DNA of 42,673 nt from a virus, in IMG/VR virus record IMGVR_UViG_3300023284_000229, positions 1 to 42,673 of that record; one strand, given 5' to 3'. The notes beneath the pieces are model-generated. The model was given only the letters and a program-made list of their open reading frames with translations. It did not search any database and had not been told where the DNA came from. Within the stretch, counting starts at the first letter, position 1, and the number at the start of each line of letters is the position of its first letter. Below, in pieces: positions 1 through 42,673 of this stretch. The position numbers and the translations under genes were made by a program.

Positions 1-144
1 GCTAACTGTTTACCTGTTTTGTTTTCTAATTGTGTAAATGCGTCAATCTCTGGTGAAACTTGTCCTAGTCTTCTTTGTACTTGTAAATTTCTTGTTGCGA
101 TTGGTCCAATGTTTACAGACTCTTTTAGTAATCGAATCTCTGCT
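1..144. repeat. Left copy of 144-bp terminal direct repeat (assembly overlap of a circle)
   Basis: Bases 1-144 are identical to 42530-42673. The repeat lies inside one open reading frame. Removing one copy and joining the ends keeps that frame open for exactly 672 codons. This is best read as the overlap of a circular or circularly permuted genome of 42,529 bp. True terminal repeats of a linear genome are less likely because they rarely sit inside a long coding region. Confidence 0.9.
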
Positions 145-1682
145 ATATCATCTTTAAGTTCAAATAGTTGAACAAGAGCATCGAATCCTTTATCTTTATT
201 TTGTAGACCTTGGAATACTTCATTACCTGGTCTGTGTTGACGTATCCAGTTAGCTTGTTTATCTGTTACACCCAAAGGTAATCCAGCTTGTCGTGCTGTT
301 TTATCGGTTATCCTTTTACCACCTAAATTAGGAAGCCTAGATAAGTCAATCTTCTCTGCAAATCCAAATTCTACATTATCAGTATATCCACCCTCGAAGA
401 AGCCAGCACCCTCACCGCCAGTGGCTAATTCACTCTGTAATTTTTTAATCTCTAGTTCTTTTTTGGTTACATCTAGGTTTTTAATCTTTCTAGTTGATTG
501 TTGTTCAGAACGTAACTGGTTTTGCTTGAGAACTTCATTTAAAAGTATGTTTGGATCTATATTATTATCAGCAGCGAAAGTTTGTATAATCAAAGCATTT
601 TCGTCTTCGTCGTCTGACAAAGAGTTTAAGACAGCTAGCCCAACATTTGATACAAAGTCTTCTTCTCTCTCACGATCTGCTTCTCCTGTTTCCCTTGCTT
701 CTCGAGACTTTTTAATAGCTAATTCTTCCTCTTTAATAGCCATTGCACTCTGTTTTTCAAGTGCTTCTGCCTTTTCTTTTCTAACTTCCCTCACACGTGT
801 CATTCGAGCATTTAACAACTCAAAATCTCGTTCAATAGCTGCAGCTTCTGCTTGAATAAGAAGACCCTTCTCTTCAACATCTAAGGCAGTAAGTCGTGCA
901 AGTCCTGCTCTTTCTTCAGCAGAAAGAATACTAGTTTGTATTTCAGCAGCGAATCTCTGTCGACCACTGCGAATACCGAGAATCCTTTGTGATTCCAAAG
1001 CTCGTTTATTAATATCTTTTAAGCTGTCACGGCGAATAGCAAAAGTAGCCTTTATATCTTCAATAATACCTTTACTCAATAAATCAGCTCTTTCTTCTAA
1101 TTTTTCCAAATCTTTATTGTTTTGAGCGTCTTCGGCATCTAGTTCAGCATCTGCTGCTGCCGCTGATTCAACATCTTGAACATTTATACCTAATTTAGTT
1201 TCTTGCGTACTCCTAACTTCAGAGGAGATATCTGTTCCAGCAACAAATTCAAATCCTGCTGCAACAAGTCTTTCAGCATTTAAGTCTGGATTAAAAAATC
1301 TTTGAAGTTGTCCTGTTGTTGGATTTCTGAAAACTCCCTCACCTTCTGAAATTGTTCCAAGTTTTTCAAGTTCTGTAAGTTCTGGTGGTTTTGCTGCTTC
1401 CATTACTTTCTTTTCCTCTTCAATCCTAGCAGTTTCTGTCTGTTGTGCGATAATATCTTGCAATTCCTGTCCATCTCGTTCAACTTGTTCCTGAAACTTC
1501 TGGTCACTAACAACAGCAGGACCTGTCGCAGCAGCCTCAATACCCACAGGTGGTTCTGTGGTTATATCAGGTGTAGGAGCTACCTCTTGAGGAGGTTCTT
1601 CTTCTACAGGCTCTGATACAGGAATAAAGGCTGCTGGAGCCCTTAATGCTGTTTCTTCTTCTGTTGGGACTATATCTACCAT
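1..1682 (-). CDS. Large acidic coiled-coil virion-type protein (N-terminal 560 residues; continues at 42529)
   Basis: ATG at 1682. The frame leaves the window at base 1 and resumes at 42529 on the circle, stopping at 42196, for a 671-aa protein. The first 50 residues are acidic and proline-rich (PVEEEPPQEV). Residues from about 90 to 400 are rich in Glu, Lys, Ala and Gln with long predicted helices (for example KEEELAIKKSREARE). A glycine-containing segment (ATGGEGAGFFEGG) lies near residue 430. There are no cysteine motifs or membrane segments. It sits between the glycine-rich fibre gene and the 454-aa internal-protein candidate, inside the structural operon. I infer an internal, ejection or tail-associated structural protein; no specific family is recognised. 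Confidence 0.75.
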   Translation of the reverse strand, partial: MVDIVPTEEETALRAPAAFIPVSEPVEEEPPQEVAPTPDITTEPPVGIEAAATGPAVVSDQKFQEQVERDGQELQDIIAQQTETARIEEEKKVMEAAKPPELTELEKLGTISEGEGVFRNPTTGQLQRFFNPDLNAERLVAAGFEFVAGTDISSEVRSTQETKLGINVQDVESAAAADAELDAEDAQNNKDLEKLEERADLLSKGIIEDIKATFAIRRDSLKDINKRALESQRILGIRSGRQRFAAEIQTSILSAEERAGLARLTALDVEEKGLLIQAEAAAIERDFELLNARMTRVREVRKEKAEALEKQSAMAIKEEELAIKKSREARETGEADREREEDFVSNVGLAVLNSLSDDEDENALIIQTFAADNNIDPNILLNEVLKQNQLRSEQQSTRKIKNLDVTKKELEIKKLQSELATGGEGAGFFEGGYTDNVEFGFAEKIDLSRLPNLGGKRITDKTARQAGLPLGVTDKQANWIRQHRPGNEVFQGLQNKDKGFDALVQLFELKDDIAEIRLLKESVNIGPIATRNLQVQRRLGQVSPEIDAFTQLENKTGKQL

Positions 1683-1685
1683 ATT

Positions 1686-3524
1686 TTAAAAGTATGTTGT
1701 TACTATCATTTGTCCTAATCCTCCAGCTCCACTTGTGAATGATGAATTTGCTCCTCCTCCACCACCTGCAGGCTGTGCTCCTGCGACTCCATTTCCACTC
1801 TGATTACCAGCTCCTCCATTTCCTCCATGTGTGGATGTACCACCTGCACCATCTGAACTAGAACCAGTTCCCCCTCCGCCAGCTCCACCCCAGTAAGAAT
1901 CACCACCAACTGCACCAGCTCCGGCAACATCAGCTCCACCACTTGCTGAATAAAAACCATCTGCTCCAGCTAAGTTTTGAGCACCCGCAGCATATATTCC
2001 AGCAATAGTTATAAATGGTGAACCTCCGTCACCACCCGTTTCATTACCACCACCACTTTGGATGCCACCCTTGCCTGCTTTTGCAATAAAGAAAGAACCA
2101 AGAGTTGTGTCGGCACCAGCATTTCCATTTGTACCACTTCCTGTAACTCCAGTACCCCCTGCACCGACGGTTACTGTTTCTGTTGCTCCTAAATCACTAG
2201 CTGTAAGCCAACCAGAGCGATATTCACCTCCTCCACCACCTGCGGCATTAGTAGTTTGTCCTGCACAACCACTTCCACCTCCTCCCCATGCTTCTACTAA
2301 TACTTTTATAGCACCTGCTGGTTTTGTCCATGTTCCTGAGCCTGTAAAAGTTTGAACATCAATAAGTGTAGTAGTTGCAAGTTGACTAATCATCTGAAAG
2401 ACATCACCTGATGAATCATACTGAACAATTACGCTTTGAATAGCTTCGATATCTCCTGCGGCTAAATCTTGATCATGTTGTTTTTTAATTGTCTTGGCAC
2501 CTAGTCCGTTTACATTTAAAGTAGAAGCACCTGTATTGGCATTTGTTGCACGGAATCGTACAAATTGACCATCAGTTAACGCTGTTGGTACTGGAGCAAT
2601 CGTCACTACATAAGCATCCGCTGCTCCTGAATCTACTGCGTAGCCTTGAGTAGCATCTGCTAATTTTGTAGAAGCATCTTTTTCTCTTGCTGTTAGATAG
2701 TCTCTAAAATAAGGGTCAACGACAATTTCTGTTGTTGAGATAGCAATTCCGACTGGTCGTTCAATGGTCCCTGCACTTGAAGCAATTTCCCCTGCGGTAT
2801 CTGATAAGAAATTAATACCTAGAGTAAGTCCTGTTTGTGTTTTATCTAATCCTTGTGTTAAGACACCATTTGCAATAGCGTTACCATCTGTTCCTGCTCC
2901 CTGTGCGACACCTATCTTTATAATATCTGTGGTTGCAATAACAGAAGCGTCTGTTTTCTTCCACTCCCTATCTGCGGGGTCTAGAAATACCCAATCACCA
3001 GCGGCAACTGTTTCTCCTGCTGTTCCAGCGATTATAATTCTATCAATGTTTGCTGAACCTGTTGCAGCGGCGTTTAACTGAGTTAGATTAACTAAATCAT
3101 CACCTGAAACTGCTTGGTTTGTTGAGTTTGGAACGGTTGCAAATGAATAAGTTCCATTGACTGTCTCATCGTTCTCTTTGTTGGCGAAACTATCATAAAA
3201 AGCTGCTGTATTAGATAGGACTAAAACAGCTCCTGCACCATGAGCTACTCTAAGAGAAGTATCTTGTGTATATGGAGAATCAAAACGAATACCTCGTGTA
3301 ACTCCTGTGAGTGTTGTTCCTGTTACACCTGTAAAAGTAATAGATTCCTCTCTGGTAGTACCAGGTTCTATTGTTGCAAAGTTTAATGTTCCTAAATCAC
3401 CAGAAACAATAGCCGTACCATCTGGAAAATTGAAAGATGATAAGGCAATTGAAGTATCTGACAGTGAGATACTTGCTGAGAGTGTATGTTTTTGAGTCTG
3501 ATTATAGAGTCTATTATCTGCCAT
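1686..3524 (-). CDS. Tail fibre/receptor-binding protein with glycine-rich C-terminal domain
   Basis: 612 aa. Residues 1-280 are a beta-rich shaft-like region. Residues 293-382 form a module with NANTGASTLNVNGLGAKTIK that is also present in the 362-aa protein at 7717-8805. Residues 389-612 are the glycine-rich domain common at the ends of phage fibres, opening TFTGSGTWTKPAGA and followed by runs of GGGGSG and GGAGG. ATG at 3524 follows directly after a conserved 12-nt-loop hairpin (3525-3552). The gene ends just before the 671-aa protein gene. The role in host-surface binding is inferred from the family of the C-terminal domain. Confidence 0.85.
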   Translation of the reverse strand: MADNRLYNQTQKHTLSASISLSDTSIALSSFNFPDGTAIVSGDLGTLNFATIEPGTTREESITFTGVTGTTLTGVTRGIRFDSPYTQDTSLRVAHGAGAVLVLSNTAAFYDSFANKENDETVNGTYSFATVPNSTNQAVSGDDLVNLTQLNAAATGSANIDRIIIAGTAGETVAAGDWVFLDPADREWKKTDASVIATTDIIKIGVAQGAGTDGNAIANGVLTQGLDKTQTGLTLGINFLSDTAGEIASSAGTIERPVGIAISTTEIVVDPYFRDYLTAREKDASTKLADATQGYAVDSGAADAYVVTIAPVPTALTDGQFVRFRATNANTGASTLNVNGLGAKTIKKQHDQDLAAGDIEAIQSVIVQYDSSGDVFQMISQLATTTLIDVQTFTGSGTWTKPAGAIKVLVEAWGGGGSGCAGQTTNAAGGGGGEYRSGWLTASDLGATETVTVGAGGTGVTGSGTNGNAGADTTLGSFFIAKAGKGGIQSGGGNETGGDGGSPFITIAGIYAAGAQNLAGADGFYSASGGADVAGAGAVGGDSYWGGAGGGGTGSSSDGAGGTSTHGGNGGAGNQSGNGVAGAQPAGGGGGANSSFTSGAGGLGQMIVTTYF

Positions 3525-3552
3525 TACATTTCACTTCTATCCCTGAAATGTA
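3525..3552 (-). promoter_or_regulatory. Start-site hairpin with conserved AGGGATAG loop (fibre gene)
   Basis: On the minus strand an 8-bp perfect stem TACATTTC/GAAATGTA encloses the 12-nt loop AGGGATAGAAGT. The ATG of the fibre gene follows the stem base with no gap. Hairpins with different stems but nearly the same 12-nt loop precede the portal (15643-15678) and large terminase (17146-17169) genes. The purine-rich loop could act as a presented or masked Shine-Dalgarno sequence or as a protein-binding site. Confidence 0.8.
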
Positions 3553-3578
3553 TTTATTTTATAATAATTATAACACTT

Positions 3579-5384
3579 TTAGGTCTTTATGGCAAAATTG
3601 CCCGAAGGAGCTAATCGTGTGTTTGGACCATGACTAAGAATTTCAAAGCTTGCTCCATCTACCGTTGTCTCATATGTTGTCTGCATTTCATAGAAGTCAG
3701 TAGCTTTCATGGTAGGAATCTGCCTAAACTTAGGTTTATCATCCAATGCAACGGGTGAGCTCCCTAATCCTGCTTGTCCTAGACCCTTTTTACCTATAGA
3801 AGCGTCATCTGATGAAGCAAATCTGAATTTTTCATTACTTCCGTCTAAAGTAAATTCTTGTGTTCCTGAAGCTCCTTGAAAGTCATAATCAAGCCTTAAA
3901 GTTACTTTTGTGTTCGGTGTCATGTATAGTTCGTTGAAATATTCATCAAAGTTCTTAATAACAGCCCTGTCTCCAAAGTTTCTATATGCAAATTTAGCTA
4001 TAAATTCAATAGGGTTGCCATTATCAGTGTTTCCTGCGAATAGTTTATATGTTTCTGCGGTAGTATTTGAGTGAAAATGTATTTCTCCGTCTATAATCGC
4101 TAGTTTTCTAATAGGAAGAATCTGTGGTGGTTGCCAATATCCTTTACTAAGATCGTATATATAAAGCTTACTGTTTACAGGAGATGCAATGAGTATTTGA
4201 TTTCTAAAGTATTTTGTATGTCCGTTGGTAAAATCTTCAGCAGCAAAGTCTGGTTTAATAGGATCTGATATATCTTTTGACTGTGGTGTTGGGATTGTTT
4301 GACTTATACGTCCTAATGTATCCAATGTAGGTTCATTAGAAATAAGAATGACATCATTTTTGATCTTTGCTATAAGATCTTGTGCCTGTGCAGCCTGTCG
4401 TGGACCTGTTTTAAGTCTCCTAATAGTGAGAGTTTGTTTTAAGTTATCGCTAGAGAGAATGAAGTTAGTCTGATACCACTCATCTTTCCCTGCTGTCATG
4501 TACATTTGGTCTTCTTGGGGTACAAAACCTACGGTTGCGTTACTGAGAGTTATTAAAGCTCCTTCTCCTGGCAATCGTGGTGATGAGAAAGAGAAATCAA
4601 GAAATGTTGTGTTTTTAGATATAAATACTTCACGACTTTTAAGTGATCCAACATAGATTTGGTTCTCCAATTCACTTATGAGATCGTTTGCAAAAGCATT
4701 AGGAAGTCCTGTAATAGTACTATTAGCGTTTACTCTTACTGTTTGTATTGCAATAGCATTTGTGGCTATTCCTGAAGCGTCAGGTGTCACCCCTGTTAAA
4801 GTATCGGTCCCTTCTCCACCTGTGTAAGTAAATACAGTACCTCCAATTGTAACCTGTGTAGTTCCCCCGATTAAAAAGCGAGATTCTGCCCATGTTGCGT
4901 TATCTGTGGTGTTTTTGGTAATGGTAGTGGTTGTCGATGAAGCGACTGAAGTAACTCCTCCGCTCCATTCATAAATATTAGAGGTTCCATCAACAAATAA
5001 TAGTTCATCTAAAGCTTCAGTAGTATCCCAGAAAGTAGTGAACTGCATTAATGAAGTCGTACTGAAAGTATCTCTCACACGTGTCCAAGCATTTACCGCA
5101 ACACCGTCTATTGTTCCTAAAAATACCTCTAATTCATCGTCGTGCAGTCGTAAAGGCAGTTCCGTACCTGTTGAAGTATTCCACTCAAAAGAGCTTCTAA
5201 TTGGATTACCAGAAGCATTAGCAGCACCAAGAAGCTCAAAGCCTTGTCGGCTTTCAACCTTTTCAGCGTCGTTTACGAGCATATTCTGTGAACCAGTGAC
5301 TAAATTACGAATAGACGTGTTAGTGCGATCTGGTTTAGTGTGATATCCACGAAAATTGCTTATGAGTTGATATTTTTCAGCCAT
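3579..5384 (-). CDS. Large structural protein, probably tail hub/nozzle or DNA-stabilisation type
   Basis: 601 aa, beta-rich, without signal peptide or membrane segment. The N-terminus (NFRGYHTKPDRTN, then QNMLVNDAEKVESRQGF) resembles podoviral proteins of the P22 gp10 / T7 gp12 kind, which begin by listing constants and then form a beta-propeller. A repeated pattern of short strands and turns continues to about residue 480. The ATG overlaps the stop region of the upstream 414-aa adaptor gene (start at 5384, stop at 5385), so the two are probably translationally coupled. The specific assignment is an inference from order and composition; that it is structural is likely. Confidence 0.6.
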   Translation of the reverse strand: MAEKYQLISNFRGYHTKPDRTNTSIRNLVTGSQNMLVNDAEKVESRQGFELLGAANASGNPIRSSFEWNTSTGTELPLRLHDDELEVFLGTIDGVAVNAWTRVRDTFSTTSLMQFTTFWDTTEALDELLFVDGTSNIYEWSGGVTSVASSTTTTITKNTTDNATWAESRFLIGGTTQVTIGGTVFTYTGGEGTDTLTGVTPDASGIATNAIAIQTVRVNANSTITGLPNAFANDLISELENQIYVGSLKSREVFISKNTTFLDFSFSSPRLPGEGALITLSNATVGFVPQEDQMYMTAGKDEWYQTNFILSSDNLKQTLTIRRLKTGPRQAAQAQDLIAKIKNDVILISNEPTLDTLGRISQTIPTPQSKDISDPIKPDFAAEDFTNGHTKYFRNQILIASPVNSKLYIYDLSKGYWQPPQILPIRKLAIIDGEIHFHSNTTAETYKLFAGNTDNGNPIEFIAKFAYRNFGDRAVIKNFDEYFNELYMTPNTKVTLRLDYDFQGASGTQEFTLDGSNEKFRFASSDDASIGKKGLGQAGLGSSPVALDDKPKFRQIPTMKATDFYEMQTTYETTVDGASFEILSHGPNTRLAPSGNFAIKT

Positions 5385-6629
5385 TTAGCGTTGAATTATT
5401 CGCCTACCGCCGTCATCATAACTGCGTTCAGGCATATTATAATAAGTTGTTCGCTTTTTCTTGGTTTCTGATGGATAAGAACGAGCATATTGCTTGTAAA
5501 GACCAACCCTGTCTTCCTTGCTAGGATCGCCATAGAGGGCCTTTTCATACTCACTTACATCAATCCTACTGTCTGTACCCTGAATCTCTATAGCGGCTAT
5601 CCTAGCGGCCTCATACAGGAAGATATTGTAGCTATCATCATCTAAATTGACCTCATCTGTGTCTGCTGTAGGTCTTTCGATAAATGTTCCTCCTGAATTA
5701 CGGAAGGGGAACTTTGAATAGTAGACAATCTCCCAAATACGTCCTAATTGAGCTGTTACGCTATCTGTTCGCACAACCTGAGCTGCTCCCGTAGCTGCAC
5801 CATTGTAAGTGATAGTAATTTTAAGTGAATCTATGATTGTTTCATCTACTGTCCCTGTTTCTGTGGCATCTTTCCAGTCAAATCGTAATAATTGCCATCC
5901 ATCTATGAAAGCAGTGCCGTTATGCGGTGTAGTAACAGTTCTTGACCATCTTCTTGCAAAAGTAGCATCATCACTCCAATCTAATTTCACACTTGTAATA
6001 GGAGTAGCTGAAGTAAAGAATATCCAGTGGAATAAAGCTCCTTCATTTTCAAGTTCTGATAGGTCTACTGGTGTCATCGTAGTATTTTGAAGAATACCAG
6101 TTGTGCTTCCTACTGCAGAAGCTAAATCAAACTTTAAAGAAGAACCTCCTGATATGAAGTTAAGATTATCTTTTACCAATCCACTAGCGTCACTTGATAC
6201 CGCCCATGTTCCGTTATCAGTGATGTCATTCATCTCATTTATCGTAGTAGGAGTTGTGAGTTGCTTGGATAGTCGTAATGTTTTTACTGCATTATCATAT
6301 TTAATAGTGAATGAGTTATCAGTTTTCAAAAGGTCAAATTGATTCTTGGATGCTTGAGTGAAGTTATCGTTTAGTTCTCTATTAACCTGTGGGCGTATAT
6401 CAATAACCTTATTTCCTTTCAAGTCTGTAGGTGCTGTATAGTCGAAAACACTATCATAGATAGCGTTCTCAATGTTTTCTATTTGGATCATCTCTTGGGG
6501 ATCAATACGGGCAATGATTTCTTTACCTGCTTCCCATAGAAGAGAGTTTACATCAGAAAGCTTGGCAAGTGATGTGCCGTGAAGTTTTCGTTGGAGATCT
6601 GATTTTGTATCTGAGATTAAATATGCCAT
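5385..6629 (-). CDS. Head-tail adaptor-like protein with a beta-sandwich insertion
   Basis: 414 aa. The N-terminal helical part (residues 1-100: KSDLQRKLHG, LLWEAGKEIIARIDP) and the helical C-terminal part (residues 330-414: IFLYEAARIAAIEIQG, YEKALYGDPSKEDR) look like two halves of a podoviral adaptor or tail protein that packs under the portal. Between them, residues about 125-300 form a carbohydrate-binding-module-like beta sandwich (GGSSLKFDLASAVGS, VKLDWSDDATF, WQLLRFDWKDATETG). The gene lies downstream of capsid and surface genes and is directly coupled to the 601-aa protein. The insertion may project outward as a decoration; that part is inference. Confidence 0.6.
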   Translation of the reverse strand: MAYLISDTKSDLQRKLHGTSLAKLSDVNSLLWEAGKEIIARIDPQEMIQIENIENAIYDSVFDYTAPTDLKGNKVIDIRPQVNRELNDNFTQASKNQFDLLKTDNSFTIKYDNAVKTLRLSKQLTTPTTINEMNDITDNGTWAVSSDASGLVKDNLNFISGGSSLKFDLASAVGSTTGILQNTTMTPVDLSELENEGALFHWIFFTSATPITSVKLDWSDDATFARRWSRTVTTPHNGTAFIDGWQLLRFDWKDATETGTVDETIIDSLKITITYNGAATGAAQVVRTDSVTAQLGRIWEIVYYSKFPFRNSGGTFIERPTADTDEVNLDDDSYNIFLYEAARIAAIEIQGTDSRIDVSEYEKALYGDPSKEDRVGLYKQYARSYPSETKKKRTTYYNMPERSYDDGGRRIIQR

Positions 6630-6635
6630 ATGTTT

Positions 6636-7715
6636 TTAAAAATTATTTCCAAAGAATATTGCTGGTTCTGCTGATACTGCAGTATGTTCTACCACTAATT
6701 TAGGGTCTTGTGTTGTTCCTGAACCCCCTTGATCTGCCATAAAAGCTCCAACAAAACTAGAACCCGCAGGGGAAGGAGATGTATCATTTACATCAAGTAC
6801 CATTCTTAAACCAATTTTAGTAATTCCACCTTTATCTATAGTAGCTTCTCCAGTAGCGTTTAAAGTATAATCATTAAAAGCACTTGTTGACCAGGATGCC
6901 ACCGTTTTATCTGGAGCAAGCGCAGTCGTACCAAAATCGTTAAAATCATAGTCACTTGTCACTATATCGCTATTGGAAGCTGGATTGGAGGTCACTACTC
7001 TAGCTGAATCAGAAAGAGTATCATTTTTAGCATTGCCCTCTAAACTATAAACTGCTGAATCAATCGTATCAGTTCCTAATGAACTTGTATCAAAGAGGGT
7101 AATTATCCTTTCAATAATAAAGTCAGTACCTTGTTTATCATGCTCTGCACTTACAGCAGTATTAGTTGGAGTAGCAGTAGCACCAGTTCCTGCATCATGG
7201 ACTGTTGCATATACTGTGCCACTATTCCCAACGCTACCATCAACAGGACTATTTGTACCTGCAGCAGGTCTAAAAGTTGTAGTGGTATTTCCAGTTTTTC
7301 CTCTAGTTACGTTCGTATTCTCTTTTCCCACTAAACTAATAGTATGAGCTAAGTCTTGTCTAGTGGCTTTGGCTAGATCTTCTATATATTTATATTCATG
7401 TAAAATACCATTCTTATTAGTCCATTCACGAAGTATTGTGCCATTTGGATCACTTACTAGAATAGGAGGGTTATAAATTAAGAATCTCTCTATCTCAACA
7501 CTTCCATCTTTACCAAAACCTAATTGTTTATTCTTTCTCCACGCCTTAGCAAAAACTTCTATGCCTCCCTCAATCGCTTTAACATTTTGAATATCAATCT
7601 TTACTCCGTATTTTTGACTTATATATTCACCACTAAAATCTATCTTGGCAATTTCCTTGCCTTTAATAGTAGCTTTCTGTTTGGGAGTTTTATTTTTGAT
7701 TAAATCTTTAATCAT
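6636..7715 (-). CDS. Virion surface protein with DNRLRE-like C-terminal domain
   Basis: 359 aa. Residues 1-130 form a charged alpha/beta N-terminal domain. The rest is beta-rich and resembles DNRLRE-type domains: an aromatic/aliphatic strand followed by FDTSSLGTDTIDSAVYSL, and a closing strand TQDPKLVVEHT. Such domains are known as carbohydrate- or surface-binding appendages. The ATG is at 7715, just after the stop region of the 362-aa fibre gene (7717), and the gene is six bases from the adaptor gene. It is probably an exposed tail or head fibre component. No enzymatic motif is visible. Confidence 0.6.
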   Translation of the reverse strand: MIKDLIKNKTPKQKATIKGKEIAKIDFSGEYISQKYGVKIDIQNVKAIEGGIEVFAKAWRKNKQLGFGKDGSVEIERFLIYNPPILVSDPNGTILREWTNKNGILHEYKYIEDLAKATRQDLAHTISLVGKENTNVTRGKTGNTTTTFRPAAGTNSPVDGSVGNSGTVYATVHDAGTGATATPTNTAVSAEHDKQGTDFIIERIITLFDTSSLGTDTIDSAVYSLEGNAKNDTLSDSARVVTSNPASNSDIVTSDYDFNDFGTTALAPDKTVASWSTSAFNDYTLNATGEATIDKGGITKIGLRMVLDVNDTSPSPAGSSFVGAFMADQGGSGTTQDPKLVVEHTAVSAEPAIFFGNNF

Positions 7716-7716
7716 C

Positions 7717-8805
7717 TTAACTAAAATCTAAAATACTACCTCCGAAATAGTCTGTTCCATCAAAATAGAATGAAATGATATCCGTACCTGTGGTAGCTGT
7801 GGTTGTTAATGTTGGTGCTGTACCTCCTGAAAATTCAACATTAGCTGGGAATGTCGCTGTTCGTGAACCCACTGAGTCCTGAACCAATTTAAGCGTAAAG
7901 TTACCAGGCTTAGCTGGGTCTGTGAAAGTAAATGTCTCGTTAAAAGCACCAAACTGGAAGTTAAACTTGTTACCAAGTCCCCAGTCAATCGTTGTTGTTC
8001 CGTCTCCTGTAGCTGTCTGTGCTGTGAAACCTATTGAGTTAGCACCAGCATCAAGTTCTCCTCCAAGAACAGGGGTTGCGTCACTTGAAAGTTCAGTTAC
8101 AAGTGGTTGTCCACTAGCTCTTGTATATTTAGTACAAATCCAATTACCAGAACCTAAAGATATAAATTCTGCTCTATCATCTGCAGCGGTAGTAATATTT
8201 GCAGCTGTAGGAAGAATGAGAGAAGTAGCATTTTGAGTCAATATTAAAATACCAACGAATTTCACTACTCGTTTTGTTCCAGCTGCAACTGTTCCTAATC
8301 CCGTAATTGTTGTAGTACCTGTAATAAATACAAAGTTACCTGCGACAGCTCCAATATCAGTTGTAGTTGCAGAGGCTACATCACCTGCTTTAGTTTCATT
8401 AATTGCAAATGAATTAGTATCAAAAGTTCCTCCCAATTGAGGTGTTGTATCTTCTACAATATTATTAAGTGTTCCAGGTGCTACTGCTGAAGTTGATACT
8501 ATCTGAAAGTTTGTACCATCATTAACTACCTCAATAACTGAACCAGCTTCAATATCTCCTGTAATCGTGTCTACATCGTGTTCTTTTTTAAGTGTCCTAG
8601 CTCCTAGACCATTTACATTCAGTGAAGAAGCACCTGTATTGGCTGTATTTGCGCTAAAGGTAAATGATTGACCTGTTACGTATGCTGTTACTGCAGGGTC
8701 TAATGTTATAGCGTAAGCATCACTAGCTTCTGCATCTGCTGCAAAAGTATGTAATGCGTTTTGAACTGATACTACACTTGCTCCTCCTGGTTGTGAAAAT
8801 CCCAT
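7717..8805 (-). CDS. Fibre/appendage protein sharing a module with the glycine-rich fibre
   Basis: 362 aa, beta-rich, Thr/Asn/Gly-rich and cysteine-poor. Residues 20-106 (SDAYAITLDPAV, NTANTGASSLNVNGLGARTL, EHDVDTITGDIEAG) are clearly paralogous to residues 293-382 of the 612-aa fibre. The rest consists of short strand repeats with TTTITGLGTVAAGT and a C-terminal stretch GTDIISFYFDGTDYFGG, typical of fibre knobs. It lies three bases from the 134-aa protein gene in the structural operon. A receptor or surface-binding role is inferred from the module. Confidence 0.7.
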   Translation of the reverse strand: MGFSQPGGASVVSVQNALHTFAADAEASDAYAITLDPAVTAYVTGQSFTFSANTANTGASSLNVNGLGARTLKKEHDVDTITGDIEAGSVIEVVNDGTNFQIVSTSAVAPGTLNNIVEDTTPQLGGTFDTNSFAINETKAGDVASATTTDIGAVAGNFVFITGTTTITGLGTVAAGTKRVVKFVGILILTQNATSLILPTAANITTAADDRAEFISLGSGNWICTKYTRASGQPLVTELSSDATPVLGGELDAGANSIGFTAQTATGDGTTTIDWGLGNKFNFQFGAFNETFTFTDPAKPGNFTLKLVQDSVGSRTATFPANVEFSGGTAPTLTTTATTGTDIISFYFDGTDYFGGSILDFS

Positions 8806-8807
8806 AA

Positions 8808-9212
8808 TTATGCGTTATCAAATGATACTACTTTTAATGTGACACTTCCTGCTGAACGAGCTGTTACTTCTGCGTTCAGGAATGTAAGACCATCAACATT
8901 GACAATGATGTTCTTAACATCATCTGTTCCTGTTACTGAATAGCCTGTATCGCCTGTAACAACTGAACTAGGATCGTTTAAATCAAAAGACCCGACAAAG
9001 TCAAAATGATTTGAAGTGCTTTGTGCTGCTGTAAAGTCTGGTGCTGTCTCCGAGAGAGAACCTTGAATCTTAAAGGTTAAATTGGCACTTGTGTCTGTTG
9101 AAAATTTCAACATGATATGTCGATAATCTGACACATTGATTGTTGTACCAAAACCTACTGCTGCTACGGCATCTAAGATTGTTTTTTCTGGTAATCTTCG
9201 TCTATTTCCCAT
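8808..9212 (-). CDS. Small beta-rich virion protein
   Basis: 134 aa with a basic start (MGNRRRLPEKT) followed by alternating strands (ISVSDYRHIMLKFSTDTSA-like pattern, LTFKIQGSLSE, VTLKVVSFDNA). The composition resembles small jelly-roll head decoration or fibre-base proteins, and it is similar in style to the 102-aa protein at 36735-37043. It lies between the repeat-containing 316-aa protein and the 362-aa fibre. No recognised family; the structural role is inferred from the neighbours. Confidence 0.6.
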   Translation of the reverse strand: MGNRRRLPEKTILDAVAAVGFGTTINVSDYRHIMLKFSTDTSANLTFKIQGSLSETAPDFTAAQSTSNHFDFVGSFDLNDPSSVVTGDTGYSVTGTDDVKNIIVNVDGLTFLNAEVTARSAGSVTLKVVSFDNA

Positions 9213-9278
9213 AGTAATTTTTGTTTATTTAATAATCCTTTTATGAAACCCCTCAGTTAGAGATTCCATAAAGAACAA

Positions 9279-10229
9279 TTAAGCTGTTCGTGTGAACGTG
9301 TAAGCAGTTGCACTTGAAAACATAAGTGTAAACCTACCTTGCCCAGTAACACCTGATGCAACAGTAAGCTGTCCGAAACTAGCTGCTGTCGTAGCTGCTG
9401 CATCTGAAAGAATACCGTTTGTTGCCACGGCGATTGTTACCGTGTTAGAACCAGCTGTGTTGTCAATATACAATTCGTGAATTGTACCTGCCACAGCACC
9501 GAGTTCTGTACCTAATGCTGTTCCAGTAGGAAGTGTAATCGTAGTTGCTGCTCCTGAAGTTGATGTAATATAACCTGTTCCAGCTTCAGCTGCTGTAGCT
9601 GTTGCTGTCGCATTAATAGCTGCTGTCGTTCCGTGTTCTTGCACAAGCACTTCTGCTGTTACAACACGTCCTGCTGCCTTTGGAGCTATATTTAAGTCAA
9701 TATCTGTATCACCACCCGAAGCTGCAATTGAAGGTGCCACTCCTGTTGCAGCACTTGTGATTGTTACTTCGTTTACTGAAGTTGCTGCTGATGCCAAGAT
9801 AAGGATTTCCTCAGCTTGGTCGTTGTGGAATTCGATTCCAGTATCAACTTCACCAGTAGCAGCAAGGATTGGCTTGTTGCCAGTTGCCGCACTCCTGATT
9901 GTGATTTCGTTTACTGAAGTTGCGACCGAATCAAGAATCAAGATTTCTTCACTCTGATCATTCTCAAAAGTGATTCCTGTGTCAACTTCACCACCAGTTT
10001 TGATGATTGGGTTTACTCCTGTAGCGGAGTTCTCAATCTCAATCTGATTAACTGCTGAGGCGGTAACACTGAATTGAAGAATCTCATTCCCATTGTTGTC
10101 TAAGAATGCGTCTCCATCTGAGATTTCAATGGCTGACTCCTGTAGCTTTCCATCTCCATCAATAACTTGAGTGCCATCAACTTCATAGCCATCTGCTGTA
10201 TCTAGTTCACCTAAATTCGTTTTTCCCAT
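9279..10229 (-). CDS. Virion fibre-like protein with three 46-residue repeats
   Basis: 316 aa. After an acidic N-terminus (GELDTADGYEVDGTQ), three tandem repeats of 46 residues begin near residues 48, 94 and 140. Each has the pattern EIL....ATSVNEITI.SAATG..P...(G)EVDTGI.F.ND, like the short repeats of trimeric phage fibres and of head fibres. Residues 200-316 form an Ala/Thr-rich beta domain ending in FTLMFSSATAYTFTRT, which looks like a fibre tip. The gene is directly downstream of the major capsid gene, a usual place for head-fibre or decoration genes. Function is inferred. Confidence 0.7.
   Translation of the reverse strand: MGKTNLGELDTADGYEVDGTQVIDGDGKLQESAIEISDGDAFLDNNGNEILQFSVTASAVNQIEIENSATGVNPIIKTGGEVDTGITFENDQSEEILILDSVATSVNEITIRSAATGNKPILAATGEVDTGIEFHNDQAEEILILASAATSVNEVTITSAATGVAPSIAASGGDTDIDLNIAPKAAGRVVTAEVLVQEHGTTAAINATATATAAEAGTGYITSTSGAATTITLPTGTALGTELGAVAGTIHELYIDNTAGSNTVTIAVATNGILSDAAATTAASFGQLTVASGVTGQGRFTLMFSSATAYTFTRTA
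9672..10085 (-). repeat. Tandem 138-bp (46-codon) coding repeats in the fibre-like gene
   Basis: Three in-frame copies, degenerate at the DNA level and clearer in protein. The second and third copies share GEVDTGI, HNDQAEEILIL-type and SATSVNE-type segments. Unequal recombination could change copy number and fibre length. Confidence 0.7.
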
Positions 10230-10255
10230 AGTAAGAAGTTAGTTATCTAATAATC

Positions 10256-11185
10256 CTATGTAAGTCCTGTTGAACCAACTAGTCCTTCCCATGAAATAGA
10301 GTCTACAACTTCTCGGTATTCTGCCTTGTAGATGTAGTTGTTATTCCTCTGGAACTCCCAATTAACGAGAGCTGTCTGAATTCCCTGTCGTACCCATCGC
10401 ATAAGTGAGTGGTTACGTGAGAGAAGGAACCAAGCTGTATCTGAACCACCTTGTGCAGCTGATAGGAATGGTGAGTATTTCACCTGAAGTCCTGGATATA
10501 GCTGTGAGTAGTAGTTTAGATCGTTGTTGGCTGTACCTTGACGAAGCTCTGACTTGGTGATTTCCATAGCAGACTTAAAGAGTGCTGTAGGAACCAAAAG
10601 ACAAGCTGGCTCATGTCCACCGAGAGTACCATCCTGAGTGATCTGGTTGATAAGTGAGTTAAATGAAATGTTAAGGTTCGCTTCACTAAGAGCACCTGTT
10701 TCTAGGTTATCTACATTCTGTCCACCGATAGTTACGTGAGTATTGTTGAACAATGATACGCCATCGTTAGAAAGCTGAGTAGTGAATGAATCATTCCATA
10801 CCTGGAAAGCATTTCGGTCACGAGTTACACGTGCAACACGTGCGAAGTCCTGAATCATCTTTGAAACGAATGAGTGTTGGTCATCGTCAAAGAAGTTCTT
10901 TGAAATGTCGATACTATTTGCAAAGTTTAAGACGTTTGAAGTCTTCTGGTTTGCAGAACGTGCGGTAGCTGAATTAACATCCTGCTCCTCAGCTCGTTCT
11001 TGGTAATAACCAGGACCTTTGTACTGTTCTGTAATGACAGCAGCTCGGTCGATTGTGTCTTGCATGAATACAAGACCGTCTTCTGCAGTTGCTTGACCTA
11101 CCACATTAGGATAGTCAAACTCCTGGAAGAAAACAGCATCCAACGCAGTTTTAGTTACGTTGGGATTAAGATTTGTTGTTAACAT
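10256..11185 (-). CDS. Major capsid protein (Mu gpT-like, HK97 fold)
   Basis: 309 aa. The sequence has the layout of gpT-like major head proteins: N-terminal ALDAVFFQEFDYP, a mid-region VWNDSFTTQLSNDGVSLFNNTH, the P-domain-like GGHEPACLLVPTALFKSAME, and the C-terminal SRNHSLMRWVRQGIQTALV followed by EYREVVDSISWEGLVGS. It is preceded by a decoration-protein candidate and a scaffold candidate, the normal capsid gene order. The ATG at 11185 follows TAATTAATT without a Shine-Dalgarno sequence, which is notable for what should be the most abundant protein. Confidence 0.88.
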   Translation of the reverse strand: MLTTNLNPNVTKTALDAVFFQEFDYPNVVGQATAEDGLVFMQDTIDRAAVITEQYKGPGYYQERAEEQDVNSATARSANQKTSNVLNFANSIDISKNFFDDDQHSFVSKMIQDFARVARVTRDRNAFQVWNDSFTTQLSNDGVSLFNNTHVTIGGQNVDNLETGALSEANLNISFNSLINQITQDGTLGGHEPACLLVPTALFKSAMEITKSELRQGTANNDLNYYSQLYPGLQVKYSPFLSAAQGGSDTAWFLLSRNHSLMRWVRQGIQTALVNWEFQRNNNYIYKAEYREVVDSISWEGLVGSTGLT

Positions 11186-11204
11186 AATTAATTAGAAGTT
11201 AAGA

Positions 11205-11702
11205 CTATGCAATTGGTCCCTCAAGTGCAGCTGGTCTGATAGTAAAGAATACGTCGCCTGTTTCTGTATCACCACCTACGATTTGAATACCGCTTGTAGC
11301 TCCGTCTCCTGCGTTCTCGTCGACCGTATATGTACTTGAGATAAGGTCGATAAGAACCCTATCATTTTGTAAAGCATCAAGTTTTGCTTTTGTGTCAATG
11401 TTCGCTGGTGTGGAAGCTTTTGCTCGCCACACAGTTTTTCCGTCTCCAAGATATACTTGTACAACGCCATCAGCTGAAGCAGTCTCTGTTGAGTCTGAAG
11501 CAGCGATTCCGATAACCTGAGTTGTTGTTCCGATAACTGGCTCGTTGTCAGCTAGTGGAATAACAAATGGGCTACCAGCAGACTTTAGTTTTACTGGTTC
11601 TCCAACAAAGATTGCTGTAGCACCTGTTTCTGTCTGATATGGTTTTGTAGGTATAACATTTCTTCCAGATACATCTTGGAAATCAATATCTCCTTTTGCC
11701 AT
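11205..11702 (-). CDS. Head decoration/stabilisation protein candidate
   Basis: 165 aa, small and beta-rich: VFVGEPVKLKSAGSPF-like stretch, PVIGTTTQVIGIAASDS, and VFFTIRPAALEGP at the end. Proteins of this size and strand pattern between scaffold and major capsid genes are often capsid cement proteins. There is no signal peptide. The ATG at 11702 has no Shine-Dalgarno sequence. Assignment rests on position and composition. Confidence 0.6.
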   Translation of the reverse strand: MAKGDIDFQDVSGRNVIPTKPYQTETGATAIFVGEPVKLKSAGSPFVIPLADNEPVIGTTTQVIGIAASDSTETASADGVVQVYLGDGKTVWRAKASTPANIDTKAKLDALQNDRVLIDLISSTYTVDENAGDGATSGIQIVGGDTETGDVFFTIRPAALEGPIA

Positions 11703-11724
11703 GTTGTTAATTACACTTTTCTAT

Positions 11725-12387
11725 CTATGTGTTGACACCTGGAATGAGTTGTTTTGGTTTTGTTCTTACATACCCATCTTTCATTTGTTCTGGTGTTAGA
11801 CCAAATGCTTTGGAGATTTGTTCATCCTCTTTAGAATATGTAGGAGTTTCTTCCCTATTAACCTTTCTCTGTCCAGGGGCTGCGCTGCTTGTTACTACAG
11901 TGTCTTTAGACCTAGCTGTAGCTGCAGCTTCACTTAGAATAGAAGAATATTTTTTCTTATTAGCTAGAAGAATAGCGTTTTCAATATCCTCATGGTCATT
12001 TCCTGAAACCGTAATTGAATTCTGGTAATGAAGTAGAGCTAATTTAGCTTCTGCCTCACTTCCAGTCATTGAACGAATCTTATTTTCAATCTCGCTCTTA
12101 CGTGATTCCTTGTGGAAGATTTGGTTCTCTTCCCGAACTGCCTGACGGACATCGTCAATGGTAAATGTAGGAGCTTCTTCAGCCTTTTTTACAGCCTCTT
12201 TTTTCTCCTCCTTTACCTTTTGAATAGTATGCTCAGCTTTACCAAGCCTACTCTCTAATTCTTCTGCCTGTTTCTGATAATCAATTTCTTCTGTAGTCTC
12301 CACTACTTCAGTGGTAACTTCCTCTTGTTTGATTTCCTCCGAAGCTGGGGTGGTAGTTTCTTCTACCTTTTTTGTTTCTTCAGCCAT
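11725..12387 (-). CDS. Capsid scaffold protein candidate
   Basis: 220 aa, strongly acidic at the N-terminus (EETKKVEETTTPASEEIKQ), with a predicted coiled coil at about residues 35-105 (YQKQAEELESRLGKAEHTI). A Ser/Thr-rich C-terminus ends in KPKQLIPGVNT. Acidic helical proteins directly upstream of the major capsid gene are usually scaffolds. The ATG at 12387 lies about 70 nt downstream of a minus-strand terminator (12455-12478), so capsid expression may need readthrough or a separate promoter. No protease domain is visible. Confidence 0.7.
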   Translation of the reverse strand: MAEETKKVEETTTPASEEIKQEEVTTEVVETTEEIDYQKQAEELESRLGKAEHTIQKVKEEKKEAVKKAEEAPTFTIDDVRQAVREENQIFHKESRKSEIENKIRSMTGSEAEAKLALLHYQNSITVSGNDHEDIENAILLANKKKYSSILSEAAATARSKDTVVTSSAAPGQRKVNREETPTYSKEDEQISKAFGLTPEQMKDGYVRTKPKQLIPGVNT

Positions 12388-12454
12388 AATGTTTCGTACT
12401 TAAGGTGTACGCTACCTTATTAATCGTGATTGGCTCACGCTGCCTAATATAAAA

Positions 12455-12478
12455 AGAACCACTCTGTTGAGTGGCTCT
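12455..12478 (-). terminator. Rho-independent terminator before the capsid genes
   Basis: Minus-strand hairpin AGAGCCACTC-AACA-GAGTGGTTCT: 10 bp with one G.U pair, followed by TTTT and ATATT. It ends or attenuates transcripts arriving from the portal side just before the scaffold gene. Confidence 0.75.
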
Positions 12479-12486
12479 GGGGAGGG

Positions 12487-12560
12487 GTTCAATTGGGATA
12501 CACCTTGCGGTGAATTGAACACCTCTCAAGAGGCACCCAATTTGTATATCCCATACAAAT
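12487..12560 (-). ncRNA. Structured RNA upstream of capsid operon, possible loop-bulge pseudoknot
   Basis: Three minus-strand hairpins in order. ATTTGTAT/ATACAAAT (12540-12560) has loop GGGAT. CCTC/GAGG (12522-12533) follows. GTTCAATTCACC-GCAA-GGTG...AATTGAAC (12487-12520) is capped by a GNRA tetraloop and carries the 6-nt bulge TATCCC. The first loop plus its next base (GGGATA) is complementary to the bulge, giving a possible 6-bp tertiary pairing. The set is followed by the terminator at 12455, so it could regulate termination. Confidence 0.6.
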
Positions 12561-12569
12561 AGTTCTTCA

Positions 12570-12905
12570 TTATTTTAAATTTTTAAGGGTTTTAATCTTC
12601 TTTTTTAGTATAGCAAGATTGTGTATCATTGCTTTCCCGAACATTGTTCCTTCGATGTGTTCACTCTCAGGGAATATCTTCTTGTAAGATTGATACGTTA
12701 TCTCGTCTTCGAGTATCTTCCAGAGAAACATGTCATCAATTTGACGTGCCTGTGATGCAAGCATTTCTTTGCTTCTACTGTCTAATACCTGTCCTTTGTA
12801 CATTATACCACCTTTTCCGTCAGATGACAAAATATCTTCTTCATTTATCCCTCGAAATAGATGTTTAACGACAAAGTTTATTGTTTTTCTTCTAAGCCAA
12901 TTCAT
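12570..12905 (-). CDS. Conserved phage protein of unknown function (between portal and capsid genes)
   Basis: 111 aa, mostly helical: LRRKTINFVVKHLFRGI, DGKGGIMYKGQVLDS, ASQARQIDDMFLWKILEDEI, then a basic tail. Short phage proteins with this pattern (a 'MYKGQ.L' turn followed by 'FLWK.L.DE..YQ') are common near head genes, but no function is known to me. Its ATG overlaps the TGA of the 45-aa gene upstream, so translation is probably coupled. Confidence 0.7.
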   Translation of the reverse strand: MNWLRRKTINFVVKHLFRGINEEDILSSDGKGGIMYKGQVLDSRSKEMLASQARQIDDMFLWKILEDEITYQSYKKIFPESEHIEGTMFGKAMIHNLAILKKKIKTLKNLK

Positions 12906-13039
12906 TTTTTTAATCTAACAGATTTTGTTTTATTAACTTCTTTGTTCATCCTATCTATGAATGATTGAGGAAGTGCGCTCTTAACAATCTTTTTAAGAGG
13001 TATTCTTGGATCTGATATTTTAGGATGTTTTTTAGTCAT
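12902..13039 (-). CDS. Small basic protein, 45 aa
   Basis: ATG at 13039, TGA overlapping the next ATG (ATGA junction). The product MTKKHPKISDPRIPLKKIV... is rich in Lys and Arg with one short helix (LPQSFIDRMNKEV). It belongs to a chain of four overlapping tiny basic genes after the portal gene. Nothing beyond charge suggests a function; a nucleic-acid-binding virion component is possible. Confidence 0.6.
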   Translation of the reverse strand: MTKKHPKISDPRIPLKKIVKSALPQSFIDRMNKEVNKTKSVRLKK

Positions 13040-13212
13040 TATTTTTTCTTCTTTTTAAGACGTATTGGTGTTCCACCACCTGCTATGAAACCAAGCAATC
13101 TTCGTTGTGCTGGGGTAACAGGCTTACCTCTAAGAGTTGGTTTCTTCTCTCTCAGGACTTTCTTAGCCTTTGCCACCGAAAAAGGTTTCTTTTTCTTTGT
13201 TGCTTTAGCCAT
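13039..13212 (-). CDS. Small lysine-rich protein, 57 aa
   Basis: I chose the ATG at 13212 (MAKATKKKKPFSVAKAKK) over an upstream start because it follows the previous stop. The core contains PVTPAQRRLLGFIAGGGTP, similar to a short motif in many small phage head-region proteins ('T..Q...FG.IAGG'), flanked by Lys-rich ends including KKKKK at the C-terminus. Probably a DNA- or capsid-binding minor virion protein; this is an inference. Confidence 0.65.
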   Translation of the reverse strand: MAKATKKKKPFSVAKAKKVLREKKPTLRGKPVTPAQRRLLGFIAGGGTPIRLKKKKK

Positions 13213-13213
13213 A

Positions 13214-13327
13214 CTATTTATGCTTACTACCACGTGTAGGCATCACAGGCTTTTTAAGACCTCTTGATGCAATCTGCTTCCTTCTAGGAATCTTCTTTAC
13301 TACTTTTGTTGTTGATACTCTAGTCAT
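13214..13327 (-). CDS. Small basic protein, 37 aa
   Basis: ATG at 13327, inside the 3' end of the 64-aa gene (8-nt overlap), stop at 13214, two bases before the next gene. The product begins MTRVSTTKVVKKIPRRKQ and is about 40% Lys+Arg. An upstream start in the same frame would overlap the neighbour by 77 nt and is less likely. Function unknown; part of the basic-protein chain. Confidence 0.55.
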   Translation of the reverse strand: MTRVSTTKVVKKIPRRKQIASRGLKKPVMPTRGSKHK

Positions 13328-13514
13328 GTTTCTTTTTAACTGATTTCTTCTCAGCCTTCTTAACTTCTTCTTTGGGTTCCTCGACCTCTTCTTCAATATA
13401 ACTACCTCCTAGTAATAGATACTCAGCCTTTACTGCTTCGCTATCTGATGGATCTCCTCCCCTTTCAATGACACGCTTTCGTGCCAAGGCTTCTTTAGTT
13501 TTATTTTGATACAT
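13320..13514 (-). CDS. Small charged protein, 64 aa
   Basis: Begins MYQNKTKEALARKRVIERGG and has a central hydrophobic stretch (EYLLLGGSYIEEE) and an alternating acidic/basic tail (EEPKEEVKKAEKKSVKK). It lies directly after the 39-aa basic gene. Unknown function. The acidic patch contrasts with its basic neighbours and might pair with them. Confidence 0.6.
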   Translation of the reverse strand: MYQNKTKEALARKRVIERGGDPSDSEAVKAEYLLLGGSYIEEEVEEPKEEVKKAEKKSVKKKHD

Positions 13515-13515
13515 A

Positions 13516-13635
13516 TTAATATTTTTTACTTTTAATAAACTTTCTTACATTACGACCTTTTGGTTTCTTGATTAATTTCTTCCTACGTTTCTTTCCAACT
13601 GTTACGTTAGGATTTGCTGATGATGTTAATGCCAT
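13516..13635 (-). CDS. Small highly basic protein, 39 aa
   Basis: ATG at 13635, immediately after the portal stop (13638), TAA at 13516. After a polar N-terminus (MALTSSANPNVTVG) the protein is nearly all Lys/Arg with a few hydrophobics (KKRRKKLIKKPKG, KFIKSKKY). It resembles protamine-like or small DNA-condensing virion peptides. Too short for family assignment. Confidence 0.6.
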   Translation of the reverse strand: MALTSSANPNVTVGKKRRKKLIKKPKGRNVRKFIKSKKY

Positions 13636-13637
13636 AA

Positions 13638-15641
13638 TTATGCTCTCATTAATGGACCAGTAACACTACTTGTTCCAACCAAACCTTCGACTAGGGATGA
13701 TGTTCCACCTCCTGCTGGTGGAGCTCCTGGTGCGGCTTCTGACCCTTCTGCTGGCAATCCTAGTGTCTGTCCACCTTGTTTCATGTACTTATCAACATCT
13801 CCATCTGCAAATGTCTCAACCAAGAAGTCTCGTGTTACAGCTTGAGCGTCTACCAATGGATTGGTAATCATTCTATCGTATGCTTCTAAGTCTAGGGCCT
13901 TCTTCAAGAACTCATTCTTAGGAAGCATGGTATCTGCTGTCATGGTAAGCATGAACTTCAATTTCCTAAATAGAGCAGGATTTACCTTGATAAGACGTGT
14001 TCCTGAGTCTAATCCTCCTTGTTCTCGTGCAGTTAATTTACTTGCTTCAAACTTTGCCTCGTCAGTATCTAGTTCCATACCAAAGAGTTCATCAGTTAGC
14101 TTTATCTTCCTTGAAACAGTACGTCCATTTTCTGTTTTATCAGGCAATAGGAAGGTTCTGAACTTCATTCGTGGAATACCTGCTGTTATCTCTTCAACTT
14201 GTCCTACAGTCATGTGGTTTAAGATGTCGTCTACCATAAGACCACCAAAGTCTACAACAAGAGAAGCTATCATCTTACCGAATAGTCCTAGTTGAATACG
14301 TGCATTTTCCTGTACTTGAGAGATTTCAAAGGCTGTTCTACCTGTAGCAGGTGATAATCCTGCTTGTAGTTGGTCCTGTGAGGACTCTGCCATAGACTTC
14401 TCAACCATTCCTAGAGCATTGAAACCTGCGTTAAGGTTCTTTCCTGTTTCCATAACCTCAACTTTCGTACTTTTAGAGAAGTTATTGGTGACACCAGGAA
14501 ATACAACACCTGTATCAATGTCTTCTTCACCGAAGATGTTAATAGGTGGCATGATTGAAAGGAATGTACCATCCAGTATCATGTTGTAGAGCGTGTCTAC
14601 GAGTTGCTGGTCTGGTCCTAGCTTAGATACCGCTGACTTATAATAGAAGAAATGCTTTTCGTCAATGGGTTCATATCCTGACTTAGCATAAGGATACTTA
14701 GGACGGTCCATGTTATCCCTGTGGCTCATGCGATTAGCCTCAGTGTTATCATCTCCCATGTAGATACCATTAACAAAGACTACTTCTAAGTCTTCTTGGC
14801 GATTGTAGTAAGTTACTTCTTCTACTTCAGAATCAAGTGATGTATCTCGTTGGTCGTAAAACATCCCCTCTTGGTCAGTATAAAATGTATTTATTCCAGG
14901 ACGTACAAACTCGAAGTTCTCATGCTCTCCATAGGTGACACGTGCTTCATCATATTCAATGAACTTCCTACGAATAATAAAACGCTGTCTTTGAAGTGTG
15001 TACTGATATACGTTAGCAATTAAGAACTCATCAGGTGGTACGACCATTGTCTGAAAGCCTGAGAGTACTTCATCAACCATTTCTTTAACGGTCATGTCAC
15101 CATTTGCCATCTTGATCTTAACTTGTTGCATTACTTCGGTAAACTCTGCTTTGAGAACAACGACAGGGTTTACGAGTGCTGAGATTACTGCAAAAAGAAA
15201 AGACTCTTCATAGTCTGAGTTGTTGATAGTCCATTCGATGAGGTCCTTCATCACGTTAGCTGCTTCCTTGTCTTCATCATCTTGATCGTTTTGAGCAAAG
15301 ACATCAGGAACCATGATACTAGCGGTAACATGAGCTGCTATTGAGATTATCTTGTTTCGTGTGAGGGGACGGATAGTATTAGCTCTCCATGATTCATCAG
15401 GATTAGAGCTACGAGGAGGTATATACGCATTAAAAGCCCTCTGATTATCGTTCATAATGATAACTAGAGAGCGATCATTGAACTCTTCGTAGGGCTTGTT
15501 GAGATTATTTTCAGCTGTCGAATAATCATCCCGTATAGCGGAGGTGATTTTAATTATTGCTTTTGATGGTTGATAAGGACTTGGAGAAATTGTTTCGTCA
15601 ATTATTTTCCCCTTACCATCTCTGATTATATTGCCAATCAC
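13638..15641 (-). CDS. Portal protein (podovirus/P22-like)
   Basis: 667 aa. Portal-like features: FNAYIPPRSSNPDESWRAN near residue 75, a long alpha/beta clip and stem region (HFFYYKSAVSKLGPDQQL, VDTLYNMILDGTFLS), QLQAGLSPATGRTAFEISQV in the stem, and a Gly/Pro-rich C-terminus (GSEAAPGAPPAGGG). Length and position between large terminase and scaffold agree with a portal. The start is GTG at 15641, one base after a 12-bp hairpin with the conserved AGGGATAG loop. The upstream hairpin arm contains the terminase stop codon, so expression of the two may be linked. Confidence 0.88.
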   Translation of the reverse strand: MIGNIIRDGKGKIIDETISPSPYQPSKAIIKITSAIRDDYSTAENNLNKPYEEFNDRSLVIIMNDNQRAFNAYIPPRSSNPDESWRANTIRPLTRNKIISIAAHVTASIMVPDVFAQNDQDDEDKEAANVMKDLIEWTINNSDYEESFLFAVISALVNPVVVLKAEFTEVMQQVKIKMANGDMTVKEMVDEVLSGFQTMVVPPDEFLIANVYQYTLQRQRFIIRRKFIEYDEARVTYGEHENFEFVRPGINTFYTDQEGMFYDQRDTSLDSEVEEVTYYNRQEDLEVVFVNGIYMGDDNTEANRMSHRDNMDRPKYPYAKSGYEPIDEKHFFYYKSAVSKLGPDQQLVDTLYNMILDGTFLSIMPPINIFGEEDIDTGVVFPGVTNNFSKSTKVEVMETGKNLNAGFNALGMVEKSMAESSQDQLQAGLSPATGRTAFEISQVQENARIQLGLFGKMIASLVVDFGGLMVDDILNHMTVGQVEEITAGIPRMKFRTFLLPDKTENGRTVSRKIKLTDELFGMELDTDEAKFEASKLTAREQGGLDSGTRLIKVNPALFRKLKFMLTMTADTMLPKNEFLKKALDLEAYDRMITNPLVDAQAVTRDFLVETFADGDVDKYMKQGGQTLGLPAEGSEAAPGAPPAGGGTSSLVEGLVGTSSVTGPLMRA

Positions 15642-15642
15642 G

Positions 15643-15678
15643 AATTTGTATTCTGTCCCTATCCCTAGAACACAAATT
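15643..15678 (-). promoter_or_regulatory. Start-site hairpin with conserved AGGGATAG loop (portal gene)
   Basis: Minus-strand stem AATTTGTGTTCT/AGAATACAAATT, 12 bp including one G.U pair (an A.C mismatch on the plus strand), with 12-nt loop AGGGATAGGGAC. The GTG start follows the stem by one base. The 5' arm overlaps the terminase stop codon, so ribosomes finishing terminase would open the hairpin. Confidence 0.8.
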
Positions 15679-17143
15679 AATTATTACTTCTAATTTTACC
15701 ATACCCATCCCATTGTGGCAAATGCTGTCTTACTCTCCTTACATTGCCTTCTGGCCTCACAAAGCCTAATGCCATAGAGTCAAAGTTGTCTGGTGAGGCG
15801 TTCAAGAGCTTCTTCATAGTTGGTTTATCCATGAGTTGGATCTTACCCCTTAAGTTTCTCTTGTATCGGATAAAGAATAGTTCTTGTGTAGCTTTGTCCT
15901 CAATGATCTGTCCCCCATCTTTAAGCCATGATCTCATACGAAATGCTGCTTCTGCTCTGATATTGAGATAAGTCTCCTCATCATCAGGCTTCTCTCCTGT
16001 GAGGATTACGTTTATACGCCCATAATCGACTCCTGACGCAATTTCTACAGCTACCTTAGCTCCTACACCGAAACCATCAATAAAGACGTTCTCAGCGGTA
16101 ATTCCGTAGTAATCCATGTAGTCCATAGTTCGTGAGGATATTTCTTTGGGTGTTGCTACTTTCTCTTGTCCTAGCTTCTTCATAACAAATCTATCTCGTA
16201 TGTACCAAACAGTCTTATCTCGTCCTTCTCCTGCTGGATCAATCATAAGTCTTTTGAACCCTCCCTCCTTAGCTCGGAAGTCATAATCATTGTCCCGTAT
16301 CTCTGTTACTTCAAGTCGAGAGTATACAGGGAGGAAGCCTCTCTCGTCCGCACTCTCTGCGTCAGGGAACTCTCCAAGAACACGAATCCTATACTCGTCT
16401 GAATCAGGACCGTGCTTCTCCAGTATCCTATCTACATAGTCTTGCTCTACAACAGGTGAATCTATTGAAGAGAAGTGAAGTGTTTGCCAGTTATGTTGGT
16501 CGGTGTGATGAGTATCGTAGAAGTAACCGACAAGCCTCGTGGGGTTTGAGATAAGGACAACAAGCGTGTTCTTTTCGGTAAGTGATCCTTCTGCGGTGTT
16601 GTATATCTCTTCAGGTACTCCTGACGCTTCGTCAACGAGTAACATAACATGTTCTCCATGAACTCCAGCTAAAGCCTCTGGTGCTTCTTTACGGGCTGTC
16701 TTAGCCCTTGCAAACCATGTCTCTGGGCTCTCGTTTATCCTAATGTGGGAGCCAGTCCACTCATACTTTTCTTTGACACCTTCAGGCATGAGTTGAATCC
16801 ACTTCATTGCTTCTTTCCATAAGACATCGTTCATCTGTTCTGCTGATGGTGCGGTACAAGCAATCTGGCAGTCCTTAAAACAAAACAAATACCATAGCAT
16901 GAGCCATGATATTGTTGCAGACTTCCCTACTCCGTGTCCTGAACGAATAGAGATACGGTTAGACTTCTGTCCTTGTAAAGCTAGTTCAACAGCGTAGAGT
17001 ATCTCTGCTTGTTGGAATGTTATGTGTTTTCCTTTAATGAAAGGCTCGTTCTTGTCTTGTGGGGAAAGACCCCACATCTTTGAAACAAAGAGTATGGGGC
17101 TTTTCTGGAATTCTTTATAGAGTTGTAAGTCAGCTTTTTTCAA
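15677..17143 (-). CDS. terL: Terminase large subunit (packaging ATPase/nuclease)
   Basis: 488 aa. Walker A at about residues 69-75 (GHGVGKS), Walker B at 166-172 (VMLLVDE) with the following motif LVVLISNPTR as the coupling segment. The RNase H-like nuclease has Asp302 (LMIDPAGEGRDKT), Asp356 (VFIDGFGVG) and a third acidic site near 452-455 (PDNFDSMALGF). It couples ATP hydrolysis to DNA translocation through the portal and cuts concatemers. The start is a rare TTG at 17143, supported by GGAG nine bases upstream in the loop of a conserved hairpin. Confidence 0.95.
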   Translation of the reverse strand: MKKADLQLYKEFQKSPILFVSKMWGLSPQDKNEPFIKGKHITFQQAEILYAVELALQGQKSNRISIRSGHGVGKSATISWLMLWYLFCFKDCQIACTAPSAEQMNDVLWKEAMKWIQLMPEGVKEKYEWTGSHIRINESPETWFARAKTARKEAPEALAGVHGEHVMLLVDEASGVPEEIYNTAEGSLTEKNTLVVLISNPTRLVGYFYDTHHTDQHNWQTLHFSSIDSPVVEQDYVDRILEKHGPDSDEYRIRVLGEFPDAESADERGFLPVYSRLEVTEIRDNDYDFRAKEGGFKRLMIDPAGEGRDKTVWYIRDRFVMKKLGQEKVATPKEISSRTMDYMDYYGITAENVFIDGFGVGAKVAVEIASGVDYGRINVILTGEKPDDEETYLNIRAEAAFRMRSWLKDGGQIIEDKATQELFFIRYKRNLRGKIQLMDKPTMKKLLNASPDNFDSMALGFVRPEGNVRRVRQHLPQWDGYGKIRSNN

Positions 17144-17145
17144 TG

Positions 17146-17169
17146 TGTTCCACTCCTATCCCTGGAACA
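17146..17169 (-). promoter_or_regulatory. Start-site hairpin with conserved AGGGATAG loop (large terminase)
   Basis: Minus-strand stem TGTTCC/GGAACA (6 bp) with loop AGGGATAGGAGT, then CA and the TTG start codon. The loop carries GGAG at a good Shine-Dalgarno distance (9 nt). The loop matches those before the portal and fibre genes at 9 of 12 positions in all three, while the stems are unrelated. Confidence 0.8.
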
Positions 17170-17172
17170 TGT

Positions 17173-17385
17173 TTATTTATTATTAGGGTTGCTAGGTGAA
17201 TCAATCCATTCTGACTCATTCCCCTTGAAGAATTTAATGGCATCTTCTATACCAAGATTGTATCCGTGATCGAAAGCAGCTCCCTCTGGATGTGATTTAT
17301 GTTCTTCCTTAATCCCCTCTTCTGGATATTTAAGCTTTCTTAACCTTGATATATCAAATAATAGTTCTATTAAGTATTTTTTCAT
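17173..17385 (-). CDS. Hypothetical protein, 70 aa
   Basis: ATG at 17385. Helical with a basic N-terminus (KKYLIELLFDISRLRKLKYP) and a glycine-containing middle (HPEGAAFDHGYNLGIEDAIKFF). It is two bases from its upstream neighbour and ends just before the terminase hairpin. No recognised family. Confidence 0.65.
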   Translation of the reverse strand: MKKYLIELLFDISRLRKLKYPEEGIKEEHKSHPEGAAFDHGYNLGIEDAIKFFKGNESEWIDSPSNPNNK

Positions 17386-17387
17386 AA

Positions 17388-17630
17388 TTATTTACCTACG
17401 TTCCTTAACACCTCACACACCATCTCATATCTTCCTTGTGCTATTTGAGTGTCGAGAGCATTAGGACTGATACGTCCTCTAGCGTCGAAGTCTTCCTTCA
17501 CTTCCTTCTTGAGCTTTGTGAGGGCAGGGAAGAGCTTCTTACGACTAATGAACTCAGCTCGTGCCTTTCTGTATTTCCTCCACCATTTAAAGCGAGGGAT
17601 TATTAATTTTATGCGGTGTGATAGAGTCAT
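17388..17630 (-). CDS. Hypothetical basic protein, 80 aa
   Basis: Start taken at the ATG giving MTLSHRIKLIIPRFKWW; an in-frame ATG five codons upstream is possible. Rich in Lys and Arg, with a helix LTKLKKEVKEDFDARGR and a C-terminal ALDTQIAQGRYEMVCEVLRN. It overlaps the zinc-binding gene upstream by about 44 nt. Position between the two terminase genes suggests a packaging accessory, but that is only context. Confidence 0.6.
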   Translation of the reverse strand: MTLSHRIKLIIPRFKWWRKYRKARAEFISRKKLFPALTKLKKEVKEDFDARGRISPNALDTQIAQGRYEMVCEVLRNVGK

Positions 17631-17787
17631 GTTTAAATATTGCAAAATCTTTTGGATGCCTCAAATAAGTACACCTTGCACATATTATTAGCTTTCCTTC
17701 TTCTCCATCAAATAAATGATATGTATCAGGAGGGAATACCTCGTGGCCAAATATTCCACAAGTAATCAATTTTAATAATTCTTTCAT
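17587..17787 (-). CDS. Small zinc-binding protein (DUF1660-like), 66 aa
   Basis: MKELLKLITCGIFGHEVFP begins just after the stop of the 100-aa gene. The pattern C-x3-GH...CARC (TCGIFGHEV, then IICARC) resembles the short phage zinc-binding family usually called DUF1660 ('C..FGH...C.RC'). Function of that family is unknown. An in-frame upstream start inside the neighbour is less likely. Confidence 0.6.
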   Translation of the reverse strand: MKELLKLITCGIFGHEVFPPDTYHLFDGEEGKLIICARCTYLRHPKDFAIFKHDSITPHKINNPSL

Positions 17788-17788
17788 A

Positions 17789-18091
17789 CTACTCATCAAC
17801 ATTTAAACCAATAGTAAACAGTTCATCAACTGTAGCATTGCTTATAGTTACTGTGTAAATACCTCGTATTGGGAGAACTACTTCAACACCATAGTCTCCT
17901 GTACATGATAAAGCTTCAAAGATAGTGAGACCTTCAGGTGAGACAATCTTAATATCATATACTGTTGTTGAAGTTGCAGGGCTTGCAAGTATCTGACGAA
18001 GAAGACCAACCAAGAGACGGTTAGTGTTGCCAGAAGCTGTGCCTGATGACGTTGTGAGGTTAAGTGGCTCTTTATGTATTATCTTGGTCAT
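17789..18091 (-). CDS. Small beta-rich protein, 100 aa
   Basis: Threonine- and serine-rich with alternating strands: NLTTSSGTASGNTNRLLVG, TTVYDIKIVSPEGLTIFE, YGVEVVLPIRGIYTVTISN. It looks like a small virion surface or decoration domain rather than an enzyme. It lies within the packaging cluster. No family recognised. Confidence 0.6.
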   Translation of the reverse strand: MTKIIHKEPLNLTTSSGTASGNTNRLLVGLLRQILASPATSTTVYDIKIVSPEGLTIFEALSCTGDYGVEVVLPIRGIYTVTISNATVDELFTIGLNVDE

Positions 18092-18158
18092 TTATGACTG
18101 TGGTTACTATTACGTCGGGGTCTAAGCTTATATTCTCTATTATTGGTGTGTAAGCCAT
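18072..18158 (-). CDS. Very small protein, 28 aa
   Basis: ATG at 18158 overlaps the TAA of the 53-aa gene (TAATG), and its own stop lies inside the next gene's start, so it fits the tight overlap pattern of this operon. Product MAYTPIIENISLDPDVIVTT... has no motif. Reported because its junctions match those of its neighbours; expression is unproven. Confidence 0.4.
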   Translation of the reverse strand: MAYTPIIENISLDPDVIVTTVINDQDNT

Positions 18159-18319
18159 TACTCTGTGAAAGTCTTAGTTAGCTTAGCCTTCTTGCGTGGC
18201 ATGTTTACAGGAAGCTTCTTAAATACTTCTGCTTTGCCTTGTGGGCCAATATCATCTATCGGTGACATTGCCTTCATTGCTTCGAGTTTAGCGTCTTTTG
18301 CTGGTTTTAGTATAGACAT
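18158..18319 (-). CDS. Small basic protein, 53 aa
   Basis: ATG at 18319, TAA at 18158 overlapping the next start. The sequence LKPAKDAKLEAMKAMSPIDD is followed by a basic end (MPRKKAKLTKTFTE). No known domain. Tight coupling with the 28-aa gene supports it as real. Confidence 0.55.
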   Translation of the reverse strand: MSILKPAKDAKLEAMKAMSPIDDIGPQGKAEVFKKLPVNMPRKKAKLTKTFTE

Positions 18320-18348
18320 AATTTTATATGTTATTAGTAATTATTATA

Positions 18349-18600
18349 TTATACCTTTTTATCTCTCTTTATCCTATAAGTCTGGGTGTGAGTCAAAGGC
18401 ACTCCATTATCATCAAATAGCTTTGTCTCTATGTCAGGACACACTGAGTACTTAAAGTGTAAAGCTTCTCCTGTGTACTCATCATACTTTGTTATGTTCC
18501 ACTTCTTCTTTGCTTTGAGTTTCTTACCACATGCTCTACAGAAAGACTTGATGTCTAATAGCTTTTCTTCTTCTATGTATCCTTTGGGTGTTTTAATCAT
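18349..18600 (-). CDS. Putative zinc-ribbon protein, 83 aa
   Basis: Contains FCRACGKKLKAKKKW at about residues 20-34 (a CxxC knuckle) and a later single Cys in YSVCPDIETK, so the second half of the metal site is incomplete by eye. The C-terminus is basic. It is three bases from the neighbouring 84-aa gene. It may bind metal or nucleic acid; unproven. Confidence 0.6.
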   Translation of the reverse strand: MIKTPKGYIEEEKLLDIKSFCRACGKKLKAKKKWNITKYDEYTGEALHFKYSVCPDIETKLFDDNGVPLTHTQTYRIKRDKKV

Positions 18601-18603
18601 GTT

Positions 18604-18858
18604 TTAATAATTTACTTTTCGCATATTAAGCTTCTTAGGACCGCCAGTGTTGGTTACTTTCTTTTTCTTTACAATACCAACTCCAACCTTCACTAATTGT
18701 TCTTCGTCTATATCACAGTTTTTAATATCACCGCCTTTGTCTAGTTTTGATTGAACCTGATATTGAATACATCCATTCAAATATACGGTTCTTGATATGG
18801 CAATACCTGTAAAACCACTGACTATATCTTTTACCTTTGTTCCTAATTCTATTTTCAT
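18604..18858 (-). CDS. Conserved SH3-like small phage protein, 84 aa
   Basis: Begins MKIELGTKVKDIVSGFTGIA and continues TVYLNGCIQYQVQS, then DIDEEQLVKV. This is the pattern of a widespread short phage protein ('LG..V.D.VTGF.GIA....YLNGC.QY.V...W.DE.QL') with a probable SH3-like barrel. Its function is not established. The ATG lies eight bases after the upstream stop. Confidence 0.75.
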   Translation of the reverse strand: MKIELGTKVKDIVSGFTGIAISRTVYLNGCIQYQVQSKLDKGGDIKNCDIDEEQLVKVGVGIVKKKKVTNTGGPKKLNMRKVNY

Positions 18859-18866
18859 ATTATTTC

Positions 18867-19160
18867 TTATTTATTGCCTTCTAATATATCTTGTATTATT
18901 TTAGCCCTACGTTTAAGACGAGGGATCTCTTCACGTTCTGTCTCAAATGCTACTTTAGCATTACAGTACAAAGATACCTTGCATGGAAGAAATTCTTGTT
19001 TGTGCATTAAAGCTATCAAAGCACCAGGAGGGTAAGGAGGTTCTGTCCCATATTTCTTTCTTAAATAAACCTTGAGATCTTTCTTTAAAAAGTATTCTTC
19101 TAGCCGTGTGTGTTGTTCCTCAATGAATTCACCTATAAGTCTTTTAACTAGTTTTATCAT
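18867..19160 (-). CDS. Hypothetical protein, 97 aa
   Basis: Helical and basic: LVKRLIGEFIEEQHTRLEE, LRKKYGTEPPYPPGAL, FETEREEIPRLKRRAKIIQ. It overlaps the end of the small terminase gene by 17 nt. No family recognised; context suggests packaging or early head functions. Confidence 0.6.
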   Translation of the reverse strand: MIKLVKRLIGEFIEEQHTRLEEYFLKKDLKVYLRKKYGTEPPYPPGALIALMHKQEFLPCKVSLYCNAKVAFETEREEIPRLKRRAKIIQDILEGNK

Positions 19161-19521
19161 CTTGGCTTTGATTAAATAGATCTGTTAAATTGATTCCACC
19201 ACTATGTTCTACTTTGCTTTCTTGCTTTTCACTATATCCATGTTTACCTAGCATGAGTTTTACAATGGCTGAGTTGAATTCGTTTTTAAGCCCTTTGTTT
19301 ATAAGGATTTGTTCTTGGGTTGACAAAATGTTTGCTAATATGTCGGAAAACTCTTTCTTATCTTCTTGACTTTTCCAATCATATATGGTGGAACGATGTA
19401 TCTCTAAGTGTTTCGCAAGACCTGCTACACTAGGAACAACGTCACCATGTTTCTCATGATTCTCTAAATAGTCCTTAGCTTTTTCTATAAGCTCTTGTGT
19501 GTAATCTGTTGGTCTTGCCAT
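19144..19521 (-). CDS. terS: Terminase small subunit
   Basis: 125 aa. Layout of P22/Nu1-like small terminases: MARPTDYTQELIEKAKDYL, a helix-turn-helix at about residues 30-52 (SVAGLAKHLEIHRSTIYDW), then STQEQILINKGLKNEFNSA and KLMLGKHGYSEK. It recognises the packaging site and loads the large subunit. ATG at 19521 follows TAACT without a Shine-Dalgarno sequence. The gene lies about 2 kb upstream of the large subunit, separated by a run of small genes, which is somewhat unusual. Confidence 0.9.
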   Translation of the reverse strand: MARPTDYTQELIEKAKDYLENHEKHGDVVPSVAGLAKHLEIHRSTIYDWKSQEDKKEFSDILANILSTQEQILINKGLKNEFNSAIVKLMLGKHGYSEKQESKVEHSGGINLTDLFNQSQDDKTS

Positions 19522-19523
19522 AG

Positions 19524-19796
19524 TTATTTATTGTTGAGCTTCAACCAAACCTTAGCTACTAACTCTTCAGGATCATCTCCTTGTTCAACGATGCGAGTGA
19601 AGCCTTTAGATAGGTCTTTAGCGTCTACTGGCTTCATTTCTGATGCTGTGTATTTATAGTCTGCACTTTTATATTCTCTGCAAAGGCATGAGAAGTCATC
19701 ACCGCATGCTTTTATGAGTTTTAAAAGAGTGGGGCTAACTTTTTTAATATTAGGAAATCCAGCCTCTTCTAATTTTGTTGTTAGTTCGTAATTCAT
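19524..19796 (-). CDS. Hypothetical protein, 90 aa
   Basis: Start taken at MNYELTTKLEEAGFPN, directly after the previous stop; an upstream in-frame start would overlap. Helical, with a pattern KVSPTLLKLIKACGDDF followed by a two-Cys segment (CGDDFSCLC) and an acidic tail (GDDPEELVAKVWLKL). Small proteins beginning 'L...LEEAGFP' are common in phage early regions. Function unknown. Confidence 0.65.
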   Translation of the reverse strand: MNYELTTKLEEAGFPNIKKVSPTLLKLIKACGDDFSCLCREYKSADYKYTASEMKPVDAKDLSKGFTRIVEQGDDPEELVAKVWLKLNNK

Positions 19797-19797
19797 A

Positions 19798-20001
19798 TTA
19801 CTTCTCTTCCTTAACCACAGGCACAATAGTCATACCACAATCAATGCTTTGTTCTCTGTAGCGTAGTTCTGGGATAAATGTCATGCCTGTTTTCTTTTCT
19901 AATGCTCTAAAGCCCTTTTTGAAAGCCTCTGCCTTCTCTTTATATTCTTCTTGTTTCTTTAGTTCTACTTCAAGTAGTTTTTCTTGATCTGTTTTAGTCA
20001 T
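19798..20001 (-). CDS. Small coiled-coil protein, 67 aa
   Basis: MTKTDQEKLLEVELKKQEEY and EKAEAFKKGFRALEKKTG form an amphipathic helix. The C-terminal half (FIPELRYREQSIDCGMTI) is beta-like. Two bases separate it from the 90-aa gene. No recognised family. Confidence 0.6.
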   Translation of the reverse strand: MTKTDQEKLLEVELKKQEEYKEKAEAFKKGFRALEKKTGMTFIPELRYREQSIDCGMTIVPVVKEEK

Positions 20002-20004
20002 AGT

Positions 20005-20232
20005 TTAATGGTTACATGGTCCGTTAGGAGGTAGTTGTATTACTATATCTCCTGGAGGGTGCATGTGGTTACATGGAGTTTGTTGTTTAGGGTCTACTAT
20101 ATTTGAGATAGTCTTGGAAAAAACACCAGATTTCATTTCTAAATCATCTACTCGCTTCTTCATATCATCCACGCTTTTCATGACGGATTTTAGAAATTCT
20201 AATGAGACTGTTACTTTTTCTTCTTTTGCCAT
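20005..20232 (-). CDS. Small coiled-coil protein with Cys-His C-terminus, 75 aa
   Basis: Residues 5-35 form a helix (SLEFLKSVMKSVDDMKKRV). The C-terminus contains CNHMHPPGDIV and ends in PPNGPCNH, two Cys-His pairs that could bind a metal. No known family. The ATG at 20232 lies downstream of a GGGGG/CCCCC hairpin. Confidence 0.6.
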   Translation of the reverse strand: MAKEEKVTVSLEFLKSVMKSVDDMKKRVDDLEMKSGVFSKTISNIVDPKQQTPCNHMHPPGDIVIQLPPNGPCNH

Positions 20233-20270
20233 ATTTACTTAATTATAACACTTTTAAAAGACAAAGGCTA

Positions 20271-20287
20271 GGGGGATACTTTCCCCC
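20271..20287 (-). other. Small GC hairpin between genes
   Basis: Minus-strand GGGGG-AAAGTAT-CCCCC between the 50-aa zinc-finger gene and the 75-aa gene, standing out in AT-rich sequence. No T-run follows directly, so it may be a processing or stability element rather than a terminator. Confidence 0.4.
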
Positions 20288-20292
20288 AAACC

Positions 20293-20445
20293 TCACTTCT
20301 TCGCATACTTTCTCTTACATTCTTTAGTGCAGAACTTCTTACTGTATTTATTTCTGGGGTTATATAGCACCGCCAGTTTGTTAAATATTTCCTTTCCGCA
20401 CTCTTCACATTTTACTTTGGACATATCAGCCCATCCCATTCCCAT
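20293..20445 (-). CDS. Small zinc-finger protein, 50 aa
   Basis: ATG at 20445, supported by AGAGGAG seven bases upstream, one of the few clear Shine-Dalgarno sites here. KCEECGKEIF...KKFCTKECKRKY is a CxxC...CxxxC finger of the kind seen in small phage regulators. It lies just downstream of the structured RNA at 20470-20573. Confidence 0.65.
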   Translation of the reverse strand: MGMGWADMSKVKCEECGKEIFNKLAVLYNPRNKYSKKFCTKECKRKYAKK

Positions 20446-20469
20446 GATGTTCTCCTCTTGGTGTTCAGA

Positions 20470-20573
20470 GCTTGTGCCCTGAGTTAGTGGGGCAAGGATT
20501 GACTAAAAGTAACACCACCGCTAAATGAAGATTACTTCTGTCACCTTTCACCCCACCAACTCAAAGTACAAGC
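20470..20573 (-). ncRNA. Structured RNA element with 13-bp closing helix
   Basis: Minus-strand helices GCTTGT/ACAAGC (6 bp) and TGAGTTGGTGGGG/CCCCACTAACTCA (13 bp with one G.U; the same position is A.C on the plus strand), enclosing AAGTAA/TTACTT. Its 5' arm overlaps the last codons and stop of the HNH gene. It separates the HNH gene from the zinc-finger gene and could be a 3' end, processing site or regulator. Confidence 0.6.
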
Positions 20574-21082
20574 GTCTTTTTTAGTCCATGATTTTTGTGA
20601 AAGTTATACACTTTCTCTGCTTCTTTCCTTACCTTAACTGCATCATTTTTATATTTAAAAGCACCGAGATGTATTTGTTTACCGTTAGAGGCTATTATAG
20701 CGACCCAATTATTTCTCTTCTTATGTTTGAGATAATAAACTCCAGTCATTCCTGATGTATTATTTTTCGCCAACTTTTGATTTTTTTGATTTTCTGAATG
20801 TGCCACATCCCTAAGATTACACCAGCGATTATCATCTTTTATATGATTTATGTGGTCTACTTCACCTTTGGGAAGCTCCCCATTCATATAAAGAAAAACT
20901 AATCTATGAATCAAATAATTTTTCTTACCTATTGTTATTGTTCTATAACCAATTTTTCTAACATGACCTGCGATAGCACCTTTCTCACCATTACGTCCTC
21001 CTCTATAAATTTTGCGGATAAAATCCCCTGTCTCTAAGTTATAGTAAAACAATTCTTTTAGATATTTTTGTGTTATTTCCAT
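20561..21082 (-). CDS. HNH homing endonuclease with AP2-like DNA-binding domain
   Basis: 173 aa. HNH core at about residues 75-95 (GEVDHINHIKDDNRWCNLR), with the DH, N and NL(R) features intact. The C-terminal AP2-like domain has GMTGVYYLKHKKRNNWVA, then GKQIHLGAFKYKNDA. Such free-standing phage homing endonucleases cut related phage DNA at the empty site. The start AGAGCGTATG has the same context as the next gene upstream, so the gene seems well settled in the operon. Confidence 0.88.
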   Translation of the reverse strand: MEITQKYLKELFYYNLETGDFIRKIYRGGRNGEKGAIAGHVRKIGYRTITIGKKNYLIHRLVFLYMNGELPKGEVDHINHIKDDNRWCNLRDVAHSENQKNQKLAKNNTSGMTGVYYLKHKKRNNWVAIIASNGKQIHLGAFKYKNDAVKVRKEAEKVYNFHKNHGLKKTLVL

Positions 21083-21100
21083 ACGCTCTAACTGTGTTGG

Positions 21101-21262
21101 TTATTTGTATCTAAAAACAATATCTTTAGTGAGAGGACATTTATACCACTCAACATATGTTGTCCAAAAAATACCTAGTAAACGATATGCCTTAACTTCC
21201 AACATTTGTTCAAAATATCTATTTTGTATCTGTTCAAATGCTGTTATTCTTATTGTTTTCAT
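21101..21262 (-). CDS. Hypothetical protein, 53 aa
   Basis: ATG at 21262 overlaps the TGA of the 95-aa gene. Product MKTIRITAFEQIQNRYFEQM continues to LLGIFWTTYVEWYKC, an amphipathic to weakly hydrophobic stretch. Many phage proteins with 'AFEQIQNRYFEQ' patterns are short and uncharacterised. Start context AGAGCGTATG is shared with the HNH gene. Confidence 0.55.
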   Translation of the reverse strand: MKTIRITAFEQIQNRYFEQMLEVKAYRLLGIFWTTYVEWYKCPLTKDIVFRYK

Positions 21263-21546
21263 ACGCTCTTGTTAAGGATTTTACTTTTAATGTCTTCTAT
21301 GATGTTATCTTTTATTCTTTCAACATTACAGTCATGGTCTTTGTAGCACTCTTTTTCATCACAGGTTTTCATCCCCTCCAACATCTCTATTACACCCTTG
21401 ATGATGTTATCTTCTCTTTGGTTTATATGTTCTTTTATTTCTTCATTTTTTGATACCATTCCTCCTTCATGAAAAAGTTGAAAAGGAAAACTGTTCTCAA
21501 ACTCCTTGTTTCCTTGTTCTCTTATTGATGTGAGTGTTTTAGTCAT
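21259..21546 (-). CDS. Hypothetical protein, 95 aa
   Basis: Acidic and helical: TLTSIREQGNKEFENSFPF, then REDNIIKGVIEMLEGMKTC and a Cys/His-containing CDEKECYKDHDCNVE that may bind a metal. ATGA overlap with the next gene. No known family. Confidence 0.6.
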   Translation of the reverse strand: MTKTLTSIREQGNKEFENSFPFQLFHEGGMVSKNEEIKEHINQREDNIIKGVIEMLEGMKTCDEKECYKDHDCNVERIKDNIIEDIKSKILNKSV

Positions 21547-21547
21547 G

Positions 21548-21661
21548 TTAAATAAATCTTGAAACTATTAATACAACAAAGCAAAATCCAATTATAAGAA
21601 AATCTATTTTTGTCATATCATCTTTTATTTCCTTTAATGTGTTATATTCTTTCTTACTCAT
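21548..21661 (-). CDS. Single-pass membrane peptide, 37 aa
   Basis: ATG at 21661, TAA at 21548. A charged N-terminus (MSKKEYNTLKEIKDD) is followed by a hydrophobic segment (FLIIGFCFVVLIVS). It overlaps the 153-aa gene by eight bases. It is like other tiny membrane proteins in this early region; function unknown. Confidence 0.55.
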   Translation of the reverse strand: MSKKEYNTLKEIKDDMTKIDFLIIGFCFVVLIVSRFI

Positions 21662-22115
21662 GACATATAAGATTATGGATAAAGGTGATGGTTTCTTCTG
21701 ATTGGTTGTTTAGGTTGTCGTCACGGAGGTTCCATTTACAAACCAATTTTGGTGACAGTCTCTTAGAAGCCTCTTCATAAGAGCGAACTCTCGAAAAATT
21801 ACCTTCACCGTCACAACCAACCTTATTAGTACCTATAGCCAACAACACATCAGCGAGTCTTATGGGGCGACCTATGATTTTTAAATGACCTTTGTCTTCG
21901 TAAAACACAAGCCCAATACCGTTATTACTCCTTTCATAAATCTCAACAATAGTATCACGCCCTTTAATTTCTCGTTTATCTAACACCTTTAACGTTCTTG
22001 GTTGTTTAGAGTATTCTTCACTAGAAAGAATCACCTCACAACCAAACACCAAATCTAAGATAGAGGGGTTGGCTTTGATAACTGCTTTGCGTATTTGTTT
22101 TATTTTGTCTTGCAT
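21654..22115 (-). CDS. Conserved phage hypothetical protein, 153 aa
   Basis: A mixed alpha/beta protein: KQIRKAVIKANPSILDLVF, RTLKVLDKREIKGRDTIVE, IGRPIRLADVLLAIG, and WNLRDDNLNNQSEETI near the C-terminus. The segment 'GRPI.LADVL.AI' with a late 'QS.ETI.FI' recurs in uncultured phage proteins, but I know no function. Translated four bases after the 160-aa gene. Confidence 0.65.
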   Translation of the reverse strand: MQDKIKQIRKAVIKANPSILDLVFGCEVILSSEEYSKQPRTLKVLDKREIKGRDTIVEIYERSNNGIGLVFYEDKGHLKIIGRPIRLADVLLAIGTNKVGCDGEGNFSRVRSYEEASKRLSPKLVCKWNLRDDNLNNQSEETITFIHNLICHE

Positions 22116-22119
22116 ATAT

Positions 22120-22602
22120 TTATTTAAAAAGCGTTGATAAGTACTCCTCTATTGACTTGCCTTTCCTTAATGTAGGCATTAGTTCGTCCATTTTAACTGT
22201 CCAATTCCCTCTTTTGAATCCTCCGTGAGAGTTTATAATTCTTTTTCCCCTCCACTCATTTTCTTTTGCTTCACAATAATCCCATTCACCCTCACCCTCC
22301 AATTCAATAATGTTATTTATTTTTCTAGCCCAGCAAGTTTTACACTTATAAACAGGTGTTTTTGCTGTGTCAGGCTCATAACGAATTAACTCCCAATCAT
22401 GTTCTATTTCAGAAAGTTGTTTTATATATTCTCCCCATTTTTCAACCTTCCCTACTGCACGCCATGAGGAGGGGTCTAAAAACATTGAGTCCTTTTCGGC
22501 ATCAGTCCAAGTATGTATAGGTATTTTTTCTTCTACAACATAAACACCTTTACCCCACCCTCCCTCTATAGCTTTTTCTATGTATAGTTTTGTGTATTTC
22601 AT
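22120..22602 (-). CDS. Hypothetical protein with a CxxC motif, 160 aa
   Basis: Residues 1-60 (YIEKAIEGGWGKGVYVVEE, FLDPSSWRAVGKVEKWGEY) look like a short phage alpha/beta domain. A CKTCWARK knuckle lies at about residue 90. No second pair of cysteines is close by. Function unknown. Preceded by TAACTATG without a Shine-Dalgarno sequence. Confidence 0.6.
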   Translation of the reverse strand: MKYTKLYIEKAIEGGWGKGVYVVEEKIPIHTWTDAEKDSMFLDPSSWRAVGKVEKWGEYIKQLSEIEHDWELIRYEPDTAKTPVYKCKTCWARKINNIIELEGEGEWDYCEAKENEWRGKRIINSHGGFKRGNWTVKMDELMPTLRKGKSIEEYLSTLFK

Positions 22603-22604
22603 AG

Positions 22605-22730
22605 TTATTTCTCGTCCATCTCGGACATTAGAAACACTAAAAGTCCAAGACCGCTACTTATCCCTATAATGACAATCATCCAAAAAAAGAATGTATGTTC
22701 CTTTCTAAGTTTTTTAATATCTTTTATCAT
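22605..22730 (-). CDS. Single-pass membrane peptide, 41 aa
   Basis: ATG at 22730, TAA at 22605. Basic N-terminus (MIKDIKKLRKEHTF), hydrophobic segment (FFWMIVIIGISSGLGLLVF) and acidic tail (SEMDEK), which fits an N-in orientation. Function unknown. Confidence 0.55.
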   Translation of the reverse strand: MIKDIKKLRKEHTFFFWMIVIIGISSGLGLLVFLMSEMDEK

Positions 22731-22732
22731 AG

Positions 22733-22918
22733 TTATTTCTTACTAAACCCACTAATAATCTCTTTTGCATTACATGGAGCTCCCCTGCTCGCTTCTATTC
22801 CTTCACGAGTGAAAACTACATAACGTCTTACTTTGATACAGTTAGGTCTGCTACATACTTGTCCCTTAAGACGTTTTTCTTTACATATTACACAACGTAA
22901 TGATGTGAATTTTTTCAT
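22733..22918 (-). CDS. Small zinc-finger protein, 61 aa
   Basis: CVICKEKRLKGQVCSRPNC at about residues 9-27 gives a four-cysteine CxxC...CxxxxC site. The rest is basic. It overlaps the NinG-like gene by four bases. NinG-like and zinc-finger genes often sit together in phage recombination regions. Confidence 0.6.
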   Translation of the reverse strand: MKKFTSLRCVICKEKRLKGQVCSRPNCIKVRRYVVFTREGIEASRGAPCNAKEIISGFSKK

Positions 22919-23304
22919 AGCTCTTTTAGTTTTTGTTTATATTCTTCTATTAAATTTTTATATTCTTCAATAGAATATTTTCTATATCCTGTATTTTTTA
23001 GCTGTATAAGTTCGTTATCTACTTCTTCGCCATATGTTCTTAGTATGAACTCTCTGTATGCTGTCCAGTTTCCTGAAAGGTGGATATTACATCTGTAGCA
23101 TTGAGCGTGTACATTCTGTTCATGGAAGTAAAGTGACAATCCTCCCACTGATTTTGTAATGTAATGACCAGCATGGATTCCTGGTCCTTTACCTTTCTTG
23201 CCACATGTTACACAGGTATAATTATCTCTAGCACGGATATATAAAGAGAATACTGTCCATAGTTTCTTTTTATAATATGCTAGTGTTTTTGGTTTTATTT
23301 TCAT
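22915..23304 (-). CDS. NinG/Rap-like recombination nuclease
   Basis: 129 aa from the ATG giving MKIKPKTLAYYKKKLWTVF; a GTG 20 codons upstream also keeps the frame. CVTCGKKGKGPGIHAGHYI followed by QNVHAQCYRCNIHLSGNW is the cysteine-rich HNH-like core of NinG (Rap), which resolves or cuts branched recombination intermediates in lambdoid phages. Flanking basic helices match. Strong family resemblance by motif, not by search. Confidence 0.8.
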   Translation of the reverse strand: MKIKPKTLAYYKKKLWTVFSLYIRARDNYTCVTCGKKGKGPGIHAGHYITKSVGGLSLYFHEQNVHAQCYRCNIHLSGNWTAYREFILRTYGEEVDNELIQLKNTGYRKYSIEEYKNLIEEYKQKLKEL

Positions 23305-23421
23305 ACGAGTGCCAGGGTAACGAACCTTGATGATTTCTTCAATCACACTCACCACAACACCCACACCGATGAATCTTAACCTTTCAGTATAGAGACTCTG
23401 TCGAATGAAGTTGTCATGTGT

Positions 23422-23552
23422 CAGGGTAGTACCCTGATTTGAGGGAACAAACGCACTATGTGATTCTCGTTTGCGAACATGTAAATGTTACCAGTGAAAA
23501 TTTTTGAAACACCGCCACAATATCCATTCCCTCACATCAGGGTACTACCTTG
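23422..23552 (-). ncRNA. Long inverted-repeat RNA element (26-nt arms, 131 nt)
   Basis: Arms 23422-23447 and 23527-23552 pair at 24 of 26 positions. Inside lie short helices CAAACG/CGTTTG and AACAT/ATGTT. Each arm also holds the near-palindrome GGGTAGTACCC, so an alternative fold with two local hairpins is possible. It begins one base after the stop of the 129-aa gene and precedes the NinG-like gene. The mismatches do not favour the minus strand here, unlike in the other elements. Confidence 0.6.
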
Positions 23553-23553
23553 A

Positions 23554-23943
23554 TTAGCTCTTTTTCTTACGTGGTCTATAGTTAGCACATCTATTAACAA
23601 TCTTTAACCAATCCATGATGTTGATATATCCCCAAGGATTGTCACCACCGCCTCCGAACTCATTTGATAATCTTCGTATAAAGATATCAGAAGCTCCAAA
23701 TATCATTATCTCAACATCACTACTTCCTTCGGGGATTTTTTCAAATTGTTTCATTACAGATTCTGCTGTCATGTTTTTTATGCTCACTTTACCATCAGGA
23801 TGTTCCCAATCATAATTTTCACAATAATTTCCATAACCCCAAACTGTAGATATCGAAACACCGTTAGGAAATTCAAGGTAAACACCGTTATTTCTGTGGT
23901 TTGCAAATGATTTCCTTTTGGTATTTTTAATATTTTTTTTCAT
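23554..23943 (-). CDS. Hypothetical protein, 129 aa
   Basis: Basic N-terminus (MKKNIKNTKRKSFANHRN), beta-rich middle (VYLEFPNGVSISTVWGYG, DVEIMIFGASDIFI), a glycine run (FGGGGDNPWGY) and a basic end. No known family. Its stop lies at the edge of the inverted-repeat RNA element. Confidence 0.6.
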   Translation of the reverse strand: MKKNIKNTKRKSFANHRNNGVYLEFPNGVSISTVWGYGNYCENYDWEHPDGKVSIKNMTAESVMKQFEKIPEGSSDVEIMIFGASDIFIRRLSNEFGGGGDNPWGYINIMDWLKIVNRCANYRPRKKKS

Positions 23944-23947
23944 AGTT

Positions 23948-24184
23948 TTAGTACTCTTCGCCTTCTACCTTCCACTTTACATCCTTACAAGTTTTACCGA
24001 ACTTATCCACTTTGTTTTCTACCTCGTCAATCTCTATTTCAAAGTCGAAGTCACAGCCACTTATAGGACATTTTCCTGTTCCTTTCTTAGGTAATGGGAA
24101 GCCACATCCTTCTAGTGGTTCACCGTGATTAGGACATGAGGGCATGAATGTTGGAGTTTGTAAAGGGCTATTTGAATCTGTCAT
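23948..24184 (-). CDS. Zinc-ribbon protein, 78 aa
   Basis: Start taken at MTDSNSPLQTPTFMPSCPNH, next to the previous stop. CPNHGEPLEGCGFPLPKKGTG is followed by KCPISGCDFDFE, giving C-x2-H/C and C-x4-C pairs that suggest a zinc ribbon, then an acidic tail. Small acidic zinc proteins next to an AAA+ gene may be partners, but that is only context. Confidence 0.65.
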   Translation of the reverse strand: MTDSNSPLQTPTFMPSCPNHGEPLEGCGFPLPKKGTGKCPISGCDFDFEIEIDEVENKVDKFGKTCKDVKWKVEGEEY

Positions 24185-24185
24185 A

Positions 24186-24632
24186 TTAATCTTTTTTATG
24201 ATCAGCTTCATGAATAATCACTTCAGCAGCAAATTCCAATGCTTTTTCTTTGTCATCAAATCCACCTGCTGCAAAATACGCACCTTCTCCCCTTTTTTTG
24301 TCTTCAAACTTACCCATGATAACGAATTCATCACCAGCGATCTTACGAATTTGCAGTATCTTTTTTTCACTCATCTTTCCATCATCTTCACTTTCATCAT
24401 CATCCTCTTCTCCTAATTGATCTTCCGCAATTTTTGTAGCAATCTTTAATACGTGTGGCAAATTATAATCATCAATGTCATGAACTCCAATGAATGATTT
24501 GTGTCCCTCACATGGATTTTCTCCACAAGGTATTGATTCTTCACTCCCTAGGATAACGAAAGACTCGAGATCTAGTAATTCCTTTATAACTTTTGCATCC
24601 TTCTTTTTCATCTTGTTGATTTTTTTAATCAT
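24186..24632 (-). CDS. Acidic alpha/beta protein downstream of the AAA+ ATPase, 148 aa
   Basis: Start at the ATG immediately after the ATPase stop (MIKKINKMKKKDAKV). A basic start is followed by an acidic middle (EDQLGEEDDDESEDDGKM) and a C-terminal domain EFVIMGKFEDKKRGEGAY. No membrane segment. Tight linkage to the ATPase suggests a partner or substrate. No family recognised. Confidence 0.6.
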   Translation of the reverse strand: MIKKINKMKKKDAKVIKELLDLESFVILGSEESIPCGENPCEGHKSFIGVHDIDDYNLPHVLKIATKIAEDQLGEEDDDESEDDGKMSEKKILQIRKIAGDEFVIMGKFEDKKRGEGAYFAAGGFDDKEKALEFAAEVIIHEADHKKD

Positions 24633-24633
24633 A

Positions 24634-26133
24634 TTATTTATTTTTATCACCTTTTTTGGTGCTTGTTGTTAAAAATCTCTTAATTGTTTTTGTTTTGATC
24701 TTACCTGCTCCTGTTCCCACTTCTGGACCTTGTATAGCCATTTGACCACGTTTTGAACCCATAAGATTTCGTGAAGATGCTATTCGTTTAATAGCTTGTT
24801 CAAAGTGTTTCAGTGATACTTCATCTTCTCCATCTGCTGCTGCTAAACGTGCTGACTGTAGAATAACATTCTTGATTAGACCACCAGTCAACTCCTGTTT
24901 AGATAGCTTCTCTACATTCACATCTTTACCAAGAGGCATTTTCTTAGGGAGAAGTACATCCCATATATCTCTCCTTTGTTGTTCGTTAGGGGCAGGAAAC
25001 TCTACGATAAGAGAAATCCTACGCTCCAATGCCTCATCCATGTGTTCTATACGGTTGGTTGCTAGAATAACTACACCTTCACACTTTTCAATTTCTGTAA
25101 GTAGTGTATTAACTTCTGAAGCAAGTACCATTCCTAGTTGAGCTCTGTTGAAGATGAGTGAATCACACTCGTCTATAAACAAAACCTTCTTTTGTTGTTC
25201 TGCTTCCTTGAAAGCATTTTGAATACTACGGTTAGCTCCTCCTGGTTCCGATGATTGAATTTCTGCTGCACCGATAACAAGTAGTTCCATACCTAGAGAC
25301 TTAGCAATTCTTTGAGCTCCCCATGTTTTACCTGTTCCTGGTCCACCGTGAAACATGAACGTCATACCTCGACCATATTCAATCACTTCACCAAGACCCC
25401 ATTTCTCGAATATCTTATCTTGATGTTGGTGCTGACTCATTACAGCAACGATTTCTCTTTTTACTTCTGGTTCTATAACTAGCTTATCTAGTTGTGCGGT
25501 ATCAAGTTTTATTTTCTTGAATATACCTCCTTTCTTTGGTGCATCTTTAAGTAATTTTAATACCCAACCATCATCAAGATCATAGACGTTTGATCGACCA
25601 TTTTCCCAAGTTACCCTGTATTCGTCATAACCATCATAATCAGTAATAATTCCTGATATATATTGACCATCTTTACCCCAAATAGGATTTGATTCTTCCC
25701 ATTCATCGGAGTTTGGGTTTTTTATTAGGACAACCTTCCTTCCTTTTCTAAGTTTTCCTCCCACTAACTCCAATTCTTCTTCCGCAAATCCCAATCTCAT
25801 CTCTTTTCCATCTTTTGAAATCCATGAAAGTATATAATATTCATTGTGTATATCTACAACTTTAGCAAAATTTTTTTCATAGTCTTCACCAAGACGAGTA
25901 GATCCATGCTTTATCATATTTCTGGGTATACCGTCATGATCTGAAGCATATGTGGGGATGGACTCACCCCCCTTGATGAATTTAACTTTATCTCCCTTTT
26001 TAAATTTATTCATTTTATTATTGTTATTGTTATTAATTGTTCCTAATGATCCTCCTGCTCCAACTGAGTCTCTCAATGAGAGTATAGCAGCAGTCATCAT
26101 CGCATCATCAAGGGGTTTTCTAATATTACTCAT
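24634..26133 (-). CDS. AAA+ ATPase with two N-terminal SH3/KOW-like domains
   Basis: 499 aa from MSNIRKPLDDAMM, whose ATG overlaps the stop of the acidic gene (ATGAGTAA). Residues 43-125 and 127-195 look like two small beta barrels (NKFKKGDKVKFI; KLRKGRKVVLIKN, then YRVTWENGRSNVYDLDDG). The AAA+ core has Walker A at about 263-270 (GGPGTGKT), Walker B at 317-324 (VLFIDECD), sensor-1 Asn in ILATNR near 360 and arginines at 371-372 (LERRIS). It belongs to the classic Vps4/FtsH/CDC48 clade by motif, without a protease domain. A polyAsn tract (NNNNNN) links the N-terminus. Likely a remodelling ATPase; the substrate is unknown. Confidence 0.88.
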   Translation of the reverse strand: MSNIRKPLDDAMMTAAILSLRDSVGAGGSLGTINNNNNNKMNKFKKGDKVKFIKGGESIPTYASDHDGIPRNMIKHGSTRLGEDYEKNFAKVVDIHNEYYILSWISKDGKEMRLGFAEEELELVGGKLRKGRKVVLIKNPNSDEWEESNPIWGKDGQYISGIITDYDGYDEYRVTWENGRSNVYDLDDGWVLKLLKDAPKKGGIFKKIKLDTAQLDKLVIEPEVKREIVAVMSQHQHQDKIFEKWGLGEVIEYGRGMTFMFHGGPGTGKTWGAQRIAKSLGMELLVIGAAEIQSSEPGGANRSIQNAFKEAEQQKKVLFIDECDSLIFNRAQLGMVLASEVNTLLTEIEKCEGVVILATNRIEHMDEALERRISLIVEFPAPNEQQRRDIWDVLLPKKMPLGKDVNVEKLSKQELTGGLIKNVILQSARLAAADGEDEVSLKHFEQAIKRIASSRNLMGSKRGQMAIQGPEVGTGAGKIKTKTIKRFLTTSTKKGDKNK

Positions 26134-26350
26134 CGTCGTCTTCCTCGTCCTCGTCATCATCCTCACTCTCTTCGTTGAGAAGGTGAATAGTTATTCCGAC
26201 AGAAACGTCCACCATAGATGTAGAATCATCATCTTGTTTCTCATCAAATTCTGCTGCTGCTTTCATTAACTTCATTCCTTCAAGAAAAGCTTTTAATGAA
26301 TCTTCAGAATATTCAACTCCTTCATTTTTAAATTCACTGAGGATTGTCAC
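26126..26350 (-). CDS. Acidic small protein, 74 aa (GTG start)
   Basis: The frame is open farther upstream, but that part overlaps the HNH remnant. The GTG at 26350 gives a sensible start (MTILSEFKNEGVEYSEDSL). A later ATG at 26275 is also possible. The protein is helical, then ends in a strong acidic tail (EESEDDDEDEEDDDE). It overlaps the ATPase start by eight bases, so the two are translationally coupled. An adaptor or substrate tag for the ATPase is possible but unproven. Confidence 0.55.
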   Translation of the reverse strand: MTILSEFKNEGVEYSEDSLKAFLEGMKLMKAAAEFDEKQDDDSTSMVDVSVGITIHLLNEESEDDDEDEEDDDE

Positions 26351-26546
26351 ATTTGTGACATACAAACATTCCCCTTGGAATATCAGTGAAGTGTAAATAA
26401 TAGGAAACTCGGTGGGCATTAACATACTTTCCATCTATGTTCATGTTTCCATACCCTTCATTATTCCTAGCACCAGTCCACTCCCAACATTCTTTATCTG
26501 TTTTTTTGTCGACCTTTTTCCAAAATCGTTCTTCCATTGTCGCCAT
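26334..26546 (-). pseudogene. Truncated HNH endonuclease remnant
   Basis: 70 aa, resembling the N-terminal two thirds of a common phage HNH protein: FWKKVDKKTDKECWEWTGA, then NAHRVSYYLHFTDIP and VCHKCDNPQ, where it stops. In intact relatives CDNPxC is followed by VNPxHL, which supplies the last catalytic His. Here a TGA replaces the Cys codon position and the reading frame passes into the acidic gene. It is therefore probably inactive and left over from a homing-endonuclease insertion upstream of the acidic gene. Confidence 0.75.
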
Positions 26547-26555
26547 AACAAATTT

Positions 26556-27365
26556 TTATTTAGCGTAATCTAATCTTATAAATGGTATTGCTCCACCAGG
26601 AATCATCTGTTGTGGTAAATTTCCCGACCATTTCTTAGCGTATTCCATTTCAACCTCAAGTCTCTTCAATTCTAGGAATGCTGTACCCTGTCGTAGAGCT
26701 TGTCCCTGAAGACGTGTCTGCTCTGCTTGAGCTTTGTACTTCTCGATCTCTTGCTGTTGCTCGAACTGAACCCTTGCAAGATCATTCTCTGCCTTGAGTG
26801 CGTTCTGTTCTGCGGTTACTTTCTGCTCAATAGCTGAATCAAATGCCGTTGAGAACTTGAAATCTGTGAGAGACAAGTTTGTTACGACGATATTATTGTT
26901 ACTTAAACGTGTTTTAAGAGCATCTAGTATATCAGTCTTAACTTGCTCACGCTTAGTAATAAGCTCTTCTGCTGTATACTTTGCTGTTGCTGCCTTTACT
27001 TCATCCTGAATAGCTGGGTCTATAACAATCCGTTGGTAATCTGTCTGAAACTCTGTGTATATCTCACCTACTTTCATAGGGTTGATATTAAAGTTTAGAG
27101 CGATTGTTGTTGATACAATCTGAAGGTCTTTCGATGAAGCCTGTGCAGCTACTTCGATTTTCTGTGTTCGTACACTGAATTTTACAAGGTCTTCAATGAA
27201 TGGATTCTTGTAGTGGAGTCCTTCTCCTAGTACTCTATCTACTGCTCCTAATCTTAGGACTACCTTCTTATCTCCTGAATCAATTATTGTAAAAGGTTTA
27301 AGAATCAGTGCCAACGCTATCATCACTACTATCCCTGTCAGTGTTATTATTTGTTTTGTTGTCAT
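26556..27365 (-). CDS. SPFH/prohibitin-like membrane protein
   Basis: 269 aa. One N-terminal membrane segment (residues 6-25, IITLTGIVVMIALALIL) is followed by a prohibitin-type SPFH domain (GDKKVVLRLGAVDRVLGEGL; LHYKNPFIEDLVKFSVRTQ; VSTTIALNFNINP; ATAKYTAEELITKREQV) and a coiled-coil end (EIEKYKAQAEQTRLQGQAL). Family members (prohibitin, HflK/HflC, stomatin) form ring or cage scaffolds in membranes and, in the HflKC case, wrap and control the AAA+ protease FtsH. Here an AAA+ ATPase gene lies 0.4 kb downstream. Very unusual cargo for a phage. Confidence 0.9.
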   Translation of the reverse strand: MTTKQIITLTGIVVMIALALILKPFTIIDSGDKKVVLRLGAVDRVLGEGLHYKNPFIEDLVKFSVRTQKIEVAAQASSKDLQIVSTTIALNFNINPMKVGEIYTEFQTDYQRIVIDPAIQDEVKAATAKYTAEELITKREQVKTDILDALKTRLSNNNIVVTNLSLTDFKFSTAFDSAIEQKVTAEQNALKAENDLARVQFEQQQEIEKYKAQAEQTRLQGQALRQGTAFLELKRLEVEMEYAKKWSGNLPQQMIPGGAIPFIRLDYAK

Positions 27366-27441
27366 AAAAGTTATATGTAATTATTTTAATAAATATTGTT
27401 AATAAAACTAGGACTACTACGAAATATATAAGGGTAATCAT
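27298..27441 (-). CDS. Small membrane protein overlapping the SPFH gene, 47 aa
   Basis: ATG at 27441, stop at 27298 inside the SPFH gene (68-nt overlap). The N-terminus is a hydrophobic segment (MITLIYFVVVLVLLTIFIKI); the C-terminus is polar and acidic (NTDRDSSDDSVGTDS). The overlap is longer than usual here, so it could be a chance frame. However, a membrane partner next to an SPFH protein is plausible. Confidence 0.4.
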   Translation of the reverse strand: MITLIYFVVVLVLLTIFIKIITYNFYDNKTNNNTDRDSSDDSVGTDS

Positions 27442-27461
27442 GTGTTTATCTTGTTAATCGT

Positions 27462-27785
27462 CTAAAATGGAATCTCTTCTGGTTTCATTTCTTCTGTCTC
27501 GACCTGCATTGGATCAATATCTTCAAATTGCATAGCATCTCCTAAGAATGTTGTTTTAGTCTTAGCTTCTCGTTCTTCCTTTGTAGCTGTATCACATACA
27601 AAGTGAGTTTTTACCATTCTCCATGTATCTCCTGTCTTGATTACTTTCTTTTCTTTTAGAGGTACTATATCCATTTTATATTCCTTCACAGTAACTATTT
27701 CACCTTGAGAGTTTTCGTATGTTCTCGTGTTTATTCTGCTTTTGTCTATTTTTGCTAGATCTATTGTGATGCTTAATTTTTTCAT
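27462..27785 (-). CDS. SSB-like protein with acidic EEIPF tail
   Basis: 107 aa. Beta-rich body (KLSITIDLAKIDKSRI, VTVKEYKMDIVPLKEKK, WRMVKTHFVCDTATKEE) and an acidic tail ending MKPEEIPF, which resembles the DDIPF tip that bacterial SSB uses to recruit partners. It lies five bases after the ERF-family annealing gene, the usual pairing in phage recombination cassettes. A true OB fold cannot be proven by eye. Confidence 0.6.
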   Translation of the reverse strand: MKKLSITIDLAKIDKSRINTRTYENSQGEIVTVKEYKMDIVPLKEKKVIKTGDTWRMVKTHFVCDTATKEEREAKTKTTFLGDAMQFEDIDPMQVETEEMKPEEIPF

Positions 27786-27790
27786 GTTTT

Positions 27791-28216
27791 TTAGAATCCT
27801 AAATCTGGGTCTATTTCTGATAATGGTAATGGTTTTGCTAATGGTGCTTTCTTAGGTACTGTACTTTGTGCATCGTCATCACTTTCGGTCATGAGATTAA
27901 AAAGCTGTACAAGATTATATCTTCTGAAGTAGGTAATAGCTGAACCTAGTTTTTGTGGGTCAAGATTTTCTGGTAAAGGTATAGCACTGTACCTATTTTC
28001 TCCTGTTTCAACATCGAATATCTCTGTCATTACTTCCTTGTTAAGAGTTCTATGTACAACAAGTAGCTGTCTTTTCTCTAATTCTGGTAGTAGTTTATCC
28101 CACAGTTCATCTAGTGGTACATATTTATAGTTATACCCTTGTGCTGTCTTGGTAAACTTTAAGTGTAGAGATTGTATCTCAAACAGTTTTTTTGTTAGTT
28201 TTTCATTATCTGTCAT
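27791..28216 (-). CDS. erf: ERF-family single-strand annealing protein
   Basis: 141 aa, shorter than many ERF proteins (about 200). The N-terminal KLFEIQSLHLKFTKTAQGYN and YKYVPLDELWDKLLPEL match the ERF layout, and GSAITYFRRYNLVQLFNL at residues 91-108 is the family signature ('GSAiTYaRRYaL..llgl'). The tail is polar. It promotes annealing of single-stranded DNA during phage recombination or genome circularisation. Confidence 0.85.
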   Translation of the reverse strand: MTDNEKLTKKLFEIQSLHLKFTKTAQGYNYKYVPLDELWDKLLPELEKRQLLVVHRTLNKEVMTEIFDVETGENRYSAIPLPENLDPQKLGSAITYFRRYNLVQLFNLMTESDDDAQSTVPKKAPLAKPLPLSEIDPDLGF

Positions 28217-28227
28217 ATTTATATTAA

Positions 28228-28404
28228 TTAACTATTAAAAGGTGGTTCTCCACACACTTCTTGCATATAGGGCATGTTGTCTGATGTGATACCCCATTCC
28301 TTGTCTAACTTTTCTAGTGCGTAGATGTTTCCTGTCTTAGCTTTTACTTTTAATGCGTTGATTATCTTCTCTTTCTTCCTTTTCTGTTCTAATGAGATTT
28401 TCAT
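28228..28404 (-). CDS. Small helical protein, 58 aa
   Basis: ATG at 28404, TAA at 28228. Basic N-terminal helix (MKISLEQKRKKEKIINALK), GNIYALEKLDKEWG and a polar end (CGEPPFNS). Short proteins of this look often accompany ERF or SSB genes. Function unknown. Confidence 0.55.
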   Translation of the reverse strand: MKISLEQKRKKEKIINALKVKAKTGNIYALEKLDKEWGITSDNMPYMQEVCGEPPFNS

Positions 28405-28405
28405 G

Positions 28406-28567
28406 TTATTTTTTTAGATTCTTTAATTCTAAGCTTAATATAAGTGACCATGCAATTGAAGTAAGAAATCCAAGTAAGAACATGGAATTTATACCGAAGT
28501 ATCTTATCATCAGAATTACGCCGTGCGATATAAAAAGTGCTGCTATTATTATCCAAAAATATTTCAT
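28406..28567 (-). CDS. Two-pass small membrane protein, 53 aa
   Basis: ATG at 28567, TAA at 28406. Two hydrophobic segments (YFWIIIAALFISHGVILM and FLLGFLTSIAWSLILSL) separated by a short basic loop, then a basic end. No family recognised. Confidence 0.55.
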   Translation of the reverse strand: MKYFWIIIAALFISHGVILMIRYFGINSMFLLGFLTSIAWSLILSLELKNLKK

Positions 28568-28568
28568 A

Positions 28569-28727
28569 TTATTCTAACTCCTTTACTATTAAATCGTGTA
28601 GTTCATGTAGCTTAGTGAGGCAGTCATCTACTTCTATTTTTGCATCTGTTTCAGCTACTTTTGCGTCTTTATAATTTTGCAAAGCATCTTCCCAATCTTC
28701 TTTTAAACTTTTTTTATATTCATCCAT
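28569..28727 (-). CDS. Small acidic coiled-coil protein, 52 aa
   Basis: ATG at 28727 overlaps the stop of the 276-aa gene by eight bases, stop at 28569. Heptad-like helix throughout (KKSLKEDWEDALQNYKDAK; LTKLHELHDLIVKELE). Function unknown; the coupled start supports it. Confidence 0.55.
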   Translation of the reverse strand: MDEYKKSLKEDWEDALQNYKDAKVAETDAKIEVDDCLTKLHELHDLIVKELE

Positions 28728-29550
28728 GATTTACCCAGCGTCCTACTGGTTCAGTTATACCTGCTAATTCTCGTGCTCTTGTGAACGAACCAAAGCGTCT
28801 TCTATATATATTACTATCTGGTACAAGACCTCTACGACAATCTGTTTCTGTCGGTGGTTTTCCGTTCTCTCGATAAAAGATATCAAGATATTCTAGTAAT
28901 TCCTCATCGCTATATCTCCCTCCCCCTTTTCTTTCTTGTACAACTGGTTTTAATCCAGCCATTTTTACCGCCTTAGTCCAAGATCCAAATGTTGCATAAA
29001 TTATATGCATATATCTCTGTGACTCATAGTGATCTATAAAGTCTCTTTTAGTTGGTGTTTTTCCTAACACCTCGTGTACATCTCTGATTTTCTGTAGTAA
29101 CTGATCTGGACATGTGCCACGCTTATTTTTCGTTTCAAGTGTTATGCGAGGCTGTGTTCTTATTTCACGTTTCTTTTTTATCCATTCTCTATATTTTTCT
29201 TGTGCCTTTCTTTGCCATTCTTGTTTTTCCTCATCAGACATAGATGCAAGCCATTTTAGAGTGAGTTCTTTTCTTCTTTGTCTCTCGTCTTCCGAGATAA
29301 GTGCTGTTTCTCTAGCTAATTCAAACTTGTCTTTATACTGTTTTGAGTTTAATTTATGCTTCTGAAAAACATGTGCTTGTACACTTTTAAACAATTCTCC
29401 ACAGACATGACATTGAACTTTCTTTTTATCTACTGTACCTAAGAGAACTCCGTAATAACCAAATCCATCACCTTTTTTAATTTCTTTCAATGGCTCTTTA
29501 TAGTTATAGAAAGTAAGATATTCATCTTTGTATTTAATCAATTTATTCAT
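28720..29550 (-). CDS. Zinc-finger/homing-endonuclease-associated-repeat DNA-binding protein
   Basis: 276 aa. At about residues 46-66, CHVCGELFKSVQAHVFQKH resembles the MucR/Ros single zinc finger. A basic helix follows (EKYREWIKKKREIRT). The C-terminal half has two repeats of the homing-endonuclease-associated type (LGKTPTKRDFIDHY ... FGSWTKAVKMAGLKP; NGKPPTETDCRRG ... FGSFTRARELAGI). No nuclease catalytic motif is visible, so it is probably a sequence-specific DNA-binding protein, perhaps a regulator derived from a homing enzyme. Confidence 0.75.
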   Translation of the reverse strand: MNKLIKYKDEYLTFYNYKEPLKEIKKGDGFGYYGVLLGTVDKKKVQCHVCGELFKSVQAHVFQKHKLNSKQYKDKFELARETALISEDERQRRKELTLKWLASMSDEEKQEWQRKAQEKYREWIKKKREIRTQPRITLETKNKRGTCPDQLLQKIRDVHEVLGKTPTKRDFIDHYESQRYMHIIYATFGSWTKAVKMAGLKPVVQERKGGGRYSDEELLEYLDIFYRENGKPPTETDCRRGLVPDSNIYRRRFGSFTRARELAGITEPVGRWVNHG

Positions 29551-29554
29551 TAAT

Positions 29555-29713
29555 TTATGAGTTACTTTCTTCTATTGCTTGATCTACTTCTAGGTCTTCG
29601 TTTGAGGTTGTGTCGAAGTTTAGTTCTTTTTCGTTTGATTCGTTCTCTATAAACATTTCTTTATTAGATTTGTGGTTATACCACCTTTGCCATTGTTCTT
29701 TTGTTGGATTCAT
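29555..29713 (-). CDS. Small acidic protein, 52 aa
   Basis: ATG at 29713, TAA at 29555. Starts MNPTKEQWQRWYNHKSNKE and ends with a Glu/Asp/Asn-rich stretch (SNEDLEVDQAIEESNS). Unknown function. Confidence 0.55.
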   Translation of the reverse strand: MNPTKEQWQRWYNHKSNKEMFIENESNEKELNFDTTSNEDLEVDQAIEESNS

Positions 29714-29715
29714 AA

Positions 29716-30009
29716 TTATTTACAACTATTATATGTGCACCAAGCACGCCAATAATCTTTAGTATCTTTCTGATAGAACTGTGGAGGATAGAGTCCATTT
29801 GTTTCTTCTAATGCGACCTTTGTTACTAGATTAGGACAAGTGTCCCAGCTACATCCACCATTTGCAATCATTGTGTTGTAGAGGTGTGCTTCTCTTGTGT
29901 ACGTCTCTGTGGAGGGGATATTGAATAGTATTACAGCTATTGTTAGTAAGACTATTAGACCTGCGTAGCTTAGTGCTTTGGATAGTTTTCTGTCTGTTGA
30001 TAGACTCAT
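29716..30009 (-). CDS. Membrane-anchored secreted-type protein, 97 aa, behind a long structured leader
   Basis: The frame is open farther upstream, but that part lies in strongly structured RNA. The ATG at 30009 (MSLSTDRKLSKALSYAGL) follows GGGGGAG about 12 bases upstream. One hydrophobic segment (LIVLLTIAVILFNIP) is followed by an exposed domain with four cysteines (GGCSWDTCPN; WCTYNSCK) that could form disulfides. The leader of about 420 nt has its own promoter (30436-30464), and the Shine-Dalgarno sequence is paired in the element 30019-30095. A candidate envelope or exclusion factor. Confidence 0.65.
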   Translation of the reverse strand: MSLSTDRKLSKALSYAGLIVLLTIAVILFNIPSTETYTREAHLYNTMIANGGCSWDTCPNLVTKVALEETNGLYPPQFYQKDTKDYWRAWCTYNSCK

Positions 30010-30018
30010 ATAGTTTTT

Positions 30019-30095
30019 ACTCTCCCCCAACCTCCGCATTATAAGTAGAGGTTCGGAGGTGTTAAGTGTCCCCGACTCGAAAGTCAGGGGAGAGT
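30019..30095 (-). ncRNA. Leader element A: masks the ribosome site of the membrane-protein gene
   Basis: Minus-strand ACTCTCCCC (30095-30087) can pair with GGGGAGAGT (30027-30019), which contains the Shine-Dalgarno sequence. The same CCCC can instead pair with local GGGG in a hairpin capped by TTTCGA (30070-30090). A further helix CGGAGGT-type arm (30030-30036/30054-30060, 7 bp) lies between. Two mutually exclusive folds are the layout of a translational switch. Confidence 0.6.
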
Positions 30096-30118
30096 ATATA
30101 ATGCTTATAAATGTTCTT

Positions 30119-30206
30119 GATGATTCTCTGGGTGGTAAGAACGAAGAGCTGACTAACATCGTACGCTGTGCAGACTTACAACACTCTTACCACTCAAAGA
30201 ACCATC
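30119..30206 (-). ncRNA. Leader element B: long interrupted hairpin
   Basis: Arms 30119-30140 and 30185-30206 form 9 bp (TCTTACCAC), an internal loop, 4 bp, and then 4 bp more across one position that is A.C on the plus strand and G.U on the minus strand. The 44-nt apical part is less clear. Part of the same leader as elements A and C. Confidence 0.6.
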
Positions 30207-30287
30207 GTATCCATCCTTTTAAGGAGAGAATAATTACTATATATATGTAGTACTAATTTTCTCTCCCTTTGAATGGTTTCGTTATAG

Positions 30288-30383
30288 TTCGACACTGTAC
30301 CCTCAGCCGAAGCTGAGGTGCGGTCCGCCCTGCTCGTTTTAGGAGAGGTTCCTCAATCCTTAGATCGAGGGTTCAGTGTCGAA
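30288..30383 (-). ncRNA. Leader element C: multibranch fold with UUCG tetraloop
   Basis: A 10-bp closing helix (TTCGACACTG/CAGTGTCGAA) encloses two hairpins. CCTCAGC-TTCG-GCTGAGG on the minus strand has the classic C(UUCG)G tetraloop. CCTCGATC-TAAG-GATTGAGG has 8 bp with one G.U that would be A.C on the plus strand. Both details indicate a minus-strand RNA. It lies about 45 nt downstream of the promoter at 30436. Confidence 0.7.
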
Positions 30384-30435
30384 GGTTTATAACTGACTTA
30401 TAGAAGAATACGTGATTACTTCTTAAGCTTCTTTA

Positions 30436-30464
30436 AGTATAAACTAACTGCTATACTAAGTCAA
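30436..30464 (-). promoter_or_regulatory. Sigma70-like promoter for the structured leader
   Basis: Minus strand TTGACT (30464-30459), 17-nt spacer, TATACT (30441-30436). Predicted start near 30429. The -35 region overlaps the end of the HTH gene and shares AGTTGACTTA with the HTH gene's own promoter, a possible operator. Confidence 0.75.
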
Positions 30465-30617
30465 CTTATTATCTATCTTTTCTGGGGATAACTGCTTTAA
30501 ACGTTTATATATAGCGTTACCAGTAACATTGAATAACTTACCTATACGCCTAAAACTAAGCCCTGTGTCCCGTAACTTCTTAATCTTTTTGAGGTCTGAT
30601 TTGCTTAACTTAGTCAT
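30456..30617 (-). CDS. Small helix-turn-helix regulator, 53 aa, probably leaderless
   Basis: MTKLSKSDLKKIKKLRDTGL is followed by SFRRIGKLFNVTGNAIYKRL, a resolvase-like helix-turn-helix (residues 14-41). Its ATG lies seven bases after a -10 box (30624-30629), so the mRNA should start at or next to the AUG. The -35 segment AGTTGACTTA is repeated in the next promoter at the end of this gene, which suggests it controls both. Confidence 0.7.
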   Translation of the reverse strand: MTKLSKSDLKKIKKLRDTGLSFRRIGKLFNVTGNAIYKRLKQLSPEKIDNKLT

Positions 30618-30623
30618 TACTAT

Positions 30624-30651
30624 AGTATACTCTTCTTTTGTATTAAGTCAA
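30624..30651 (-). promoter_or_regulatory. Sigma70-like promoter of the HTH gene
   Basis: Minus strand TTGACT (30651-30646), 16-nt spacer, TATACT (30629-30624). It starts exactly at the end of the methyltransferase gene and leaves essentially no 5' leader before the ATG at 30617. Confidence 0.75.
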
Positions 30652-32004
30652 CTAAAATAATTTTGATTGTCTTTCTTTTTGTGCCTGTTTAATCCTTGCC
30701 TCTATAATTGGTATATACTCTTCCTCCCTTTCAATCAAGACAAAGTCTCTGTCTGTGTTGATACAAGCAACTCCTGTAGTTCCACTTCCTGCAAATGGAT
30801 CAAGGACTATTCCGCCTGTAGGAGTCTTAGTGAGTGTAGAAAGATATTCCATGAGAGCGAGAGGTTTTACTGTGGGGTGGTTGTTGCCTGTATTTATTTC
30901 TATTCTTTCAAAGTCTGGTTTTTCACATTTACATGGATTGTGGTCTAATTGTAATTTGTTACATATTTTACAACGATATCTACCAAAACGATGCTCTGTA
31001 GATTTTTTCTCCTCCAACCATTCACACCCTGCATTACGTTCTTTCTTTGAGGCTTTAGCTGTATAGAAGAATCGAGATGCTCCGCCTTTGTCGTTATGTA
31101 ATGTCCCTGTTTCTTTTCCAATACCACCTCCAAATATATTGTCTTTACTTGAATAATCTTTACCATTCAAATTCTTCCTACCACTTCTTGCGGCACCACT
31201 TACTTTCAATTCACCACTCTGTTCATCTAACATCTTCCCTGCTTCGTCATCTAGGATTATGTTGGCTGGAAAACGACCTTGAGTATGTTCTTTGTACGGT
31301 GTTTTAACTTTAAACTTTCCCAGAGAATTAGTATTATTTGAATTTTGTAATTCATTATCTCTACCATATTCTGTTCTATCACCATCATGTTTTACTATCC
31401 TCCCACCATCTATATTCAACCCAGCCACACCATGCTTCAGAGCATTGTTAGCGTATGTTCCGTCATTAGGTTTCATTGCTACCAAGATAGGTTCATAGGC
31501 TGGTTTTAGTCCATGTGATTTCCAGCCATTCCATAGTTTTGCTTCGGGGGTTGAGGGTTCTGTTATAACGCCACTTCCCCCTGGTTTAAATCCAGCATTG
31601 TGGGTATTATTTGTATTATTTTTTATTGCATTTGGTCTTTGGTCTTTTTTATTTATTTTAATAACTTCTCTCTCGTGTCCCTTATCCAGCTGTTTACTTA
31701 TGTCAGTAGCTTTAGGAAACCCTGACCCATAAAGCCACATGATTGTGTCCTTTAAAATAAACCCTGCATCCTCTACGTTCACCGCCATACGGTGCTGTGT
31801 GCGACTTCCTGCGAAAATAAGAGCTGTTCCTCCTGGCTTTAGTACTCTTAATGCTTCTTTCCATAACTCTACACTTGGCACATCGTAGTCCCATTTTTTA
31901 CCCATAAAAGATAGACCATAGGGAGGATCGGTTATAATAGTATCAACAGAGTTTTCCTCCATTTTCTTCATTTCTTCTAAACTTTCTCCTTGTATTATTT
32001 TCAT
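30652..32004 (-). CDS. DNA methyltransferase, beta class (DPPY) with internal zinc ribbon
   Basis: 450 aa. Motif IV DPPYG at residues 26-30 precedes motif I-like DPFAGSGTTG at about 402-411, the order of beta-class N4-cytosine/N6-adenine enzymes. The target-recognition region between them is long and contains a four-cysteine knuckle, RCKICNKLQLDHNPCKCEK. HPTVKPLALMEYL precedes the C-terminal block, as in this family. It probably protects phage DNA from host restriction. No restriction-enzyme partner is nearby. Confidence 0.92.
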   Translation of the reverse strand: MKIIQGESLEEMKKMEENSVDTIITDPPYGLSFMGKKWDYDVPSVELWKEALRVLKPGGTALIFAGSRTQHRMAVNVEDAGFILKDTIMWLYGSGFPKATDISKQLDKGHEREVIKINKKDQRPNAIKNNTNNTHNAGFKPGGSGVITEPSTPEAKLWNGWKSHGLKPAYEPILVAMKPNDGTYANNALKHGVAGLNIDGGRIVKHDGDRTEYGRDNELQNSNNTNSLGKFKVKTPYKEHTQGRFPANIILDDEAGKMLDEQSGELKVSGAARSGRKNLNGKDYSSKDNIFGGGIGKETGTLHNDKGGASRFFYTAKASKKERNAGCEWLEEKKSTEHRFGRYRCKICNKLQLDHNPCKCEKPDFERIEINTGNNHPTVKPLALMEYLSTLTKTPTGGIVLDPFAGSGTTGVACINTDRDFVLIEREEEYIPIIEARIKQAQKERQSKLF

Positions 32005-32006
32005 AT

Positions 32007-32420
32007 TTATTTTGAATTACAAACCATACAACTAGCCTTTCCACAAAAGAATCCGTTCTCACAGGGATTTGGTATCTCTATTTCTGTATCTGCACTTATC
32101 CTATCCATATATTCTCCAAATTCAATCTTACTTAATTCTGTAGTACTTGTAGGTATTTTAATTTCTTTTCCCATTACTGTTATGAACTTAGGGGGTAGAA
32201 ATGTTCTACGGAAGTACTCATGTAGACTATTCGAGTCATCTCCTGTTTCACTTGAGATTATTCCTAGATAGAACCAATAGAAACGATTTTGATTATTTGT
32301 TCTTTTAATCTTTGGTATTTCACATACTAAATATTTACCTACGTTTTTCTGTAGATACATTCTTTGATTAAATGTGAAGTCTACAATTCCGTTTTCTTTT
32401 ATTTTTGTGTGAAGTTTCAT
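32007..32420 (-). CDS. NinB-like recombination protein
   Basis: 137 aa. RTNNQNRFYWFYLGIISSET, then LHEYFRRTFLPPKFI, STTELSKIEFGEYMDRISA and a final IPNPCENGFF follow the layout of NinB-like phage proteins ('R.N.QNR.YW......L..T..F..Y..RI....'). These bind single-stranded DNA and act with recombinases. The C-terminus has an extra cysteine cluster (CGKASCMVC). Confidence 0.7.
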   Translation of the reverse strand: MKLHTKIKENGIVDFTFNQRMYLQKNVGKYLVCEIPKIKRTNNQNRFYWFYLGIISSETGDDSNSLHEYFRRTFLPPKFITVMGKEIKIPTSTTELSKIEFGEYMDRISADTEIEIPNPCENGFFCGKASCMVCNSK

Positions 32421-32791
32421 GTTTTGCAGCTGTCACAATAACCTATCCCATCATCTACGTAATCTATTTCTACTCCACACTTAAAGCAATTATCTTTAGG
32501 CAGTCTTTTTCTTATGTTTTCTGCCTCCATATTCTTCCTATTCTCTTCTCTAGCTTTGATGACTTCGTGGTCTGCTGTGTATTTCCCCTCTTCTTGAAAC
32601 TTCTGCCTTGTTCTTCTAATAGACTCTGATGATGGTAACTTCTTCCATATCTCACGTTGTTTTTCGTCTAGCACTAAACCACACGCCTCCCATACCTGGA
32701 GTATAAGTTCTTTATCACTATTCCTAGCTTCTTTAGAGTTAGATAGTACTTTCTCTACCTGTGGTTTTATTGTACGTATTTCTTTATACAT
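32417..32791 (-). CDS. Replication-region protein with C-terminal zinc ribbon, 124 aa
   Basis: Start taken at MYKEIRTIKPQVEKVL, directly after the previous stop; an upstream start would overlap. A helical body (LILQVWEACGLVLDEKQRE; SSESIRRTRQKFQEEGKY) is common in phage proteins near NinB. The C-terminus has CFKCGVEI...GYCDSCK, a four-cysteine ribbon. Function unknown. Confidence 0.6.
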   Translation of the reverse strand: MYKEIRTIKPQVEKVLSNSKEARNSDKELILQVWEACGLVLDEKQREIWKKLPSSESIRRTRQKFQEEGKYTADHEVIKAREENRKNMEAENIRKRLPKDNCFKCGVEIDYVDDGIGYCDSCKT

Positions 32792-32792
32792 G

Positions 32793-33059
32793 TTATTTAT
32801 TTTTAAGCGATCCGAAGAAGACTTTACTAAAACTATCTCCCCTCTCACATATCTTCATTAGGTAGTGCATGTCTTGGAGTGAAAGATGCCCTAACTTTAC
32901 CGCTATAAACTTTGCTGTGAGTTTTTTATACTTAGTACCTAAACGCTCTGTGTTGAGTCTATTTAGAAAAGTCTTTATAACTTCCGCTCTCTCACTATTA
33001 CATTGTGCTACAGGGCTTGTAGGGCGTTGTGGAGGCTGTGTGAATGTTATTCTTTCCAT
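32793..33059 (-). CDS. Replication-region helical protein, 88 aa
   Basis: Polar N-terminus (TQPPQRPTSPVAQCN), then helices KTFLNRLNTERLGTKYKKL and AVKLGHLSLQDMHYLMKIC ending ERGDSFSKVFFGSLKN. The C-terminal pattern resembles the end of phage replication or loader proteins, but there is no ATPase motif. Function uncertain. Confidence 0.6.
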   Translation of the reverse strand: MERITFTQPPQRPTSPVAQCNSERAEVIKTFLNRLNTERLGTKYKKLTAKFIAVKLGHLSLQDMHYLMKICERGDSFSKVFFGSLKNK

Positions 33060-33061
33060 GA

Positions 33062-33268
33062 TTATATTTGATATTTATATATCTTCTTAGAAATGCGGCC
33101 AGTTCTTAACGATCTCCAAATAACTCTAGTGGTCCTTTCTGTTGGATTATCTCCTCCTTGTTCATATAAGTCGATTTTGTTTATTGTTATTGCCTTCCAT
33201 TTGAAATAAAAATCAAATATTGGTGGATTAAAAAAATCTCTTACTATTATTGTTTTTTCTTTTTTCAT
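33062..33268 (-). CDS. Hypothetical protein, 68 aa
   Basis: Basic protein beginning MKKEKTIIVRDFFNPPIFDF. A possible ribosome site (AGGGAG) lies eight bases before the ATG. No family recognised. Confidence 0.55.
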   Translation of the reverse strand: MKKEKTIIVRDFFNPPIFDFYFKWKAITINKIDLYEQGGDNPTERTTRVIWRSLRTGRISKKIYKYQI

Positions 33269-33290
33269 AATCTTCTCCCTAAGAGGAGTG

Positions 33291-33536
33291 TTAGTTTTTT
33301 AATATATCAACAGCGTGTAATCTTGCGGTTGATATATTACCTTCCTCTAAGTCAGTTGCGAGGTCTATAATTGCATCATGTATTTTCAATATCTCTTCTT
33401 CTTTCGGCTTTGCAAGCACATCTCTTATATCTATTAGGACTTCTACTATTAAATCTTGTGTGGTGGGTGGTGCGTATCCGTTACTAGAAACTACTTCCAC
33501 TGGACGGTCTTCTAATATATCTTTTTTTGTTCTCAT
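33291..33536 (-). CDS. Hypothetical acidic protein, 81 aa
   Basis: Begins MRTKKDILEDRPVEVVSSNG. The rest is helical and acidic (LIVEVLIDIRDVLAKPKEE; IDLATDLEEGNISTARLHA). Unknown; part of the early small-gene run. Confidence 0.55.
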   Translation of the reverse strand: MRTKKDILEDRPVEVVSSNGYAPPTTQDLIVEVLIDIRDVLAKPKEEEILKIHDAIIDLATDLEEGNISTARLHAVDILKN

Positions 33537-33577
33537 AATATTATCTCTGCTCTGTTTAAACTTTTAATGTTAAATAT

Positions 33578-33901
33578 TTAATTTCTATTTATTGTTGGTA
33601 AGTTTCCATAATCTTTATCAAGAAATACATGTATACATTTTTCTATAGGAGGATTTGATTGGTCTTCACACCAAAATAATCTATCAATATCTTTTACGGC
33701 TGAATTGTACCCTTTTTCAAAATATTCATCTTTAATATATGAAATTGTTTTTTCTAAAGATACACTTGCTCTATAACGTTTGTCTGCAACCTCCCAAGCA
33801 TCTTTATTTTCTTGTGATAAAATTTTATTGGCAAAACCAAGAAATATACAGACAAATATTAATAGTATTATAATGGTGATTTTTGCGGACTCTATTTTCA
33901 T
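33578..33901 (-). CDS. Single-pass membrane protein, 107 aa
   Basis: N-terminal hydrophobic segment (ITIIILLIFVCIFLGFAN) after a short charged start, then an exposed domain with two cysteines (LFWCEDQSNPPIEKC) that could form a disulfide. Probably anchored in the inner membrane or exported. Function unknown. Confidence 0.6.
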   Translation of the reverse strand: MKIESAKITIIILLIFVCIFLGFANKILSQENKDAWEVADKRYRASVSLEKTISYIKDEYFEKGYNSAVKDIDRLFWCEDQSNPPIEKCIHVFLDKDYGNLPTINRN

Positions 33902-33930
33902 ATTTTTATCTGCTCTTTATTCTTGTAATG

Positions 33931-34077
33931 TTATCCTCTTTCTCTCCAATCATATTCTTCTTCTATTTTAGAAATATATTCACCTAATGTCTTACAACCT
34001 ATACTCCATAAATAAACTGGCAAAGTTATCTTATAAACGATACTTTTAAATTTCATTATTATTGTTGGTTTTCCCAT
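33931..34077 (-). CDS. Small protein, 48 aa
   Basis: ATG at 34077, TAA at 33931. Sequence MGKPTIIMKFKSIVYKITLP then VYLWSIGCKTLGEYISKIEE. Weakly hydrophobic middle. An inner ATG (MKFKSIVYK) is also a possible start. Function unknown. Confidence 0.5.
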   Translation of the reverse strand: MGKPTIIMKFKSIVYKITLPVYLWSIGCKTLGEYISKIEEEYDWRERG

Positions 34078-34089
34078 GCTTCTATTTAT

Positions 34090-34281
34090 TTATCTATTAA
34101 TAACTCTATGTTCGTCATACAAAACAATTCTTTTACAGGGGATACAGTAGTCGTAGGTGTTATAGTAGTACTTTTTACTTAACATCTTTGAAGTTACCCT
34201 TAGCTTTTCTCTGCGTTGCATTGGTTCACCACATTTACACTGTTCTCCGTCTCCTATTATTGCGTAGTTTTTCTTTTTCAT
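34090..34281 (-). CDS. Small zinc-ribbon protein, 63 aa
   Basis: QCKCGEPMQRREKLRV at about residues 13-28 and DYCIPCKRI near 46-54 supply two CxxC-like pairs. The ATG overlaps the TGA of the RHH gene. An early transcription or nucleic-acid-binding factor is plausible. Confidence 0.65.
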   Translation of the reverse strand: MKKKNYAIIGDGEQCKCGEPMQRREKLRVTSKMLSKKYYYNTYDYCIPCKRIVLYDEHRVINR

Positions 34282-34409
34282 TTTAATAAAATACTAATAA
34301 GCTTTGCTATTGATGTTTCTTTTTTTACTGCAAGGGATTTGAGTTTCTTCCAGTCCTCCCTATAGACCCTTAACATCATAGTTTCTTTTCTCTTCTTATC
34401 TTTTATCAT
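34278..34409 (-). CDS. Ribbon-helix-helix regulator, 43 aa, probably leaderless
   Basis: First gene of the early operon. MIKDKKRKETMMLRVYREDW followed by KKLKSLAVKKETSIAKLIS has the short strand plus two helices of Arc/CopG-type repressors. Its ATG is about eight bases downstream of a perfect -10 box, so transcription should begin at the start codon. Likely an early repressor that controls its own promoter. Confidence 0.65.
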   Translation of the reverse strand: MIKDKKRKETMMLRVYREDWKKLKSLAVKKETSIAKLISILLK

Positions 34410-34416
34410 GTATATA

Positions 34417-34445
34417 AGTATACACTAAATCCTTCCCAATGTCAA
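34417..34445 (-). promoter_or_regulatory. Early promoter (consensus sigma70-like)
   Basis: Minus strand TTGACA (34445-34440), 17-nt spacer, TATACT (34422-34417). This is the best promoter match in the window. It drives the early operon starting with the RHH gene at 34409; the mRNA start would coincide with the AUG. Confidence 0.85.
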
Positions 34446-34633
34446 CTGTTTATTACTTCATTATTAACATAGTATCTCCCACCCGCTCACTCAAGGATAG
34501 TCTTCTTTACTGTGTGTCTTACCTGTAGTGTCCCAGCCTGTATCAGTGGCTTATGTTCCTTGTGAACAATCTCTTCTGATACTAAAAGGAGTTTAAGTAA
34601 TGTAAAGGGTTCTAAATAATAAAGAGAAAAATC
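34446..34633 (-). other. Non-coding stretch upstream of the early promoter
   Basis: No gene seen. It holds a possible 6-bp closing pair AGTATC/GATACT (34471-34476/34578-34583) and a small hairpin TGTTC/GAACA (34554-34568). It may be another weaker module of the RNA region or house operators for the early promoter. Confidence 0.4.
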
Positions 34634-34774
34634 TTGATAACTGAGTAGAGGAGACAAGAAATCAACATTACTTGCCTTTCTTGTGGCACCTTAGCTCCAT
34701 TTGGAGTCGTAAGAGTACTTGCCCCTTACTTGGTCGGGTATTTGACCATCTCCACTCCTCTACTCAATTATCAA
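34634..34774 (-). ncRNA. Structured RNA D: 20-bp closing helix with internal hairpins
   Basis: The arms 34634-34653 and 34755-34774 pair over 20 positions. The single imperfect pair is G.U on the minus strand and C.A on the plus strand. Inside are ACAAGAAA/TTTCTTGT (8 bp, 34654-34684), CTCC/GGAG with a 4-nt loop (34695-34706) and GGTC/GACC (34732-34747). The multibranch shape resembles a compact folded RNA of about 141 nt. Confidence 0.75.
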
Positions 34775-34808
34775 AATGCTTTCCCCTCTATCCCGTCGGT
34801 CGAGGTGG

Positions 34809-34854
34809 CTTACTTTTAGCTGGCACATTATTTCTCCCGCCAGTCCCTAGTAAG
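34809..34854 (-). ncRNA. Structured RNA E: two-part hairpin
   Basis: CTTACT/AGTAAG (34809-34814/34849-34854) encloses CTGGC/GCCAG (34820-34824/34839-34843). Smaller than its neighbours and probably a sub-helix of a larger fold with elements D and F. Confidence 0.5.
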
Positions 34855-34880
34855 AAGGTTACTTTGGATATCAGATAAAC

Positions 34881-34952
34881 TGATTAGTGGATTATGAGGG
34901 TTACCGCAGTGCCAATCTTTCGATTGCTTACTCCCCCACAATCCACTAATCA
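34881..34952 (-). ncRNA. Structured RNA F: 13-bp helix capped by a GAAA tetraloop
   Basis: TGATTAGTGGATT/AATCCACTAATCA is a perfect 13-bp helix. At its tip CAATC-GAAA-GATTG (minus strand) carries a GNRA tetraloop, a loop type often used for tertiary contacts. Short GGG/CCC and AGT/ACT pairs lie between. It follows the zinc-ribbon gene by nine bases. Confidence 0.7.
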
Positions 34953-34961
34953 AACTACCTA

Positions 34962-35096
34962 TTATTTACCTTTACGCCACTTTCTATAGTTTTCGTTACT
35001 TTCTTCTGCTTTTTTTAATCGACATTCCACACAATAAATACTTGGTGGACTTTTTTCATGTTCGTTATTTTTACATTCTGCACATTTTGATGTCAT
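34962..35096 (-). CDS. Small zinc-ribbon protein inside the RNA region, 44 aa
   Basis: ATG at 35096, TAA at 34962. MTSKCAECKNNEHEKSPPSI is followed by YCVECRLKKAEESNEN, giving two CxxC pairs spaced 14 residues apart, then a basic end. It is the only credible gene in the 34.4-36.3 kb RNA interval. It might bind the neighbouring RNAs, which is speculation from position. Confidence 0.65.
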   Translation of the reverse strand: MTSKCAECKNNEHEKSPPSIYCVECRLKKAEESNENYRKWRKGK

Positions 35097-35118
35097 ACTT
35101 TGTATATTAGTTACTCAC

Positions 35119-35342
35119 TAAATACTGGAGGCAAGGATTTCCATTTTCACCTTGCATGACATTATCTTTGCTCTTCATGTCTAGGGTATTTACAAAGTTC
35201 TCCCTCGAGAAAAAACCACCCCTAGCGTCTACTTTTCTATACCCCCTACTTTCCTACCTGCTCTATGATTAGGGGCTTCCCACTCCATAGATTTTCTCAG
35301 TTTCGTAAGATATAGATGTCTATTCCGCCACTCCAGTATTTA
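35119..35342 (-). ncRNA. Structured RNA G: large multibranch element
   Basis: A perfect 12-bp helix TAAATACTGGAG/CTCCAGTATTTA closes 200 nt containing at least six local helices: GCAAGG/CCTTGC, GACAT/ATGTC, CTAGGG/CCCTAG enclosing TTCTC/GAGAA, CCCCTA/TAGGGG and ATAGA/TCTAT. No reading frame of note lies inside. Such density in AT-rich DNA is far above what I would expect by chance. Confidence 0.7.
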
Positions 35343-35362
35343 AAGAACGACTTATAATAGAT

Positions 35363-35503
35363 GTGCTATTGTGGCAGTATCTTCATTACTTACTAGTATG
35401 CGAGTAGCTTTTTACCTATAAAACAATTGTATTTTCTATTAGGCGATATTTCCTTCCGAGAAATATCATTTTGTAATGAAGCGCATACCACCACAGCAAT
35501 ACA
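35363..35503 (-). ncRNA. Structured RNA H: long interrupted helix
   Basis: TTCATTAC/GTAATGAA (8 bp) is extended outward by GTAT/ATAC, TGG/CCA, TATTG/CAATA and GTG/CAC with small internal loops (about 23 pairs). The apical part contains the 8-bp hairpin GATATTTC/GAAATATC (35445-35467). It lies between elements G and I. Confidence 0.65.
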
Positions 35504-35510
35504 CCTATAA

Positions 35511-35600
35511 ACAAAAATCCCCGTACAATTAAGTACAGGGTTTCGATATCCTCTGCCCGTATGAAGGGGCAAATTATACGGGGATTTTTGTTATCGAAAC
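35511..35600 (-). ncRNA. Structured RNA I: possible pseudoknot of 15 bp and 9 bp
   Basis: ACAAAAATCCCCGTA (35511-35525) pairs perfectly with 35577-35591 (15 bp). GTTTCGATA (35540-35548), which lies between those arms, pairs perfectly with 35592-35600 (9 bp), directly next to the other helix. The order A-B-A'-B' defines an H-type pseudoknot with potential coaxial stacking. A competing hairpin (GTAC/GTAC plus CCC/GGG at 35518-35539) would exclude it. A small hairpin TGCCC/GGGCA lies in the loop. Confidence 0.7.
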
Positions 35601-35614
35601 TCGTACTTACTTAC

Positions 35615-35643
35615 AGTATACCACCTATCACAGAACAATGCAA
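35615..35643 (-). promoter_or_regulatory. Possible extended -10 promoter for RNAs I-H-G
   Basis: Minus strand TGGTATACT gives an extended -10 (TGn plus TATACT at 35620-35615). The -35 position has only TTGCAT. Start would be near 35608, eight bases before element I. Confidence 0.4.
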
Positions 35644-35693
35644 AGGAGTTTATCCACAACCATTTCGTTGGTATCAACACAATGGTCTAAAAG

Positions 35694-35727
35694 AAAAAGG
35701 CATCGTCCTAACGGTCGACACCTTTTT
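35694..35727 (-). terminator. Terminator hairpin 3 of the RNA region
   Basis: Minus strand AAAAAGG...CCTTTTT with an inner TCGACC/GGACGA-type helix and loop, followed by CTTTTAG. The A- and T-rich ends make it usable in both directions. Confidence 0.6.
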
Positions 35728-35733
35728 CAAATA

Positions 35734-35795
35734 TTTAATGTTCACATCTCATACCTCTGCCACAGAGTATGTATGAGATGTGGCTGAATATTAAA
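35734..35795 (-). ncRNA. Structured RNA K: 12-bp plus 5-bp hairpin
   Basis: CACATCTCATAC/GTATGAGATGTG (12 bp, 35743-35754/35771-35782) stacks on CTCTG/CAGAG with a 3-nt loop, and TTTAAT/ATTAAA can close the base. It sits between two terminators, so it may belong to a separate small transcript. Confidence 0.65.
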
Positions 35796-35865
35796 CCTTT
35801 CGGTTCATAGCTCCTTTAGAAGTCTGTTTAAGAATCATCCCTGCTCAGCACGGGAACTAACTCCG

Positions 35866-35899
35866 AGGCATAGGAGATAGTGGCTTACCGACTATGCCT
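35866..35899 (-). ncRNA. Structured RNA L: small hairpin
   Basis: AGGCATAG/CTATGCCT (8 bp) closes an 18-nt loop. Next to it is the short hairpin CCCGTGCTGAGCAGGG (minus strand). Upstream part of the same short transcript as element K. Confidence 0.5.
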
Positions 35900-35920
35900 T
35901 GTGTGTTTAGTATACTAAAA

Positions 35921-35946
35921 GAAAACCACTACGTCTAGTGGTTTTC
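35921..35946 (-). terminator. Terminator hairpin 2 of the RNA region
   Basis: Perfect 11-bp hairpin GAAAACCACTA/TAGTGGTTTTC with a 4-nt loop. On the minus strand it is followed by TTTTAG after TTTTC. Confidence 0.75.
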
Positions 35947-36035
35947 CCCAAAGCAACTATCTATGACTATTTAGATAATGCGTCCCACGTCGTTAATCGT
36001 AGGACTATATAATTGTACAACAAATATTACAAAAA

Positions 36036-36057
36036 AGAACCCTGTTAGATGGGTTCT
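36036..36057 (-). terminator. Late-operon terminator
   Basis: Minus strand AGAACCC-ATCTAACA-GGGTTCT followed by six T in a row once the stem's own final T is counted, then G. It lies 215 bp after the last late gene (CHAP-like, stop at 36273) and 55-75 nt after a promoter-like site, so it may end both the late mRNA and a very short RNA. Confidence 0.8.
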
Positions 36058-36117
36058 AATTTGTTCTTGTATTTAAAAAAATATTTATTAGATTGTCTTC
36101 TTTGTACAACTATATAC

Positions 36118-36146
36118 AGTATAACACAAAGATAGCCCCCTGTTAA
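36118..36146 (-). promoter_or_regulatory. Promoter-like site upstream of the late terminator
   Basis: Minus strand TTAACA (36146-36141), 17-nt spacer, TATACT (36123-36118). Start near 36111. With the terminator at 36036 it would give an RNA of about 75 nt. Confidence 0.55.
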
Positions 36147-36156
36147 GAGGACCATC
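36131..36156 (-). other. Hairpin overlapping the promoter-like site
   Basis: On the minus strand GATGGTCCTCT/AGGGGGCTATC pairs at all 11 positions, three of them G.U, with loop TAAC. On the plus strand those three would be mismatches. It is probably part of the 3' end of the late mRNA. Confidence 0.55.
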
Positions 36157-36272
36157 TTGGTTCGATTGCAATTATAGAAGGTCATTTGTACGGGACCTAC
36201 AGACGCTTTACCCAGATTAACTGAGACTAGACGTAAAACACATATTGTGGTCTACTACTTAACGGTAGCAGT

Positions 36273-36698
36273 TTAGTTATTACTTGTCAATACCTCAGAT
36301 GACCAAAATCCTATAATTCTACTATCATCCCATTGTATAAACCTTTCAGAATATTCACATTTCTTATAGTTTCCTTCTCTCACATATATACCTCCTGGCA
36401 TTATTGCCATTATAACTGCTACGTGACTTAAATCTCCATATCTCATTAAAACAAGCCCTCCTACTGTTGGTACAGAGTTGGGCTTGAATTGGTAAGCGTG
36501 TTGTCTAGGAAGTTCAAATTTAGAGTATATACGTGCTGTGGCAACACATTCACATAATACGTTGTATTCTTCTTTAACTTCTTGCTGTGGTCCTTGTACA
36601 GGCTTCAGGGGCACATTTATTACCACAGGACTGTCGTACTGTATGACTTGTTCTGGTTCTACAAATAAAAGGAGTAGAAATGAAAGCATAGACCTCAA
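36273..36698 (-). CDS. CHAP-like peptidoglycan hydrolase candidate
   Basis: 141 aa. Hydrophobic start like a signal peptide (MLSFLLLLFVEPEQ). NVLCECVATARIY supplies the candidate nucleophile Cys near residues 49-51, GDLSHVAVIMAI supplies His92, and YVREGNYKKCEYSERFI carries the Glu/Asn position. This order fits a circular CHAP/NlpC-type papain-like fold. It ends the late operon next to surface proteins and may be a virion-associated or lysis enzyme. Confidence 0.65.
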   Translation of the reverse strand: MRSMLSFLLLLFVEPEQVIQYDSPVVINVPLKPVQGPQQEVKEEYNVLCECVATARIYSKFELPRQHAYQFKPNSVPTVGGLVLMRYGDLSHVAVIMAIMPGGIYVREGNYKKCEYSERFIQWDDSRIIGFWSSEVLTSNN

Positions 36699-36734
36699 TT
36701 ATATCATTTTGATTGAAAATGTCATTACTTTACT

Positions 36735-37043
36735 TTACTTTGCATTAACTATTATATCTACAGTTGATGTAGCCCCTTCGGCTATTTGTACTCTAAAACG
36801 AATATACCCAAATGGAATATCTCCGTATTTTTCAGTCATATCAGAGCCTAAAGTCCTCGTTAGTTTTTTCCAATTACTGTTATCAGCTGATACCTGTGCA
36901 GCAATCACATGATTATCGTGTGAACCTGTTTTATCAAGTATTTGCCAACCAACAAGACTTTGAGCAGTTATATCAACACTAGCGGTCGTTTCGCTTTGGT
37001 TATTGGTATTTACGTTTGTGAATGTTTGAGTTAAGAATGCCAT
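36735..37043 (-). CDS. Small beta-rich virion protein, 102 aa
   Basis: Alternating strands with Thr/Asn/Asp: TFTNVNTNNQSETTASVDIT, VIAAQVSADNSNWKKL, FGYIRFRVQIAEGATST. It resembles small decoration or fibre-base proteins in style. Four bases after the 228-aa gene. Function inferred from the neighbours. Confidence 0.6.
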   Translation of the reverse strand: MAFLTQTFTNVNTNNQSETTASVDITAQSLVGWQILDKTGSHDNHVIAAQVSADNSNWKKLTRTLGSDMTEKYGDIPFGYIRFRVQIAEGATSTVDIIVNAK

Positions 37044-37047
37044 AATT

Positions 37048-37734
37048 TTAGTTATCTACCTCGAAGCCAGTAAAACCTCCCGACCAATCTTTCCCTGCAT
37101 CCCCAGTGTCCCTATGGATTCTTACAGTGCTTCCTGCAGCGATAGGTCCAATAGGATTGCTGTCTGAAAAGTTCATAGTGCCACCATTTCCACCATCCTC
37201 TCCTGTTGCAAGAGCTGCTAATGAAGTACCATCATCTTGTAACTCAAAGATATTACCCTTGCCCTCGGAAACAGATACATGCCATTGTTGGATGAACAGA
37301 TTTTTACCTGCAGTTACAACATAGTTTATTTTATTAGTACCTCCTCCTATTGCACCATATTGTTGTACAGGTTCTTGTACTCTTGCCATTGAAATAGGGG
37401 CGTTAGGATGATAATCAACAAATCCTGCAGAAGCTATTACTGAGAAAATAGAATCTGCAGTACCTCGTGTTATCTTAACCTTGTCTATCTTTCCACTCTC
37501 TCTTTCCACAGTAGGTGCTTGTATTGGAAAAGAATCACCAGGTCCTATTGTCTTTGCATCTCCAAAAGAGTCTCCTGAAATAGACATCTGAACTGTAAAA
37601 GCGACACTTCCTTCATTGACCACTACCAATCCAGTAATAGGATGTCCTTGTGTCGTAGCTACATCTAAAGTCACAGGGCTATTGCCTGATGTTATTGCTT
37701 GTCTATCAAATATTGATGGTGCTTTATCTGACAT
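37048..37734 (-). CDS. Beta-rich virion surface protein, 228 aa
   Basis: Two beta domains are apparent: residues 1-110 (SPVTLDVATTQGHPITGLVV, VAFTVQMSISGDSFGDAKT) and 125-228 (KINYVVTAGKNLFIQQWHVS, TVRIHRDTGDAGKDWSGGF). No cysteine or enzymatic motif. Located between the 450-aa appendage gene and the 102-aa gene. Probably a tail or head appendage. Confidence 0.6.
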   Translation of the reverse strand: MSDKAPSIFDRQAITSGNSPVTLDVATTQGHPITGLVVVNEGSVAFTVQMSISGDSFGDAKTIGPGDSFPIQAPTVERESGKIDKVKITRGTADSIFSVIASAGFVDYHPNAPISMARVQEPVQQYGAIGGGTNKINYVVTAGKNLFIQQWHVSVSEGKGNIFELQDDGTSLAALATGEDGGNGGTMNFSDSNPIGPIAAGSTVRIHRDTGDAGKDWSGGFTGFEVDN

Positions 37735-37737
37735 ATG

Positions 37738-39090
37738 TTATTCAAAACTTAAATCACCTGTCGCTCCAGCACGAAGTTTGAACAGACCGCTTAAATCATC
37801 ATTAACAGTAAAACTAATAAAATCCCCTGCTGATTCAGTAAGTTCTGCCCCTTCCCTGAAGTTAAAATGCCAAACAATACCGCCATTGCTGTTTTTAAAC
37901 ATTCTACTCTCAATTATTCCACTAATAGTTGTTAAGTCGCCATTTGACCTTAAAGGACCACCTTCTACTTCCACACCACTGATTTTAACCGAGTTCACAA
38001 GACCGACAGCTAATTCATTGATAAAGAAGAACTCCGCAGGGTCTACATCAGGAAAACCATCAGCTCCGTTAATACCGCCTCTTTTTTCTCCATAAAGAAA
38101 TACATTTTTTACATTAACTATTGAACCCGCTTCTAAGTCTGTTTTAAATATATCGGGTGTTCCTTGTTCCTCTACTTGAATCCTGTCAAAGGAGACACTT
38201 GGTGGACTTCCTGCACCGACATCGACAACTTTTATGACCAACTCGTCTACTGTTTGACCTGTTATACCAAACTCTGACTTACCCATTGCGAGAGATTGCC
38301 ATACATTGAACGTTCCTATCTCAATAAATTTACTAAGATTAACTGAATTACCGATATTTGTGCCTGCAAGCCTAAATCTAAGTTCAACTTCTTTATTTCC
38401 ACCTTCAGAACTCCAATCAATGATGAAACCATCAAGTGTAAGAGTAGAAAAGTTATCAAAATCTATAGGAGCGGGTGCTGTGAACAATGCCTCATCTCCA
38501 TTGACTGTAGAACTTCCATCAACACTTTGAGCTGATACGGGTAGGTTAGTTCCATCTGTACTTGTGAAGGTTGTGATATCAGCTGCTACAGTAGCATCGT
38601 CAGCGATCACAGTGACAACTGCTCCACTTGCTGTAGCTGATACTCCTGCGACCCCATTGATAGCAGAAGCTAAGGAAGTGGCTGTGGCTGTGTTAGATGT
38701 AGCGGCAGTCCAATCTACTCCTTCTGTGAGGGTAGTATTAGTGATGTTAGTACCGTCAATGGTCACAGCATCACCTGAGAGGTTATTAAAGTCCACAACA
38801 GTAGCAATCCCTTGTTTTGCATGTGTGGTGCTTGTGAAGGCGAAATTAGAGCCTGTTAGATTAGTTGGTGTCCAGAGTGTTGTATCACCTCCATCGTTTA
38901 CCCCTTCAGGTGTACCACTGAAACCAATGTTCACATTCATTTCAGCACTACCAGCATCATTTCTAAACTCAATAAGAGCATCATCTTTCCCAACACGATT
39001 GAGGATATCAATAATATCATCTTGTTTTGGCTCTGTTGCTACGTTCTCTATATTATCAACTACTTTTGATCCTATTTTTACGTCTCCCAT
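37738..39090 (-). CDS. Large appendage protein with carbohydrate-binding-like region, 450 aa
   Basis: Residues 55-200 contain Ala/Thr-rich fibre-like repeats (FNNLSGDAVTIDGTN, ATATSLASAINGVAGVSATA). Residues 210-310 (FDNFSTLTLDGFIIDWSSEG, ELRFRLAGTNIGNSVNL, PPSVSFDRIQVEEQG) look like the concave beta sandwich of carbohydrate-binding modules, similar to the insertion in the adaptor protein. The C-terminal third is a further beta domain. A minus-strand terminator lies 14 bp upstream of its start. Receptor or surface binding inferred. Confidence 0.65.
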   Translation of the reverse strand: MGDVKIGSKVVDNIENVATEPKQDDIIDILNRVGKDDALIEFRNDAGSAEMNVNIGFSGTPEGVNDGGDTTLWTPTNLTGSNFAFTSTTHAKQGIATVVDFNNLSGDAVTIDGTNITNTTLTEGVDWTAATSNTATATSLASAINGVAGVSATASGAVVTVIADDATVAADITTFTSTDGTNLPVSAQSVDGSSTVNGDEALFTAPAPIDFDNFSTLTLDGFIIDWSSEGGNKEVELRFRLAGTNIGNSVNLSKFIEIGTFNVWQSLAMGKSEFGITGQTVDELVIKVVDVGAGSPPSVSFDRIQVEEQGTPDIFKTDLEAGSIVNVKNVFLYGEKRGGINGADGFPDVDPAEFFFINELAVGLVNSVKISGVEVEGGPLRSNGDLTTISGIIESRMFKNSNGGIVWHFNFREGAELTESAGDFISFTVNDDLSGLFKLRAGATGDLSFE

Positions 39091-39103
39091 GATAATTTTA
39101 AAT

Positions 39104-39133
39104 TAAAAAAAACAATGAAATTAATCATTGTTT
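39104..39133 (-). terminator. Terminator upstream of the 450-aa appendage gene
   Basis: Minus-strand hairpin AAACAATGA-TTAATT-TCATTGTTT followed by TTTTTAATT, continuous with the stem's own T's. It lies between the lysis-side genes and the appendage genes, so it may lower expression of the last group. Confidence 0.75.
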
Positions 39134-39163
39134 AATTATAGGGTTTGATGTCTTACAAGAGCC

Positions 39164-39283
39164 TTACACTTTCTTTCTTACCACTATTCCTTTTTTAAGA
39201 CGTGGTTTTTTTCTTCCAATAACCACCTTAGTAGCACCTTTTGGAGCTTTCTTTTTCTTCTTTACTATTATTTTTGTTGCCAT
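39164..39283 (-). CDS. Small highly basic protein, 39 aa
   Basis: ATG at 39283, TAA at 39164. MATKIIVKKKKKAPKGATKV and GRKKPRLKKGIVVRKKV: about 45% Lys+Arg. Resembles the basic peptides encoded after the portal gene and at 40259. Possibly a DNA-binding virion or lysis-region peptide. Confidence 0.6.
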   Translation of the reverse strand: MATKIIVKKKKKAPKGATKVVIGRKKPRLKKGIVVRKKV

Positions 39284-39284
39284 G

Positions 39285-39695
39285 TTATTTGTATTCAATT
39301 ACTTCGTATTCAAATATATCTATGCACTGTTCAAATGAATTTGGTTTACCCACGTGATAAGAAGCTACAGTGAAAAATATAAGCAGAAGTGCGAATATTA
39401 TTGAAATCCCAATTACCGCAAAGTTATTGCTGTGTGTTAATTCTCTTAGTTCGTATCTATTCATGGTATCTCTGAATTCAAACTTAGTCATCGACCAATA
39501 TTCTTCATCTAAATACCATATACCATTTTTTATTACTACAGCATTACTACCTAACATTTTGTTGAGTCTATGTTTTAAAACACCGATATAATTCGATGTT
39601 TCTACATCATCAAACAAATCTACTTCCTTAACTCCTTTTTCTTTTGCGTCTGATAGAAGTGTAAATATTCTTGTTAGTTTAGTATTGTCTGTCAT
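39285..39695 (-). CDS. Membrane protein with N-terminal winged-helix-like domain, 136 aa
   Basis: Residues 1-60 (LTRIFTLLSDAKEKGVKEVD, YIGVLKHRLNKMLGSNA, then IKNGIWYLDEEYW) look like a small wHTH-type domain. A single membrane segment lies at about 93-113 (FAVIGISIIFALLLIFFTVA), followed by a short tail with one Cys. Located beside the amidase, so a lysis accessory is possible, but the fold is unusual for that. Confidence 0.55.
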   Translation of the reverse strand: MTDNTKLTRIFTLLSDAKEKGVKEVDLFDDVETSNYIGVLKHRLNKMLGSNAVVIKNGIWYLDEEYWSMTKFEFRDTMNRYELRELTHSNNFAVIGISIIFALLLIFFTVASYHVGKPNSFEQCIDIFEYEVIEYK

Positions 39696-40255
39696 TATTT
39701 TTCTATTTTTGAAATCCCTAGTCTTAGAGAAATTAATCCCAATCCTTCTAGGATGAGTTGATGTTCTCCATTTAATATTCCTAATGCTATCATAAGAATA
39801 CCAACGATGTAACTCTTTTTACCACTTAAATAATTCATAGTTTCTTTCTTTTTAATATTAATAAATTCTCCCATATTAAAGTTTTTACCAGGACATGTTC
39901 TATTCTCCTGCAGGTCCCTGTGTCCCATTACTTTAATGTCTGGGTACTTGTCCTTCATATCTAATATAAAGGCTGTTAGAGTGGCTTTTTGAGCCTCTGT
40001 AGGGTGTTCTACGTTGAAGTCACCAGCTAGACATACTGATATGGTATCAAAGTTATGTCCTTTCTGTGCCATAGTTTCTTCACCTATCTGACGAGCTTGT
40101 CGTAGTCTACCTGACTTCTCTATCATGTAGTTATATCCTACATAATATCCTATTCGAGACATCATGTCCCATTTGCCTTTATGATATTTGTTTACAGCAT
40201 CGAATTGAGGATTATCTCCTGGTGATGAAGTATGGTGGATTGATAAATATTTCAT
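39695..40255 (-). CDS. N-acetylmuramoyl-L-alanine amidase (amidase_2) with C-terminal membrane domain
   Basis: 186 aa. Amidase_2 zinc ligands: His7 (LSIHHTSSP), His112 (VMGHRDLQ) and Cys121 (RTCPGKNF), with the supporting DTISVCLAGDFN core. It cleaves the bond between MurNAc and L-Ala in peptidoglycan. After residue 140 (MNYLSGKKSYIVGILMIALG) a hydrophobic tail begins that in other phages is often a separate holin-like protein. An internal ATG there (39838) could also be a second start. Confidence 0.88.
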   Translation of the reverse strand: MKYLSIHHTSSPGDNPQFDAVNKYHKGKWDMMSRIGYYVGYNYMIEKSGRLRQARQIGEETMAQKGHNFDTISVCLAGDFNVEHPTEAQKATLTAFILDMKDKYPDIKVMGHRDLQENRTCPGKNFNMGEFINIKKKETMNYLSGKKSYIVGILMIALGILNGEHQLILEGLGLISLRLGISKIEK

Positions 40256-40258
40256 ATT

Positions 40259-40372
40259 TTATGCTAAATGTCTGGGATTTACCCGACGTTGTTTTTTAGG
40301 TTTTTTAAGCCTAACCTTAATGCTTTTAACTTTACGACCATTTGTTTTTATCTTCAGTTTTATTTTAACCAT
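40259..40372 (-). CDS. Small highly basic protein, 37 aa
   Basis: ATG at 40372 overlaps the TAA of the XhlA-like gene; stop at 40259 just before the amidase. MVKIKLKIKTNGRKVKSIKV then RLKKPKKQRRVNPRHLA. More than 40% Lys+Arg. Coupled translation supports it; role unknown. Confidence 0.6.
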   Translation of the reverse strand: MVKIKLKIKTNGRKVKSIKVRLKKPKKQRRVNPRHLA

Positions 40373-40740
40373 TATTCTAATTCAACAGTTATCTCTATGG
40401 CTGATAATAATTCTTTTGTCTCTATGATTTGCTTGAATGACCAAACAGCAGAAGGAAGTACAATAAGTATAAGAACAGATATAGCTCCTGTTATATATCC
40501 TCTCCATACCTCTAGCTTCTTCATGCGACCGTTATGCTTTGTTGTTTGTTCTTTAATATCTTTGAGATCATCTTTGATGTCTACGTGAAAATTAGAAATT
40601 CCGTCAAGTTTACCTTTTATATCAGCAAACATGATTTTAGTTTCAGGGGATGATTCTGTGTGTTGTACACCAGCCTTAACACCAGCTTCATAAGCTTCTT
40701 TTGGATCTTTTGGAATTGTGGGGATATATTCTATTGACAT
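40372..40740 (-). CDS. XhlA-like lysis/holin accessory protein, 122 aa
   Basis: N-terminal EAYEAGVKAGVQHTESSPET, then a coiled coil (FHVDIKDDLKDIKEQTTKHN), GRMKKLEVWRGYITGAI and a membrane segment (SVLILIVLPSAVWSF). This is the layout of XhlA-like proteins, which work with a holin and amidase in host lysis. It is directly upstream of the amidase. Confidence 0.7.
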   Translation of the reverse strand: MSIEYIPTIPKDPKEAYEAGVKAGVQHTESSPETKIMFADIKGKLDGISNFHVDIKDDLKDIKEQTTKHNGRMKKLEVWRGYITGAISVLILIVLPSAVWSFKQIIETKELLSAIEITVELE

Positions 40741-40828
40741 GTTGTGTGTGTTGTGTGAATATTAGGTTATGTTAAGTCTACTATTTTTTTTAGGTATAGG
40801 ATTATTGTACAAACTTTTGTTTGACGAA

Positions 40829-42193
40829 TTATTCCGTTAAACTAAGTGCTGCCGTAAACCCACTTCCAGCGAGAGCTCCTCCTGCTGTTATTTTAACAGC
40901 TTTTCCAAATGGTGTTTTAAGGAATCTATTTAATGCATTTGTACCAATTTCCTTTCGAGCACTTGGTGCCATATTATCTATTGCATTAAACATAGCATTT
41001 AATTGATCCATATTTTCTTTGAAGAAAGCTGCTTTTGCTATATTTTCGTCTTTTACTACGATACCTCTTTGTTTCAGTAAATTTAAAATATCTTCTTCAG
41101 TATCTATTTTTATACCTCTACTTCTGGAAACTTTAATAATGTCTCCGATTCTGTTTATTTCTTCTACTTGTCCAGGGAACTTAAAACTGTCTAAAATAAA
41201 ATCACTGAAAGCAGCCCTTATATCTTGAGCGGCTGCTTTTACTCCTGTAAACTCTGGCGTACCCAGTACTTTAGTACCTAATTCATCAGAAATTATATTA
41301 TCAACAACTTTTCTAGCATCCCATACATCATTAAAGTCAGTTATTCTTTCAGGACCAGATCTTTTTCTCAAGAAAGACTCTACATTACTTAGTATATCTT
41401 CTCTGACCCTATTATAAGTTTTAAACGCAGATGGGTCTGCTTTTAGACCTGATTTTGGTGTAATTAATTCAAAAGACTTTCTCAAATCACCAAAATTAAA
41501 TGGTATCGGATTTTCTGATAAGAAAGGAGCGATCCTATTTTCAGAAATATCTGCGATGGTCTTATTAACATTAATTATATTTTCAGTAAAAGTCTTTTTA
41601 GTATCAATAACTTTATCAAGAACTTCTGCACCTTTAATTATTTGAGGATCTTTAGAAAAATCTAATTCTACTTTACCAAGTGCAGAAATCCTCCCTTTTG
41701 TTTTTATAGCTTCAGTTGCTTTTGTTGGTGTCGGTGTGGGTGAGATAAACTTTATAATATCTTCTTTTCTTTTTGCTAAACTTGTTTTTGTGGCACGTAA
41801 TGCTTTAACACCAGCCTTAACACCTGCCCTAATAAGACCACCCCCAATAACAAACTCTGCTGCGGTTTCAGTAATTTTACCTGCTTTTTCTTCTGGAGTT
41901 ACAGCCTCTACTGCTTCTTCGGTAACTAAAGGTTTTGTTAATCCAGTAATTCCTGGTCTTCTAGCAAAAACTGACTGTCGTAATGTTTCACCAACACCTT
42001 TTGCTAAACCAACACCAAAACCACGTAATTTAGATAACTTACTCTTGTCTAAACCTGCGGTATCTACCTTTCCGCCAGTTTCTCTGATGCTTTCCAACTT
42101 CTGCCTAGCGACACTTAAAGTACCGTCCGCCCCTCCTCGACGTACCTGTTGAAGTTTGTTTCTTAATAATTCTTTTTGTTCATCTGTTGCCAT
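40829..42193 (-). CDS. Internal/ejection-type virion protein, 454 aa
   Basis: Basic N-terminus (LRNKLQQVRRGGADGTLSVA), a glycine/alanine-rich segment (LRGFGVGLAKGVGETLRQS; EFVIGGGLIRAGVKAGVKAL) that could insert in membranes, a long helical middle (residues 190-400) and a hydrophobic end (ITAGGALAGSGFTAALSL). It directly follows the 671-aa protein gene. Pattern and place fit a podoviral ejection or internal core protein; no enzyme motif seen. Confidence 0.65.
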   Translation of the reverse strand: MATDEQKELLRNKLQQVRRGGADGTLSVARQKLESIRETGGKVDTAGLDKSKLSKLRGFGVGLAKGVGETLRQSVFARRPGITGLTKPLVTEEAVEAVTPEEKAGKITETAAEFVIGGGLIRAGVKAGVKALRATKTSLAKRKEDIIKFISPTPTPTKATEAIKTKGRISALGKVELDFSKDPQIIKGAEVLDKVIDTKKTFTENIINVNKTIADISENRIAPFLSENPIPFNFGDLRKSFELITPKSGLKADPSAFKTYNRVREDILSNVESFLRKRSGPERITDFNDVWDARKVVDNIISDELGTKVLGTPEFTGVKAAAQDIRAAFSDFILDSFKFPGQVEEINRIGDIIKVSRSRGIKIDTEEDILNLLKQRGIVVKDENIAKAAFFKENMDQLNAMFNAIDNMAPSARKEIGTNALNRFLKTPFGKAVKITAGGALAGSGFTAALSLTE

Positions 42194-42195
42194 AA

Positions 42196-42673
42196 TTATT
42201 CGTTGATTATTTCTCTAATTTCTTCATCGGATAAATCTGCAAGTTCAGGGTCAGCTCTTAGTTGTTCAAATTCTGCTTTGCCACTACCACGATTTTCTTC
42301 TTTTCTTTGTTTTTCTATTGGGCTTGTTACAGCTGATCTTAATTCTTCTTCTTTATCCAGTCCATATTGCTTTAATTTTGAATTGATAAGGTTTTGTACA
42401 TCATCTTCATAATCATCAAGAATTAATATGAATTGTCTGTCTTGCATATCTACGTTAGCCACGTTTTTACCTAAACGTACTGCTTCTGGTTCTGACACAG
42501 CTGCTCCTGAAATGTCTTTAATAAACTGTGCTAACTGTTTACCTGTTTTGTTTTCTAATTGTGTAAATGCGTCAATCTCTGGTGAAACTTGTCCTAGTCT
42601 TCTTTGTACTTGTAAATTTCTTGTTGCGATTGGTCCAATGTTTACAGACTCTTTTAGTAATCGAATCTCTGCT
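42196..42673 (-). CDS. C-terminal part of the 671-aa coiled-coil protein (circular continuation of 1-1682)
   Basis: The frame is open to the window edge and joins the protein started at 1682 when the ends are closed. The C-terminal part is acidic and helical (DDYEDDVQNLINSKLKQYG; SDEEIREIINE). Its stop is three bases before the next gene (start 42193). The ATG at 42498 is internal and not a true start. Confidence 0.85.
   Translation of the reverse strand, partial: AEIRLLKESVNIGPIATRNLQVQRRLGQVSPEIDAFTQLENKTGKQLAQFIKDISGAAVSEPEAVRLGKNVANVDMQDRQFILILDDYEDDVQNLINSKLKQYGLDKEEELRSAVTSPIEKQRKEENRGSGKAEFEQLRADPELADLSDEEIREIINE
42530..42673. repeat. Right copy of the 144-bp terminal repeat
   Basis: Identical to 1-144. 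See the left copy: closing the circle here keeps the reading frame intact. Confidence 0.9.

Follow-up and report, generated by a model that had tools for sequence, protein, structure and literature searches.

What is made from the gene-poor interval at positions 34410-36272 of the phage record IMGVR_UViG_3300023284_000229? A preliminary description had seen large folded RNAs there, reminiscent of the giant phage RNAs GOLLD and ROOL. We analyzed the whole stretch of 42,673 nucleotides, in the following called the window, together with related phages. Along its minus strand the interval holds an array of about eight units, which measure 75-250 nt. Several of them have their own promoter and terminator, and most are closed end-to-end by a long helix (Table 1). 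We are confident of this structural description. As its best explanation we favor, at a probability of roughly 0.55, an array of about eight folded small RNAs that are partly derived from tRNAs and constitute a trait of the phage family; a decoy function, discussed below, is left aside in this estimate.

Genome, host and setting

The first 144 bases of the record are identical to its last 144 (42530-42673), which points to a circular map of 42,529 bp that is probably complete. At the record start a minus-strand gene of at least 560 aa (1-1682) is cut off; its remainder would lie beyond the 144-nt junction. Almost every gene of the 42.5-kb genome lies on the minus strand in a one-directional layout, and among the products are a large terminase, a portal protein, a Mu-gpT-type capsid protein, ERF, SPFH, NinG, an amidase and a DNA methylase. 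The array sits between the end of the late operon, whose last gene ends at 36273, and the early operon, which begins at 34409. Capsid relatives with 37-67% identity were found in IMG/VR. Because other capsid relatives come from MAGs whose labels include Falkowbacteria, Zambryskibacteria and Pacearchaeota, the host is likely to belong to the Patescibacteria, and the family probably infects these ultra-small bacteria.

Organization of the array

The starts of RNAs B to E are marked by −10 boxes or, for RNA C, by a weaker promoter-like site, and their ends by terminators or terminator-like hairpins. Units F, G, H and I and the zinc-ribbon gene have no terminators of their own and hence would need read-through of RNA E. 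All helices listed in the preliminary description were found again, and its 44-aa zinc-ribbon gene is probably real because the relative G015 contains a 57% match over 33 aa. The segment 35511-35600, however, is not the multibranched domain it was taken for; it forms a two-state hairpin/terminator, RNA E. When growing transcripts of RNA E are folded, a 5′ helix appears first (−26.8 kcal/mol at 90 nt) and later gives way to a terminal hairpin of 21 bp (−36.1 kcal/mol).

Because predicted internal terminators and promoters split the region into small units, to speak of large folded RNAs is misleading. One large ornate RNA, a new class with GOLLD- or ROOL-like behavior, would be favored by the extent and branching of the region, were it read through as a whole. 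With these internal signals, a protein gene inside, no Rfam match and no homologue of the whole region, we consider it highly improbable. Nor is this the only noncoding RNA region of the genome: a second RNA cluster (30018-30383) and three single units had been missed.

Table 1. Positions of RNA units and associated features in the window
Feature	Position	Strand	Helix	Promoter and terminator	Remarks
RNA B	36036..36112	(-)		promoter TTAACA-17-TATACT at 36146-36118, −10 box at 36123; terminator 36057-36036	
RNA C	35915..35998	(-)		weak promoter 36032-36004; terminator hairpin 35949-35918	
RNA D	35686..35904	(-)	35782-35771/35754-35743 (within RNA D)	promoter-like 35937-35909, −10 box at 35914; terminator 35728-35693	several hairpins, including 35782-35743; one GAAA tetraloop; z −6.5
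RNA E	35505..35609	(-)	35592-35572/35530-35510	promoter 35644-35615, −10 box at 35620; terminator 35540-35519	two-state hairpin/terminator; z −6.1
Unit F	35350..35512	(-)	35508-35485/35380-35357		branched, helix-closed; z −5.0
Unit G	35105..35356	(-)	35356-35331/35130-35105		helix-closed; predicted tRNA-Leu-like cloverleaf; large D-loop insertion
Zinc-ribbon gene, 44 aa	34962..35096	(-)			
Unit H	34868..34965	(-)	34965-34933/34900-34868		33-nt closing arms; internal GAAA tetraloop; z −9.0
Unit I	34621..34787	(-)	34787-34749/34659-34621		39-nt closing arms; four inner hairpins; z −8.2
Early promoter	34417..34445	(-)		TTGACA-17-TATACT	consensus type, downstream of array
Cluster 2 promoter	30464-30436	(-)		TTGACT-17-TATACT	
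Cluster 2 unit 1	30288..30383	(-)			UUCG tetraloop
Cluster 2 unit 2	30119..30206	(-)			closing helix has TTCTTTGAGTG in common with two G025 units
Cluster 2 unit 3	30018..30096	(-)			
Single unit	23421..23553	(-)			helix-closed, intergenic; z −7.0
Single long hairpin	20470..20573	(-)			end of HNH gene; z −8.0
Single closed unit	12467..12540	(-)			possible alternative T-arm-like hairpin GGTG-TTCAATT-CACC

Several smaller features accompany the two clusters. Paired TTGTACAA palindromes in inverted orientation (36006-36020 and 36102-36116) flank RNA B and adjoin promoters; they are possible repressor sites. Between RNA D and the RNA E promoter lies a hairpin-forming palindrome (35650-35687). Of this, 21 nt recur without a difference in dinD (BRO-N) from a Falkowbacteria MAG and, between genes, in a further Patescibacteria genome. 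Its plus strand codes for 21 aa with 52% identity to DinD, and the element may be a dinD relic, an operator or an antisense to dinD. Just upstream of the cluster 2 promoter, the minus strand encodes a small helix-turn-helix protein (30480-30617; weak HTH profile matches), a possible regulator of that cluster.

Reality and strand of the structures

The region contains 12 helices with a score of at least 28, whereas 60 dinucleotide shuffles gave 2.6 on average and never more than 6. Five helices score at least 36, where shuffles gave 0.1. In a sliding scan, the mean z was −2.2 in the region and −0.5 genome-wide. The z-scores of single units in Table 1 are inflated because these units were picked for structure.

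Several observations point to the minus strand as the RNA strand. G-U and A-C mismatches stand at 32:6 in the unit helices of the two clusters (our sum from the helix list); this count, like the unit z-scores, is optimistic, as helices and unit boundaries were chosen after seeing the data. Counted by rule over every helix, the ratio was 25:9 inside the region and 62:57 outside, a conservative contrast given that the outside count contains cluster 2. The minus strand fold is about 100 kcal/mol more stable than that of the plus strand. Among tetraloop hairpins, GNRA or UNCG loops account for 6 of 22 in the units of the window and its relatives; the figures are 2 of 22 for the strand opposite these units and 10 of 203 across the whole minus strand. 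TATAMT promoters that have a −35 box are nearly all minus-strand, with 14 there and one on the plus strand, and six of the TATACT type are located in or just ahead of the two RNA clusters. Long helices coincide with sigma-70-type promoters and with terminators. An unusual structured noncoding RNA of minus-strand orientation, as first described, is supported. Terminator-like sites are in excess (6 observed, 1.4 expected), whereas the 15 promoter-like sites (10 expected) are not significant by number alone.

The long inverted repeats, the paired TTGTACAA palindromes and one perfect DnaA-box word (35650-35658) might also speak for a function of the DNA itself in replication, packaging or recombination. 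The G-U bias and the tetraloops, however, are strand-specific, the units have no common ends and DnaA-box-like words are not in excess, so that we regard this as very unlikely. A replication origin was rejected on the same single perfect DnaA-box word and the lack of an excess of near matches. The idea of BoxA sites (GTTCTTTRA) was also dropped, with 4 sites against a chance mean of 1.9.

Recurrence in related phages

No homologue of the whole region was found in phages, relatives, four MAGs or 380 Patescibacteria genomes, which gave short DNA matches only, none of them useful for covariation; searches with the neighboring late gene or the zinc-ribbon gene found no new relatives. The conservation expected of such an RNA failed in relatives at the level of blastn, but the architecture recurs there and unit G has two partial homologues. 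Four closed units stand in tandem in G005 (7185-7786) and three in G015 (31721-32114); further closed units were found in G025 (21131-21367 and 22591-22806), G021 (28019-28153 and 2299-2396) and G026 (797-963). G010, G016 and G022 showed no clear arrays, and the trait is therefore common among the relatives, not universal. As a control, 28 viral contigs (285 kb, drawn by an arbitrary 16-mer) contained four helices at scores of 40-41 and none with a score of at least 42 and a loop of at least 30, of which the window has seven. The best reading is that arrays are a family trait found at differing genome places with little sequence conservation. One closing-helix motif, TTCTTTGARTG, is present in one window unit and two G025 units; a lone match elsewhere (L089) does not fold closed and was rejected as a unit. 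Common k-mers in unit interiors were not in excess. At another G015 locus (L075, 20985-21340), near-perfect long inverted repeats consist of repeated TGATACACA..TGTGTATCA words; these look like DNA-level operator sites, not RNA units.

The main rival of our reading is a cis-acting leader, with no RNA acting in trans. Here the units, as terminators, attenuators and processing sites, would shield the late operon and determine how far transcription reads through into the early one. The placement of the array between operons and its terminators agree with such a role, and the two-state RNA E fits it well. Yet branched cores and tRNA-like units exceed the needs of insulation, and arrays in relatives lie at unrelated places, some without an operon border. 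As an account of the array as a whole, we find the leader possible but doubtful.

tRNA likeness of unit G and of units in relatives

The proposal of small RNAs that are partly tRNA-derived draws on unit G and on units of the relatives. In G021, positions 28040-28130 match the Rfam tRNA model (RF00005) with 38.1 bits at a gathering threshold of 29; 26 nt stand in place of the anticodon loop and the acceptor stem continues into the closing helix. G016 has a tRNA (26826-26926) with a 29-nt insertion in the anticodon loop. The 26-29 extra nucleotides of G021 and G016 may be introns or may reflect a lost anticodon function. The T loop TTCGATT is found on a stem in two further units (G005, G021), and the G026 unit has 22 nt identical to an annotated tRNA-Leu.

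A search of 636 kb of family sequence gave 21 sites with the Leu D-arm word TGGYGGAAT. At three of these sites, in G026, G025 and unit G of the window only, the preceding 8-mer is complemented within 300 nt downstream, for which we estimate a chance expectation of about 0.1. In unit G, the tRNA-Leu D-arm motif TGGCGGAAT directly follows the closing helix, with GTAGACGC further on. A second D-arm block, GTAGACG, and a 3′ block, GSAARTCCTYRCC, are common to unit G and its counterparts in G025 and G026 (G025c, G026L); in unit G and G025c an insertion of about 90-130 nt precedes GTAGACG. The T-like stem reads GCAAGG/CCTTGC, GTAAGG/CCTTAC and GCGAGG/CCTCGC among the three phages, and two pairs, as read by eye, change on both sides. 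These comparisons comprise at most three sequences of very different lengths, as the two homologues of unit G are partial and differ in length.

The unconstrained minimum-energy fold of unit G has a 13-bp acceptor, a D stem, a 5-bp anticodon-like stem, a variable arm and, directly next to the acceptor, a T-like arm; interpreted by eye, this is the cloverleaf order of a class-II tRNA. The canonical seven-base T loop TTCRANN is absent from unit G, whose loop is TGAAAATGGAAAT, with TGGAAGT as the G025 counterpart. In the window, neither RF00005 at E≤5 matched any unit, including unit G, nor did ARAGORN find a tRNA. Run with relaxed thresholds, ARAGORN gave noise only, apart from the G016 tRNA. 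Judged by its predicted fold and D-arm sequence, unit G probably derives from a class-II (Leu-type) tRNA whose acceptor stem was extended and whose loops were enlarged. The other window units showed no tRNA sequence; in unit I, the order of arms is nonetheless similar to that of unit G. We infer that a tRNA ancestry may apply to units other than G.

The units might instead be functionless relics, left by tRNA genes in decay and by other sequences of mobile or palindromic kind. This would agree with rebuilt or lost loops and anticodon arms, with the dinD-like fragment within the region and with the little sequence conservation. Intact long helices, one-strand G-U changes and stable tetraloops imply selection on RNA, however, and make relics unlikely.

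Comparison with known RNA systems

Near GOLLD and ROOL, tRNA islands are frequent, being usual but not obligatory, and these RNAs assemble into a homo-oligomeric RNA cage. Both are phage-borne, highly structured RNAs whose function is not known, and GOLLD is a single RNA, often above 800 nt (PMC12286853). The array shares phage carriage and pronounced structure with them. In contrast, its units are predicted to be small, it has no ARAGORN tRNA island and no covariance-model match: the GOLLD and ROOL models gave no match in the region at E≤5, and Rfam none in the window at the gathering threshold. The proposed kinship to a single large RNA of this kind was hence abandoned.

Of the published architectures known from phages and CPR bacteria, the stem-loop arrays of TIGR-Tas systems (PMC12045711) come closest; they likewise consist of helix-closed RNA units in tandem, whose palindromic arms vary. 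In the window, however, no Nop-domain protein or box C/D pattern was found, and its units are branched and unequal in size. Nop-domain proteins (PF01798 or PF02371) gave no match in 27 records, where a very diverged Tas could escape, and box C/D words were not in excess, with one C..D pattern in 25 unit interiors; these words are of the snoRNA type and may differ from the TIGR motifs. On both counts a TIGR array is not supported.

Phage tRNA islands and tRNA-like RNAs (RF00005) also cluster in noncoding phage stretches. D-arm or T-arm sequence and the order of a cloverleaf are seen in unit G and the G021, G005 and G026 units, but these differ from tRNAs in an acceptor stem that runs into a long helix, in large loop insertions and in the lack of a recognizable anticodon. 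Pre-rRNA processing stalks are long helices cut by RNase III. Like the units, they close a structured core end-to-end; the unit cores are non-ribosomal and their processing is presumed.

Possible function and significance

For the folded small RNAs we propose the following course. The array's own promoters would drive transcription. Long closing helices would be processing stalks, like those of pre-rRNA, at which a host dsRNase (RNase III, for instance) cuts. Released cores might then act in trans as tRNA mimics, occupying host tRNA-handling enzymes in processing, modification or tRNA-cleaving defense. This decoy mechanism is a tentative suggestion. Still more speculative is the wider notion that Patescibacteria phages carry a new class of element, namely tandem arrays of fast-diversifying tRNA-derived RNAs in which the acceptor helix is extended and the D and anticodon arms are rebuilt. 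Once released by processing, these would be decoys against functions or defenses of the host that are directed at tRNAs.

Little is known on how phages of ultra-small bacteria act. If our reading is true, an array that keeps its architecture while the sequence turns over, and in which some units still betray their tRNA ancestry, would be a new kind of phage RNA cargo and would show how covariance-model libraries overlook RNAs when the units are near-unique. It would also provide a testable case of RNA mimicry.

Follow-up and report, generated by a model that had tools for sequence, protein, structure and literature searches.

Intrinsic terminators and leader attenuators consist of a GC-rich hairpin followed by a U-tract and stand at the start of operons, with attenuators also offering the terminator arm an alternative, upstream pairing partner. 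To our knowledge, control by RNA only is rare at early promoters, put, EAR and conAn2 being the examples, and put lies just downstream of early promoters. Structured RNAs that act on the transcription of their own operon have been described as put in phage HK022, EAR in the Bacillus eps operon and conAn2 in pLS20 (PMC8955417). The large structured noncoding phage RNAs ROOL and GOLLD contain pseudoknots and are found near tRNA genes (PMC12286853).

The locus considered here belongs to an uncultured bacterial virus, an IMG/VR record of 42,673 bases, the whole of which is referred to as the window. Inside the late/early junction of this genome sits an element that, judged from its sequence, looks like a self-contained unit of promoter, pseudoknot and terminator, not an internal domain. 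It shares with terminators and attenuators the hairpin, the U-tract and the position at an operon start, and with attenuators the alternative partner for the terminator arm. Unlike in attenuators, the alternative pairing and another helix are woven into a pseudoknot, for which there is no known ligand, protein partner or leader peptide. By its position just downstream of a predicted promoter, in the window and in two relatives (G014 and G004), the element may be likened to put, EAR and conAn2, but it carries its own U-tract. In contrast to ROOL and GOLLD it would appear to form a short unit of its own; the GOLLD covariance model (RF02032) gave no match at E 10, nor did the ROOL model (RF03087) even at E 10, for which the control search was also without a match. 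HDV-like ribozymes have the topology P1-P2-P3-P1'-P2', which the order b-a-hairpin-b'-a' of the element resembles, whereas its first helix is of 9-10 bp, a P4 or catalytic segment is not visible and the G014 version is without P3. A search of the whole of Rfam at a relaxed threshold returned only chance-level or below-cut-off matches, none reaching the gathering threshold, the best of them being rli51 (25 bits vs 48, E 0.014), and Rfam gave no match to the structured junction as a whole.

Arms and probable reading strand of the element

The element is made up of two perfect helices, A (15 bp) and B (9 bp), in the interleaved order A-B-A'-B' of an H-type-like pseudoknot (Table 1). A letter-for-letter check of the arms agrees with the initial annotation on this order, on the perfection of both helices and on the contiguity of A' and B'. 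In the minus-strand RNA the order becomes b-a-b'-a', with 28 nt, including a small hairpin, between a and b' and 14 nt between b' and a'. Under coaxial stacking the 14-nt loop would have to span both helices, and would be strained.

Table 1. Positions of the element and of the features around it, in the window and in related contigs
Feature	Position	Strand	Sequence or description	Basis or remark
Promoter-like site	35615..35644	-	-35 TTTGCA, 18 nt, extended -10 TG-N-TATACT	consensus match only
b, 5' arm of helix B	35592..35600	-	GUUUCGAUA	perfect complement of 35540-35548
a, 5' arm of helix A	35577..35591	-	ACAAAAAUCCCCGUA, contiguous with b	perfect complement of 35511-35525
Small hairpin, first loop	35554..35571	-	UGCCC-cuucauac-GGGCA	present in the MFE fold and under both constraints
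b', 3' arm of helix B	35540..35548	-	UAUCGAAAC	complementarity
Loop between b' and a'	35526..35539	-	14 nt, also 5' half of competing hairpin	
Competing terminator-type hairpin	35519..35540	-	CCCUGUAC-UUAAUU-GUACGGGG, then AUUUUUGUUU	8 pairs, 5 GC, loop 6
a', 3' arm of helix A	35511..35525	-	UACGGGGAUUUUUGU	complementarity
U-tract, predicted 3' end of short RNA	35509..35517	-	UUUUUGUUU	termination point inferred
Structured noncoding late/early junction	34640..36000	-	~1.4 kb	z-score, composition-corrected scan
44-aa ORF within structured stretch	34962-35096	-		
Promoter-terminator unit	start near 36111 to terminator 36036	-		
Promoter-terminator unit	start near 35997 to hairpin 35921	-		
Promoter-terminator unit	start near 35902 to hairpin 35693	-		
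Shared CTCGGAG..TTAG motif	35867-35825; L122 (G010) 5102-5150	-; +		
tRNA-Leu-like RNA	35341-35120; L177 4835-4680; L116 14157-14255	-; -; +		
Element in G014	L177 4971-5046		GCATGGTGAG-ACAAAAAGCTTCGGC-..-CTCACCATGC-..-GTCGGAGCTTTTTGT-TT	
Element in G004	L116 about 3503-3577		order kept, TTGACA promoter-like site, U-tract	

The initial annotation was made on the plus strand. The RNA is nevertheless very probably of minus-strand sense, to judge from the gene direction, the extended -10 promoter-like site and two strand-specific G·U pairs. All larger predicted genes of the window are carried by the minus strand. Helix A extends via a U-G pair to 20 bp in the minus-strand RNA, the plus strand having an A-C mismatch at that position, and the competing hairpin contains one U-G pair, in the minus strand only. 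The promoter-like site matches 9/12 consensus positions, with TG before the -10, and would place the start at about 35608, ~8 nt before b; matches of the 9/12 type number 12 in the region vs 6.9 in shuffles.

With a stacking sum of -46.2 the element is the top contiguous b-a-b'-a' pseudoknot of the window. Three rounds of mononucleotide shuffling, applied to the window and its relatives, reached a sum of -40.7 at best, and 10 Mb of dinucleotide shuffles held a single score of -46 or better, which was without promoter and U-tract, and none of -38 or better with both. Neither helix is therefore plausibly accidental, and the pseudoknot structure is fairly well supported. It is very improbable that the repeats instead act as DNA, for example as repressor operators or as a component of an origin of replication located at this late/early boundary. 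Inverted repeats at an operon boundary would fit such a role, but the interleaved order, the U-tract and the G-U pairs suit an RNA and not a protein-binding palindrome, and a search for a replication origin by GC skew found no turn at the site.

Predicted folding order and proposed effect on transcription

Helix A alone is the minimum free energy (MFE) fold, at -36.1 kcal/mol, while helix B nested with the competing hairpin forms a legal fold of -29.8 kcal/mol. The pseudoknot is estimated at about -38 to -42 kcal/mol, assuming a penalty of 7-10 kcal/mol, in line with the earlier description of a compact pseudoknot with a competing fold. The hairpin of that description is real, but its supposed disruption of both helices is not: it takes up 7 of the 15 pairs of helix A, the inner ones, and no more than the outermost pair of helix B, so that B is left almost intact and can nest with it. 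The inner half of a' supplies its terminator arm, and the GC-rich hairpin at 35540-35519 is followed by ATTTTTGTTT, as in an intrinsic terminator. MFE folds of growing chains, a proxy for kinetics and not a simulation, run from B to the terminator hairpin and reach A only once the U-tract is out, an order in keeping with the switch-like behaviour proposed at the outset.

Such an order allows a mechanism to be outlined. Transcription would begin about 8 nt before b, and helix B, with the small hairpin inside, would form first on the emerging RNA, leaving strand a in its loop. The local hairpin at 35540-35519 would form next, beside the U-tract, and could release RNA polymerase to give a short RNA. 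Alternatively, a may capture a', so that a helix A of 15-20 bp passes through the loop of B, yielding a pseudoknot which draws on that very terminator arm and in which the U-tract is enclosed by a helix. Which fold prevails on the polymerase would then determine what share of transcription ends as a short, stable RNA and what share continues into the structured early leader.

The analysis itself shows the arms, the competing fold, the U-tract, the predicted energies and the recurrence in relatives; promoter use, the direction of transcription, termination and the control of read-through are inferred. There is perhaps an even chance that the element is a self-contained regulatory RNA of ~100 nt at the start of the early region, read from the minus strand, in which co-transcriptional folding decides between termination and read-through; the folding order, the shared terminator arm and the position heading the early region fit such a decision. 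No minus-strand promoter of at least 9/12 is found between 35510 and 35097, so any downstream gene or RNA expressed from this site would depend on read-through. A search of the same genome for long stretches able to pair with the RNA gave nothing beyond chance, the longest being 12 nt vs 10-13 in shuffles.

Versions in related phages

Sequence homologues of the element were found neither by blastn in phages and plasmids, nor by exact pattern in viral contigs, nor by nhmmer in all collected loci. Protein queries from two fast-evolving neighbour genes gave no relatives and a terminase alignment gave mostly distant phages; an alignment of the portal protein recovered the phage's own family, at 34-54% identity, one outlier aside. 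The family set includes a dozen long contigs, read piecewise. A blind scan of this set for the contiguous pseudoknot architecture with promoter and U-tract, at a score of -36 or better, gave four matches at looser cut-offs, namely the element, window 34952-34881, G014 and G004. Window 34952-34881 passes the pseudoknot filter and was discounted, its helix B being only 5 bp and rivalled by a long simple hairpin. With a stricter helix-B cut-off the element, G014 and G004 remain, three matches vs about 0.14 expected in DNA of the family, a figure which derives from one match in 10 Mb of shuffles; the same scan in 2.9 Mb of mostly other phages gave none. Most near-complete relatives have no such element by the architecture scan, and in G010 the corresponding position is occupied by a promoter and a long closing stem, the terminator being separate.

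The G014 element stands at the late/early boundary, directly 3' of the sole early-direction promoter-like site found before the early ORFs, and read-through would therefore be needed if the early genes are made from that site. Its helix B is of 10 bp. When it is compared with the window from the junction of b and a, 8/9 pairs of helix B and 4/15 of helix A are changed on both sides, amounting, in a match by architecture and position, to 12 double changes among 24 pairs, with one one-sided change and no pair lost. As no collection searched contained a sequence homologue of the element, this covariation is drawn from architecture and position and not from a sequence alignment. The U-tract is conserved, the ACAAAAA/TTTTTGT sequence being identical in both. 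In G004 the element is also at the late/early boundary, behind its promoter-like site; helix A is kept, with 18 bp, and helix B is weak, with five clear pairs, or seven only if two pairs are taken from A. Directly after the G014 element, at L177 5050-5090 (+), there is a second, classic H-type pseudoknot, GCGAG-ATAT-AATCGGC-TAC-CTCGC-AAAAC-GCCGATT.

The element could also be a terminator only: helix A would then act as a plain intrinsic terminator, perhaps a bidirectional one, with an upstream A-tract, and helix B would be incidental. The GC core of helix A between A5 and U5 would fit this, as would the MFE folds, which are A alone in the window and A-type in both G014 and G004, and the weakness of B in G004. 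This reading is nevertheless unlikely, given that B is perfect, abuts A exactly and lies inside its loop in both the window and G014, that nearly all comparable B pairs differ between these two on both sides, and that terminators do not usually have a loop as long as 51 nt. Differently spelled versions in two relatives, one strong and one weak, suggest a real regulatory element. More tentatively, and with some doubt, it may represent a new family of RNAs of phage early transcripts in which the terminator arm is woven into a pseudoknot and folding during transcription, unaided or assisted by a factor of the phage or the host, switches between a short RNA resistant to nucleases and continued transcription of the early operon. 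If the mechanism outlined above is right, the transcription of early genes in a whole family of uncultured phages would be decided by a compact and easily assayed RNA, in which a terminator and another helix are knotted together. The natural versions, with their almost unrelated helix sequences, make the pairing directly testable.

The late/early junction and its other features

Read along the minus strand, the structural and lysis genes end with an ORF at 36273, and the ~1.2 kb 3' of this late ORF (36272-35097) are without a clear gene. The 44-aa ORF follows, then further structured noncoding DNA to about 34640, beyond which come small early-type ORFs, a DNA methyltransferase, an ERF recombinase, an ATPase and a terminase. 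The stretch 35097-36005 (909 nt, minus strand) is strongly structured, at z = -12; the sliding z-score scan over the relatives was composition-corrected.

The strongly structured surroundings support the earlier view in part. That the element is a domain of one larger RNA is doubtful, since a promoter-like site of its own lies just upstream, a terminator-like U-tract stands at its end, and the G014 element heads the early transcript at the 5' end. It is rather unlikely that a single large, ornate phage RNA of at least 900 nt extends across the whole junction, in the manner of GOLLD and ROOL, with the element as an internal domain. The z-score, the many helices on both sides, the downstream tRNA-Leu-like fold with its relatives and the gap in minus-strand promoters downstream of the element would agree with such an RNA. 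Against it are the ROOL and GOLLD models without a match, three hairpins of terminator type, with U-tracts, that together with several promoter-like sites split the stretch into short units, and G014, where the element heads the early side and the tRNA-like RNA is on the other strand.

The tRNA-Leu-like RNA, present at three loci (Table 1) and expanded in the window, has an acceptor-type stem, GTGGCGGAAT..., GTAGACGC and an arm with a UGAAAAU or UGCAAAU loop. ARAGORN misses these RNAs; G019 has a true tRNA-Leu(UAA) at L188 1443-1359. The 44-aa ORF encodes a small cysteine-rich (zinc-ribbon-like) protein and is probably real, because the protein is conserved in G005 (L120 16880-16782, minus strand; 58% over 33 residues). 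Just after this ORF, at window 34953-34880 (-), lies a 20-bp hairpin with an inner GAAA-loop hairpin, at z about -8.

Further short promoter-terminator units stand in a row at window 36146-35690 (-), possibly an array of small RNAs. The noncoding junctions of the window and G010 have in common the motif CTCGGAG..TTAG..ATGATTCTTAAA, also written CTCGGAG..TTAG..GGGA(A)TGATTCTTAAA; wider matches, beyond G010, are chance-like and in coding sequence. Structured inverted-repeat elements occur between the portal and capsid genes of relatives (L123 2495-2580 and L101 6128-6211), and a long inverted-repeat element, GGAGCTATCC..ATATCAAAAACCTTGCA.GGTTG, is common to two relatives (L165 3706-3834 and L189 7079-7201).
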